DNA from: Gongronella butleri | Lineage: Eukaryota; Mucoromycota; Mucoromycetes; Mucorales; Cunninghamellaceae | Assembly: GCA_025201375.1 (NCBI GenBank) | Contig: JAIWZP010000008.1 | Span: 840,555 to 904,554, forward strand | Direction: 5' to 3' | DNA length: 64,000 nucleotides | Shown here: positions 1 through 64,000 of the stretch, piece by piece | How positions within the stretch are numbered: position 1 is the stretch's first letter | How the letters are laid out: each line of letters opens with the position of its first letter | Program-made: the position numbers and the translations under genes | The notes under the pieces: generated by a model | What the model was told of the DNA's origin: nothing | Databases searched by the model: none | The model's input: only the letters and a program-made list of their open reading frames with translations

Positions 1-2044
1 ACCCCCTTGCAAAATCGCTAGAAAATCCCAACTTATAAAAATCAACACTGTTCGCCACCAAGTGCCCGCCGCTCCATGATTCTTAGTGTCATTTGTGCAT
101 TTTGGATACTTTCTTCACGAAAATGAAGGTAAAACCGGGGGTTGATCTGGCCGTTGACGAGAAAATCAATATTTTTCTAGAAATTCACAATTTTGGCCCT
201 GGCGCGCTAAATTGTTATTCGATCATCCTGAAAACTTACAAGTGGCAAGAGACGCGTGCGGAGGTCATTTTATCTTAGTCTGGCAAAGCGGACGCGTTAT
301 CTTTGTACTGTACACTTGCAACGCCAGATTTAAAATTTCAATCCCCCCAATTTTCTCGGCAACGAACAAGCTTACTTATGATAAATTTGCAGTGACAAAA
401 AATGCAGAATCTGATTCTTTGTCAAATAAGGCAGATTTCACTGGCGTGCGATGAAAACTGATCGACAAATTCAAGTTTCTATACAGTAATTTGACGTTAA
501 TCGCCATTTCCTCGCGACCCGTCAAGTCAACCCCCGGTTTTTATTGCAGGTTTGCTTACAAAGAAGGGGTCAATGCATCGAGTGACATGACTCTCAGATG
601 CCCAACTTGTAGGTTGCCAAACTAATTTTCTTTTTCTCGGGGCCTCAGCCAATCAAATTGGCGGACCCTCCAGGTGCATTTCGACCGGACCAACTTCGCA
701 ACTTGTTTTTTTCCAAGAAATCTAAAAAAATATTTCACCACCAAAGACTCGTCGTAGCGTCACAAAACTTTCCCAACTATAGGATTTAGCTCTTCTCTTT
801 TCAGAAATAAATTAAAATCCCGATGTCAAATAGCTGGTTCTGCGAGTAACTTGACATTGCTGAAATTTTAGCTGTAACGCATTTTTCAAGAAATCATTTC
901 GCGGTAGAATCGTGCTTCAAGCACCGCCAAACTTGGAGTCATGTATTTTTTAACCCTCCTCTTTTCAGAAAAAATAAAAACCGGAAGTTTCTCTGGCCGT
1001 TGTCGAGATATGCACTGATTTCACGAATTTCCACAAAAGCAATGATGACCGCTGCAAGCAGTAGTAAGTAGACTGGTTCCAAAATTAGTCATTAGGTAAT
1101 TTTGCACGTCAATTCATAAATAAACATTAAAAACTAGTGCGTGATCGGGCTGTTGTCGACAATTTTAGCAAATTGGCAATATTTTCATGATTGCACAAAG
1201 TTAGTCTTCTACAAGATCACAAACCATGGATGCATGTCCCTCCAAACCTACGCATTAGATTATTTTTGGACGTCCTTTCGCTATAAACTCTTAAAAATCA
1301 GAGGTCGCCTTGTTGGGCGTTATACAGATGAATCCAAAATGCCGTTATTTTCACAAATTTAGCACAGGGTCTTGAAATATTATGTGGATCGCGTCAAAAA
1401 TAGCAGTGATCGAAAGAGACGTACTTGCACGTCATTTTTGGATTGTTTGCACGCCCGATGGACAACCTTTACACGCCTGCAAAAGTCGATCAAACATTGG
1501 ATAAATTTTCAAACTCGATTTTCTCGACATCCTGAAAAACAACCACCGGTGCTTTTAACGTGTTGAATGCAGCTGCTGAATCGCTGTCAAATGCAACAAA
1601 TTTTACTGCGATCTAATCAAAACTGATAGAGAAAATAGATTTTCCGAGCAATATCTGCAATCGCCATTTTCTCGAGAACGGCATAATAAACCTGTAATTT
1701 TTATCCCAGATTCAATAGCAAACAGGTGCCAAAGCATCTAATGAGATGACTCGCAGAGCGCTAACTTGGATTTGAACTTTTTGCATCGGTCATTTCTGTA
1801 GGCTGCAGCCCACTCAGGGCACAGAAATGTGCAAATTAAAAAAATAAAAAAATAAAAAAAATAAAAATTCCATGCAATCCACGCATCCCAAATTTGGAAG
1901 TCTCAAACCTTAAATTTTTGCAAAAATATCGCACCAACGTAGGCAATTTCTCAGTCGGTCACCGTTCATGCGTCACTCTTTGGCCAATTTTCTGAAGTTG
2001 GGGCGACCTGTCATTTTGTGTGCCAATCGCAGCTCGTCGGATTT
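1..2044 (+). repeat. Left arm of a large inverted duplication
   Basis: This arm is repeated in reverse complement at 2176-4819, with a 131-bp unique centre (2045-2175). Matching landmarks include position 1 (paired with about 4819), 1372-1566 (paired with 2658-2852) and 93-278 (paired with 4534-4719). The arms are nearly identical, with scattered substitutions. No gene is recognised in it; open frames are short and mirrored in both arms. Linear relatives of the centre plus one arm lie near 28.4-28.9, 39.0-39.6 and 57.8-58.9 kb, so this looks like an inverted duplication of a dispersed repeat rather than a simple terminal-inverted-repeat transposon. The left end may extend beyond the window. 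Confidence 0.9.
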
Positions 2045-2175
2045 ACCTGTTTGGGATGCATTGATCACTCGGACTTCGAAATTACCCGTTTTTGGGATTT
2101 AAATGTGTGACCCCTGAATTTTTAAAAAGTGGTCGTAGCGCTTTGGTGGTTTAAGCTTTTTTGTTGCAAATTTTG

Positions 2176-4819
2176 AAATCCGACGAGCTGCGATTGGCAC
2201 ACAAAATGACAGGTCGCCCCAACTTCAGAAAATTGGCCAAAGAGTGACGCATGAACAGTGATCGACTGAGAAAATTGCCTACTTTGGTGTGATTATTTTG
2301 CAAAAATTTAAGGTTTGAGACTTCCAAATTTGGGTTGTGTGGATTGCATGAAATTTTTATTTTTTTTTTATTTTTTTATTTTTTTTAATTTGCACATTTC
2401 TGTGCGGTGAGCGGGCTGCAGCATGCAGAAATGACCGATGCAAAAAGTTCAAACCCAAGTTAGCGCTCTGCGAGTCATCTCATTAGATGCTTTGACACCT
2501 GTTTGTTATTGAATCTGGAATAAAAATTACAGGTTTATTATGCCGTTCTCGAAAAAATGGCGATTGCAGATATTGCTCGGAAAATCTATTTTCTCTATCA
2601 GTTTTGATTAGATCGCAGTAAAATTTGTTGCATTTGACAGCGATTCAGCAGCTGCATTCAACACGTTAAAAGCACCGGTGGTTGTTTTTCAGGATGTCGA
2701 GAAAATCGAGTTTGAAAATTTATCCAATGTTTGATCGACTTTTGCAGGCGTGTAAAGGTTGTCCATCGGGCGTGCAAACAATCCAAAAATGACGTGCAAG
2801 TACGTCTCTTTCGATCACTGCTATTTTTGACGCGATCCACATAATATTTCAAGACCCTGTGCTAAATTTGTGAAAATAACGGCATTTTGGATTCATCTGT
2901 ATAACGCCCAACAAGGCGACCTCTGATTTTTAAGAGTTTATAGCGAAAGGACGTCCAAAAATAATCTAATGCGTAGGTTTGGAGGGACATGCATCCATGG
3001 TTTGTGATCTTGAAGACTAAATTTGTGCAAATCATGAAAATATTGCCAATTTGCTAAAATTGTCGACAACATCCCGATCACCCACTGGTTTTTAATGTTT
3101 ATTTATGAATTGACGTGCAAAAATGACATAACGACTAATTTTGGAACCAGTCTACTTACTGTTTGGAGCGGTCATCATTGCTTTTGTGGAAATTCGTGAA
3201 ATCAGTGCACATCTCGACAACGGCCAGAGAGACTTCCGGTTTTTTATTTTTTTCTGAAAAGAGGAGCGTTAAAAAATACATGACTCCAAGTTTGGCAGTG
3301 CTTGAAGCACGATTCTACTACCGCGAAATGATTTCTTGAAAAAAGCATTACAGCCAAAATTTCAGCAATGTCAAGTCGGTCGTGGAACCAGCTATTTGAC
3401 ATCGAGGTTTTAATTTATTTCTGAAAAGAGAAGAGCTAAATCCTGTAGGTGGGAAAGTTTCGCGGCGTTGTGACAAGTCTTTGGTGGTGAAATATTTTTT
3501 TAGATTTCTTGGAAAAAAACAAGTTGCGAAGTTGGTCCGGTCGAAATGCACCTGGAGGGTCCGCCAATTTGATTATTGGCTGAGGCCCCGAGAAAAAGAA
3601 AATTAGTTTGGCAACCTACAAGTTGGGCATCTGAGAGTAGGGTTGCTTATTGAGAATCTCGATCAAGATCTCGAAATCTCGATCGGCTTATTGAGCGAGA
3701 TGAGACGACTCCAATCTCGATCATCTCGCTAAAAAATAAATTTGAATCTCGAATCTCGATCGAAATCTCGATAAAAATTAAGTTTTAGTGTTTGTGTGCC
3801 ACCTGGACACAATAATTAATTCTCAAATCGAGCCTTGTGGCGTAATGGTTCTGTCTTTGCACGCCTCTCTGGTGATGTGGGGTTCAAATCCTAACTTTGG
3901 ATTGGATTTTCGAACACTTTTTTGATTTTTAAGCTGAACTTTTTGCTTGGAAATAGCTTACTTCTCGAAAAAGTCTCGAAATATCGATCAATCGTGATCT
4001 CAATCGTAATATCGATCGATTTCTCGATCGAAAATGTTCATCAAAAGGTCAAAAAATCTTTGAATTCTTGAAAAATGGGTGCATGAGAATCTCGATAAGT
4101 CTCGAATCTCGAAAGATGAGATGCTGTCTCGATAACCATATCGATCGAGACACGTCAAATTATTCTTCGATCGAGACGAGATGGGGTCAATCTCGTCTCA
4201 ATCGACCGATAAGCAACCCTATCTGAGAGTCATGTCACTCGATGCATTGACCCCTTCTTTGTAAGCAAACCTGCAATAAAAACCGGGGGTTGACTTGACG
4301 GATCGCGAGGAAATGGCGATTAACGTCAAATTACTGTATAGAAACTTGAATTTGTCGATCAGTTTTCATCGCACGCCAGTGAAACTTGTCTTATTTGACA
4401 GAGAATCAGATTATGCATTTTTCATCACTGCAAATTTGTCGTGGGAAACCTTGTTCGTTGCCGAGAAAACTGGGATTGAAATTTTAAATCTTGAGTTGCA
4501 AGTGTACAAAGATAACGCATCCGCTTTGCCAGGCTAAGATAAAATGACCTCCGCACGCGTCTCTTGCCACTTGTAAGTTTTCAGGATGATCGAATAACAA
4601 TTTAGCGCGCCAGGGCCAAAATTGTGAATTTCTAGAAAAATATTGATTTTCTCGTCAACGGCCAGATCAACCCCCGGTTTTACCTTCGTTTTCGTGAAGA
4701 AAGTACCCAAAATGCACAAATGACACTAAGAATCATGGAGCGGCGGGCACTTGTTGGTGGTGAGCAGTGTTGATTTTTATACCGTAAATTGGGATTTTCT
4801 AGCGATTTTGCAAGGGGGT
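2176..4819 (-). repeat. Right arm of the large inverted duplication
   Basis: Reverse complement of 1-2044. It is longer than the left arm because a 584-bp element (3638-4221) is inserted in it; apart from that insertion the arms align nearly base for base. The insertion is absent from the equivalent site near 596-603 of the left arm, so the duplication predates the insertion or the left copy never received it. No coding gene is recognised. Confidence 0.9.
3638..4221. mobile_element. Non-autonomous hAT-type MITE
   Basis: The element starts TAGGGTTGCTTAT and ends with its reverse complement ATAAGCAACCCTA, giving 13-bp perfect terminal inverted repeats. It is flanked by an exact 8-bp direct repeat TCTGAGAG at 3630-3637 and 4222-4229. 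The empty site, with one copy of that octamer (as its complement CTCTCAGA), is visible in the opposite arm near 596-603. An 8-bp target duplication is diagnostic of hAT-like transposases. The subterminal regions are packed with TCTCGA/GATCGAGA motifs, as expected for transposase-binding arrays. No transposase frame is present, so it depended on a partner elsewhere. The interior has a degenerate tRNA-like A box and B box (about 3838-3905). Confidence 0.9.
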
Positions 4820-5300
4820 CGGTCGGCATTTTCAGGGCAGTAAAATTTAGGTCTTTGGATCGCCACGCCACTCACACCCTGGGTAAACATGCCTTGCTTA
4901 TCCACAAAAATGATATAAAAACCGAGGGCTAATGATATGGTTTTCGGTCGGTAGATTGCTTTCGTAAAAATTCACGAAAACGAGTTCATCTCGATAACGG
5001 CATAATTAACCACATGGTTTTTGCGCGTTTTCCAAGGCAGCACGCATTGAAATAGCCAAGTGACGAATTTTTGCGGGCGATCTATCAATGATTTGTGGCA
5101 TCTAGGATCGAATTTGACAAAATTAAGCTCCATCATCAGTCATAATGTATCTTGACCACAAGGTGGATTTACCTCTGGTTTTTCATATTGATTTACAGGG
5201 TAGAACGTGAGGCTCAGAAGCAGTGTACAGTTTACAGTAATAACAACATTTTTGGGGGGTGGATCCTCTCAGGATTTGTAGTATTTAGGATCGAATTTGT
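4820..5300. repeat. Degenerate dispersed repeat
   Basis: Continuation of repeat DNA beyond the inverted duplication. The stretch around 4800-4890 resembles 43716-43800: both have a gcgattttg-caaggg element followed by aatttaggtc and gccacgcca/gccgcgcca. A TACAGTA heptamer lies at 5233-5239. No coding frame is recognised. Confidence 0.55.
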
Positions 5301-5454
5301 GAAAGTGTACAAAGGATGATGCTTGCTTGCAAGCGGCAACTGCGAAAAGTGGAGAACAATACGCGCCCTGCTGGCAGCTACCAGGAGTTTGACAGCGCAA
5401 CGCGTCGTTCATTTGAAGCGCCGCACCTCGCAGTTGCTCTTTTTTTGCGCATTT

Positions 5455-5512
5455 GTTTTGGGCGGTTGGGGCGAGGCTGGTTTTTTTTTTTTCGTTCTTT
5501 TTTTTTTTTTCA
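5455..5512 (+). promoter_or_regulatory. T-rich tract upstream of APC11
   Basis: Runs of T interrupted by single C or G bases end about 8 nt before the APC11 start codon at 5520. Comparable pyrimidine tracts precede the SDR, bHLH, GPI-protein, bromodomain and ankyrin genes in this window, so they are probably part of the core promoter or 5' leader. The role is inferred from position only. Confidence 0.4.
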
Positions 5513-5519
5513 ACACGTC

Positions 5520-5786
5520 ATGAAGGTGAAGATCAAGTCGTGGCGGATGGCGGCGTATTGGCACTGGGATATTGACGACGACGACGTATGCGGCATTTGC
5601 CAAAATGTGTACGACAGCTGCTGCCCGAATTGCCACACGCCTGGCGACGACTGCCCGCTCATGTGGGGCGTGTGTTCTCATGTCTTTCATTTGCACTGCA
5701 TCATGCGATGGCTCGAGTCTGGGCCCAACAATGAACACTGTCCGCTCGATCGGCAACCCTGGCGTACGGCGCCCGCGCCTAATTGA
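5520..5786 (+). CDS. APC11: Anaphase-promoting complex subunit 11 (RING-H2)
   Basis: Single-exon 88-residue protein; human APC11 is 84 residues. APC11 is the RING subunit of the APC/C ubiquitin ligase, which recruits the E2 and drives mitotic exit. The start MKVKIKSW is the typical APC11 N-terminus and fixes the initiation codon, although the frame stays open upstream to 5316. It shows CGIC, CCPNCHTPGDDCPLMWG and CSHVFHLHC motifs in the family order. One oddity: the last zinc-ligand position is CPLD instead of the usual CPMC, so the eighth ligand would be Asp, as in RBX1. A poly(A) signal AATAAA follows at 5942. The gene is convergent with FGAM synthase, 254 bp apart. Confidence 0.93.
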   Translation: MKVKIKSWRMAAYWHWDIDDDDVCGICQNVYDSCCPNCHTPGDDCPLMWGVCSHVFHLHCIMRWLESGPNNEHCPLDRQPWRTAPAPN

Positions 5787-6040
5787 GCTCTAACACTGGC
5801 TCGTCGCGCAGCACGTTCTATTTCTTTTCCATACCTAAAGTGCGCGGCACACGCGACCTAAACCCACCATACCCGCCCAGAATTGAACCTGCAAAAGCGC
5901 CGGCAGCCAATTCTTTTTGTTCAAAACCACAGAAATTTGTCAATAAAAAGGGCCTGGCCACTTTTTCTTTTATAGTAATTGTTGAAACATGGTTAAAAAT
6001 GAGGAATATGCAAAAAGAAAAATAAAAAGAAGAATGGTGT

Positions 6041-8475
6041 CTAGAAATTGTCGCCGACCCATTGACGCGCGTTGGCAAACATGCGCAGCCAGGGACCCTT
6101 TTGGCCCCACTGCTGGTTGTCTGGGTACCACGAGTTGCTTTCCTTGAGGACGACACGTTCAGGGTGGGGCATCATGGCGAGGACACGGCCATTGGGCGTG
6201 GAGATGCCAGCAATGCCAGCGGGGGAGCCATTGGGGTTGAATGGATAACGCTGCGTGGGTCTGCCATAGTTGTCGACGTAGCGGACGGCCGACAGGTTGG
6301 CGTCGATAAAGGCGTCCTGGGCACCGGGCTTTTTAAAGTCGGCGCGGCCCTCGCCGTGCGCGACGGCAATGGGGAAGCGCGAGCCCTCCATGTCCTTGAA
6401 GAAGATGTTGCCGGAAGGCTGGATCTCGACCATGGTGGTGCGGCCCTCGAATTGCTCGCTCTCGTTGCGTTCAAAGCGGGGCCAATTGTCGGCGCCAGGG
6501 ATCAGGTCGGCAAGCTGGCTCAGGAATTGACAGCCATTGCAGACACCGAGGGCAAAGGTGTTATCGCGGGCAAAGAATTGGGCGAATTCGTTGCGGGCGT
6601 GCGGGTGCAGCAAGATGGAGCGTGCCCAGCCGGCGCCGGCACCGAGGACGTCGCCGTACGAGAAGCCGCCGCACGCAGCCACACCGACAAAGTCCGCGAG
6701 CGTCACCTTTTGCGACAGCAGGTCGGTCATGTGCACATCGACGGCCTCGAACCCGGCCAGGTGGAACGCAAAGGCCATCTCGATCTGGCCATTGACACCC
6801 TGGTCACGGAGAATCGCGACCCTGGGGCGGCGCACGGCCACGGCCTCGTTGGCGGTTGCCTGGATCGACTCGTACACGGGTGTCTCGGCAGGATCAAAGG
6901 TCAATTCGTAGTGGAGACCGGGATCCTTGGCATCGAGCACATTGTCGTACTCTTGCTGCGCACAGACGGCATTGTCACGCGCGCTCTGCATGAGGAACGA
7001 CGTCTTGGACCACAGACGGAACAGATCCGTGCGCGTCGCGCGGTACACTTGCTGCGCGGCCAATTGCACGACCAACGCATCGTCCTGTTCGTCGACATGG
7101 GGCACCACGGCGCCAATCTTGTGGACGGCCGAACGGGGCACGCCAGAGGTTTCGAGCAGAGCGACAAATTCGTCGAAGCGAGCGTCCTGGACTTGAACGA
7201 CGGCGCCCAATTCCTCATTGTACAAGCAGGCAACGAGGTCTTGATCTTTGCAAATGGCATCCAATTCCAATTGCGCACCGACGTGGCCAGCAAAGGCCAT
7301 TTCGGCGACGGCCGCGAACAGACCACCATCGGAACGGTCGTGGTAGGCGAGCACAAGACCCTGATGGTTCTTAGCAGCCTGCATGGCATTGAAGAAGTTC
7401 TTGAGCAACGCAGGATCCTCGACATCGGGAGCTTCGGAGCCGATTTGCTTAAAGACTTGAGCAACGGCGGAGCCACCGAGGCGTTGCTTGCCATTGGCGA
7501 GATCGAGCAAGACGAGCGAAGTGCCTTGTTCGTTGCGCAATTGCGGTGTGAAGGTGTTGTGAACGTTTTGGACATCGGAGAAGGCGGTGATGATGAGCGA
7601 CAAGGGCGCCGTCACTTCCTTTTTGTCGCCTTGCTTTTCGTCTTGCCATTTCATCTTCATAGACATGGAGTCCTTGCCAACGGGGATGGCGATGCCCAGG
7701 GCGGGACACAGGTCGAGACCAATGGTCTGAACAGCTTCGTAAAGACCGGCACCCTCACCAGGATGGTCGGCGGCACACATCCAGTTGGCGGACAGGCGCA
7801 CGTGCGACAGATCAGGGACGTGCGCAGCGGCCAGGTTGGTCAGGGACTCTGCAACGGCCATGCGAGCCGATGCGGCCTGCGACAGGAGGGCAATGGGGGT
7901 GCGTTCGCCCATGGCCATGGCCTCACCGGTGATGATGTCCTTGCCAAGCGACGTGATGGTCACGGCCACGTCGGCCACAGGCACCTGCCAGGGGCCCACC
8001 ATCTGGTCACGTGCCACCATGGCCGTGATCGATCGGTCGCCAATGGTCACCAGGAACGACTTGCTCGCGACAGCAGGCAATTGCATCACACGCGACGCGG
8101 CCTCGGCAAGCGCGTCCTCAATGCCATTGAGCCCGGCCACGTACGACTTGAGCGTCGTGTCAAACACGTGGCGCAGCGGCTTGGCCGATTCCGTCTTGCG
8201 CGACATCTTGGGCGGCTTGCCAAATAGCACGCCCATGGGCAGATCAATGGGCGTGTTACCCAGCAACGGATCGTGCACCACAAGCTTCTCCTCGGCCGTC
8301 GCCGTGCCAACCACAGCGTACAAGCATCGCTCGCGCGCGCAGAACGCTTCAAACGTCGCCAATTTCTCGGGCGACACCGCCACCACGTACCGCTCTTGCG
8401 ATTCGTTGCACCTATTTTTGAAAAAAAAAAGTGGAATAAAAGATGTCAATTTCTCGAATTTTCTCATTTTTTCTC

Positions 8476-8512
<37 letters not shown>

Positions 8513-10408
8513 CCCAAAATCATTTTTTACCAAATCTCCATGGGGGACATGCTGGAATCGTCGCAAGGGACCTTGCGGAGGTCAATGACGGCGCCGAGGC
8601 CGCAGTCGTGGACGATTTCGGGCAGGGCATTGGAGAGGCCACCAGCGCCGACGTCGTGGATGGACTCGATGGGGTTGGCGTCGCCGAGGGCGGTACAAAA
8701 GTCGATGACTTGCTGGGCACGGCGCTCCATTTCGGGGTTGTCGCGCTGCACCGAAGCGAAATCGAGGTCGGCACGCGACGCGCCGGACGCCATGGACGAC
8801 GCGGCGCCGCCACCAAGGCCGATGAGCATGCTGGGCCCACCGAGCACGATCAAGTGCGCGCCAGGGTTGATTTGCTGCTTGAGCACATGCGCAGGGCGAA
8901 TGCTGCCGAGACCGCCGGCAATCATGATGGGCTTGTGGTAACCACGCACCTCGACCGTCTTTTCGTCGACAGGCACCTGCTCGGCAAACGTGCGGAAATA
9001 GCCCGTAAGCGCGGGACGACCAAACTCGTTGTTGAAGCTCGCACCGCCAAGAGGCGCCTCGATCATGATATCAAACGCGGATGCCACGTGGTTAGGCTTG
9101 CCAAAGTCGGTTTCCCAAGGTTGGATGTTGTCGGGGATCAACAAATTCGACACGGTGAAGCCGACAAGGCCGGCCTTTGGCTTGGAACCAAGACCGACGG
9201 CACCTTCATCACGAATCTCGCCACCAGAGCCCGTCGACGCGCCAGGGTAAGGCGACACGGCCGTCGGGTGGTTATGCGTTTCCACCTATAGCGAATTTGG
9301 GAGGAATTGGGAAGAAATTAGAGGAATTGAAGCTTTTTTTTCTCTGTTTTCACTTTTTTCACTTTTTTCGCTTTTTCATCTCTTTCTCTCCCCCTTTTTT
9401 TTCCAATTCCAATTTTTTTTTTTTTTTTTTTTTTACCTTGGCAAGGTAGTGGACGTCCTCTTCATAGTGCTCATAGGTGTTGTTGACCTGGGACGAGGGG
9501 GCAAAGCGTGTGGCCTTGTTGCCTTGAAGGACGGCGGCATTGTCGGAATAAGCGGACAGAGTGTGGCTCGGGTTCTTTTGGTGAGTGTTTTTGATCATTT
9601 GGAAAAGCGAGTGGGGCTTGAGGTCGCCGTCAATGGTCCAATCGGCACCAAAAATCTTGTGGCGACAGTGCTCGGAATTGACCTGGGCAAACATGAATAA
9701 TTCGACATCCGTGGGATTGCGGCCGAGGGGGGCATCTGTTTCGGCGCCGCCAACAAAGGCGTGGATCAGATAGTCAATTTCGTCGGTGGCGAGGGCGAGA
9801 CCAAGCTCCTGGTTAGCGTGGATGAGCTTGTCGCGCGCGGCCTGGGGATCGGCGCCATTGGCCAAGAGGTCGACGACGGTCAGAGCACCGGGCGCGCCAT
9901 GCTTGAAGATGGCGTCAGCGGCAGGCACATGCGTGAGGACGGCCTGAGTCATGCGATCGTGCAAGGCATTGAGGTCAATGTCTGCGAGCGTCAATGGCGA
10001 ATCGCATTCGAGGAAATACGCCACGCCACGCTCCACACGCTCCACATCATCGTGCAGATTGCACAGATGCGCAATGTTGGTGGCCTTGGACGACCAAGGA
10101 GAAATGGTGCCTGCGCGCGGCACAACAAGCGCCACAAGCCCGCCCTGCACAGGCTGAGCATTCGACGCCAGGAACGCCTCAATCACCTGCGCATGCGCAC
10201 CGTCCACAGGGTTCGAACCATAGTGCAACAACGTGTCCAGAATCCCGCGCTTCGCAGGATCCGCAAGATCCCCCGTTGCACGCGGCTGCACAAAGTGCAC
10301 AAACAGTGCAGACACGCTCTTGACTTGAGGAGCGCTCTTTTGCACCCGCTTCAGCAAGCTCTCGCTCTTGAACGACGACAGAGCAGACGTACCAGGAAGG
10401 GCCAACAT
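6041..10408 (-). CDS. ADE6: Phosphoribosylformylglycinamidine synthase (FGAM synthase)
   Basis: Catalyses the fourth step of de novo purine synthesis: ATP- and glutamine-dependent conversion of FGAR to FGAM in the cytosol. Exons: 10408-9437, 9285-8531, 8411-6041; phases close to give 1365 residues (yeast Ade6 about 1358). Introns are 151 and 119 nt, both starting GTAAAA. The start [13 protein letters not shown] matches fungal homologues. An ATP-site motif ([19 protein letters not shown]) begins exon 2, and [15 protein letters not shown] spans intron 2. VGKDSMSMK marks the second synthase domain. A C-terminal class I glutaminase domain has its nucleophile in GVCNGCQ (Cys about 1200) and MPHPE (His about 1325, Glu about 1327). 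All key residues are present; it appears functional. Confidence 0.97.
8481..8510. repeat. (TC)n microsatellite in FGAM synthase intron 2
   Basis: About 15 perfect TC repeats inside the 119-nt intron 8412-8530. On the sense (minus) strand this is a GA repeat near the 5' half of the intron. Probably length-polymorphic. Confidence 0.95.
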
Positions 10409-12379
10409 GACGGGAAAAAAGTGTGTGGGGTGGAATACCCAAAGAAAAATAAAGGGGAGGTAAAGAAACAAAAAAAAAAAAAAAAGACAAGAAAAAAAAA
10501 TTCGATCTGCATTTACCGTCGCGGGCTGTCAAATTGTGAGTCAATGCCCCCGCCGCTCCACCCCCAAAAGCCTCCATTCCAAAAAGAAAAACCAGCATGA
10601 ATTCGTCAGAATCGCCACGTTTTTCATGTTTTTTTGACGTTTTTGCCATTTTTTGGCCTTGACAAGCGCACCCCCCTTCCCACCATGGGAGACACCAATG
10701 GAAAGATCATTGCAACGTGCAATCGCATCGTCTAGGTTGATTCCCAAGCTTCATGGCAAGAGGGTCACTCAAAAAAAAAAAAAAAAAAAGACCAAAACGG
10801 GCCGATGCAAGGGTCTGTCTACCCCTCTCGAGCGGGACCCAAATCAAGGGGACCCAATGTTTAAAAACCCAGGCGCTGCCGCCCATCCGGTCGTAAACCA
10901 CTGATTTTTTTAGAAAAAAAAAACAGGCGTGATGGCCTATTCATCACCATCCGTACATAAATAATATGAGGCCGTTTTTATCTTGGGGAGTTTCCAGAAT
11001 GAATAGTGATTTGAGTCCATTAGAGGGCCCAAACGCGACTTTTGAACGTTTTTGACAGCTTGTTGCGTTTCCATTTGTCCCATGGCGCCTGAGTCGATGG
11101 GCAACAAGCGTACCTTTTATTTTAAACGTGTGTTTGCAGCATGATGTGCCATTAAATGGGACATCTGGTGGGGTGCATGTCGAACTAGACCTGAAATAGG
11201 CAAATCTACGCTGTATTTGATCGTTTTATCGACGAGTTTGTAATTTTCAACGACAACGACTCCTTGGATCCGTTGTTCCAAGGCTGCTCGTTCAAATGAG
11301 CCCATCGTGGAGGCGCTTGCGACCACTGGATGGCGCGCAATCACCATTTTCGAAAATCATGAATTTTCCAAGGGGTGCAGTCGAGGACGTGAAAATGGAG
11401 ACATACGAATCCTCTAATGGTCACTCCATTCAACCGCAAGGTAAACGCGTCTTGGAAACCGTTAAAAATGCATTAAAACCAGAGGATCCATCGACTGGTT
11501 TTGGCGCAATATCCAAAAAAAAACTTTTATTTTCGTCCCAAGGGTAACTTTACGAAAATTGGTCGTAGCGCCATGAAACACAGACCAACAGAAAAAGCAC
11601 GCGTCGGCGCGTAGGTAGATGTGGATGATCTATGAAAAACTGGAAAGTTTGGCCAGTTTTTCACGCGAGCAAAAATCATTATAATGTTTGCGGCGCGTCC
11701 AGACTCGTGCTATGTTTGTGCCACGTGCGCGTTGCCTCATCAAAATGATTGCCCTGGGTCATACCTTGCTGGTGGACGCGTCAGCACGCGCGATTTGACG
11801 CGTTTAGGATGCGCCATTCGCGTGCAAAGATAAATCGAAAATCATGGATTGCTCGTCAACGAGCCATTCAATGGCCTTTTTTTATCGTTTTTTCCATTGG
11901 TTTCTCCATGTCATCTTTATTTGGTGCAAGTTTGGCGTCTTTTCTGTAAACCCATTTTTCGATATTGGTTTTGAAGCTTGATGCCGCTCATTTCTTTATT
12001 TGCCCATGGTGCGCGCAAAAAGCGTTTCTATTTCTGTAAATCGCGTCCCACGGATACTCTGCAGCCTGCTTTTCTCATTAAAATACGTTTTGAGGCTTTG
12101 GGGTGCATAAATGGCCAGCGATAAACGCGATGCGGTGCGAAAAATGGGGTTTTAAAGCGTTGTCCCTGATAATCTTGGTCGATGGCGCACAAAAGGACGC
12201 CCTCAGATCCGGGCCAAATTTCAGAAGTCCGCTCGCCTAGCTTGCAAAGGATCTGGGCCCCTCCCTCGCGGTCAAAAAAAGGAAAAAAAGTTTTGAGCCC
12301 GCGGCCCCGTTTCCTTTTTTCTCTCTCACTGTGCCCTTTTTTTTCTATCTCTCTCTTTTTTTTTTTTTTTTACTCTTTG
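10409..12379. other. Intergenic region with degenerate repeat
   Basis: About 2 kb between FGAM synthase and the SDR gene, transcribed divergently. I see no convincing gene. Minus-strand frames around 10541-10750 contain a short readable peptide but no supported start or exon structure; this may be the FGAM synthase leader. A run of 18 A lies near 10771. The part 11230-12010 is a dispersed repeat related to 43590-44370. Confidence 0.6.
11230..12010 (+). repeat. Dispersed repeat family B, copy 1
   Basis: Aligns, with many substitutions and indels, to 43590-44370. Shared blocks include a segment starting gtaactttacg/gctaactttgcg (11541 versus 43899), then agaaaaagcacgc/agaaagagcacgc, gatgatctatgaaaaact/gatgatcgatgaaaaact, and tgctcgtcaacgagc/tgctcgtcaatgagc (about 11851 versus 44205). 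No open frame is conserved between the copies, so it looks like an old non-coding element. Confidence 0.7.
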
Positions 12380-13345
12380 ATGAACGACAAGGCACTGCAG
12401 GCGACGTTTATTGTGGCATTTGTGCTGCTTCGATGGTTAAACCGGCGACTGTCGAAGCGGTCTGTGATGGTGCCCAAGCATCAAGAGCGAGTGGTGCTTT
12501 TGGGCTGTTCGTCGGGCATAGGGCGTGCGCTTGCGCTTTTGTATGCGCAGCGCGGGGCGCACGTTGTGCTTGTTGCGCGTCGCGAGGCATTGCTTGCTCA
12601 ATTGGAGCAAGAATGCATTTCGGCCGGCGCCGCGTCTGTTTTGGCGCGGGCCGTCGACGTCACAGACAAGGTCGCAGTGAAAAAACTCTTTGAGCAGCTG
12701 GCCGAGCCCTTGGACGGCGCGTTTGATACGCTGATTTACTGCGCGGGGGCGATTTCCGTGCGACCGTTTACAGATTTGTGCGGCATGGACATCCACCGCG
12801 TCAATGACCGCAATGTGGTTGAAGTACACGACGACCAGGGGAACAATGACAAGGACGATGACGACGCGGTGGATCGAGCACTGACGCGGATCATGGACAT
12901 CAATTTCCGCGCCGCCGTGCATGCGACGCGGTACGCGCTGCCTTTGTTATTAAAATCGGTGCGGCCCAATTTGATGGTTGTGTCGTCCATGGCCGGCAAG
13001 GTCGGTGCACCCACGCGTTCGCTGTATAGCGCGTCAAAACACGCGTTGCATGGCTTTTTTGACTCGCTGCGCGTCGAACTTGCGAGCAAAAACTTGCATG
13101 TAGGCATTGTGTGCCCAGGCACCGTCGACACAGAGCTAAGGCAAGCGGCCGTCGACCTGACGTCGCCTGAGCAGGTCACTGGTTCTAAACAGGGCAAACT
13201 CGCGCCCGAAACCGTGGCAAAACGCATCATTGACGCCTCTGACAATTATGAACGCGAGGTAGTACTACCCTCTTTGTACGCGGCGGCACTGTGGTTGCCC
13301 CAGTCATGGCTCGACTACTTTGCACAGAGAAAATACAAGACATAA
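12380..13345 (+). CDS. Membrane-anchored short-chain dehydrogenase/reductase
   Basis: Single exon, 321 residues. Classical SDR fold: nucleotide-binding GCSSGIG about residue 40, the NAG-type motif as CAGAIS, a catalytic Ser in MVVSSMAGKVG and the YSASK catalytic pair, then CPGTVDTEL. An N-terminal hydrophobic stretch (about residues 4-17) suggests membrane anchoring, probably ER or lipid droplet, as in DHRS7 and 11-beta-HSD relatives; the substrate cannot be told. The start at 12380 is chosen because it follows the T-rich leader (12339-12371). The frame is open upstream to 12182, but that part is low-complexity. A low-complexity acidic insert (about residues 148-170) interrupts the fold between the CAGAIS and catalytic Ser regions. 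Confidence 0.85.
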   Translation: MNDKALQATFIVAFVLLRWLNRRLSKRSVMVPKHQERVVLLGCSSGIGRALALLYAQRGAHVVLVARREALLAQLEQECISAGAASVLARAVDVTDKVAVKKLFEQLAEPLDGAFDTLIYCAGAISVRPFTDLCGMDIHRVNDRNVVEVHDDQGNNDKDDDDAVDRALTRIMDINFRAAVHATRYALPLLLKSVRPNLMVVSSMAGKVGAPTRSLYSASKHALHGFFDSLRVELASKNLHVGIVCPGTVDTELRQAAVDLTSPEQVTGSKQGKLAPETVAKRIIDASDNYEREVVLPSLYAAALWLPQSWLDYFAQRKYKT

Positions 13346-14494
13346 TTAATAAAAAAAAAAAAAAAAAGGCGGAGCACTGTCAATTTTTTTTTTTCCAATG
13401 CACCACCCCCGGTTCGTGTAACAGGCAATAAAACGTGTTTCCACGCACGACGACACAAAAAAAAAGAGACGATCCATCTCATTATTGCCATGCCCCATTT
13501 TAAGGCGCGGGTGACCGCGGCACGCCTGCTTTTGGGAAATTTGGCCTCACCCCTGTTTTTATTCCCCTCTCCCCTCACCCCCCTCTCCCCCACATGGGAT
13601 CTTGGGTGTCACGGCTGCAAAGGAAAAAGGTCTGTGTAATTAAGTTGGTCCATGCAATCAAATTGAGGGCCAGGAACCTGGCTTGGATGATGAGAAAATA
13701 GGAGAAAGAGAGGAAAAAATAGAAATAAAAAAGAGTTGGGGGTGAGGAGAAAAAAGGACCGGCCACGTTGATGAGCAAGTAATCTTTTGTTCTTTTTTTT
13801 TATATGCAATTGCGCGCGGACGTGGATTTTATCGCGTAGCCTTCTTGTCAAGGCGCATTGGGAAGCTTAATTCAAAGTTCACGGTTTCTCCCCTCCCCCC
13901 AAAAAAGCCATTGGATGCGCTCAATTATTTAAGGAGCCATTGCCCCCCTCTTCCTTCCCCCCCCCCCTCCGGGGCTGCCGAAAACGAGGAGGCCAGGTTG
14001 GCCACGCGTCTCAGGATCCATGAAAAAAATAAGACCATGATCATGGGTTGCGCAAAAAAAAAAAAAAAAAAAAAAAGAAACAAAAAGAAAAAAAAAAAAA
14101 GGGAGCAATAAAAGAGTCACATTGTGGACAAAAGAGAGCGAGATTCCATTCTGTGGGAGTGTGTGAAAATGAAAAATCGACACACACACACACACACACA
14201 ATATATGCAACAGGCGCAAGCATGTGTTCAATTGCTTGAGCAGCACGTGCGTCGAGGGGCGGAATCGAAAATGATGACCCTTCTGTTTTGGCCCTCGTTT
14301 TTTTTTTTTTTTTGTTGCCCATTAGAAAGAAAAGTCTTATTTTTTGGTCCCTTTTTTTTTTTTTCTTTTCTCTCTCTCTCTTTTTTTTTCTTTCTTACTT
14401 GGTTTCTTTTTTTTTCTTTCTTTTTTTTTTCTTGCTCTCTTTCTCTCTCTCTCTTTTTTTTTTGTTTTCTTGGGCTTTTTTTTTTCCTTTGGTT
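13346..14494. other. Intergenic region, homopolymer-rich
   Basis: No gene recognised. It contains A runs after the SDR stop, an A-rich stretch 14053-14101, a CA repeat at about 14181-14200 and a long T/C tract from 14298 to 14491 that leads into the bHLH gene. Confidence 0.7.
14298..14491 (+). promoter_or_regulatory. Long pyrimidine tract before the bHLH gene
   Basis: About 190 bp that is almost entirely T and C with short TCTCTC blocks, ending 4 nt before the ATG at 14495. It stays open in the coding frame and would encode only Phe/Ser/Leu, which argues for leader or promoter rather than protein. Function is inferred from position. Confidence 0.45.
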
Positions 14495-15566
14495 ATGATC
14501 AACCACTATTCGACCCCTCCTCACGAAGAAGCGAGTAGTATGAAAGTGGACGAGATGGAAGGGCGCACGTTGCCGGCGCCTTCTTCGCACAACGCAAAGG
14601 GTGGGTATCGTGCGATGCACCCATTACAATACAGTCCGTGCAATTCCAGGCGAGGATCGCTTGCGGATGCGAAATCGCCTCCCATGGCGTCGCCACCGCA
14701 CCATTACCACCAACATCACAAGCCAACACCGTTGGATCATCGTCCTGACCTGACACCATCGGCGGGTTCGGGCGGCTCGGGTGGGTCTGGCGCGTCTTTT
14801 CGTCGCGACTCGCTTCCTTCGATTACGCAGCTGACGAGTCAATTGCAAGAATACCAGCACGAGCAAGAGAGGCAACAAAAGGAGGGCAAGGACACGTTTG
14901 CGCCTCCTCCATCGGCTTTCCAGGCCGTGCGCATGCCCGATGACCAGCGCCGCCACTCGATTGCCGTGCCCTCCCTCCTCCATGCTTCACAAGAGCACCC
15001 ACAGCAGCAACAGCATCCATTGCATCAGCAGCAATCCATGCCGGCGCCTTCCAATGCATCGTCCACCTGCTCGTCACCGCAGCATCCAGGCTATGCCACC
15101 CCACCATTGATGCGATCACAGCAACATCATCACCACCGACACAGCACCACCAGCCTGCACATGCACTCCTCCTCCTCCTCTTCATCGCTCGCCAACTCGG
15201 ACCCAAGCGGCACTTCCACCCCCACACGCCGCATGAGCTCTCATACCCCCTATTCTCGATCCCCTGAATTGCGCGTCAGTCACAAACTGGCAGAACGCAA
15301 GCGACGAAAGGAAATGAAGGATCTGTTCGACGATCTGCGCGACTTGCTTCCCCTCGACAAGGGGCTAAAGACATCAAAGTGGGAAATCCTTAGCAAAGGT
15401 GAGAAAAAAAATAATAATAAGGAAAACATGAAATTCATCCTCCATGCCCCCTCTCAATTCCTCTTTAGCCGTCATGTATATTGGCCAGCTGCATGACCGC
15501 GAGCAGCGCTTCAATGTCGAGACGGAACAGCTTCGCAACGAACTCAGGGCATACAAGCAATTGTGA
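14495..15566 (+). CDS. bHLH transcription factor
   Basis: Two exons, 14495-15398 and 15469-15566, give 333 residues; the 70-nt intron splits the HLH. The first ~260 residues are Ser/Pro/Gln/His-rich and disordered. The basic region reads [17 protein letters not shown], with the His-Glu-Arg pattern that reads E-boxes of the CACGTG class. Helix 1 is FDDLRDLLP and helix 2, [11 protein letters not shown], is rebuilt only after splicing at 15398/15469. A short leucine-containing tail ends RAYKQL. The basic region resembles Esc1-type fungal factors, but I cannot assign an orthologue. DNA binding as a homo- or heterodimer in the nucleus is expected from the family. Confidence 0.88.
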
Positions 15567-16064
15567 AAAAAAACGGTCCCATTGTCGTCATCTCTCCTTT
15601 TTACGCTTGCTTTCGCCCAAAACAACACCCACCACCTCTCCAACAACAACAACAACCCCCCAAAGGATATCAATTCGCTTGCAATTGGGGGCAACGCGTG
15701 CCATTTTTTTTTTTCTTGTTCTCTTTTTTTTCTTTCTTTTTTCTTGTTCATCTTGTGTTCTATCTATGTTTTGCAGTAATACGTATCTCTCTCCCTCTCT
15801 TTTTTTTTTCTTTCTTCTGTTTCTCTCTGTCCACATTTGCTCCAATTCAGCTCGCTCGTAATAGTAATAAAAAAGTCTCATCTTCTTTTGCCTTTGTCCC
15901 CCTTGCTCCCTCTTTTTTTTTTTTTAGCCTTGCTGTCGCGCTCCAATGCTCCTTTTTTTTTACACCCCTCGTTCTCTCCCCCTTTTTCAATGCGCTAGAG
16001 TTGTTCCTCTGCTCCTTTTTTTTATGATTTTTTGACCTTCTTTCGCTTCTTTTTTTTCATCAAG
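15567..16064. other. Intergenic, T-rich
   Basis: Short region between the bHLH gene and the GPI-protein gene. It holds several T/C tracts (15707-15745, 15800-15812, 15913-15925, 16014-16060), likely the terminator of one gene and leader of the next. No gene seen. Confidence 0.6.
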
Positions 16065-16493
16065 ATGCAACGATGGCCCTTTTTGCACTTTGTGTGTTTG
16101 GTGGTGGTGATCAGCTGCGTGTTGATTTCGCGTGTTTCTGCGCAATCGACGTCTGCATCGCCATCCACGACAACGTCGACAAGTGACGAATCCAGAAGCA
16201 CGTCGTCGGCACCCGTGACTCTGACACCCACAGGCACACCGGCGGTTAATGCATCTGTGTCACACAATGCCAGTGTGGCTGGGACTCCCACACCCAACAA
16301 CAACAACAACAACAACAACCCGCCGCCGGCGCGGCCCACGTCGTCTGGACCACCATTGTCCGCACCCATTCCTGATGACACCATCGGCAAAAACGGCCAT
16401 CTGCGCTTGTCCGCCGCAAACAGATCCACACAAACGTCGCATGGCCCCATTTTCGCCGCTCTCGTCGCCGCGGCTACCGCCCTTTTTGCATGA
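16065..16493 (+). CDS. Small Ser/Thr/Asn-rich secreted, GPI-anchor-type protein
   Basis: Single exon, 142 residues. An N-terminal signal peptide has a hydrophobic core (FVCLVVVISCVLIS) and a likely cleavage after RVSA-Q. The mature part is Ser/Thr/Pro-rich with an eight-Asn run and several N-glycosylation sequons (NAS, NRS). The C-terminus GPIFAALVAAATALFA is hydrophobic and ends at the stop, as in GPI attachment signals. This suggests a wall or plasma-membrane mannoprotein. The start at 16065 was chosen because the signal peptide begins there; the frame is open 11 codons further upstream within the T-rich leader. Confidence 0.75.
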   Translation: MQRWPFLHFVCLVVVISCVLISRVSAQSTSASPSTTTSTSDESRSTSSAPVTLTPTGTPAVNASVSHNASVAGTPTPNNNNNNNNPPPARPTSSGPPLSAPIPDDTIGKNGHLRLSAANRSTQTSHGPIFAALVAAATALFA

Positions 16494-17365
16494 CCGACCG
16501 TTTAATCGATCTTTATTTCGTGTGACATTTTTTTTTAAAAAAAAAAGAAAAGCTGGGCCTGACCACCCTTTTTTTTTCTCGTTTTTTTTTTTCAGAAAGT
16601 CAACATGTGAAAGGAAATAAAACGCATTGGGCGATCCACATTTTTTTTGGGCAACGTGTGTGTGCACACGTCATTGTGCCCATGAATTTGGAAAAAAAAG
16701 ACCATTGTTTGCATGCCATGCTGCGTTTCCCAAGCAAGAGCATCGTTTTCATTGCATGGGGGAGGGAGGGAGGGAGAGAGAGGGCACAATGATATCATTT
16801 GGCTCGGCTGATCGTATGCACGCGGCATCCACCACACGCTCACACACCACTTTTTTTTTTTTACCCATCGACGACGTGCATGAAGCCAGATGAGCGTCAG
16901 GTGTTCAGGCCAAAGCGATCCATTTGCTTTCTACTCGGCAAGAAACGCGTCGTATACTCAATGGACGCACGTGCAAAGCGCGTCTTTTATGACGTACACC
17001 AAGTTGCATGCCAAACGGGTGGCGCGATCACGCGACACGATCAGCTGAAAGGCAAAAAAAAAAAAAAGAGTGGACAACCCATCCCACGCGCCGTTGACTA
17101 GACCCGTCCCCCAGATGGTTTTTTTTATGAATGTACAAGATTGCATCAAGGCATTTCAGGGACAATGGGTAGGCCGCCGTGTACCATTTGTGTCACATTG
17201 ACAAAAAGACAGTAAGTGGAATGTGATTCCGCGTGTTCCACAGTGAACAAAAAGTCGCCTTTTTTAAGCTGACATAAGCAGCATGCATATAGGGCAGAAT
17301 GAGAGCGTCATAAAAAAAAAGTCGGCAAAAGCAAATAAAAAAAAAAAGGAAATCATGCAAAAAGT
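16494..17365. other. Intergenic region
   Basis: Between the GPI-protein gene and the convergent 3' end of the Sec7-PH gene. It holds A and T runs and a GGGA-repeat patch (about 16757-16782), but I see no gene or RNA. Confidence 0.6.
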
Positions 17366-20300
17366 TCATAAATCAGGAAACAACCCGCCATTGCTTGCGA
17401 GTGTGTGCCTGTACACCTGGAATTTCACCGTCTCAAGGAGCATATGGTTCATCTTGGCTTCCCAATTCGTCATGGCAATATGTTGGTTCGACGACCCAAA
17501 GGGGAACTATTATCAACAGAGAAAAAAAAAATCAGAAAAAAATCAGGAAAAAAAAATCAAAAAAGACGTTTTTTTTTTTTGTGATCAAGTGTGTACCTTT
17601 TTATCAATGATGGTGCGAGCTGTGCGGTGTGTGTCTATTTGGTTGTCGAGTCGCTGAAGGTAGTGGTTGATGCGTGTGATTTGGTCTTGCGGGGTGGGCA
17701 AAGGGATGGCATTGCCCTGTGCACGCATACAAGGTGGCGGCGGTGGCGTCCAGATGGGAAGACTCGGCTCCCACGCACGGTTTTTGGTTTTCTGCAACTT
17801 TGCGCGCCGCCGCAGTCCCCAGAGATGGGTCATCTGATGCCGTCGTGGTGGTGCGGTCGTGGTTTTTGTTATTTTTTCGTCATTTTCTTGATCATCGTCA
17901 GCCCAGCCATAGTCGACGTTGGTCACGGCGCCCTGCAAAGGCTCGACGCTGTGCAGCGCCGCCCAGAAATTGAGCACCATGACCCATTGCTGCGCGCGAT
18001 CGCCGCCATCCACCTCAATCGTCCACCGCTGCGACTTATCAGCACTTTGCCAGCAAAAATGCCCGTGATAAGGAGGAAGCTGCCACGCTAGCCCGTGATT
18101 CAAGTCCAGACGCGTCTCCTATTATAATACATCCCCAAAAAAATGTTGGTGAAACCAGGGGGAAAAAAAAAAGAGGGAAAATGGAAAAAATGGATAAAAA
18201 ACCAATTTTTACCGCGTTGCCCGTGACAAGCCCTAATCGCCATCGTGCTGTTTGTTCCTGGATGACCAATTGGCCCGGACGCACAATCAGGAAGCATCGC
18301 GCCCAAAAATGGCCGGATTTGCGTTGAACGAGTGCCCAGCCATGCAAATCTTCGTAATCTTGGCTCTGCGCGCCCAGAAAGCATGTCGACGACGAGAATG
18401 TCGTGGACGCCGAGTGCCCGCGGTCGTGCCGTGCCGACGTTGTCGCGTCACGCCGCGCGCTGAGCCAATCGTCGTGATGCGGGGCGCCACCCGATGGTGA
18501 AACAATGCGCATTTGTGTCGGGTCACTTGGCTGCTCGATCCGGTGCGACTTGATGGCCGTGTAAACTTGCTGCAGGACCGCCCATGATAAAAAGAAAAAG
18601 GGGACGAATGTGCCTTTTTAGTGACTTATTCCCTTTTTTTTTTGTTTTTTTTTAATTTTACCCTGAGATAAGTTTCCATCGTCATTTGCCATTGCTGGTC
18701 TTGAGATTTCTTGTTTGGCGCTGTGGAGCCACTGAGATGGCGTTTGAGGTCCATGAGTGAGTAAGATTTGCGTTTTGGAAGCGGTGAGGGTGGTGGTGCG
18801 CCGTCTTTTCCATGATTTGGCGCCGGACTGACGCTTGCAGTGGCGAGACTGTGGCGTCGCGGTGGCAATGGCGGCTGATTGGCTATGGACAGCGGCTGCG
18901 CAGGTGCTGGGACGCCCGGGGCGTCATGATGATCGTCTTCTTCGGCGATGGTCGCGAGTTTGACGGGCCCCAAGCTGTGCAGCGTGTCCATTGTGTTGCG
19001 AACAAATTTGGACCGAGTCATTTTGTGACTATGGTCGGGCACCACGTGCAAATCCGTGTTTAACAGCAGCATCGCGTACACAAGCGCGTGCACAGTGTCT
19101 AACCACGCGTCCATTTGCATGGAAAATCAGCAAAACATCCAAAAAGTACAATTCCAATTCGCGCTTTTTTACCTGCATCAAAGAGCCAGCGGAGACGAAC
19201 AAAAAAAAAAAAAAACGGATTAATTTTTTTAAAAAATCTTTTTTTTTGTGTTTTTTTTTTTACCTGCATTTCGATAAAAGGGGTCGCGATGGCACTCCCA
19301 GTAGCGCTGTGCAAAAGCGCGGATGACGCGGTCCAGCTGCTGTGACTCGGCCTTTAGTAGGATCTTTTTGCATAGGCACCGGAACGCGTGATCGAGGCGC
19401 GTAAACGCAAAATCAAAATGGCGCATAAGCAGCTCCAACACCTCTGTGTGGAGTTCCCCCCTAAAAATGGCAATTTGGTATTGATACACGAAAAAAAAGG
19501 AGCGCAGCAGGAGATCGCGAGCAGTGCATCAACGTCTCCCCATCTTTTTTGCTCCTGTCCCCGCTATTTTTCATTCTTTTTTTTTTCTCGCCCTACGGTG
19601 ACCCAAGCCAAGCGGCCATTTCGTCAGCGGGACAGATCAATGGGTGCGTGGATGGCCATGGGTGATGCCAGAACGCGTCGGCGATAGCCATGGGATCGTC
19701 GTTGGGCGGTGGCGAGGCATGATTTTCGAACGTTTCCTTGATTTCTGGATCTTTTGCCTCTTTTTGAGTATCCAATGGCTCTAATCTTTCGTTCTCCTGT
19801 TCATCCACCTCGGTCAGGGGGACGGGGCTGGGTGCAGCAGAAAGAGGAGGATGGGGCGATGCAGGAGACGAGGGTGGGTCATCATGCACATTCTCATCAG
19901 CAGCTGAAAGATGAGATTTCGCGGTAAATGTACTATAGACGGAGGCATCGGACACGTCGCTTTGCACGGACTGGATACTCCGCCAGGTGCCCATCAGACG
20001 CGATGTGTCACATGGGGCAGTGACGCGCTCATCATTCTTCTTGTTCTCCTTGTTCGTGTCCCCTTTTCTACCATTTGCCTTCAATGCCGACTGCCTCGGC
20101 AGCAAGGCACGCGTCCATTTGGATTGGAGGCACGGCTGGCTTAAGAACGCCGTCCAAGGTCCCTGCATGAGGCAAGAAATGACAAAAAAAAAAAAAAGGT
20201 ATTGAGCGCGTGCGCGCGCGCCGACCCGAGTCGACAATCACAAAAAAGGGGAACAAGCTTGTCTTGTGTCACGTTTTACCTTTTGACTGGCAGGATATAA

Positions 20301-20376
20301 AGTTGGACTAACTCACAATGACGTGAATTGGAGCTTAAAACTTGGTTTTGCCCTGGGGGGATCGACAAGCGCGCTT

Positions 20377-20413
<37 letters not shown>

Positions 20414-20567
20414 TATTCAGATCTTGCAATGACAAGAGGCGGCTGCGAGCCAAATCATTCTCAAGCTCGTCGATGAGCGACACGTTTTGGATACTGCGCG
20501 AATTAGGGATGGAGCGCTGCTGGTAGCTGAATAAATTCGGATTGGGCGTGTGCAAATAGTCAATCAT
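17366..20567 (-). CDS. Sec7-PH domain Arf GEF (Yel1/EFA6-like)
   Basis: Eight exons on the minus strand: 20567-20413, 20286-20280, 20162-19603, 19460-19264, 19098-18662, 18569-18213, 18118-17597 and 17506-17366; phases close to 791 residues. The Sec7 domain begins near PADEMAAWLGG and continues through HFDFAFTRLDHAFRCL, the Glu-finger region (LLKAESQQ), FAQRYWE and VYAMLLLNTDLHV, ending at QVYTAIKSHRI. A PH domain follows (HGWALVQRKSGHFWARCFLI to VMVLNFWAALHSVEP). A C-terminal helical segment (NWEAKMNHMLLETVKF) is typical of the Sec7-PH-coiled-coil class. It should activate Arf GTPases at the plasma membrane or polarity sites. The N-terminal ~230 residues are disordered. Confidence 0.9.
20280..20286 (-). 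other. 7-nt microexon of the Sec7-PH gene
   Basis: Sense sequence TCAAAAG, bounded by an AG (20288-20287) and a GTAAAA donor (20279-20274). Exon 1 ends with two unpaired bases and exon 3 starts in phase 0, so exactly 7 nt (1 mod 3) restore the frame, encoding part of Ser-Gln-Lys. Without it the reading frame would break. The flanking introns are 126 and 117 nt. Confidence 0.75.
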
Positions 20568-22014
20568 GAGGAAAAGAGAGGAAAATAAAGAAAAAGAAAG
20601 AAAGAAACAGGCAGAGTGCATGAACCAATTTATGGGAATCAAAAGATGGGGCCCATTGTTTCCCCTCATTGAGCGAGACTTTTTTTTAAAGGAGGCAATT
20701 GGGGATCAAGGGGCGCGGGAAGGGTGAGATGACGATGAAAAAGGTGCCCATGTTCCTGAATTCTGGTACAAATAGCTCCCCAACGGGTTATCTTCACGAG
20801 CCATGGGTTGTGGCACGTCGCGCACCGTCCACCTGGGAGTGGCTCTTGGAGATTCGGTGGCACGAAACGAGACAGGGCTCGTGTGCGTTTTTACTTTATT
20901 TTGTATTTTTTTATTTTTATTTTGGTCATTTTGGTCATAAAAACGGAGTGGTCAATGGATCTCCATGGGTTCGAGGAGCGGTCTTTGGTGCACTGACGAT
21001 GGTGGGTTTCCGACCCTCGTGCGTGCGAAATAGGGCGCAAGGGCGCGCGTTTTACTTTTTTTTTTTTTTTCTTTGGCGTTCCTTTGCACAAAACGGGTGA
21101 CATTGGGCGTGTTTTTGGCAGAGTTGCAACGTCATTGGCCATGTTTTGAGGATGGCGGACTTTTGATTGGATCCAGGTCCCGCCGCCTTGCCTCCTCGTT
21201 TGCTCGCCCTCTATTTTGCCTTCAAAACAAGCAAAAGACGGGCGCGCTTTTGAATGAAATTAACATTACCATGGAGAATAAGTCCATAGGTTGCCCATTG
21301 AAGCCATTGCCATCTTCCATGAACGACGTCATGGACAACAGCATAGGCACAAAGGATAGAAAATCGAAAATAATTAAAAACGCACACATGCAAAAAAAAA
21401 CAACAAATTCAAACAAGAAAGGGCGGGCAGCTGGCTTTTTTTTTTTTTTTTTTCTGGGCTGGGATTTTTTTGCGTTTTTTGTTCTTCTTCCTTGTCTCTT
21501 TTTTATTGTCCTGGTGGTCACTGACACACAAAGAGGGAGCCTGCGTCGTTGTTTTCGCTCTTGTACACGCTCTTCTCTTGTTGTTTTTTCGTTTTTTTTA
21601 TTTTTTTGTAATACTAGACGGCGCCTTCCATACACACACGGTAAAAAGGACGGTGCTCGCCATCCCCGTCTTTTATATTCACCTGTTTCTCGTCTGGTGT
21701 TTCTTTTTCTTTTTGCTGTTTGCTTCTCTTTAGGTTTTCCCGCCCCCTTGGCCCCTTTTGTCTCTTTTTTTTTTCTTTTTTTTTTTTTTTTTTGCTTCGC
21801 CCTCCCTATATTCTACTTTCTTTTACCCTTTTTGCTTGCACCCTTTTCTTTTTGGCGCATCCGATCGTTTCGTCCACCCAGCCTCCCCCTCCCCTTGATA
21901 GCGGCCCTCCCCTCTTTCTCGCCTTTTTCGCTTTTCAACACAACAAAAAAGCAACACCACGCTTCCTCTTCGTTTGTCACTTTCTTGTCAAATTTTGTTT
22001 ATTTTGCTTGAAAG
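20568..22014. promoter_or_regulatory. Shared divergent promoter region
   Basis: 1.4 kb between the divergent Sec7-PH and bromodomain genes. The half next to the bromodomain gene is strongly T/C-rich (about 21437-21990), with T runs up to ~20. I see no supported gene; open frames here encode only low-complexity Phe/Leu-rich peptides. Confidence 0.5.
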
Positions 22015-25000
22015 ATGGAGGACTGGTCGTTGCCAGACAACAGTATCATGGACAATATGCTCTTTTGGAAGCTGCAAGGTATGGGCAGTGACCAACAGCA
22101 GCAACAGCAGCAGCAAAACGACACCGACCAGCCGCCACCTGCCGCGCACCAGCACCAGCAGCACCCACATCACCCGCCGCCGCACCAATTGCATCCTGCG
22201 CCTCCTCCGGGCCATCAGCAGCAACATCAACAGCAACAACACGCGCAACCCATGGATGCATCGCTCGACAGCTTTCAGGATGAAGTGGACAAGCTGTTTC
22301 AAGAGAGTCTCGCGTTGCAGCAGCAAGAGCACCACCACCACCACCAGCATCCGCATCCGCATCAAAATGCCTATATGCAACCACAACAGCAGCAACCGCA
22401 ACCGCATCCCTATGCCAATCGCCAGCTTTCCATGTCTTCAGACTCGTTTTCCCCGCATGGTAAAACAAAAAAAAAATTGGCGTCGACAAAAATTGGGTGG
22501 TGACATTGGGCTCAATTCCTCGTTTTTTTTCTTTTTTTTTTTCTTATTTTTTTCATAGAAATGATGATGGCCTCGCCTCCCACGCAATCATCGTCGGCGC
22601 CATCGACGGCGGTGGGAGCTCCGGGAGCGGCGGTACGGAAAAGGTCGCGATCGTCGGCGACGTTTGACGCGGAGCCGCCCAAGCGGCCAGCTTTTATGGA
22701 CGCGAGCTCGTTTATGGTGGATCCCAATGCGGTGTATCGTCTTCCGTACGCGTCGTCGCCGCCTGCCACTGCACCTGCACACGCGCACAATCAACATCAC
22801 CATCACCATGCCACTGCATCGTCATCGCCATCGTTTCCTCCTCCTTATACCAACAAGATGGCGCCTCCACCGCATCAGACGCATCAACCGCAGCCTTCGT
22901 CGCCGTACATGCAGCAGCAGCAGCAGCAGCAGCAACACCCGCACCACGCGTATACACCGCCAATGCATCCCCAGCACCACCCACAGCCGCTGCATCGCCC
23001 TCCTCCGGCGCCTCCAGCGCATCAAAATGTGCCGCCACCCAAACAGCCTGCAAAAAAGACACAAAAGCAGCCAAAGCAACCAACACCCAAGCAAACTCAA
23101 GCCGCTGCCGCGCGCCGCCCGACACCTCAGCAGCAGCAGCAACAATTGCAATTGCAACAGCAACAGCAACAACAGGCAAACGACGCGTTTTCATCCGTAC
23201 CCATACCATTCTCATCTCCAATGCAGCATACGATCCAATTGACACCGTCCCCCGCCTCTGCCCCGCCAATGCAACACCACCACCAGCACCATCAGCACCC
23301 ACTCCATCAACAGCACCCGCAGCACCCGCAGCACCCGCGTCCACATCAGCAGCAACATCAGCAGCAGCAGGAAATCAAGCCATCGCCGCCACCGCCACCG
23401 CAGCAGCAGCTTCCATCGCCCATGCGCCAGCACCATCCGTCGCCGTCTCATCCATCACCCAATATCATCCACGCCACCCACCCTCCACAGCCAATGCCGC
23501 CATCCCATTCGCCGAATACAAAGGTAAAAAGAAAAAAAAGAGACCTGAAAACGAAAAAAAAAAAAAACGGGACGAGCAAGCCGAGCATGAGAAAACGACA
23601 AAAAAAAGAGGGGGATGGGGGATATTTTCATCGATTTTGACCATCTTACGCTCTTTTTTTTTTTTTTTCTTAGGCGACGCCGCCTCCTCCACGGCCGCCT
23701 CCACCGACGACGGCGCCGACCGCATCGCAAAAGGCTGTTCAGGCGCCACAGCAGCCAGCACCAATGGCATCTGTGAAGCCATTGTCGCCACCAGCCAAGA
23801 AACAGGTAGTGCCGCCGCAGCCCAAGGCATCCCATGGCGCGCCGCAGCCACCAAAGGCGCAAGGACCATCACAGGCCCAGGCACAAACCCAGGCACCGGC
23901 ACAGCAGGCACAACAGGTACAGCAGGCACAACAGGCTCCGGCGCCCATTGCTGCGCCTGCGCCCGCGCCCGAGCCGTTACCTCTGCACATGTCGATTCCA
24001 CGGCCACAATTGCGCCTGCACTTGACAAAGCGGCGGCCAGAGAGCCCCAAGCCGTGTGAGCGTGAGGACAAGGACCCGATGGCGGCCGAATTGGACATGG
24101 TGCACTTGCAAAAGCTGACGGTGATGATTTTACGGTCATTGGGCGTGACCATGGCGACGGACGAATTGCCGGCTGTGGACATTGATCAAGCGCTCGACAC
24201 AGATTCTGAACAAGTACTGCCGCCCGCGGCAATGCAGCTCATCACCAAGATGATCCTTGGTACATCGGGCGATAAGGATGTGGCACAGACTGTTGGGTCT
24301 CAAATCTCCAATGGCGACCTTGTTGCCCTCCAGAGAATGATTGTCGCAGGACTCAAATCAAAGAATATCGTCATCCACACCATCCAATCCACACCAACCT
24401 CGTCCACAGCCGCCGCCAATGGCTCGTCATCGGCTTCCGCCTCGGTCAAGGTGCCCGATGCCTCGACGACAGCAATGAAAACTAGTAATAATAACAGCAG
24501 CAGCAGTAGCAGCAGCAGCAGCCGTGTGGGCGCCACCACCGACGCGACAATGGCAATGCAACCCACAAAAAAGGGCGACAAGACCATATATGACTTGTCC
24601 AAGGTGACGTACCACACGCCCAAGAACGTGACGCGTCTGTTTCTGCGCCTGTATCGCTTCATCCTCAACACGCTGCTGTCCACGCCCGATTGCTGGCCAT
24701 TCATCCAGCCCGTGCCCGCGTCCGCCGTCTTTTACCACCAGGAAGTCAAATACCCCATGGACCTGTCCACCGTTGAGCTGAATCTGTGGAGCGGCCTCTA
24801 TACTCGCTTTGCAAAATTCGAGCAGGACATGCAGCTCATCTGGAAAAACGCAAAGGCTTTCCACGGCAGCGTAGGCACCATACCCAAACACGCAGAAAAC
24901 CTGGAACAGCTCTTTTACAAGGTCGTCTTGGACACAAAGCAGGCCGGGTAAAAAAAAAAAAAAAAAAATCACGCAACGCGCCACGTTTGCCACATTTAAC

Positions 25001-27752
25001 ACGTCTGTTTTTTATGTTTCATTAGCAAATCCGTGCCCGTTGACTTTCGATTCGACGCGTCCGACTCGCTGCCCGAGGAGGGCGACTTTGCCTACCCACC
25101 CATGTCCCAGGTTTTTTCAAAAACCACGTAAGATTGCAAAAAAAAAGAAAAAATCAAAAAAATCAAAAAAATCAAAAAAAAAAAAATCGCTCAATCTACC
25201 CCCTCTTGTCTTTTTTTTTTTTGAAAAAAAAAATAGGGTGGTGTATGGGATTGCGGCCATGTCGCCGTTTGAGCCGCGTGCCAAGAAGCCCAAGGGCCTG
25301 ACGGACGATAAGCAGCTGTATTTGCAGCTGAATGGGCCGTTTTTCCAGGCGCTGGAGCAGATGAAGCAATCGCCGCTGGCAGACCACCCGCCGGTGCCGC
25401 GGTTTTATATTGCCAAGAACCGTACCTTGCTGCGGCAGGTGCGTGCGCAGGGAGTACTTGCCATCTTTTTCAACACGCGCACGACTCGCATCCAGAATAA
25501 GCAATACCGCATTGTCACCGACATGGTGCTCACGTACCCGGCTAGCACACTCTTTGACATTGAGCAGACAAACGACTTTGCCGCGCGTGGATGGATGCAC
25601 CTGCGGCCGCTGCGCCTCGTGGAGAATTTGGAATTCCGCGTCAACGAGACAATCGAGCGCGATTACTTTCGCAGAATGTACGCCACGTCCAAGCTGATGT
25701 TGACAGAGGATCATCATCACCACCACCATCACCACCATCATCATAATCACCATCATTATCCGTCTAATCAGCAACAAGCCGCACAACAACCATTGCCTCA
25801 AACGCCAGCATCTGCAGCCAAGGCGGCACAGATTAATGCCGTCAAGGCCGAGACGCGCCGCATGCTGAAAAAGATGGTGCAGCAGATCCTGGATTTGCCA
25901 GTTGCCGTCGAGGACGAGGAAATGGACGATGTCGACATGCCATTGGCCACGCCTCCACCCCCTCCTCCATCGTCAGCGCGCCCAACGGTGTCCAAATCAG
26001 GTCCCACCACCACCGCCACATCGACGGCCGCCAGCAGCAACAAATCGTCCTCGGCCACCGCCACAACTGCCACGCCGACAAGCCTCGTCAGCCAATCCAC
26101 GTCGCCAAAACGCGGTTCCCCGGGCCCAGCCACCGGCGGCAAGCGCAAATCCACGCCTGTCGTCGTCAAGACACCCGGCAAAAAGGACACACGCTCAGCA
26201 ACGTCGTCGCCATTCTCGACTCCAGAGGACAGGCAGCCGTCATCCACTCTTTCGCCCGATTCGCTCGCATCCACGCCAGCTTCCCCCATGCAGCCGCTCA
26301 AAATGACGTCCCCAATGGATACCATGGCCTCCAGCAGACCAGAGTCCGAGATGCTCCACCAGGTCTGGCAGAGACTCTTAGAAAGTAAGAAAAAAATGAA
26401 AAAAAAAAAAACGAAATGAAAAAAGAGCACGCATTGATTTCCGGCCTCTACCTTTTTTTTTTCATCGTGCAGCCTGCGGCAACAAAGGCGCAACCATCGT
26501 CAATGTCCAGCAAAAGTATGAGAATCTCAATTGGAGTGCGCCCGATTCAGAGGGTTTTTTCAAACAGGTCTACTTTTTGGAAGACGTCGTTGTCCAAACC
26601 TTTCGCCAAATGACCATGCACCAGCGCATCACTGAAGTGGCCTGTCTCATGTACGACTTTGAATCCATATTTTGGGTGGTCTTGATCTCATTTCCATTTT
26701 TTTTTTTGATTGTTAGGAAATTGCGGAATTTGCCACACATGGCGCAGCTGCGCGAGATTCTGCACAATGACAATGGCGACATTGTCGGTCTCTCGATGGA
26801 GAGATACCAAACGACCTTGAAGCAATATACCCATGTGCATTCTCACCATCGACTGAGTGCGTATCAAAAGTTCCACGTGATCCACCAGATGCTGGTGTGC
26901 ATGAAGACGATCCACTGCGCGGGACTTGCGCATCGCGATTTGTCCGAGGTGAACATCATGGTCAACAATGTGGATGGCGAGCTCGAGGACGGCTCCAGCA
27001 ACATTTGCCTCTATTTGATCGACTTTGGCAAGGCCGTCTTTTGCGAGCCCCAGGACGTTCGCGAGTGGTTTGTCGACGTGCCGCGCGGCCGTGGCGAGTA
27101 CGACGGCGACGTTGTCCCCGAGTCCGCCGAGGAACTTGACGAGTGGTGCTCCTCTCTGCCGTGGATCAAGGGCAAGCCCGACCATGGCTATCGCATGTAC
27201 CGCTCGATCCAGACACTGCCAAAGACGCGCTCCGACAACCAAGTGCTGCCATGGCTGATCTTGCCGCAAGCAGAGGACATGTACTCGATTGGCGTCATGA
27301 TTTGGAAGATCTTTACCGAGACCGAGCCGTGGCGCGGCATTCTCGACACCGATCTGCAGGGTCTGCGCTACGTGGCCGAGGACGACTATCGCATCCAGCG
27401 CGCGCTCGAGCACGAGGTCCAGGGCGAGCTGAGTCGCCAATTGCTGCTCAAATGCTTGCGCACGCAGCCGCAGGAGCGCGCCACCGCTCACGAGCTGCTC
27501 ACATGGATCGAAAGCGACGAAATCCGCACGGGCCTGCTCAACGAGTGGAAAATGTACTCATCAGAGACACGCTCGTCGCGAAAGTCAAAGGCGATGTACG
27601 GCTTTGAGGACCCCGATGCCATCCTTGGCAGCGCTCCAACGCCTTCCAATGGCAAAAAAGCAAGTAAAAAGTCGTCCGGTAGGTCAACGCGCGCAAAAAG
27701 GTCAAGCAGCCACCATACCAATGCGTCGGGCGACATGATGAACCTCGATTAG
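22015..27752 (+). CDS. Bromodomain and protein-kinase-like fusion protein
   Basis: Seven exons: 22015-22459, 22559-23523, 23674-24947, 25026-25127, 25237-26384, 26473-26650 and 26717-27752; phases close to 1715 residues. Residues 1-560 are Gln/His/Pro-rich. A bromodomain spans about 785-890: WPF shelf at 811-813, PMDLSTVE, and KNAKAFHG, where His867 sits at the acetyl-lysine anchor normally Asn. An unrecognised conserved-looking region follows (about 900-1080), with a His run, then a disordered Ser/Thr/Pro linker. The kinase-like domain (about 1320-1620) has an alphaC Glu (EVACLMKL, 1366), HRDLSEVN (Asp1445) and DFGKA (Asp1473), but VVVQ at 1350-1353 where VAIK is expected. Probably a nuclear chromatin-linked regulator; catalysis is uncertain. 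Confidence 0.85.
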
Positions 27753-28089
27753 CATCCCTCTCCATCCTCCTCCTGTTTTTTTTTTACACAACCATGGCGA
27801 CGCTCTTTTTCTCCTCCCGCTTTTTAGTTTTTACATTCATATTTTTATTGTTTTGCATTCCCCTTTCTCCTCCCTCACCCGCGCACTAGCTAGTCCTTCA
27901 CCGCACTCATTTCCTATCCTGCTGCTCGCCTGCTTCTACGTTGATCGTAAATATTATACTTTTTGATTATTTTTGAGAAATCAAACATGCAATAAATTAT
28001 CGCAACGTGTGCCACCACGGATATCTCACGCAACCTTATGGAGGAAACCAACGGGAAACTGTGGCATGTGAGGAGACTGGCAGGACAAT

Positions 28090-28125
<36 letters not shown>

Positions 28126-28160
28126 TCTGAACATGCGAGATGTAAGAATGCAACCGTCAC
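27753..28160. other. 3' region of the bromodomain gene
   Basis: T/C-rich sequence after the stop, then a 33-A run near 28091-28123. AATAAA occurs at 27991-27996 and could be the poly(A) signal. No gene seen. Confidence 0.5.
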
Positions 28161-28960
28161 CGAGAAAATTGCAAAAATGCAATTTTCATCCGCCACCTCC
28201 ATTTTTTATGATACTGTATCATAGTCACAGTGAGCAGAATTTGACGCGCGCTGTTGTCACATTTATATGATACAGCATTGTACTTGCAGCATCATCGCAC
28301 TTCTTTGATATGATGATACTGTATGATACTGCAATGTGCACTGCACAAAAATACGGTAGCACACATGCATTTGCCCTTGTTGGAAAACCAGATATCATAT
28401 CATACTGTAGCGCATTTTTTCAGACTTTGTTGTGCCTCCAGAATTTTTTTCACAGCCTATCTGCCCGCTGATAAAAATCGCGTCACGGCACGCACGAACA
28501 ACAGCCCAGTGCTCAGGATGCCTCTGCCCGATTTTTTTTGTGCCTGCAAATTCCAAAAAAGCAAAAACCTTCCATTTTCCCTATTATTTTGCATTTATCT
28601 CGCCTTCTGCACGGTCGACCCCGCTCAAAAATACAGTACTCGCATCGCATTCTGCGCGAAATTTGCAACAAAAAAGCTTAAACCCACAAAGCGCTACGAC
28701 CACTTTTGAAAAATTCAGGGGTCACTCAGGGGTCACACTTTTCAATCTCAGAAAACGCCTAATTTGGGAAATTTGGAACTCCGAGCGATCAATGCATCCC
28801 AAACAGGTAACTCCGACGATTTGCTATTGGCAGACAAAATGACAGGTCGCCCCAACGTAAGAAAAAAGCCCAAAGAAGAGCGACGCATGAACGCCTACCG
28901 GTATGTTGAATTTTCCGGGATCAAATACTTGGCTGGTAAAGACGTTTTAATCTCTTGCTA
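28160..28960 (+). repeat. Dispersed repeat family A, linear copy
   Basis: Aligns to 57770-58250 and to the centre plus one arm of the 1-4.8 kb inverted duplication. Shared blocks include tgtgcctccagaa (28432 and 57799), a run starting gcaacaaaaaagcttaaaccc, caggggtcactcaggggtca, and gatcaatgcatcccaaacagg. It carries several TACAGTA/TACTGTA insertions relative to the other copies. No protein is recognised. Confidence 0.8.
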
Positions 28961-31441
28961 GACGCCTAGGAAGTGCAGCACTTAGAGGCTACTGTACAGT
29001 ACAACGCGATGCCCCTGGATGTAAAATTTGATTTGGAATCGAATGGTGTTACTTTCGAGCCATGCTCTCTTAGTAAAAACGTGAAAAAATCGCACATTTA
29101 CCGCCAAAAATCAAAATAGGCCAAAATGTCGTAAATTGCAATTACTGTACAGTGCCCGGACAAAAAAAAGTTTCGCTGTGCATGATTCTCTGCAGTGCAA
29201 GGTATCAATTAATCGCGTTAATCTCTGCTGTATTGATCAATAATGGCTCCAGTGATATGAAATTTTGCAGGAACAATGATTTAAAAGTAAAAAAACAATT
29301 CTAAAATTATGAAATGGCTATGCCAAGCCGGTATTGAAATAGATCAAAAAAGGGATACCTGACGCGTCACGCGACGCGACGCGTGCCTACGCGTATACAA
29401 TGGCCTGTGGAGATGAATTGGCGTTATGAACACCATCTCCAATTTTTTTTTGCAACGAGTGCAATGGTGCCTGATTGTATTTTAAGAATCAATTCCATGT
29501 TACATGCATTGCATCGGTGCTGTGATCGAATAATGTAAAATCATCATGTGACACGCGTCACGCGTCAGACGCGCCAAAAGTCGCGATTTCCTTCGTAACA
29601 TGGTCGTAGTGCTCCTACTGGTCAACCAATCGATAACAGTCTATTCTAGTTCTTTAAATTAAATAAGTACAATGGTTTTAAGCCAACTAAGGATTAAAAT
29701 TAGATAACAGAGATGGCAATTGTTATTCCAGATGCAACTGACGCGTGACGCGTGTCACATGATGATTTTACATTATTCGATCACAGCACCGATGCAATGC
29801 AAGTAACATGGAATTGATTCTTAAAATACAATCAGGCACCATTGCACTCGTTGCAAAAAAAATTGGAGATGGTGTTCATAACGTCAATTCATCTCCACAG
29901 GCCATTGTATACGCGTAGGCACGCGTCGCGTCGCGTGACGCGTCAGGTATCCCTTTTTTGATCTATTTCAATACCGGCTTGGCATAGCCATTTCATAATT
30001 TTAGAATTGTTTTTTTACTTTTAAATCATTGTTCCTGCAAAATTTCATATCACCGGAGCCATTATTGATCAATACAGCAGAGATTAACGCGATTAATTGA
30101 TACCTTGCACTGCAGAGAATTATGCACAGCGAAACTTTTTTTTGTCCGGGCACTGTACAGTATCTCGAAATTTTACTAAGTTACGTAACGGACACCGTGT
30201 GAGAACTTTACTCGATTCTAAATTAAATTTTGCATCGAACTCGTGAGACAAAATGGCAATTTAAGCAGGTTTTGAGGTACTTCCATTAGAGCAAACCGCA
30301 GCATTTGAGCCAAATCTCTAAGTACTCAAAACCCAGCAAATGGACATGTAATTTAAACACCGCCATGAGTTTCTACGACCATGAAAAGATATAAAACGGC
30401 AAAACGCCATTTGCAGCTTCATCGTGATTGGCCAAAACCTGGTTGTACAGTAGCTGGGGTCGGGGGTACCGGTATTTGATCCCGGAAAATTCAACGTACG
30501 CCCTGTTGCCTGCTGCTGTATGTTTTGGCTCTGAATCTACAGTGCCGTACAGTATGATATGAAAAATGCCCATTTTCTCAGGACTGAGTGATCCGATCAC
30601 TGGAAAAACTTGGGATCATCGTAGTTTTGGGTCGAATGTCCACTGACCTAAATTTGGCGTGGCCGTACAGTAGATGGTCAGACTCATCGGGAAAAAACGC
30701 GTATAATACAGTAAATTATTTTTTTTTGCGCTGGATTTTCACTAGCAAACACGAACGTTGAGGTTTCTCGAGACTGGGTGATGATTCGATTCGCGAAAAA
30801 AGTTAACACCGTTGGAGAATTGGGTCCACCATCAACTGGTCCAAATTTGGGGCCAGATGAGCGAGTTTCTGAGAAAACGCCAGTTTCATAGGAGTAAATG
30901 GGGTACGATCAGCAGCATTTTGTCTCGTACTGCGGCAACAGCTAAGCGCCTCGACACGTGAGGCGCCTCAAATGAATCAGTGGTCAAACGCAGTAAAAGC
31001 GCTTGTGGTTTGGGGGTATCGCTTCACATTTTCGGCGAGTTAGCCTTGAGCAGTCGTTTTGATTCTGGTTTGGCCCTGATTTTACATAAATAAAATGAAT
31101 GTTCTCAGGAGTCAGGACTGAGTGATCCCATTTCTGAAAAAACTTGACATCACCGGCCTTTTGTGTTCAGAATCCTCTAGTTCAAATACAGAACCTGGTG
31201 AACAAGATCCGGGGACGTGCTCTGCAAAAAGGGGGTAAGGTCCTTTCCATTTTGGTAGCGTACGCAACAACGGCCTAACGTATCGACGCGCGAGTCACCA
31301 CAAATGAGATCAAAAACGTTATCATAATAACGGCGCTTGTGTACAGTATTAGAGACATTGCGTTGAGTTCTTAGCGAGTTGGTGTGCAATGATTCTAAAA
31401 ATTCGCATTTTCGATATTGGTTTGACAGATATGATACTGTA
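28212..31441. other. Cluster of Tc1/mariner-type excision footprints
   Basis: The heptamer TACAGTA or its complement TACTGTA occurs at 28212, 28317, 28403, 28632, 28990, 28995, 29143, 30156, 30446, 30548, 30666, 30707, 31342 and 31435. That is fourteen by eye in 3.2 kb, against fewer than one expected at random. The form TA-CAG-TA / TA-CTG-TA is the known excision footprint of Sleeping Beauty-type transposons, whose ends start CAG. Comparison with paralogous repeats supports insertion of 5 bp at a TA (see findings). Confidence 0.75.
29150..30155. mobile_element. 1006-bp foldback MITE with Tc1/mariner-type ends
   Basis: Left end CAGTGCCCGGACAAAAAAAA and right end its reverse complement, flanked by TA on both sides (29148-29149, 30156-30157). 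The terminal inverted repeats are about 420 bp each (29150-29571 and 29737-30155), nearly perfect, around a loop of about 165 bp. CAGT termini with a TA target duplication are typical of Tc1/mariner. There is no transposase frame. The symmetry extends 5 bp outward (TACTGTA / TACAGTA), so the true termini could instead be CTGTACAGTGCC. Both arms carry dense ACGCGT-type repeats near 29361-29391 and 29910-29942. Confidence 0.85.
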
Positions 31442-31686
31442 CTGGTTCGGTTCTGCCTGCTTGTCTATGTGCACAAATATGGGCTTTCTCAAGCGTGAAA
31501 ACCCCCAGTGTCAGTATCTCATCAAGTGCCCGAGAAAATGTACAAAATAAGCAAATATCATTATTACTTTAATTGATTGATGCAAAAGCATAGATGATAA
31601 AGGTTGAGGGAGGAAGAAGAGAGAGATAAAAAGCGCGAGAGTGTGCAAAAGGTGAATGGAAGCAATGGGCTGGTGACCGTGGCCAA
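30158..31686. other. Repeat-derived non-coding region
   Basis: AT-rich sequence with several footprint heptamers and no gene recognised. The part 31360-31475 aligns to 39016-39130 (cattttcgat blocks followed by ctgcct). A 23-bp segment at 30473-30495 is the exact inverse of 28905-28927. Confidence 0.65.
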
Positions 31687-34600
31687 TTACGATTCGCACA
31701 AACTGATCAATTCCTTGATGTATTTTGCAATTTCGTAGGATTCTTTGGCGAGATCACGCTTGGCGGACGAAGATGCGGTCTCTGGTGAGTGGGCAAAGGA
31801 CGCGTTGCGAATGTGCATGAGTTTTTCCTTGCATGTTTTCAGGTCGGAGAGGATAGTGTCGCCCTTTTGTCGATACCGAAGACCGGCCCCGGTATGATTG
31901 GATGAAAACGTGTGCTGCGAGGACTCGGTCACGGTGGCCACAACCTCGACAATCTTGGTGATGATGCCGTACACTTCACTGATGCGCTGCGGCGAGCGAA
32001 GCGCGCCAAGAAGCCGCTGCACGTTTTGTACAATTTGATCCGTCTCGCCTTTGAGATAGTCCTGAATGACAAAAAAAAAAAAAAGAGAAAAAAATGAGTG
32101 ATCAGCACCAATTGGACATTATGTTTTCTGTGTGTTTGCGCTTACTGCTAGCTCGCTGGGGGACATGGCGTCATTGTATTTAGATGCTGCGGGGGGCGGT
32201 GCGCGCTGTTTAGTGTGTCGGATGGGTTCATTGTCGCTATCATCGTCGGATTCTTCAAGCGTTGAGGGTAATAGAGACTTGCTGATGCTAGAGACGGTGG
32301 GTGTGGGCGTCTTGATGCTGATGGAAGAGGTGGAGGAGGTGGCGGAATGCTCAATGTTGGGATTCATGCCAACCAGCTTGACAATGTCGACAACGGTGGC
32401 CGTCATGTGGCTTGCCGCGACGTCGACGTGCATGATGGGGCTCAGGCCCATACTGTTGATGTGCGTCTTTGTCACGGCCACCAGGTGCGCGAGCGCATTA
32501 GAGTATGGCTTTTTAAGCGCTTGCACCTTGTGCTGCTTGTCACCGCTAAGTGTGCCCTTGGTCTCGCCTTGCTCCACCTCGTCTGTCATTGCCTTGCACA
32601 CAAGCACCACCGACTTCATGGCGTTCAACACGTCCGTAGGGGCCTTGGATCTATCAAAAAGTGAGAGAAAAAGGAAAAAAAAAGAGAAAGCGCGTCAGAA
32701 AGCGCGTCAAATAACCACATGGCAAGTGCAAAACAAGATGGAGCACGTACCTGACGCTGCGCAGCAGTTCTTCTACACCGGCTTGATAACGGATCACCGA
32801 GTCGTAAGCAATGATGCCCGTGCGAGAGGGTTGCAAAAAGTGTTCCTTGATGAAATCTTGCTTTGCCGCATCCTTGTCATCGTCGGCACCTGGCAAAAAA
32901 ATGAATAGAAGAAGAAGAGGGAAAAAAAAGAGGAGGAAATGTAAGAAAAGGACGATTAAAAATGAGACCTTTTTGCCGGTAGCAAATCATCAACGAGCAT
33001 TTACCTCTCGCGTGCCGTAATTCCAACCGTGCGCGCTGGTACTTGGCTTCCGACTCCTCAATCTAGAATTCAAAAGGACGCGTGTTAAGAGGGCGCAGGT
33101 GCAAGCGCGTCTCTTTTTGTCTATTTTTACCTCTTTGAGCTGGTCCTTGGCTTGGCGCTCCGCCTTCTCCTTATCACGTGCCAATCGGTCGTTCTCCTTG
33201 GAGAGTTTGGACATCTCCTTCATCAGCTCCGTAGTCTCTTGCTTCACCGTTTGCACCATCTACAAAAATCGATCAAAAGGAGACGACAAAATGAGCGTAA
33301 CGCGATCAAAAATGGCTGTTTTTAGCGTACCTCCTGCTGATCATGATGATCGCGCTCGAGCTTCCGATAAAGTTCGTCCAATCGGTTGTATTCTTCTTGG
33401 AGCTGGTTCAGTCGATTCTATGTGGGACATGCATAAGCACAAAAAAAAAAGGCTCCTTTCCGCATTTTCCTTTTTTTTTTTTTTTACCTTTAGCGATGCG
33501 GTTTCTCTGTCGTTCTCGGAAGTGTCATAGGAGTTTTTGTTGGCTAGCAGCTCCTAAAAGACCGTGAAATGAATGAAAATCAATCAATATTCGCAGAAAC
33601 TCAATAAATGGCTCGTGTCACCCTGGCTTGGTTCTTTTTTCTGTGCTGTACCTGATTTTCTTTCTCCAATTGCTGGATGCGCTTGCCCATGGAGGCGATG
33701 CGCTGATCATATTCGCGCTGCTGGCGAGGCTACAATAAGAAAAAATTGCAAAAATAAAAAAGGTTTGGCGTGAGACAAAAATAAAAAAAAAGATGAAAAA
33801 ATCACATACGCTGTTGCCGCCGCTATCGTCTGATCGCGACACCATGTTGCCGAGATCGTTCATCAAGGCGTCCAATGACTCGTCTTCATGCTTGTTGCTG
33901 TTGACATTGCCGTGATGGTAAGACGATTTGTTGGGATGGCGTTGATTTGGCGGCAGCGATGGCTGGCGCTGATGGTGGTAGCCATTGGTATTGGCGTTGG
34001 TGCCGGGGCTATCGCGACTAAAGTGCGATTGGTCGTCGTCGTCGTCCGAGTAATCCTTGTTGGAGATCGCCTCGACATTGATCGTACCTTTGGTCGGAAC
34101 GATGGTCGTGGATTGACTCGCAGGAGGAGGTGGGGCCGACGCAGGAGGTGGCGATGGCAAGCCGCCCATTTTGTTGCTGGGCATCGCAGGCATAGGAGGT
34201 CGACGCTCATCCTAGCAAAGAAAAAGCAATAAAAAAAATGAATCACTCCAATCAAGCCTCCTCCCCCTCCCATTGTCTCCTTGCTCTCCATTTCCTCCTT
34301 CTCCGCCTAGTCTTTGCCCATTTGCTTCCCATTGCTCAAGATGCTTTACATCAGGATCCATGATATGCGGATAACGACGAATCAGTTCGAAATACACGTC
34401 ACTGGCGAGATCCTTGAATCGGTCCTCGGAGAGCGTCGCGAGCTTTTGGCGTGCCTGGTTGCGCTTGGGGTGGAATTCCTCGCGCACCGCCAAAAATGGC
34501 ACTATTGACAACAATAAAACGAAAATTGAATAATTCAAATCAAGCACCACGAGACTTGCTCCATTCATTAACTTACTGTATTTGTCGTTCAGGTTGCGTC

Positions 34601-35011
34601 GCATCAGCTCATCATACACGTCCATCGCCAATTCGTGGAATTGCAGGTTGCTGAGGCGCGACAGCTTCTGACGCGCCGACGCACGCTGCGGATGCACACC
34701 CTCAATGGCCTCTGAATGGTCAAAAAAACAAAGAATGAGTAAATAGACGCGTGTATCGCGCGCGCGTCGCGCGCATTGAGCTCGAGTCATTGACTGTTGC
34801 TCCACTTTGCATAAAAAATAAAAAATAAAAACTTGTGTCCTTTACCTTTGCGCAAGAACGACTCGAGGTATTTTTTCAACTCGACATAATAGGTACGCGC
34901 GTTGGCCTCATAATTGGTGGATCCGTGGCTGCGGCTCGAATAGGACGCCATAGACGGGGATCGCGCCGACGTCGACCGAGATGACGTCGAAAAGGTTTTG
35001 GCCAAAGGCAT
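31687..35011 (-). CDS. SPA2: Spa2-type polarity scaffold (SHD domain)
   Basis: Twelve exons on the minus strand: 35011-34846, 34711-34577, 34501-34350, 34211-33810, 33729-33652, 33553-33488, 33417-33331, 33259-33131, 33062-33005, 32889-32751, 32650-32146 and 32061-31687; phases close to 763 residues. Two Spa2/GIT homology repeats lie near the N-terminus (RQKLSRLSNLQFHELAMDVY about residue 70 and RQKLATLSEDRFKDLASDVY about 115). A disordered acidic linker follows, then a coiled coil of about 140 residues encoded by several small exons (about 286-425). The C-terminal helical domain matches fungal Spa2 (LLGALRSPQRISEVYGIITK). Known role: the polarisome at growing tips, linking formin, actin and MAPK modules. 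Confidence 0.92.
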
Positions 35012-35774
35012 GAGCTCGGACTAGTTTTTTTTTTTTAAAAAAAAAAAAGGCGACAGGGGAAAAGGGGGGAAAAGATAGAAAGAAAAGGAAGGAGGGAAGG
35101 GTGCAGCCGTAAAAGACGAGTGCGTGCAGTGGTGCGTGCGAGTTTTGGATTTGGGTGTCTAGGGAGTGCAAGCAACCAAAAGATATGCTAAGCTTACAGA
35201 AGGAAAAAAAAAAAAAAAGAAAGAAGCAAAGAAAGAGCAAGAGAAATAGTCAAAGAACGGAGGGTCTATGCTCAAAAAAGACGAGATTCACAAAAAAAAA
35301 AAAAAAAAAAAAGGAACCAATGGGTTGAAAACCTGGAACTTCCAGCGCAGAGCGCAAATTAGGGTTGTACCGAATTTGTGTAACGTATCCAAGGTTGCAC
35401 GAGCAATGGATGTCACCGTCCGCTGTTGCTTCCAATTGGACAAGCACAATTCAGAAAAAAGAGGCCATCCAGCGCATCACACATCATCAAAACGAGAGCC
35501 AAGCGGCCCTGAGCACCAACCCTCTTCCGCTTTTGCGTGCATCTTTTGCTGTAATGGGATCAATTGGGTGTATTTGCAGCGTGTTGACACTCTTTTGACC
35601 TGTTTTGACCCCTCAATGGGCTTTTTTTTTTCTATGATGATCTTTAATTTTAAAGCGAGACTGGGGAGGGAGAGGTGGCATGACACATGAAGTATTTACA
35701 AAGCAAGAGAATAATGCAGGCATAAAAAAAGGAGAGAGAGGGGAAAGGGCACAATAATGCCATGAAAATAGGAA
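35012..35774. other. Intergenic region between Spa2 and DOHH genes
   Basis: Holds A runs (35196-35218, 35292-35312) and short low-complexity stretches. It should contain the Spa2 promoter and the DOHH terminator. No gene recognised. Confidence 0.55.
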
Positions 35775-36213
35775 TTATTGATTCAGCTTGAGCGAGTGCA
35801 TGTTTTGATGTCCTTGCGTCTCCAATCCATTGGCATATTGGAAATCACCGCTAATCAAAGGCCAAAAAAAATCACGTGAGATCAATGCACAAAACTCAAA
35901 AAAAAAAAAAGGGTTGACATTTTTACCTGGTCTCATATTCGTACATATCCAAGGCAACGACACAGCTCTCGCGCACAACACGTTCCTTGTCTTGCTTGAA
36001 CTTGTTGAGCGTTTCGAGGACCTCGGGGGTGGCAATGGAGCCTAGAGCCTCGGCGGCCTCGTGGCGCACCATGCCTTCCTCATTGTCATCCATCAACGTC
36101 TCGGTTAAAGCGGGCACGGACGCGGAATGTTGCAGCTGACCAAACACGTACGCAACTGCATGAAAAAAAGGAGTAAATGGCATGAGTATCATCATTGGTT
36201 GTCTTGCCAATGG

Positions 36214-36259
<46 letters not shown>

Positions 36260-37102
36260 TTCGTGGCGGAACAAGGCGCTGGATGCCTTGAGGCCCTTGG
36301 CGAGAGCCTCGACAGCCTCGGTGTTGCCAATTTCACGCAGAGCAAACATGGCGCGATAGCGGTCAAAGAGCGGCAGGTTGGTATCGATGAGCTGGTCACC
36401 CAATTCCTGGACGGATTTCGTCTTGACCGAGGGAGGTGCAGGGTCGACAGACTGATACACGCTCTTGCTCTGCTGTTCGCGCTCCGCCTGCGTCGCAGGG
36501 TCGTTGTCGTAGCGAATTTTGGCAATGGCAAGCTCGCACGTCTCGGCAACAGCTTGCGAAGGATCGTGCAAGTACTTTTCCAGGTACGGCATGGCCTCTG
36601 TCGAGCTGATGGCACCAAGCGCTTCAGCAGCCTGCGCGTAATAAAAAAAAGCATCAGAATCGGCCAATTTTGCAGCCCAATTGCGTCTGTTTGCGCGAAT
36701 TTGAAGAATTGTACCTCGTGGCGGACCATTTCGTGTTCGTTGACGTCCTCCAAGACCTTGATCAGCGCACCATTCGCATACGGGTTCTTGATCTGGCCGA
36801 GACAATAGGTCAATTCGTGCTTTAAAAGGGCAGACTCGTCGGAAAGAGCTGAAAAAGATTTTAAAAAAAACGAAATTGCGAGTAAGTCGTCAGAGGAACG
36901 TCGATCAGACTGATCAAGTCAAGGTGTGGCGAGGGGAAAAAGAGTCATATTCTTGTCTACCTTTGCTGATAATGTCGATCGACTGTTCGTCCGCAATATT
37001 TTTGAGAGTGAAAAGAGCACGGAAACGCTCGGCCAGGGGGAATTGACCGGTGGTGTTGCACAGGACAGTCTCCAAGTGTTGGTAGTCGACGTTCAGAGCC
37101 AT
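35775..37102 (-). CDS. LIA1: Deoxyhypusine hydroxylase
   Basis: Five exons on the minus strand: 37102-36961, 36848-36715, 36631-36259, 36155-35927 and 35850-35775; 317 residues (human DOHH 302, yeast 325). It performs the last step of hypusine formation on eIF5A. The protein is built of HEAT-like repeats; the four His-Glu pairs that hold the di-iron centre are all visible ([28 protein letters not shown] and a second [10 protein letters not shown]). Exon junctions fall in or next to HEAT repeats, several directly after HE. Intron 3 starts GT followed by 42 A on the sense strand. All key residues are present. Confidence 0.96.
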
Positions 37103-37400
37103 GATAAAAAACGAAAGTGAAAGGAAGAGCAGAAAATTTTCATTTTCGTAGCCTGATCAAGCAATTTTGAAAAAGCGGGTTTGGAAAAGCCACCAGCAAC
37201 TTGCTCTGATTGGCTGTTTTGATTCTCACCCGCATCATGGGCCCCTTTTTGAAGCCCGAATCTTGTTCATCCTTCGACTTCTCCTTTTTTTTCCCTTTCT
37301 TTATCACAATTTTCTTTTATTGTCAGCCCTCCTTTGAAAAAAAAAGACAACAAAAACAGGTTTCTCTAGTGTCTCGCCTCTTTGTTTGTTTGAGTACGCC
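37103..37400. promoter_or_regulatory. Divergent promoter, DOHH and unknown gene
   Basis: 298 bp separate the start codons of two divergently transcribed genes, so it must hold both promoters. It includes T-rich stretches near 37285-37325. No specific motif recognised. Confidence 0.55.
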
Positions 37401-38798
37401 ATGTCTACCCGGGGGCCCGCTTATGAAATACGCTTTTGCGACAACGAGGTACCGTGTTGGCAAGAATATTCAGGCACAAATTCGTGCAAAAACTCGCAAT
37501 TCATTTTTTTTTTTAATTTTCACAGAAAGTACAGGTCTTTGACCTGTCGCAGCGAAGTCAAAAAGCCGCGCAGCAGCCATTGCCATGCGGTAAGATGATC
37601 ATCTAGTGCTCTTAATCGTCGATGGACAGCATTGAAGCTCATTTGAAGGTCCATTTTGCTTTTTTTTTCTCTCTTTTTTTTTGGGGGGGGGTTGTGTGCA
37701 TAGAATACCAGGAGGACGACGTGCGTCAGGGCCGCTTGAGGTACTCCAAGTTGGGCAATCAATGGATTGCGGATGATCGTGGATTTGGCTTTGCTGACAC
37801 GTCGTCAGGGCCCATTGAATCAAACCCTCTGGACGTGATTCCCATGGTCGCCAAACAGAAACGACTGGATGACGCAAAGGAGCAGGAGCGCATCCGTGAG
37901 GGCGAGGAGGCAGTGCGCAAGGCCATGGAACGCAAGGAACGCATTGCCCTAGCCAAGCTCAATCGCGACCGCCGCATGGCCGAAGAACAAGCAGCCGCGG
38001 CCGTCACGACGGCGACCTTTTCGTCCGTCCTCAGCGGTTCCTCGGACTCAGATACCCACTCAATGCAAGGTAAACCAGATTATCACGATTTTATTGTCTC
38101 TTTTTTTCTTTTTTCTCTCTTGTTTGTGCCATGCAGCTCAATTTGATTGATTTTATTTCATTGTTTAGATTCTTCGCCCCGCGTGCCCGAGGCTGCCAAG
38201 ATCAGGCACAGCTCGAGGGTAATGAAAAAAAAGGGGAGGTTGAAAGTGGAGAATGGATCAGCACCCACCCCTTTCTTTTTTTTCATTGTTTGCCCATGTG
38301 CCTCATTTTATTTTTATTGTCGATAGATGACGAGTGACAGCCGGCGCTCATCGACTGGAGTAAGTGACCACGATGTGCAAAAATCACTCTTTTCACACAT
38401 TGCCTTTCCTGATTTAGAAGCGACCCATCATGCAGGATGGCACTGCCCCGTCAACTCCGACACCGCGACCTGCCAATCACGCCTCCGCATCCTCGGCACC
38501 GTCCTCATCGTTCCCCATGCACTCGGCACCAGCACCAGCTCCACCAAAAGCACCACCACAAGCAAAAAACTCGCTGTCACCACCCCCAGATTCTTCATCC
38601 CCATATCCCATGACACACCAGATATCACCCTACCATGCGTCGCCGGCGCCGCAAGTGTCTGCGCCTTACTATAGCCCGCCGCCCACCATGGTGACCACCA
38701 GCAAACACCAGCAACGGCTGCACCACGACGACCCGTCGTTTTTCCACCAGGACTTGGACGAGAAACCACCTTCCTCATCCAGTTTTTGCTGCTGCTGA
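37401..38798 (+). CDS. Unknown disordered protein with C-terminal Cys-Cys-Cys
   Basis: Six exons: 37401-37448, 37526-37589, 37704-38069, 38169-38218, 38327-38359 and 38418-38798; phases close to 313 residues. I do not recognise the family. Visible parts: an N-terminal ~80-residue region that looks folded (KVQVFDLSQRSQKAA, RLRYSKLGNQWIADD), a charged single helix (about 95-140, rich in Lys/Arg/Glu, probable coiled coil), then Ser/Pro/Tyr-rich disorder. It ends SSSSFCCC, a cysteine cluster that could be lipid-modified (palmitoylation or Rab-like prenylation) to anchor it to membrane. Two very short exons (33 and 50 nt) fall at the disordered linker. Confidence 0.75.
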
Positions 38799-38885
38799 TC
38801 TTGTACTCTCAATAACAAAACATGTGCAAGCACTGCATCGCACAGAAATTCAAGCATTTTTTTTTCAAAATAAAGTAATCCAGCC

Positions 38886-38924
<39 letters not shown>

Positions 38925-40756
38925 GCAATACGTATCATATGTTCTCATATTCTGTCAATGATGAAAAGCTTGAACCTCAATCTATCATGGAATCAAAGCG
39001 CTTGCGTGTTGTAGAGAAGATGGCGTTGAGATTCCGGCGACTCGGTGTGCAATGACTGTGAGAACTCGCATTTTCGATTTTAATTTGGCAGACAGGATGC
39101 TGGTTTGACTCTGCCTACCAGTCCATAAAGAAAATCCAGATTGAAAATGGATGAAATGTTTGATTGACTTTGGCAAGCATACAAAAGTCACGCACTGGGC
39201 AAACAAAGCGTTCCAGAAATGACGCCCGAGCCCGTCTCATTCGATCAATGCAAGTTTCATTGCGATCGAAGAAAAAAATGTTTGACAAGACGGTGGCACG
39301 GTGCTAGAATTGTGCAAATGTCGATATTTTGGATTCATCTGCACAACGACTCTACTGAACTCTGATTTTCAACGCCATGTTGAAAAAAGACGCAAAAAAA
39401 TATGATATGATACAGTATTACTGTACAAAAAAGCTTTCGAAAGCAAAAGAAAACATTTTCCCGGCCGGGTTTTGACGACTTGCTGTGCCTCCAGAATTTT
39501 TTTTATCATACAGCCTTCCTGCTCGCAGGTGAAACATGCGTCGTCACGGGCTGACCTATGATACACTGTAGAGAAGTGGCAAGAAGGGAGCAAAATTCTG
39601 CAACTCTATGCATGTTGCTGAATAAATTACGTTTCCATCATTTATCGTTTCAATTTTTTTTCTCGGTCTGATCCAGCGGCACCGCAACTCTATCCAATCT
39701 ACATTACGATACATGCAAGCCTTTTAGCGCTTACTTTGGGCTTTTCTTTCATTGCAAACAAGCAAGCAAGCAAAAAAAAAAAAAAAAGACGCCACGGAGA
39801 ACACATTTGTGAACAAATTGATCCATCAATGCTGCTTGTGGACGATGCGACACTCTCAAAATGAATAAAACGATTTTTTATATCTTGGTGTAGACTAACT
39901 CATGGTATGTGCCCAAAGAACACTGTCGTACCTATAAAAAGACACGTCTCATGATGCTCTTGGCGCCATTGTGAAGAAAATAAGCCTTTAATGACGCGTC
40001 ACCTGACCCATCCTTGTCAAACGCAGTCGATCTCTTTATGTCATTGCGGGCCAGTGTCGCACGCTGTCACAATGAGAGACACTGAAATGGCCACGGCCAC
40101 TTTTTTTTCGACGCGTTTGGTTGCTCAATCGAGTTTAATGTTGCCTTGACTGCGCGGAATGAGGTGGATCGACTTCAACTCAGCGCTGTTCAGTGCAAGG
40201 TAGCCTAAATTGACACACCAAGCCTGATTCAGCAACCTTTGGTGGCACACGTGTGACGCGTCTCCCAAAATAAAAAGTGGTTCAAGCCAATTGAACATTC
40301 GTGCGCTTGGTCCGCATGGTGTGCATGATGTGCATGACGTGTGTGGGCTGCAAGCAGTAAGCGACTGAAAAAAAAAGAGGATTGGCCCACTTTTATGCAG
40401 CAACAGAGCCAATGAGAGCATCCAATCAGATTGGATCGTTATAGATTGTTTGCTGTTTTCCATTTTTAGATCTCCGCCCTGAAATAAGCTTTCCATTTTT
40501 CATCGTTTTGTGCCTGTGTTTCGCTTTTCCCTGTCTTTTTCTCTTTTTCCTTGGATTCCCTTTTGCTTTGTATTGACCAGCAGCCTGTTCTGTCTTTTTC
40601 AGTCCTTTTGCTTTTGTGGCCCACTTACTACACACAAAGACACACGCCTCCTCGTTTACAGCGCCTCCTTGCATATACCTTCTCCTTTTTTTGGCTCAAA
40701 AGGATCCCCTTGCGCACCCTTTTTTGCTTTTCTGACCTCGTTTGACGCCATAGCCC
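38799..40756. other. Intergenic region with repeat family A fragment
   Basis: About 2 kb with no gene recognised. It contains a T run at 38890-38921, a repeat family A relative (39010-39600) and AAGC repeats near 39760. A T/C-rich leader precedes the next gene (40520-40600). Confidence 0.6.
39010..39600 (-). repeat. Dispersed repeat family A, divergent copy
   Basis: Aligns to 31360-31475 (39016-39130), to 2720-2940 of the inverted duplication (39160-39380; shared ttttggattcatctg and ctctgatttt) and to 28430 and 57795 (tgtgcctccagaatttttt). Two adjacent footprints, TACAGTA 39411-39417 and TACTGTA 39419-39425, interrupt it. Confidence 0.65.
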
Positions 40757-42964
40757 ATGCCATTGTTCAAGGTGTTTAGCTCTGTGCGTCTTGTGGAGGA
40801 GATCTCACGGACCGGACACGACAGGAACCAGGGACATATTGAAGACCACGATGACGGAGCGACGCTGCCGACGTTTCAAGCAAATCGACAAGCGCCGGCA
40901 AGGATAGCGCCGTCGGCGACCTTTGGCAAGAGCGGCAAAAGCCGGTCTGCGCGGCGGCAGTCGCAGATCAGCAGCGTGCGGCAGCATCGCAAGTCGATTT
41001 TGCCATTCATGCGCCGGTCGGGCTACTACACCTATGCGAAAAAGGGCAAATCGCAAAAATTACTATCGCTGTGGCCGCTGCCCGTGCTCACCCGCTATAC
41101 CATCCTGCTCTCAGCAATCATATCCGCCCTCAATGCCTTGCAACTCATCCATCTCTCATGCTCATCGCCTAAATTCGTCCTTTTTCGCCACGAAATCGTC
41201 AATCTGCTTCTTTCACCATTTCTCTTTTCATTCTCCATGCACGGCGTCGCCCTCTTTGCTTGGAACGTGCTGATCCTCGGCCTGTTTGAAGAATCGCTCA
41301 CTCGCCCTTTGGGCGGCACGCGCTGCTTCCTTCATATTGTCCTTGCCATCCTTTTTGCCGTCTGTTCCATCCGCCAAGGCATCGGCTATCTCTTTTCAAG
41401 GTCGACGGGCTGGGCCGTCCCCACCTTGTTCTTTAGCGACTCGATCCACGAGTGCAATCAAGGTAAGAAGAACAAAGGGGAAAAAATTAAAAAAAAAAGT
41501 CAATTTTCGTCGTTTTCTCACTTTTTTTTTCACGCATTAGGCTTGGCACCGTTCCTTTTTTCCTTGCTTGTGATTCAATCGATCAGCATCGACGACAAAT
41601 ATGTGTTGATTTACGACTCGCGCGATGATGAGGGCAACCGTCTCACAATTAGCAAGGTGATGTTGCAATTGTGCATGCTGCTTGTGAATTACACGGTCAA
41701 GAACATCCTATGGTGGTCACTGACGGGCTTGCTGACGGGCTATGTGGCGGCCATTGTGATTCAAGCGACCATGTCCACGGGTTTGGGCCATGACGGCGTA
41801 AATCGCGCGTTTGACGATGAAAGCGGCAACAGTCTCTATTCGATCCGGTTGCCCTTGGACGATGATGGCGAGGCAGTCAACGAAAAGAGCACGCGGTCAT
41901 CGACACCGGGCGCGGCGATGGCTGCGGCCGCTTATCTTGGACGTATCCCGCTTTGGCGCATTTTGTGGTCATCCGTGCAGCGAGGGACGCTCGTGCTGAT
42001 GATTACACTGCCGCTCCTTTTCCTGTGCAACGCGTACTACCAACAGGAACACTTTGTCGACGAATTGACGCTGAACAACACCATCTCGGACGCGGATTAC
42101 CTGTTTTCCATGGTGGTCATGACCGCGCCGCGCCGTGGCGACCCTGCGTATCTCACAAAGACCCTGCAGAGCTACCTGGATCAATGGCCGCTCTTGCCTG
42201 ACACACACGCTTCTGCAGTCGCGCCGGACAATACGAATGCAGGGCCTCTTTCCTTGTATGACCGCCTCAAAATCATTGTTTACACGCATTTCTCGGAACA
42301 CGTTGAATACGACCGCGCACGCGCGCATTTCCGCGACGATGCCAAGGCGCAGCGTTATCTCACATGGGTGCAGCATGACGACAATGACTGGAACCACCGC
42401 CGGCATATGGCGGGAGCCCTGAAACACGCCGTTTCCCAGGAAAAGACCAGCGCGTATATTGCATTGCTCGAGGATGATTTCCCGATTTGCGGCCGGCATG
42501 CGTGGCGCGAAATTGAGAACATCATTTACTTGGCCAACACTCGCGTGCCCAACCATTGTGGCGTTTTTGTCGGCACGGGCGGCAGCGGCCTCTTTTTGAA
42601 GCCTGACATTGCGCGTCTCGCATCCGATCTCCTCTTCAAGTACGACGACATGCCACCAGACATTGTGATTCAGCAATGCCTCCTGGGCAAGCTGCCAGAA
42701 TGTGCATCTTGCCAGCAGCAGCTCGTCATCAGCAAAACTTTGCTTATGCATCACATTGGCTATAATACATCCACCAGCGACGACAGATCATACAAAAAGA
42801 ACGAGTTCCAATGCAATTGGCGGCATCCCTTTGTAAGTCCTATTCATCAAAACAAGAAAAAAAAACGTAAAGCTGCGTAGCAAGGTGGCCGACTTTTTTT
42901 TTCTTTTTTCTTTTTTCTTTTTTTGTACGCATAGAATGGCGACCCTGATGTTGTGCTTTTGTAA
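40757..42964 (+). CDS. Polytopic membrane protein with GT54/PGAP4-like glycosyltransferase domain
   Basis: Three exons: 40757-41462, 41541-42832 and 42935-42964; 675 residues. Intron 1 is 78 nt and in frame, so retention would still read through. After a basic disordered N-terminus come about five hydrophobic segments (residues ~108-340) with a rhomboid-like look (SPFLFSFSMHGVALFAWNVL then GGTRCFLHI). A further transmembrane segment (ITLPLLFLCNAYY, about 395) precedes a C-terminal domain: MVVMTAPRRGDPAYLTKTLQ, IALLEDDFPIC (an acidic EDD motif like the DXD of GT-A enzymes) and VGTGGSGLFLKPD. The latter resembles MGAT4/PGAP4-type transferases. It probably works in the secretory pathway; the substrate is unknown. 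Confidence 0.75.
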
Positions 42965-43589
42965 AAAAAAAAAAGAGGCTGTCGACTTCGCATCATTTAC
43001 ATCCGGGTGACATATCATGTACATTATTCCATGTAATTTTAATTTAATTTTATTTTTTTGTTGGCCATGGGTGGTCCGTGCTCACTTTTTTGGCAAAAAA
43101 GCTTGCACATTCCCCATTAAACACATTTTTTCTCATTGAAGCCGGTCAGAAGTGTGTCTCGTGTTGCCTTTTTTCTTATGAAATTTGTTTGAATGACTGG
43201 AAATTCAACGGGTGAAGGATGACGATGGCTACGATGTGCATTTTTATATTGCGAAGTCGCCTGCCATAAGATTTCATCATTTTTTTTCTGCGTTTTGGTT
43301 GTTTTTGGTCTGGGGCTGTGCCCTTTTCTCTCTCTCGAGTGCGATCACAATGTTTCAGGGGCAGATGAAAAGACAATGGAAAAAAAAACTCAAATAAATT
43401 GTCGCTCATTGCCACGTAACGGCATGGATGAATTTTGGTTCGGTTGTGATGCGCACCAAAGCTCTTTTCCGGTCCCAGTGTCGTGACCAGTTGTCAACTC
43501 CGTTGTCATTGGCAATATAAAGGTATGTAAAAAAAAAAAAAAAAAAGTGAAAATAAAGGATTTTTATTGTATTTTTGCTATTTTATATG

Positions 43590-44370
43590 CGAGTTTACAA
43601 AGCATCGAGAAATGCACTTTTGAATCAATGCTTCCGCGCTTTTCTCGTTTGAATGAGCCCAGTCTTGCGACATTGCGATCGCTAGATCGTGCGTAACGAC
43701 GATTTTCGAAAATGGCGATTTTGGCAAGGGATACAGTCATGGATTTGAAACGGGTGCAATTTAGGTCCTCAAATCGCCGCGCCATTCATATACATGGTAA
43801 ATACGCGTGGTTTATCGGATGGAAATGCACTAAAATACTGGGGTCTATTGACACGTTTTGGCGAAAATGCAAAAAATGCCCGTATTTTCGTGTCAAGGCT
43901 AACTTTGCGAAAACTGGCCGCAGTACCATGAAACATACACCAATAGAAAGAGCACGCTTTGCCACGTATGTGGATGTAGATGATCGATGAAAAACTTGAG
44001 AGCTTGGCCAATTTCACGCGAGAACAAAGTTATTATAGGAGATTCGACGCGTCATTGCTCGTGCTACGATTGTCGTAGACGCGCCCTGGCTTCCTCGAAA
44101 TTGTTGTCCTGGAACGTGCCTTGTTAGTGGGCGCGTCAGCGCGGCTCTATGGACGCGTTTTCCCCGTGCAAATCACGATTGAAAATAAATCGAAAATCGG
44201 CCATTGCTCGTCAATGAGCAGATGGACCGCGCTCTTTTTTGGCATTTTTCGTCGTTTCTCCAAAGGGCTTCTCATATATGCAAGTTTGGCCGAGATCCGG
44301 AGACCCATTTTTTCGATTTTGGTTTTGGCGCTCGCCGAGGCTCCTTTTGTCATTTGCGTTTTGCGCGTGT
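43590..44370 (+). repeat. Dispersed repeat family B, copy 2
   Basis: Divergent copy of 11230-12010; see that entry for shared blocks. Its part 43716-43800 also resembles 4800-4890, linking family B to the outer end of the large inverted duplication. Confidence 0.7.
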
Positions 44371-47300
44371 TGATGCTTACAACAGCCTGTCATTTGAGTC
44401 CCCATTCGATGTTTCTTGCTTGTTTCTTTCATTTGAGACGCTTTTTGGTATCAGTCACTGTGTTGTTGCCGAGGTCCAATTTTTTTTTTTGCAACTTTTG
44501 TGCAATTGTGCGTTTTGACCCGTGTGTTGTGTGTCTTTTTTTTTTCGGGATACCACGCCATAAATGGGCTAATTGGAACTCACCAGGTTTATTTGCAAAC
44601 ACGCGATTTTTTAATCCGTGCGAGCGTTCAAACGACGATCTGGCACCAAAATTGTAGCTTTATTCCCCATTTGCGCCATGGTGCTTGAGCCAATGCGTGT
44701 CAAACGTGCTGTAGAGGGCTGATGGACTCGTGCTGGATCAAAGCAAGTGTGCTCGATCTGCGTTGGTTTTATTTTGCAACAGTGAGAAAATTAGACGATT
44801 TGGTGTCTCCAGGATTTGGGGGCCAATTGTCAGTGTGACCCCATTCAATGAGACGCGGCTCATGACTTTCCCCAACGTTTCTCAGAGTTCAATGACAGCA
44901 GTGGGATCGCGAGACAAGAAAAAAAAAAAAAAGCGACGAGCGGGTGTCGAAATAGGCGCGCATCAGCAGATCGCGATTTTTTTTTTTTTTGTCGCGCTTC
45001 GTCCGTGACACGTGCCACGAGCCAATGGCGATCGGCGGTATGCCAAAGAGGGGTCCGTCATGCCAAGGCCCTGGTCGGCAACGTCCTCAGATACGCGCCA
45101 TGTACGCCCGCGCAAAATGGCAAAAAGGCAAAAAAAATAAAAATAAGAAGGGTGCCGTTAGGGCACGACCTCTTTCAAAGGGGCCCCCCTACTTTTTGTC
45201 GCAACGGACGATCCTATTCAGGGCTGAGTGCAAACAGACAAGGTTTTTCTCGTCTTTTGGCAAAATGGGGGGGGGGAGAGTATGCAAACCTTGCCCACAA
45301 AAAGGGCGACCAAAGTATGACACCTTGCATCCTGCATCTTGGCAGCGTTTTTCGAACCCCGCGCTGATGATGCCTTGTTTCACCAGGCGTCTTGCCTACA
45401 ACGGCGCGCGCGCATGGCCGTTGCCCATGCCGTGGTCCCAATGACATTACTTATCTCTCTCTCTTTTTTTTTAAAAAAAAAAAAACGCCCTGAGGGAGGC
45501 GCGCCCGCACCCCCCTAATTGATTGGTGGTGGAACGCTCATGGCGCAACCCATGTCATAGGCGCTACACCGCGGTGGCAACGAGCAGCCAGGGCGCGCGA
45601 TGAAGAGCAGGGTCATTGTGTAAAATCATTTTCCAATTTTTTTCTCTTTTTGCGATTCTCATTGTCCTTTTTTTTTTTGAAAGAGAGTGTGATGCTGGTC
45701 CCTGGTGATAAAATGACGATCTTTGCCAGTCCCCGTGTGGCTCATTCGAAGAGAAAAAAAATTGAAAGCCAAATAGTTGCACAGCGCTTGTCATGGGATG
45801 ATGAACCTTGATGGAAAGGGCAGACCTGATCAGGACCCAAGTAAAAGGCACTCGCTCTCCTTGCCAATTTCTCCCCCTTTTCTATGATAGCGCAAATGGG
45901 GGCCAAACGCCACACAAAATTCGTGATAAAGCACTTTCAAGGAGTCGGCCAGCATTTGTGTGGATTGAGTTCATGACCCTCTCCTTTTTTTTTTTTTTTT
46001 GTTTCTCTCATGGCGCCCGCACGCCCACACGGCCCACCTCCACATTGGTATTGCTCCAATTGGTCCACGGGTCTCCACAAACATGTCCAAAGAGGCCTGA
46101 AATGGCATGATTTCCATTTTTCCTTTTCAACGCGCAACTGAGGGGGGCCGTGAGGCGCGTTTTTATGATACGCTCACGCATAGTGCAAAGCGCGGTTCCA
46201 AAATTATAGTTGGACCGGTGCGTTGACGCGTCATTGAGCGCGTCAACCATTGCAAAAAAAAAAAAGAGAGATAGCTAGATTAAAAAAGGGGCGGGTGGAG
46301 TTGAAAACAGGCCATCTTTTTTTTTTTTTTTTTTTGCGCGCATCAGCCGTGTATGCATCAAGCCGATTGTGGCATTGGCGAGTGGGACAGGCACTAGCCT
46401 TTTTTTTTTGATGTGGTCCATCTCCGGTGATCAGGGTCATCATCTTTTTGGAAAAAGAGATGAATTGTGTTGTCGCTTGCTTTCCCCCCCCCCCAAAAAA
46501 AAAGGAATTGGGTGACGGGTCTCTCATCTGATTCAATTCCATCATGCCACTGTCGCTGCAGCTCTGTCCACCTTGTCAATTCACAACAAGGGCATAATGC
46601 ACGATGCAAAAAAAAAAATAAAAATAAAGAACATTAGAATCGAACGATCATGGTTGTCCATGGTAAGCTCAAGGGACCTTGCTATTCTCCTCTCTCTCTT
46701 TTTTTTTATTTTTCCTTTTGCCCCTGAATCTATACCGTTTTTGCTGTTTTGTTTATGCTTTTGTCGTGCGTGGGGGCTGTAAAAGAGGAATGGGGGGATT
46801 GTAAAGAGAGACTGCGCGGTGCAGAGGGATTGCTGGATGAAAGGGAAAAAAAAGTGTGTGCGTGTCACAGAGTTTTAAAATAAAGCATAAAAAAAAGAGA
46901 CAAGCAAAAGAGTGCGCATTAAACAAACATCCTATATAACCCTTCTTGGGATTTTTGCTTTGCTTGTGCAATGATCATGAAAAAAAAAAGTTTTGGCATG
47001 CGTAAACAACCTGAGAAAAAGCAATATTGGAAGATGTGACAATTTTTTTTGGCCAGCATGGCTTCATGTAATCGGACATCAAGAAGGACGTGCCGTCCAA
47101 ATTGCTAAATTAAATTTGTTTTTTTGCTTCTAAACAAAGCATTGAAGGGACGAGCGTGCCAAAGAGGGGTAAAGGGGATGCGTGCGTGCGCGGCCCATTG
47201 AGCAAGGAGGGGGGACGACAGTGGAAAACGCGCGCGCGTTCGTCGTGTCGGGGATCATCATTATACTTTTTATGGCTTCATTTCCACAGCCATCTCGGTT

Positions 47301-47979
47301 TTGCCCACATGAGAAATGTGGGGGGGGCCCACGACCCGGTGATACTTGCGGGCTGCTCCCCCACCCCCAATGGCTTCTCCAAGATGGGTATTCTGTCGCT
47401 GGCGACGAAAAATTAAAAAAAAAATGCTCAAATGACTCGGTTTTCCATCTTTTTTGACGTCAGTCTGCTTTTGTGTGCTAGTGGCATGATCTTTTTTTTT
47501 TTTTTTTAACGTCGTACCCGATGTGCTCTTTGTAAAAAAGAGCTCATTGACAAGCTCTCTCGCAAAAATTTTCTTGGTTTTCGCCGTGTTGCGAGCCATG
47601 TTGGTTTTTTTTTTTCAAGGAGACATGATTTTTTTTTTCAAGAGTGGGAACCGAGATGCCTTTTGTTTGTTTACAGCGCGTTTGCAAGGTGGGTGAGAGA
47701 GGAATGCGAGCCAAGGAAAGGGAGGCGACAGCGTCAAAATATGTATCACATCCTGCAAGAACAACAAAAGAGTCATGGGCGTTTTTTTTTTTTTTTGTCG
47801 GCGTGCTCCATGGGGGGGGGGGAGAGGAGAGGAAAGGGAGGCATCACGCCGCGCTTTGCGATGGTGGCACCCTGGATGCATGATTTTACGCAAGGTTGGA
47901 ACTCCATTTGGCAGCACCGTGACAGCAAACACACAAAAAAGAACTCCAGAACGCGACCGGGCATTGAAACTCGGTGTCG

Positions 47980-48342
47980 TTTTTTTTTTTTTTTTTTTTT
48001 TTTTTGTATAAAAAGAAGGTCGCGTCTCTGCATTTCTTTTTTTTTCCTTGCAAATCTTTTGTACTCTTACAAAGCTTTAGCTTTTTCCCTCCACTTGCAC
48101 TTTTTTATCTGCTCTTTTTCAACTTTTTTGCGTGCCTTTTATCGCCGTGTGTTGATACTCTCCCTGTAACTTTTTCCCTGTGTAATCCTTGTGTATAGTC
48201 TTTTTGTCATTTTTTGTACCTTTCCTTCTTTTTTTATTTTTTGCTCCATCATTGCACCCTTTTGCACATTTGTTTCCTCTTCTCTTGTACACACTGTTTA
48301 TCTCTCTCTTTCTTCCTCTTTCTGTTTGAATTCTAATTCCCA
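47980..48342 (+). promoter_or_regulatory. T-rich leader of the ankyrin gene
   Basis: About 360 bp dominated by T and C with T runs up to 26, ending at the ATG at 48343. It matches the pyrimidine-rich leaders of other genes here. It probably includes the transcription start and a nucleosome-poor promoter; inference only. Confidence 0.4.
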
Positions 48343-51260
48343 ATGGCTACTACTTTGACGACGATGTTCCCCAAGTCTGATGCTGCGAATGGGCAGCCTG
48401 CCGCTGGTGGCGATGCACACCATCAACACCAACATGGCAATGGCGACAAGAAAAAGTGCAATTCTGCGTCGTGCAATTCGCCTTCGCGTCTTTGGCGGTC
48501 GATCCAGCTGTTGATTGCGGACAAGAACAAGCAGGACCTGATCAAGCTTTGCCAACAAGATGGGGCGAGTAGCACGGATGCGGTGCTTCAAGTGATTCTT
48601 CGTTCGCGTCTTGCGAATGACGCGTCGTACTACCCTGCGTCGCATCGTCATCGCGTGCTGCAGCTTCCGCAAGGCTCTGTGTCGTCGCATGGCACGCTTG
48701 GCCGTTCGGTGGCTGACCTGAATGCGCTCCAATTGGCGATGTTCCATGGCCAAGAGGCGATTGCGTGCTACTTTGTGTCGTGGGTTGGCCAGCACGGATC
48801 GAAGAACGAAGTTAGCTTGTTCTTGAACCATCTTTGGGGCCAACGCAACAATTCGCTTCATTTGGCCTGCTTCTTGGGTATGCCGCGCCTTGCCAAGCTT
48901 CTTTTGGATGCCGGCGTGCCTGCCGACTCGGTTAACGGCAAGCTCAAGACGCCTCTGGACTGTTGTACCGAAGACGCGTGCCGTGCGCTCTTTACTCCTG
49001 CTCCCGCTGCATCTGCTGCACCTGCCCCTCCGGCCATGGCCCCATTGGTCAAGAAAAAGGCGACGCGTCCCATGTCGCCTGCTCCTGCCCCCGCCACCGA
49101 GGCCGATGATTGGTTCACCCCGCGTGCCAGCAACAAGATCATGAAGGTGACGCCTGCCAAGATGCCCATGCCCGTCATGCCCGCCAAGGCTCCCATGTCC
49201 ATCAACAAGGGAGGCGCCTCGCAAGACCAATTGGACTGGTCCGCGTCGTTTTCCGCCCTTTTTGACGCGTCTGACCCTGTTTTGGCTGATTCGCTTGTTG
49301 TCCCTGGTTCAGACACCCAACAAGATTGGACTGACGCGCTCGACCTCCTTTTTGACGTGCCCGACGTTGTCCATGTCGTCGATGACGTGTGGACGCCGTG
49401 TCTCGCGCACATGTTCAGCACAAAGTCGCCTTATGCCGCCGATTTCTGGTGGGCGCCGTGCCTGCAGCATCTCTTTGCGCTCCCTGTCTCCCGCCATGGT
49501 CCCAGCAAGACCGACATGGCCCTTGACGACGCCAATTGGACGCCGAACCTCGATCGCCTTTTTGCCTTGGTCGATGAAACGCCCGATGATCCTGTTAGTT
49601 GCGTCAACGTCGATGAAAAGTCCCGCTTGGACCTCCTCGCTGTCGATGACGACGACGATGACGACAATGACTGGTGTTCCTCGGCATTGATGCCTCTCTT
49701 GGGCTGGTCCGACGACCGCAACATGAAGGTCAATGTCCCCACCAAGCACCCCGATCGTGATGCTGACGGTGAAAACGACGACGACGACGACGGCATCCAT
49801 TGCTGGGTCCCCAATCTGGCTCTTCTCTTTGCTGGCCCCGGAGGCAAAACCGACGCGTAAGAAAAAAAAAACCATTTTTTATTTATTTTTTTTATTTTTT
49901 TGCTGATGTCTTTTTTTTTATCCATTTTTTAGTCTGTATGCGTCTGCTCCGGACGATTTTTCCAAGGACGATGCCATTGACCGCGGTATTCCCAAGTATG
50001 TTGGCCAATTTGCCCTTCCCATGGTTCACTCTGTGCAAGGTGGTACGGCCGATGGCGATGGCGCGACGAAATTAGATGATCGCGGTGTCAACGACGGTGG
50101 AAACGCACGCCATTCGCTTGGCACCGCCGCCAATGCGCCGCCGGGAGCATCGTGTGCTTTGGCTGACCGGGGCCGCACGCCGATTTTGAACGACGCCGAT
50201 GGATCCACCGCAACCCCCGCGGACCATGACGCCTCTGGCAACGCCACGCGGACGCAAGCAACACCGCTCAAGCCTGATGGTAGTTGGCAGAAAACACACA
50301 CACACACAAAGTGGCCCGTTTCTCATCTTTTTTTTTTTAATTTCTTGCAGCCATCTGGGACCATCCAAGCGAATTGTGCCCGAAGTCAACGACTCCCTGT
50401 GGCCCTGATGACGCTGGCGACACGTTAATTTGCCCTGACCAACAAGGTGCCGCGGATCCTGGCGCGCCGACAGGCAAAACGTCGCGTGCAAGCCGTCGTT
50501 TAGGCAACAAGGACCCCGGAGTCGTCTCCGCGCCCAATTGGACTGATCCAGCCACGCCAACAGCAATCAATGACCATGGTTCGGGTGGCACACCGCCTCT
50601 TTTGGTCAAGGACAACGGTAAAAAAAAAAAAAAAAACAGAAAAACAGAAAAAATGCGCAAAAAAATGACGTTCTCACCTTTTTTCATTTTTAGATCCGTG
50701 TGACACGCCGACAACGCCGCTCAACGATGGCGACGCGGTCGATTCTGGTGGTTTCAAGTCGATTGGCCATCGTGTGGACGCAAGTGACACGTCGACACGC
50801 GACGATCAAGGTGTTTCGCGCGCTGACCAAGCCGACACGGGTGATACGCGGTCGAAGCGTGCCTCCAATGTCAAGCGCCGACCCTCGGCAAGGACGCGGT
50901 CGCCGCGCCGCACAAAGTCGCACTCGAAAGCATCCTCTTATCAAGACGTGCCCTGGTCGTCCGACGTGAACATAGCAAGCACGCCGCGATCCAGCAACAG
51001 GCCCCCCAATGGCCCCAAGGATGGCACGCCGGCAACGTCAACAACAAGGTTTGGCCGCAATGACAATGGCAGCGGCGGAAACAACCGTGCAACACATCCG
51101 ACGAGGTCGCTTGTCGACTTGGGTCCTGTATGGCCAACAGCAAGTGCTTCTCAGCAGCCCGCAACACCGCCACGCGTAACAACGTGGTGGTCTGGACCGA
51201 CACCGGGCGGAACAAGCGACCGAAGTCTTGGAAAACCAAAAGTCATGGCCCAATTTCCAC
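48343..51260 (+). CDS. Ankyrin-repeat protein with repeated Trp/Leu-Phe motifs (3' end unresolved)
   Basis: Supported exons: 48343-49856, 49933-50279, 50351-50617 and 50694-51260. Downstream, exon 4 can join in phase to an exon starting at 51589 (GLDKPEKSPP), but where the protein stops is unclear; an ORF at 51371-51520 is coding-like yet does not fit the phase. Residues ~125-220 hold ankyrin repeats (LNALQLAMFHGQEAIACYF and NNSLHLACFLGMPRLAKLLL). Then comes a long acidic region with at least seven short units around Trp and Leu-Phe, such as DWTDALDLLF, VWTPCLAHMF, NWTPNLDRLF and CWVPNLALLF. The tail is Ser/Arg/Pro-rich and basic. Probably a scaffold or regulatory protein; the partner is unknown. 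Confidence 0.75.
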
Positions 51261-52726
51261 GTAAGCAAACAAACAAACAAAAAAAAAAAAGAGAGAGAGA
51301 GAGATGCATGGAAGCAAACGGTGGACCTGACTCGCCCTCTTCCCCCCCCCTTTTTTTGGATGGTGCTCAGCCAATTTACGCGCAGGAAGAGCAGAAATGA
51401 CAACAAGTCGCCAAAGAGCCGCGCCTTTCACGCAATGGAGCCCGACATGGACGATCCCCCTGATTGCCTGTGTTGGCAACACGTAGATGGATGGCTGACA
51501 TGGATTCTCCCGGTCTTGTAAGACAAACCAATTTACTCTTATTATTATGTTGCTCACGGCAATGATTTTTTTTCATGTTTGGTTGCAGGTCTTGACAAGC
51601 CCGAGAAATCGCCTCCATTTCAACATTGCTCTTTTGATGACAAAGTCCACTCATTGACCCCCTTCCAGTTCCTTTCTGCTGCCCTTGTGAAAGAAAACCA
51701 CGAAGAAAACGCCCAGAAAAAAAATGCAAGCACGGCGCGCCACCAATTTCGTCGTTTTGGTTCTGCTCTCTTTGCTGGATCAGATGAAGCCCGACGCGCC
51801 TCAACCCTTGCCCGTCCACAATCCTTTTGGACAATTGTTCTCTACCCTTCCCCCTTTTTTTTATTTTTTTTTACATCCCCCCTCTTGTGTGTGCGTGTGT
51901 GTATCCCACCACCTTTTTTTTTTTTTTTTTTTTTACTCTCAGTTGTGTGTATATTCCCTCCTCCACCCCCACCCCTCTATGTATCAATTTCTATGTACCT
52001 TTCCCCCCCTTCACTGTATCTCCCTCTCTCTCTCCTCCCACTTTATGTATCTTATGAAATCCCCTTATGTGTGTCTGTGTCTATGTGTACGTACTTATGC
52101 AATTCATCCCCTGTCACCCTCCCCACGCCCCAATTCTCCCCTTCATCCTCGCCTCTTTAGCACAATTTTGAAAATAGTCCTTTTTTTCCCCGCACAATTT
52201 TTTTTTTGAACAAGCACGCACTTGCGTCTTGTTTGGATGTGTGAAAACAAAAAAATAAAAAAAAAATTAGTACCTTTTTTGCAAAAACCTTCCTTCTCAT
52301 CAGCAGGTTTGCCTTTTGACATTTTTTTCTTCGCTCTCGAGACAAGATTTCAGGTTAGCAATGCACTGAGTGCCGATGCGGGGCCAGCCACCGACGTGGG
52401 GTCACACAGACAATGCAAGCAAAGGGAGAAAAAAAAGGGGGGGGAGAGCTCAAAGCGGGAGTCAATGCACGGATGACTGTTCCGTGCCTTTTTTTTTCAG
52501 GGAAAAAAAAATAAGTCAGCCATTGCAGCTCAAACACATTGGTCTATTTTTGGTCAGATTTGATACTTTGAAAAAAAAGGATGTTTATATTTTCAATGTT
52601 CTCAAAGGCAAGAGACAACAAGATGGGAAGGGGGGAAAGTCAAAAAAGAATGCATTTGCAAAGTAAAAAGGCAAAAACAAAAAAAACGAGACGAAGAGCT
52701 GAAACAACACGATGGGGTTGGTACAA
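51261..52726. other. 3' end of ankyrin gene and intergenic region
   Basis: Contains the uncertain last exon(s) of the ankyrin gene (plausible coding 51589-51840), then T/C-rich sequence 51840-52160 and A-rich stretches. The convergent Bni4-like gene ends at 52727. No other gene recognised. Confidence 0.5.
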
Positions 52727-53490
52727 TCACAAGAAAAAGTGGGTGTTGGCGCGCGATTGGTGATGGACGACCATTTCATGCAATTTAAAGGCATTGAGCT
52801 CTTCTTTGATTTGGTTAGCGAGCAGGGCGGTCAGACGCGCGCACGCGGCATAAGGGTCCGATGCGCGGTCATAGTCGTGCTTGGAAAACGTGTCTTGCAC
52901 CATGGTTGTCGACACAAAACGGACGTGTTTCTTTTTACTGCTGTTTGCCGCCGTAGCAGGTGACGATGCGCGCAGAATGGGCGTGACGGCGTCGTCCTTT
53001 TTGTCCAATGGCACTGGCGACGACGACGCGTTGCCAATGGTGGCAGTGGCAGCAGCCGTGCTCGTCGGTTTGCGAATTTTTTTGCGTGGTCGTGCCACTT
53101 TTGACGCGCTGATGGACGATGACACGGACGACGTGATGGACGATGTGGATGACGACGACGTGGACGAGGAGGCGGCTACTTGGACCGTTGCTGACGACGC
53201 GGCGGTCACAGGCGACTCGGTGGATGCCGTGTTGGCCGACGACGTGGATGAATTGGAGCACGACGGCGAGATAATGAGTGCGCCCGTGTCCAGCGGGTGC
53301 GCGTCAATGCAGACACCATGGTGATTGCTTGTCGCATAATGCGAATGTGGCCTCTGTTTTTCCGTGAGCGCCGAATAAGGCGGGGGCTGATCGCCGCTGC
53401 GGCTCGACGACGTCGATGACGGTGGCGGCGACATCATGCGCTGAGGATGGCATTTTGTATCGACCGTCAATGGCGACACCTGCGGAGAGC

Positions 53491-53566
<76 letters not shown>

Positions 53567-55591
53567 AGGAAAAAATTGTCAATGTTTTTTGACCATTTGC
53601 ACGCGTTGGATCGCCAAAAAGCGAATAAAAAAAAAAAAAGGAGAGAGGGAGAGAGAGAGAAAAAAAAAAGACAATTTCTTACACTTGGCTCTGTTGGATG
53701 ATTTGGCAAGATAGCCCAAGTGACGCGAAGCACGGCGAGGTGGAGGGGAAGGGCAAATTGTCGTTGATGGGTTTGTTGTGTTATTTTGCTGTTTTTGTGA
53801 CGAAGCGGCTGCGACGGACGACGGGCGCGTTGACATGGATATGGTCGGTGTTTTTGGCGTCGTTGCTGTGGGCGAGCATGAGCGGCGATGGCGCGGGACA
53901 ATGGATGTGGAGATGGAATACGGGAATTGCGACCAATTGCGAGCTGGCTGTGCTGTCGTCGGTGTTGTTGGTGTTGTTGGTGTTGCTCCAGGGGTCACAT
54001 TGGCGAGCGAGATGGCGGCCGGCGATGGGGTGGAGGGTTTAGTGCCGCCGGGCGGTGCTCGGAACGTGGATGGCGACGACAATGGGAATTTGTTCTTGAT
54101 GCGATCGGCCAGCGATGTGGTGCGCATCGGTATGATGCTCTCATTGCCCATGGTGGGGGCGGGCGACGGCTTTTGCTGACGCAACTTTTGAAATGCTGTG
54201 AGGAAGCGCGACGACGATGGTTGCGGTTGTGGCGGCATCTCCTTTTCCACTATTTCCACGGCTTGTGTCGCCTTTGGCTGCCAAGATGCGCGCACTGTAG
54301 CCACCGATGTGGCATGTACGTTTGAATTCGGGTGCCTTGGTTGCTGTTGCCTGGGTTGTTGTTGCTGCTGCGTGGATGATGCGGTTGAGTGCCGCTTTTT
54401 GGAAATGGACGGTGTCAAATAGCGCGGAATAGGAGAGAAAACGGGAGATGGGGAGCAAGGAGGCGCATTGGATGAATTGGAGCAAGGATCAGCAGGTGGC
54501 ACGGCGGATTTGGCCAGCGCGGGCTTGGGTTGGCGGCGTCTGGCGTTTTCAGAGTGATTCAAACAAGGAGAAGCGGCCGAAGGAGGCGGCGATGATCCAA
54601 GTGAAGCCAATTCCTGCTGGTGGGGAGGCGAAGACGACGATAATGAGGACATGGTCGATGACGAGGAGGTCTTTGACGAAAAAGAGGGAGGGCGGCGCGT
54701 TGGCGAAGTGGTTTCTGCGGCGACTACAGGGTTTGACGCGCCTGAATCAGGACCTGCTTTTCTTTTCCACGCATGACGGAACCGCGAGCCCAGCGATGCC
54801 TTTTTTTTCTCCAGCACAAGCGACGACGACACGGTGTGCACAAGACGCGTTGGTGGCCAAGGAGGAGGCAGAGGCGAGGATGCAGGTGCACCAGGAGGGG
54901 CATGAACTGCCTTTGTTGTGGCGCCTTTCATTGAGGAGGCCGCGGACGAGGAGGAGGAAGAACAAGTCGATGACGCGCACGACGGCATGGCAGACAAGGA
55001 GGGGCGCAGGCGGATGCGCGGAGGAGGAGGAGGCGGCGAACTTCCGCCACCACCATGGCGAGATGCGTTGGATGCTGTTGTTGTTGCTGTTGATGTAGGT
55101 GGCCCTGGAGGAGGAGGGGAAGGAGGCATTGCATATGGCGAGGGATGATGCGGATGAGATGGAGGATGCGCGTGTGTGGCCAATACAATGTCGCTGCCGC
55201 CATGTGCCGGGGCGCCTGCATGACCATCGCATCCGCTTTTTTGCTCATCGTCGTCGTCCAAAGTCGCCAATGGTGACGGCGGCCATTCGCAAGACACCAC
55301 CTTTGTCGTCACATCACCTCGATCGCACTGAGAATTGAAAAAATTGCAAAATTTGAAATCAGTGGAAATGAGGCAATGGCGCCTTTTTCCAGAAATGCCA
55401 ATTGGCATGCAAACGGAAGCGCGCCCTTTTTTTCCACTCTTTTTGTCCCTTTGTCCAATTTCGCATTGTCGATCCAGTCATTAAATTTCATTGCACATTT
55501 GCCTTTTTATATTTACCTTGATCAATGTCTTATTTTCGCTCTCCACGAAAGGACTAGATGGCAATGCTGTTGTTGTTGTCGTGGCTGTCAT
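52727..55591 (-). CDS. Bni4-like PP1-binding scaffold protein
   Basis: Three exons on the minus strand: 55591-55517, 55327-53683 and 53490-52727; phases close to 827 residues. Almost all of it is Ser/Pro/Thr-rich and disordered. The C-terminus carries KKHVRFVS, a good RVxF-type docking site for protein phosphatase 1. It is followed by YDRASDPYAACARLTALLA, NQIKEELNAFKLHEMVVH and a terminal THFFL, which I relate from memory to the conserved Bni4/Afr1-type fungal tail. Bni4 targets PP1 (Glc7) and chitin synthase to the septin neck. Intron 2 (53682-53491) includes a 70-T run just before its acceptor. An extra 5' exon is possible. Confidence 0.75.
53495..53564. repeat. 70-bp uninterrupted A/T homopolymer
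   Basis: Seventy consecutive A on the plus strand, i.e. 70 T on the sense strand of the Bni4-like gene, ending 4 nt from the 3' splice acceptor. It acts as an extreme polypyrimidine tract. Exact length may be affected by sequencing or assembly. Confidence 0.85.
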
Positions 55592-55853
55592 TAAGGTTGA
55601 TGGTATCTCACAGGGTATGTCAAAAGGAAAGATAAAAAAAGGGGGGAGCAAGGAAGAGGAGAAAGAAAAGAGAGAGAGAGAGAGAGAGAGAGATAAAAAT
55701 AACGCGGAAGAGAGACAAATATATAAATGATAAAATAATACGAGGAACACAGAGGAATGGTCCTCATTGAAAGAGCACACACGCGTACCCAAGAAAAAAA
55801 AAAAAAAAAAAAAAGTGCCCCTGAGGCGCTACACAACGATCATTTTTTTATTT
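55592..55853. other. Intergenic, Bni4-like promoter and fRMsr terminator
   Basis: 262 bp containing a GA repeat (55667-55693) and an A run (55793-55814). It precedes the Bni4-like start and follows the fRMsr stop, both genes being on the minus strand. A further 5' exon of the Bni4-like gene could lie here. Confidence 0.5.
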
Positions 55854-56934
55854 CTAATCCCAGGTACAATGATCCACCAGGATCTGTCCAATGCGCTCAA
55901 GACCATGCTTGTCATCTTGATCAAACCCTTCCTTTTCTTGACAATCAATGTCCAAGACACCGATGAGACGCTGTCGTAAATGAATAAAAAAAATGAATAA
56001 AAATGAAGCTGAATCAGCGCGCGCGTCCAAAAAAAGGCTGCCCCTCCGCACCCCGTATGCCTCTTTCAACTACCTTGGCTCTCCACTTGACTCCCTCTCC
56101 TTGGTCGCATTGAGCTAGTTCTGCCCCCCTTCCATGTCTCCTTTGTCTTTTTTTTTTTTTTGCCTTGTCTTTTGTGTCCCACCTCCTCTTTGTTCCTCCC
56201 CCCTTCCTTTGTCCCCCCCCCCTAAACGAGCCCACCCTTGCTCTCCTCCTGCTGGATTTGGGAGTGAGGGGGTTGGTGGGCTCATCTTTTAGGTTGATTT
56301 TAATTCTCTTGTCAACTTACACCATTCGTCACTAAAGGGACAACAACTTCTGAGTTGGACGCCGAATCACACGCAATGTGGCCGGGGAATTCATGCACAT
56401 CACGGATCACCTGGGTTTGCTGCGTGGCCGCCGCAGCGCCGCACACGCCCTTGCCAAACGAAATTTCCGTGCACGCAACCTGTAAAAAATTAAGAAAGAG
56501 AGGCAATGAGCCTTTTTGCGCGACGCGTCCCCAAGGGAGACAGTGCGCGTGCGCACAGCGCGCGCTTTTTTTTTTTTTTTTTTCCTTTACCTTGCCCTGG
56601 AAGGGGCCCAAAATCAGCTTTTGGCTGTCCTTGGGATCCACAATGTAGAACCCTGCCCAATTGATCGGCTTTTGTTTGAAAAAGTCAAGGCTGTTCATCT
56701 CATGAAAGATTACGGCGGACGCATTGGACAGGTTTGTCACCTAACAAAAAGGAACAAACGACCAATTAGTAAGCAATTGAAAAGGGCCAAAGCTTGCTTT
56801 TCAGCGCCCAGTCGTTGTTATCGGCTTACCCAGTAGCTTTGATCCTCCGTGATGGCCGAGATCTGCTCCGCAAGCTCTTCATAGAATTGACGCTTGGGCA
56901 GCGACTGCGACGAAATAGTGCCAATATCCTTCAT
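55854..56934 (-). CDS. Free methionine-(R)-sulfoxide reductase (GAF domain)
   Basis: Four exons on the minus strand: 56934-56830, 56740-56591, 56479-56321 and 55970-55854; 176 residues (yeast fRMsr 180). It reduces free Met-R-sulfoxide using thioredoxin, protecting against oxidative stress in the cytosol. The GAF fold is clear: INWAGFYI, LILGPFQGK, SFGKGVCGAA, FPGHIACDSASNSE and RLIGVLDIDCQEKEGFD. Cys88, Cys98 and Cys122 have the same spacing (10 and 24) as the catalytic triad of yeast fRMsr (91, 101, 125). The last intron, 350 nt, is the longest seen here. Confidence 0.96.
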
Positions 56935-57760
56935 GATCAATGAAAAAGAAAAAAAATGAAAAAAAGAGCGAGCGAGACCCAAACCGAATCTGAAACTCTA
57001 TCGCCGATCACTTTTATGCAAATCGGTGTTACCGCGCGCTATGATAGTACAAGTTGTCGCTGCGGTCGCTCCTCACAGAAAAGAAAAAAAAAAAAGAAAG
57101 AAAGAAAATCGCCCTTGTGAGCAGTCTTTTTCATATTTGCCACCATACACCACCACATTAAGCTAATAATTGGGCAACACATTCTGCGCCAATTGTTGCC
57201 GACAACATCGAAAGCGAAGCACTACTATGATATGCTGCTTGAAAAAAATGGCATTGAAAATGGTCTGGTTGATTTTCAAAGCTTGCGTCTCCTTTCCATG
57301 ATCGGACTCTCTTCATGGCAAGTTACATTGGAATTACAGTAACTGAACACTTGCTATCATTACGCGTGCTTGCTCGAGGCTGCTGCACGATGCCTAAAAA
57401 ATGTTCCAACGACAATTTTACTTTTTCGCGGTTTTTTTTGCATTTGTATGCCTTTGCCACAGTGAGCCTTCCTAAATACAGCACTACAAAACAAAGCGCC
57501 TGAGATACGTACAGTCGTTGGGCGGCTCGCGGCTGCATAAAGCAATACTGTACTGCCGTAAGTCTCCCAGAACAGAAGATCATGGATATACAGTAGTACG
57601 TACGTTAAAGTTCAACTTTGTGCATTTTAGATTTTAAACCAAACCTCCTGTTACTGTACAAATAAATAAGCGTGCACAAGTGCAAGCTGCCCGATACTGT
57701 ACAACTGTTGTAGTAGTGTTTTAGTGCCGTGCCACACGGCACAAAAGAATGTTTTTTACC
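56935..57760. other. Non-coding region with footprint heptamers
   Basis: Upstream of fRMsr. No gene recognised. TACAGTA/TACTGTA occurs at 57335, 57546, 57589, 57652 and 57695, which marks the start of a second transposon-footprint island. Confidence 0.6.
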
Positions 57761-57769
57761 TTTCAAAAT

Positions 57770-58880
57770 CGCGTTTTTCAGACTTTGCCGGCCTGCTGTG
57801 CCTCCAGAAATTATTTTACAGTCTACGTGCTCGCTAATGAAACTTGCGCCACGGCATGAATTACGGTGTAGTGCTCACGACGACGATTCCGCCCGATTTT
57901 TTTTGGACTCAAAAATGTAAAATACTGTATCTCCAATTTGTACTATTTCGCACCCATCTCGCCATCCACATGGAAGACCGCCCTCAAAAATAGTTGTATC
58001 GTGTTCAGCGCAAAATTCGCAACAAAAAAGCTTAAACCCCCAAAGCGCTACAGTATGACCACTTTTGAAAAATTCAGGGGTCACTCAGGGGTCACTCAGG
58101 GGTCACATTTTAATCTCAGAAAATGCCAAATTTGGGATTTTTCGAACTCCGAGCGATCAATGCATCCCAAACAGGTAAATCCGACGATTTACCACTGGCA
58201 GACAAAATGGCAGATCGCCCCAAACTTGAGAATAATGCCCAAGGAGTGACGCATGAACGGCGATCGACTGAGAAAACTGCCTACTTTGGTGCAATATTTT
58301 TGCAAAAAATTAAGGTTTGACACTTCCAAATTAAGGTGGTGGATTGCATGGAATTTTCATTTTTTTACAGTATTTTTTTATTTTTTACTTTGCACAATTT
58401 TATGCGCTGGGTAGGCGGCAGCCTGCAAAAAAAACCGATGCAAAATGTTCAAACCCAAGTCAGCGCACTGCGAGTCTTCCCATTAGATGCTTTGATCCCA
58501 TGATTGTTAGTAAATCTGGAATAAAAGTCACAAGTTTACTAGACCGTTCCCGAGCAAACAGCGATTGCAGAAATTGATCAGAAAAGCTATTTTCTCCGTC
58601 AGTTTTGATCAGATCGCGGTGAAACTTGTTGCATTTGAAAGCGATTTAGAATCTGCATTTGACACGTTAAAAGCACCGGTGGTTGTTTTTCTGGATGTCG
58701 AGAAACTCGAGTTTGAACATTTATCCAATGTTTGATCAACTTTTGCAAGCGTATAAAGGTTGTCCATCGGGAGTCCAAACAATCTGAAAATGACATCCGA
58801 GGGCGTCTCTTTTTTTTATCGGTACCAGTTTCATTTATAGCCTCCACCAAATATTTTGGGGTCCTGTGCTAAATTTCTGA
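57770..58880 (+). repeat. Dispersed repeat family A, longest linear copy
   Basis: Matches 28430-28880 and, continuing, the centre plus right arm of the inverted duplication (about 2045-2870): landmarks gcaacaaaaaagcttaaacc, tcaatgcatcccaaacagg, ccgatgcaaaatgttcaaa and ttatccaatgtttgatc. It carries footprints at 57923, 58049 and 58366 and a tandemly amplified ggggtcactca unit (58078-58106). Confidence 0.85.
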
Positions 58881-59023
58881 AAGACACAGCGCCGTCTGCT
58901 CCCTCTGGGTTTTTCAATTCTCCGTTTTAATTGAACGACTCAAAAGAAAGCTTTTGGTGAGCGCCCTGGATGCACTACTGTACATCTTTTCTTCGTTCAC
59001 AAGCACCGGACCATTGCCGTCAA

Positions 59024-59167
59024 ATGAACTCTGACAATGATCCATCCTCGCTTCATCCATCCATCCATCCTGAGCTCCTCGCCTGTCTGGAGCGTTTGGA
59101 ACGGTTGGAGAGCCAACTCCGGGATTCTGGCTTTGTGTCTGCCGATCCCAACGTCGTTGTCCGTTGA
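59024..59167 (+). pseudogene. Possible N-terminal gag fragment of a DIRS-like element
   Basis: A 47-codon frame with a Leu/Arg-rich helix (LLACLERLERLESQLRD) and a stop at 59165. Such a heptad helix near the N-terminus is common in fungal DIRS-type gag proteins, and the gag core resumes at about 59960, so about 0.8 kb may separate two halves of one gene. It could equally be an unrelated small gene. Confidence 0.35.
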
Positions 59168-59955
59168 GAAAATGGTAGAGGAAAAAGTCAAGAAAAAGGG
59201 AAAACAAGAAAATACTTTGAGAATCGAATACGGTTTATTAGGGAAATGAAAAGATTCTCTATTTAAAAGAAATGAATAAAACTAGGGTTTCAAAATAGCA
59301 AGGTGTCGATTGATGTCTGGATGCATGGCTGTCAAGCATGCATGTCCTTTCCGAGGCATGTATAAAGTAAGCCGCGCTCAATTAGCAATTGAGCTTGACC
59401 CCGGATATTGTTACAAGCAGGGATGCGCTGTCCATGGCCAATTGACCCTTGGACGCATCTGAGGCATAAATGGACAAGTAGGACTCCATTGGCAAGCCGA
59501 CAGAAAAGAAAGTTTTTTTTTATCTGTCTTTCGGGCTTGCACGTGCCCATATCCTGGTCCATGCAATCCCTGTTCAGACATCACAAATAAGACATCTTAT
59601 CAAGGGTGCGTACAAGAGAGCGAATAGTAGAAAGGGTGCGCTGTCCTTTCATCACAAAATAAAAAAAGTGATTAAATGGGTAAGACCTGGCGACAGCAGC
59701 CAACGTGTGAGCGGGGCTTAATTAGCCGTACTAGGCAAGTGCCCATCCATCTGGATTTGAATCCAGGAGTGCGGCATAGAGCATGTACGACGCGATTTGC
59801 ATCACGTTCGCTTTCTTTCTTTTTTTTCTTTTTTAAACAATTTGAGAAAGACAAGCCCAGACACGGCCAGCGCGTCTGACTTGGGGTAATCGTATCTGCT
59901 CTTTCACATGGACATGTCCATTGTGATGTTTTATTAAGAATATCACGCTCTGCAA
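59168..59955. other. Non-coding segment between gag-like pieces
   Basis: AT-rich; no gene recognised. Two TCAATTAGCAATTGA-like palindromic bits (59378-59392) and a tRNA-like B box (59753-59767) are seen, but no tRNA cloverleaf can be formed. Confidence 0.4.
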
Positions 59956-59959
59956 GCAG

Positions 59960-60703
59960 CAAATACAACATCCGTGCCCCTGGTGCCGACTATCGCCCGT
60001 CGGCCCAAATGTTGGCCCTTGTCCCTTCTCTTGAGGTCGATTTCTTCGACTCCAAATTGGACGAGCTCGAGCGCCGCAAGTTCCTTTCCGCAGCCCCTCG
60101 CAATTTGAACCGAGACCAAGAGCCGCCCAAGCTGCCCGATGTCCCTGAATGGGCACGACCGCAGCTCGACAAGCCGATACCGCCTTGCGCGACATCCAAT
60201 ATCGCCTGGTTGGCCTCACGCGCCCATTGGATTGGTTCATCTACCAGTCCATTCACGCCAATTGGACGCCCGACGAGCTTTTACGTCAGTCGCAATCCGT
60301 GGCACGCGACATTCTCGATCTTTTGGCCGATGTCGCGTCCCACGTGTCCGAGATGCGCATCCAAGGCCTGCTCGCCGACGTCAAGCTGCCGACAAAGCAC
60401 CACGACAATCTCCTCATCTCCAATGAGGAAATCATTCATGAGCTGGTCACGGCCAAGCGCCGTCTCCACGATGCGCTTCAGCCGCCCAAGCCTCCCTCTG
60501 CTCCTGCCAATCGCAAAGGCAAAGGCAAGCGCCGCCAGACTCAATCCTCCGCCGCCAATGCTCGCCAAGCATCTGGCAACCAGTCATCGCCGCCTGCGTC
60601 GGATTCAACCCCGGTATCGACCTCCGACGCACCGTCTGTGGGGTTTTCCCAGAAAAACTCCCAGAATCACGGCCGGCACAAGCAGCAGCAGCGCCGCAAT
60701 TGA
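59960..60703 (+). pseudogene. DIRS-like retrotransposon gag remnant
   Basis: Reads through ADYRPSAQMLALVPSLEVDF, KFLSAAPRNLNRDQEPPKLP and, after a one-base frame slip at about 60171-60173, RDIQYRLVGLTRPLDWFIYQ, then a basic Lys/Arg/Gln-rich end and a stop at 60701. This is the layout of gag-like ORFs of DIRS-type elements in fungi. The slip breaks the frame, so it is a decayed copy. Confidence 0.7.
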
Positions 60704-61156
60704 GCGGTGTTGGGGGCCGCTTGTCACGCTTTGCAGCCGCGTGGCAAGAAATGCCGCCCTTGCGCCACGACTCATGGCTTTTATCCGCTGTGTCACGTGG
60801 TGGATTTCAGCTGCGCTTCCTGTCGCCGCCGCCGACGCGCCCCCTCGCGACGACGATCGACGACCACCCCAGCCGCTTACGCAGGGACGACGTCGAACGG
60901 ATCGACGAAGCCGTACGGGACCTGCTCGCCAAGCAGCAGGCCATCGAGATCGCCTGGCCCCTCTCCTCGCAGCACCCGTATGGTTTCCACTCGTCGATGT
61001 TCTTCGTCATCCCCAAGCGCAATGGCGGCCGTCGACCCGCCTTGAACCTCAAGGCATTGAACCAATTCCTGCCTCGCAGGCGGTTCAAGATGGAAACTGT
61101 GTCGTCCATCCGCCATATGGTCAACAAGGGCGACTTTACGTATGACCAGCATCGAC
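60700..61156 (+). pseudogene. DIRS-like reverse transcriptase fragment (truncated)
   Basis: Overlaps the gag stop by a few bases. Visible RT start motifs are SSMFFVIPKRNGGRRPALNL, KALNQFLPRRRFKMETV and IRHMVNKGDF. At about 61138-61141 four extra bases (ACGT) shift the frame just before the first catalytic-Asp motif, which can be read in the next frame. Similarity ends near 61156, where unrelated AT-rich sequence begins. The polymerase core, RNase H, recombinase and methyltransferase parts are missing, so it is inactive. Confidence 0.8.
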
Positions 61157-62463
61157 CTCACTACAGAGAGGGAAAGTTAGGACTCATAGAAAGCATTTTC
61201 TATTCAAATTTTACAAGCTTTCTAATTTTTTTCTATTTGCTCTCTTTGAAATGGCCAAAGTGCATAGAAGTCAGAGCGGCTTGGGATTCTATTCAACTTA
61301 TATGACACCTGCGCTCATAGAATGCTTGGTCTAAAATTAGTCAGCAGCGCACGTTGTATGAAAAGCGTGTAAATCGGCAGTTGTTGAGTGAATCAAAGTC
61401 TAACTCTGGGATTTTTTTGCAATTGCTTGGGGTCTTTCCTCTAAGTCTCGCCATTGGTGGTGAGGAATGCTCAAAATACTCCCAAAAAAACTCGCTCCTC
61501 ATAGAATGTTTTGTCTTTGAAAAAATTGTGTCCCCATGGAATGATGATGCTTTTCCTTTTATTTTTTTTGCCATTTTTGCCTCGAATTTGCTGTTACCTG
61601 TAATGTTTTTGCAAACGAGCATCTTCCCGTTAGCCTGAAAATGCGTGCGCTTAGCCGCAGACATGCCTTATTAGGCAGGTGCGTATCGCTCGCTCGCTGA
61701 TAAAAAAAGTGTGCAAAAGCTGCAGCGATTGAGAGATGATTCAGGCACTGCTACTCTACGCACCACGGCACACCCGCGATTCATAGCTCATATAAAAGAG
61801 CTTTTAACAGCTAATGTCTTATGTGAATTACAGGTTGTTTCGTTGAGCCTACATGAGTGGGCGACGCAAAAAGTTGGCAAAAAGTTGGCAAAAGTTGACA
61901 AAAAGCCGGAAGATTGGTTTTGAGACATAATACGCAGAATAAACGTACAGCTACTACACGTCTGCAATGACAAATGGATCATGTAAAAAGAGAATGGGGT
62001 ATAAAATTTAAATATTTTTGCACAAGTCTACGTGTGAATGGTATTTGCAAATAAATTCCAGCTCGTCTTTTTTTTTTGTGCGCCTTTTTTTTGAGCATCA
62101 GTCTGCAGAAAAGAGCAATTGTTCATTTCACGGTAAATTGCAGTAAACAATGAAAAGGATGCTTGGGAACGCCAAAAAAAATAAAAAAAAATAAAAAAAG
62201 ATCGCTTACGTGTCAAATATGGATCAAGTTTTTTACCGTCAAGATGGAGAAATTAGTATATGTGGTAGACACTGTGCGTTCCACCAACCTGGCGCGAGTT
62301 CGAGACTCAGCTTTTGAGTTTCTTTTTTTGCACTTTTCGAGTTTGAGCACAGCATAATAATGCTCTCTTTTTTTTTGGTTTGGTGTCTCACCACCCCGCC
62401 ATGCAAAGTGAATATCAATGTCACCGCTCTTTTTGGTTTTTGGATGTGAAAATCAAGGCATTT
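61157..62463. other. Non-coding region after the retroelement
   Basis: AT-rich. The words ctcatagaa(t/a)g recur at 61170, 61314 and 61498, which hints at a further decayed repeat. A short frame at 61711-61923 encodes a basic peptide with no recognised relative. No supported gene. Confidence 0.5.
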
Positions 62464-64000
62464 TTATTTTTTTTGTCTATCCTTGCGGACCCAGGCCGGC
62501 TGCGCAGTGATGTCAATCTTTTTCAACGACACGGTGCGCAACTTGAGGTCGCCTCCTCTTTTGGTCTTGGCGGCTTCGTCAAGGCGCGCCAAAATAAGGT
62601 TGCACTATCATGAAAGGAGAAAAAGTAAATAAAAAAATGACCAGAAACAACAGGATGATGATGCGTCTCGTTAGTTTTTTCTTACGCGGTCGCTGCGGTC
62701 CTTGGGGCGCCTGGTCTTGAATTGCGCATTGGGCCTCTCGGGAGGGCCGTCGTCCTCGTCGCTGGACATATAATGGACGGTTTGGACGAAGGCTTTCACC
62801 TGGGCCACTTTAACGCCAAAATCGCGTTGAAAGGGCTCCAGGTGACCGGCCGCCAGGATAATGCGGTCCAGGCCCCGCGTGCGCCTTTCCGATTTCTATT
62901 GTAGAAAATGCAAGATCAATCAATATCAAAACCAGCATACTGTAAAAAAGTGTTGTTGATGTGTGCGGATAAATTTTTTTGAGGATGGAGCGTGTTTACA
63001 GATTTTTTCCGGCCTTGGATTTGGGTTCGGACAGCCTCTTTCGCGGCGGCGGCAGGGTCTGTGGCATTCTTCACCTCTTTTTTCAGGTTGTTGAGACGCG
63101 ATCGCAACTTGGGCTTGATCATGCTCAATATGGCCGAGCTGTATTCGACGCGATCGCGTCTCGGCGCAGCAACCTTCAGCGGCTGGCCTGGCCTGGTGCC
63201 ATTGACAAGCGGATGCTTGCCAAAATGGCTCATCAGCCTCTCCTGCAAGTGGTCCCGCGTCGCCTTGTTGCGCTTGTCGCTCATTGGCGCCTTCAAGTTC
63301 CACGTGCGCGCTTTGCCGTGCTGCGCCTCTGCCTCTGCCTCAAACAAGCGCAGCTTGTTCTAATTGATACAACAATAATAAAAGATCAGTTTAAGAATCA
63401 TCCTTGTCTTCTTATTTTGCGCCATAACTTACACTGATTTTGATTTTCAGCAAGCGCACTACACCTTTACTGCGCTGGAGATCCTCGAGGGTGGGCAGCG
63501 AGTAGCCGGTGTTGTCGTTGCGAGGAGGAGCAGTGAATCCTCTCAACGGCACACGAGCATCATCTTCATCATTCTCCTCATCATCCTCCTCATCATCCTC
63601 ATCATCACTATCCTCATCATCACCATCCTCATCATCATCACTATCCTCATCATCACTATTCTCCTCATCATCATCACCATCCTCATCGTCGTCGTCGTTG
63701 CTGTCAGAAGACGAGGAGGAGGAGCCCTCATCTTCGTCGCTGTCCTTGGCTGCGGTCTCAAAAGAAGAGCCATGACGATGCTCGTTGTTGACAACAACAG
63801 GAATAGCTTGCGATGATGACGACGGCGGCGTCGTAATGAGCTCATCCATCATGCCCGACATGTTTAGGGGTGAGAGTGGCGCATGAGTTGCATTGGGCGA
63901 TAGTGACGGCATCATGGTGTTGATGGGCGCCATTGCCGCCATGGCCTCGTGCTCGTCGGCGTGCATGGGCATTCGCTCGTGATTGAGGAGGCTGCTGCTG
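62464..64000 (-). CDS. Unrecognised acidic/basic, probably nuclear protein (5' partial)
   Basis: Exons on the minus strand: (64000)63972-63433, 63359-63000, 62895-62686 and 62604-62464; all in phase 0, at least 416 residues from the first Met seen. The frame remains open to the window edge, so the true start may lie outside. Residues ~90-150 are an Asp/Glu/Ser-rich acidic block encoded by an imperfect GATGAG-type trinucleotide array. Then come basic helical parts (SMIKPKLRSRLNNLKKEVKN), GLDRIILAAGHLEPFQRDFG, a second acidic patch (SSDEDDGPPERP) and a basic end PAWVRKDRQKK. Composition suggests a nuclear or nucleolar chaperone-like or chromatin protein. I cannot name a family. Confidence 0.7.

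Follow-up and report, generated by a model that had tools for sequence, protein, structure and literature searches.

Putative excision footprints of Sleeping Beauty-like Tc1 transposons in Gongronella butleri and the location of resident elements between footprint-like sites

Introduction

In the genome of the mucoralean fungus Gongronella butleri, the heptamers TACAGTA and TACTGTA occur far above chance and very probably represent footprints left by the excision of Tc1-like (Sleeping Beauty-like) transposons, an interpretation drawn from the internal comparison of one genome, to which a probability of about 0.93 is assigned. Residents of the main, CAG-ended family occupy, for the ends inspected, TA dinucleotides with a CNG triplet on either side. 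This distribution suggests that the family prefers sites bounded by its own scars or survives best there, with preferential landing, trapping and carried ends not fully separated as causes.

The Tc1/mariner superfamily is usually described as requiring little beyond TA at its target. If the transposon does home to its own scars, this would constitute a self-made target specificity. The scars furthermore serve as a countable record of excision, with approximately 16,000 heptamers against approximately 73 residents of the main family, whose copies alone would imply modest activity; a single assembly thereby allows past transposition, the result of mismatch repair and the choice of targets to be measured.

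Abundance of the heptamers in the window and in the genome

The window is the whole 64,000-nucleotide stretch analyzed (contig JAIWZP010000008.1, positions 840,555 to 904,554). It contains 31 copies of TACAGTA/TACTGTA against an expectation of 0.99 from 100 dinucleotide-preserving shuffles (sd 1.01, maximum 4), and the pair ranks first among the 7-mers over-represented relative to dinucleotide expectation. It also ranks first, with 457 copies against 8.1 expected, in a 262-kb sample of 21 stretches, which is biased in that 20 of them were picked for containing transposases. The preliminary description had reported about 30 copies in the window, 14 of them at 28.2-31.5 kb and 8 at 57.3-58.4 kb, and these figures agree with the counts obtained here; its chance expectation of about 8 per 64 kb was an overestimate, which makes the true excess larger than first stated.

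Across the 33.0-Mb genome, the heptamers number 16,213 (8,059 + 8,154), far above background. Scaling from the window, which may be atypical, gives an expectation of roughly 500 and hence an approximately thirty-fold excess; the reversed word occurs 6,355 times, although it is not a composition-matched control. Just one of the 31 window heptamers lies inside an open reading frame of at least 150 aa, these frames (called mechanically, without an intron model) covering 51% of the window and holding 602 of its 1,825 TA dinucleotides. Among the genes of the window, one for purine biosynthesis matches a G. butleri protein with 100% identity across 94% of the ORF. The positions of the main features are collected in Table 1.

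Table 1. Features of the window discussed in the text (window coordinates); footprint assignments are putative.
Feature	Position	Strand	Basis
Island of 14 TACAGTA/TACTGTA in non-coding DNA	28212..31441	.	Window count, 7-mer ranking, ORF overlap
Second island, 8 TACAGTA/TACTGTA	57335..58372	.	Window count
Putative double footprint TACTGTACAGTA	28990..29001	.	Window count, 7-mer ranking
Putative two-class footprint chain TA-TGA-TA-CTG-TA-TCA-TA	28207..28223	.	Context reading, window scan
Putative footprint chain, TATGATATGATACAGTA then TACTGTA	39401..39425	.	Window count and scan
TACGTA, putative 2-nt footprint variant	30182..30187	.	Paralog comparison
TACTGTA in only one arm of inverted repeat 19-4801	306..312	.	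Arm comparison
TACCGTA, putative CCG-class footprint, in only one arm of inverted repeat 19-4801	4780..4786	.	Arm comparison
Non-autonomous Tc1-like element, palindromic MITE, 1,010 bp including TA duplications	29148..30157	.	Ends TA-CAGTGCCCGGACAAAAAAAA
TACTGTA adjoining left end of MITE	29143..29149	.	Paralog comparison
TACAGTA adjoining right end of MITE	30156..30162	.	Paralog comparison

Insertions between paralogous repeats

The footprint interpretation is carried mainly by a census of insertions that distinguish aligned paralogous repeats, from which indels that lay close to the ends of alignments or were poorly flanked were excluded. Among insertions of 5 bp, 36 of 70 contexts, counted as distinct strings and not proven to be independent events, have the form TA-NNN-TA. 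Without exception, these 36 belong to three classes, namely CAG/CTG (25), TCA/TGA (6) and CCG/CGG (5); the remaining 34 are of other kinds. TA-bounded insertions are absent at lengths of 2, 6, 7, 11 and 12 bp (0/123, 0/24, 0/28, 0/19 and 0/7, respectively) and are found at 3 bp (12/166), 4 bp (7/77, four of them TACGTA), 8 bp (2/29), 9 bp (5/22) and 10 bp (6/25, including double footprints), an insertion of 1 bp being unable to be TA-bounded.

Comparable differences are found within the window, where positions 19-4801 form a large inverted repeat of approximately 4.7 kb with long and similar arms, two heptamers of which are restricted to one arm (Table 1). The census, the arms and the paralogs of window sites together bear out the proposal that many of the heptamers represent 5 bp inserted at a TA in one copy of a repeat. 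The opposite pattern, heptamers at homologous positions in all copies of a repeat, is generally not observed; one exception in the window is the pair at 482/4332, present in both arms, which must predate the inverted repeat.

These observations bear on three other explanations. Growth of (TACAG)n as a tandem repeat with a 5-bp unit, or drift of low-complexity sequence, could be invoked for the runs of up to five units that occur in the 262-kb sample, but 372 of the 399 clean runs consist of one unit only, 20 of 45 neighboring pairs in runs of at least three units are made up of matching units, which is near random order, and the insertions lie at dispersed TAs in single copies; the order of units and the prevalence of single units led us to discard microsatellite growth, and this explanation is considered extremely improbable. 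A regulatory or structural motif under selection, such as a binding site or an origin, would suit the clustering of heptamers in intergenic islands and is given an equally negligible chance, in that the presence of heptamers differs among near-identical paralogs, three triplet classes share one form, and little context is conserved, save that the heptamers tend to form chains with another TA at a distance of five bases. It is also very improbable, if marginally less so, that the heptamers are mostly intact MITE ends: element tips do read TACAGTG and do adjoin heptamers, but main-family ends number only 146 genome-wide against the 16,213 heptamers, and a known tip lies near just 33 of 432 runs in the 262-kb sample.

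Scar classes and the proposed mechanism

Of the 32 TANNNTA pairs in the 262-kb sample, only TACAGTA, TATCATA (224 for TATCATA/TATGATA vs 13.7 expected) and TACCGTA (41 vs 7.4) exceed expectation more than four-fold. In each class, the outer bases of the triplet are complementary and the middle base is variable, as predicted for two annealed 3-nt overhangs with a mismatched center. By middle base, the C-N-G heptamers of this sample comprise 229 CAG, 228 CTG, 22 CCG and 19 CGG, and the T-N-A heptamers comprise 224 TCA/TGA and 35 TAA/TTA, the latter against 10 expected. TACGTA is likewise in excess (80 vs 17) and would be the same scar minus its middle base. Some longer TA-bounded words with spacers of 4 to 8 are also enriched in this sample, which is attributed to multi-copy repeats and chained scars.

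According to the available text of PMC3432063, the footprint of Sleeping Beauty is TAC(A/T)GTA, in keeping with the earlier statement that Tc1/mariner elements with CAG ends leave such a heptamer; the sections of PMC7827188 at hand describe 3-nt 3' overhangs arising from a staggered cut, followed by end joining. On this model, the transposase would insert the element at a TA and later cut it out with 3-nt staggered ends; CAG overhangs at the donor site would pair as C:G, A:A and G:C, and repair of the A:A mismatch would yield TA-CAG-TA or TA-CTG-TA. Elements with CCG ends would correspondingly leave TA-CCG/CGG-TA, a predicted TCA/TGA-ended family would leave TA-TCA/TGA-TA, and chains would arise from repeated hits on one TA. 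While the scars themselves are seen here, the excision chemistry is taken over from Sleeping Beauty.

The abundant TATCATA/TATGATA class, absent from the preliminary description, accounts for 19 sites in the window, including 28207, 28217, 39401 and 39406. Neither the element tips of the sampled loci nor a genome-wide pattern revealed a resident family ending in TCA or TGA. That pattern gave 140 matches; among the 100 listed, three words occur twice, one of them as an outward-facing pair 2.1 kb apart and close to a contig end, and no inward-facing pair as expected of an element was seen. The maker of this class may be extinct or unsampled.

Tc1-like families

The genome contains at least 74 stretches matching PF13358. 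The main family, with TA-CAGTG ends, is 1,337 bp long and exists in near-identical copies, six sampled copies having 0-2 differing positions over their length; nine autonomous copies are identical across a 153-bp end, of which 30 identical bp recur at the second end as a terminal inverted repeat. Its transposase matches both PF01498 and PF13358 over the cut-off, has 34 residues from the second D to the E (DD34E spacing), and finds its best PDB match in Sleeping Beauty SB100X (E = 3.1e-29). TA flanks the sampled copies, and a single TA occupies the empty paralogs of the window MITE, as expected of a TA target site duplication. On the basis of this duplication, the terminal inverted repeats, the HTH and DDE transposase and the form of the footprint, the family belongs to Tc1/mariner. 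A search for a transposase gene of this kind, proposed in the preliminary description, thus led to a Tc1-like family in near-identical copies, and the census, the CAG-ended family and the Sleeping Beauty form of the footprint jointly support its reading of the heptamers. The Sleeping Beauty subfamily in the strict sense has long IR/DR ends that each hold two transposase sites; the second end of the CAG family matches 30 of the 153 bp, and the nearest proteins to its transposase come from short contigs.

Palindromic MITEs of approximately 1,010 bp share the ends of this family, and ends with TACAGTGNCNNGNCAAAAAA number 146 genome-wide, corresponding to approximately 73 elements. From its CAG ends, the family is the probable maker of the CAG/CTG scars. 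Another recent family, 1,634 bp in length, has CCGTGGC ends, and three elements end in CCGTACCCTA; ends of the CCG type (CCGTGGC, CCGTACCC) fit the third enriched motif, TACCGTA.

Sites occupied by resident elements

The triplets bounding the CAG residents at both sides are likewise absent from the preliminary description. Outside 130 of the 146 CAG-family ends lies TA-NNN-TA, and at 100 such ends among the matches listed NNN is always CNG (CAG 47, CTG 46, CGG 5, CCG 2), a composition close to that of all such heptamers in the 262-kb sample. Ten of the other 16 ends were inspected: two tandem junctions, CACTG-TA-CAGTG, account for four of them, two more carry CTG but no outer TA, and the last four, with TTG, TTG, GTG and TAG, are the non-CNG ends. 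Altogether, CNG is found at 106 of the 110 ends inspected; for comparison, among 10,254 TAs it occupies 9.5% of the sides, and 127 of these TAs have it on both sides. The 1,634-bp family has CNG at 1 of 20 ends in ten copies, an eleventh copy without one end being left out. All six ends of the three CCGTACCC elements have CWG-TA, and a single element with CACTGACTG ends (L037) is without such flanks.

The MITE in the window, whose arms are 99% complementary, shows 0 internal differences from a copy in locus L028, and the two differ in their flank triplets, which are CTG/CTG in the window and CCG/CAG in L028. Such different triplets on internally identical copies, together with the tandem junctions that have no triplet, indicate that the flanks are probably older scars and not parts of the element. 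At the MITE site, 20 out of 41 other matches were read as paralogs; a plain TA is present in 19 of these and TACCGTA in the remaining one. In the same stretch, TACTGTA is found at another TA in one paralog and two heptamers are found in one. Comparison of ten more residents, with their two flanks joined, to the 262-kb sample gave no close empty site among the matches listed.

The TACGTA at the right of the MITE (Table 1) is the window's own, no such insertion occurring in the paralogs read, with the exception of L075, which has two heptamers there. In this paralog of window positions 30,177-30,187, the sequence TACTGTATACAGTA represents two scars linked by TATA, which looks like the departure, minus its end triplet, of an element that lay between two footprints.

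Additional regularities were noted among the flanks. One end of the nine autonomous CAG copies is flanked by CTG in eight, while the other varies, which hints at inheritance or an orientation bias, although the numbers are small. Flank pairs among the matches listed are direct in 26 cases and inverted in 12 (p = 0.03 against equal), and free double footprints of the 262-kb sample are direct in 29 and inverted in 26, so that the fit between the two is loose. Two of the four non-CNG ends have TGATTG in common: two MITE copies, at the left flank of L048 and in L092, carry this same odd sequence before the TA and differ in their outer sequence. The tandem elements, which share one common TA at the junction, are located at L039 2696-5040 and L051 41-2054.

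Possible reasons why residents sit between scar-like sites

The explanation given somewhat better than even odds is that the CAG family lands preferentially on footprint-bounded TAs, with each excision helping to build the next site. This is favored by the faster growth of runs with an internal TA, 11 of 27 of which have grown further, compared with 27 of 399 clean runs in general (p = 3e-6; the sets overlap, and 33 of 432 runs near element tips were dropped), and by elements that adjoin other elements, whose tip provides CTG-TA. Integration is favored by target DNA that is flexible, bent or mismatched, as described in the available part of PMC7827188. On our reading, the A:A mismatch of a newly made scar would provide a target of this kind. 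Were landing restricted to double footprints, single ones should be rare, yet they dominate as noted above, and one recent single scar occupies an ordinary TA in a clade of the 1,634-bp family that is approximately 1% diverged. The history of the window site also counts against a landing preference, as two earlier visits and the present insertion must be assumed, and the growth of long runs could reflect TAs that are unequally hot, without any liking for CNG.

It is also possible, but unlikely, that the CAG family enters any TA and excises fast unless CNG lies on both sides, in which case residents would be survivors and single footprints would mark passing visits. Trapping of this kind would reconcile the predominance of single scars with residents at CNG-TA-CNG, and it accords with heptamers far outnumbering residents and with the recent single scar at an ordinary TA. 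Few new scars would then be expected at trapped sites, yet runs with an internal TA grow approximately six times more often, a scarcity that uneven heat of TAs could mask.

Equally doubtful is a mobile unit CNGTA-[CAGTG...CACTG]-TACNG that enters a plain TA with the triplets traveling along. Near-universal flanks, the plain TA in 19 of 20 paralogs, the single footprint as the main scar, the TGATTG flank in two copies and CTG at one end in eight of nine autonomous copies would all follow from such carried ends; different triplets on internally identical copies, junctions without a triplet and the two further ends with CTG but no outer TA speak against them. In view of the flank-pair ratio, the eight-of-nine regularity and the unequal heat of TAs, the landing preference was graded down and carried ends were graded up.

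Taking preferential landing further, the transposon may home to its own scars, a proposal to which slightly less than an even chance is given. Excision would lay half of a CNG-TA-CNG site, two scars would make a full site, and further scars would be added, generating dispersed safe harbors in insertion-tolerant DNA.

Comparison with known systems

Footprints, reinsertion at the same site and excision surveys are already known, the latter two from the portions consulted of PMC1925063 and PMC4423477, respectively. The G. butleri family resembles Sleeping Beauty in its TA target, its TAC(A/T)GTA scar (in the available sections of PMC3432063) and SB100X as the nearest PDB transposase, but it is natural and fungal, with scars in the thousands. 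Zebrafish ZB, as far as the accessible text of PMC7913693 describes it, is also a Tc1/mariner element with footprints of 0-3 bp and a palindromic target around TA; it prefers ATATATAT, whereas the CAG residents of G. butleri lie in CNG-TA-CNG. In the beta-amylase intron of Triticeae, one TA was repeatedly entered and left by Stowaway MITEs, with one insertion beside an older footprint, according to the part of PMC1925063 at hand; that case concerns one locus, whereas here approximately 73 residents have nearly all inspected ends bounded by footprint-like sequence. A genome-wide survey in rice similarly catalogued scars through comparison and listed, in the excerpts available of PMC4423477, 94 putative excisions, the majority showing deletions or filler, unlike the uniform 3-nt scars found here in thousands. 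Among the records listed by the literature search, no report was recognized of scars at such a scale, of residents confined to scar-like sites, or of homing.

Minor observations

Dating by heptamer decay was set aside, since repeat copies confound it. Inverted repeats composed of footprint chains (e.g., L042 5,855-7,570) appear element-like and were discarded once their context had been read.

A different DDE_3 transposase open reading frame of 312-336 aa is present in L016, L017, L018, L020 and L021, and in five of six copies it lies approximately 0.6-1.3 kb from a contig end. The final 140 bases of these contig ends show no telomere-like repeat; the ends could be subtelomeric or could be assembly breaks.

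Finally, a TACAGTA scar lies within the 1,634-bp element in both L033 and L034; the simplest reading is a visit by a CAG element to one copy, which later moved with its scar.
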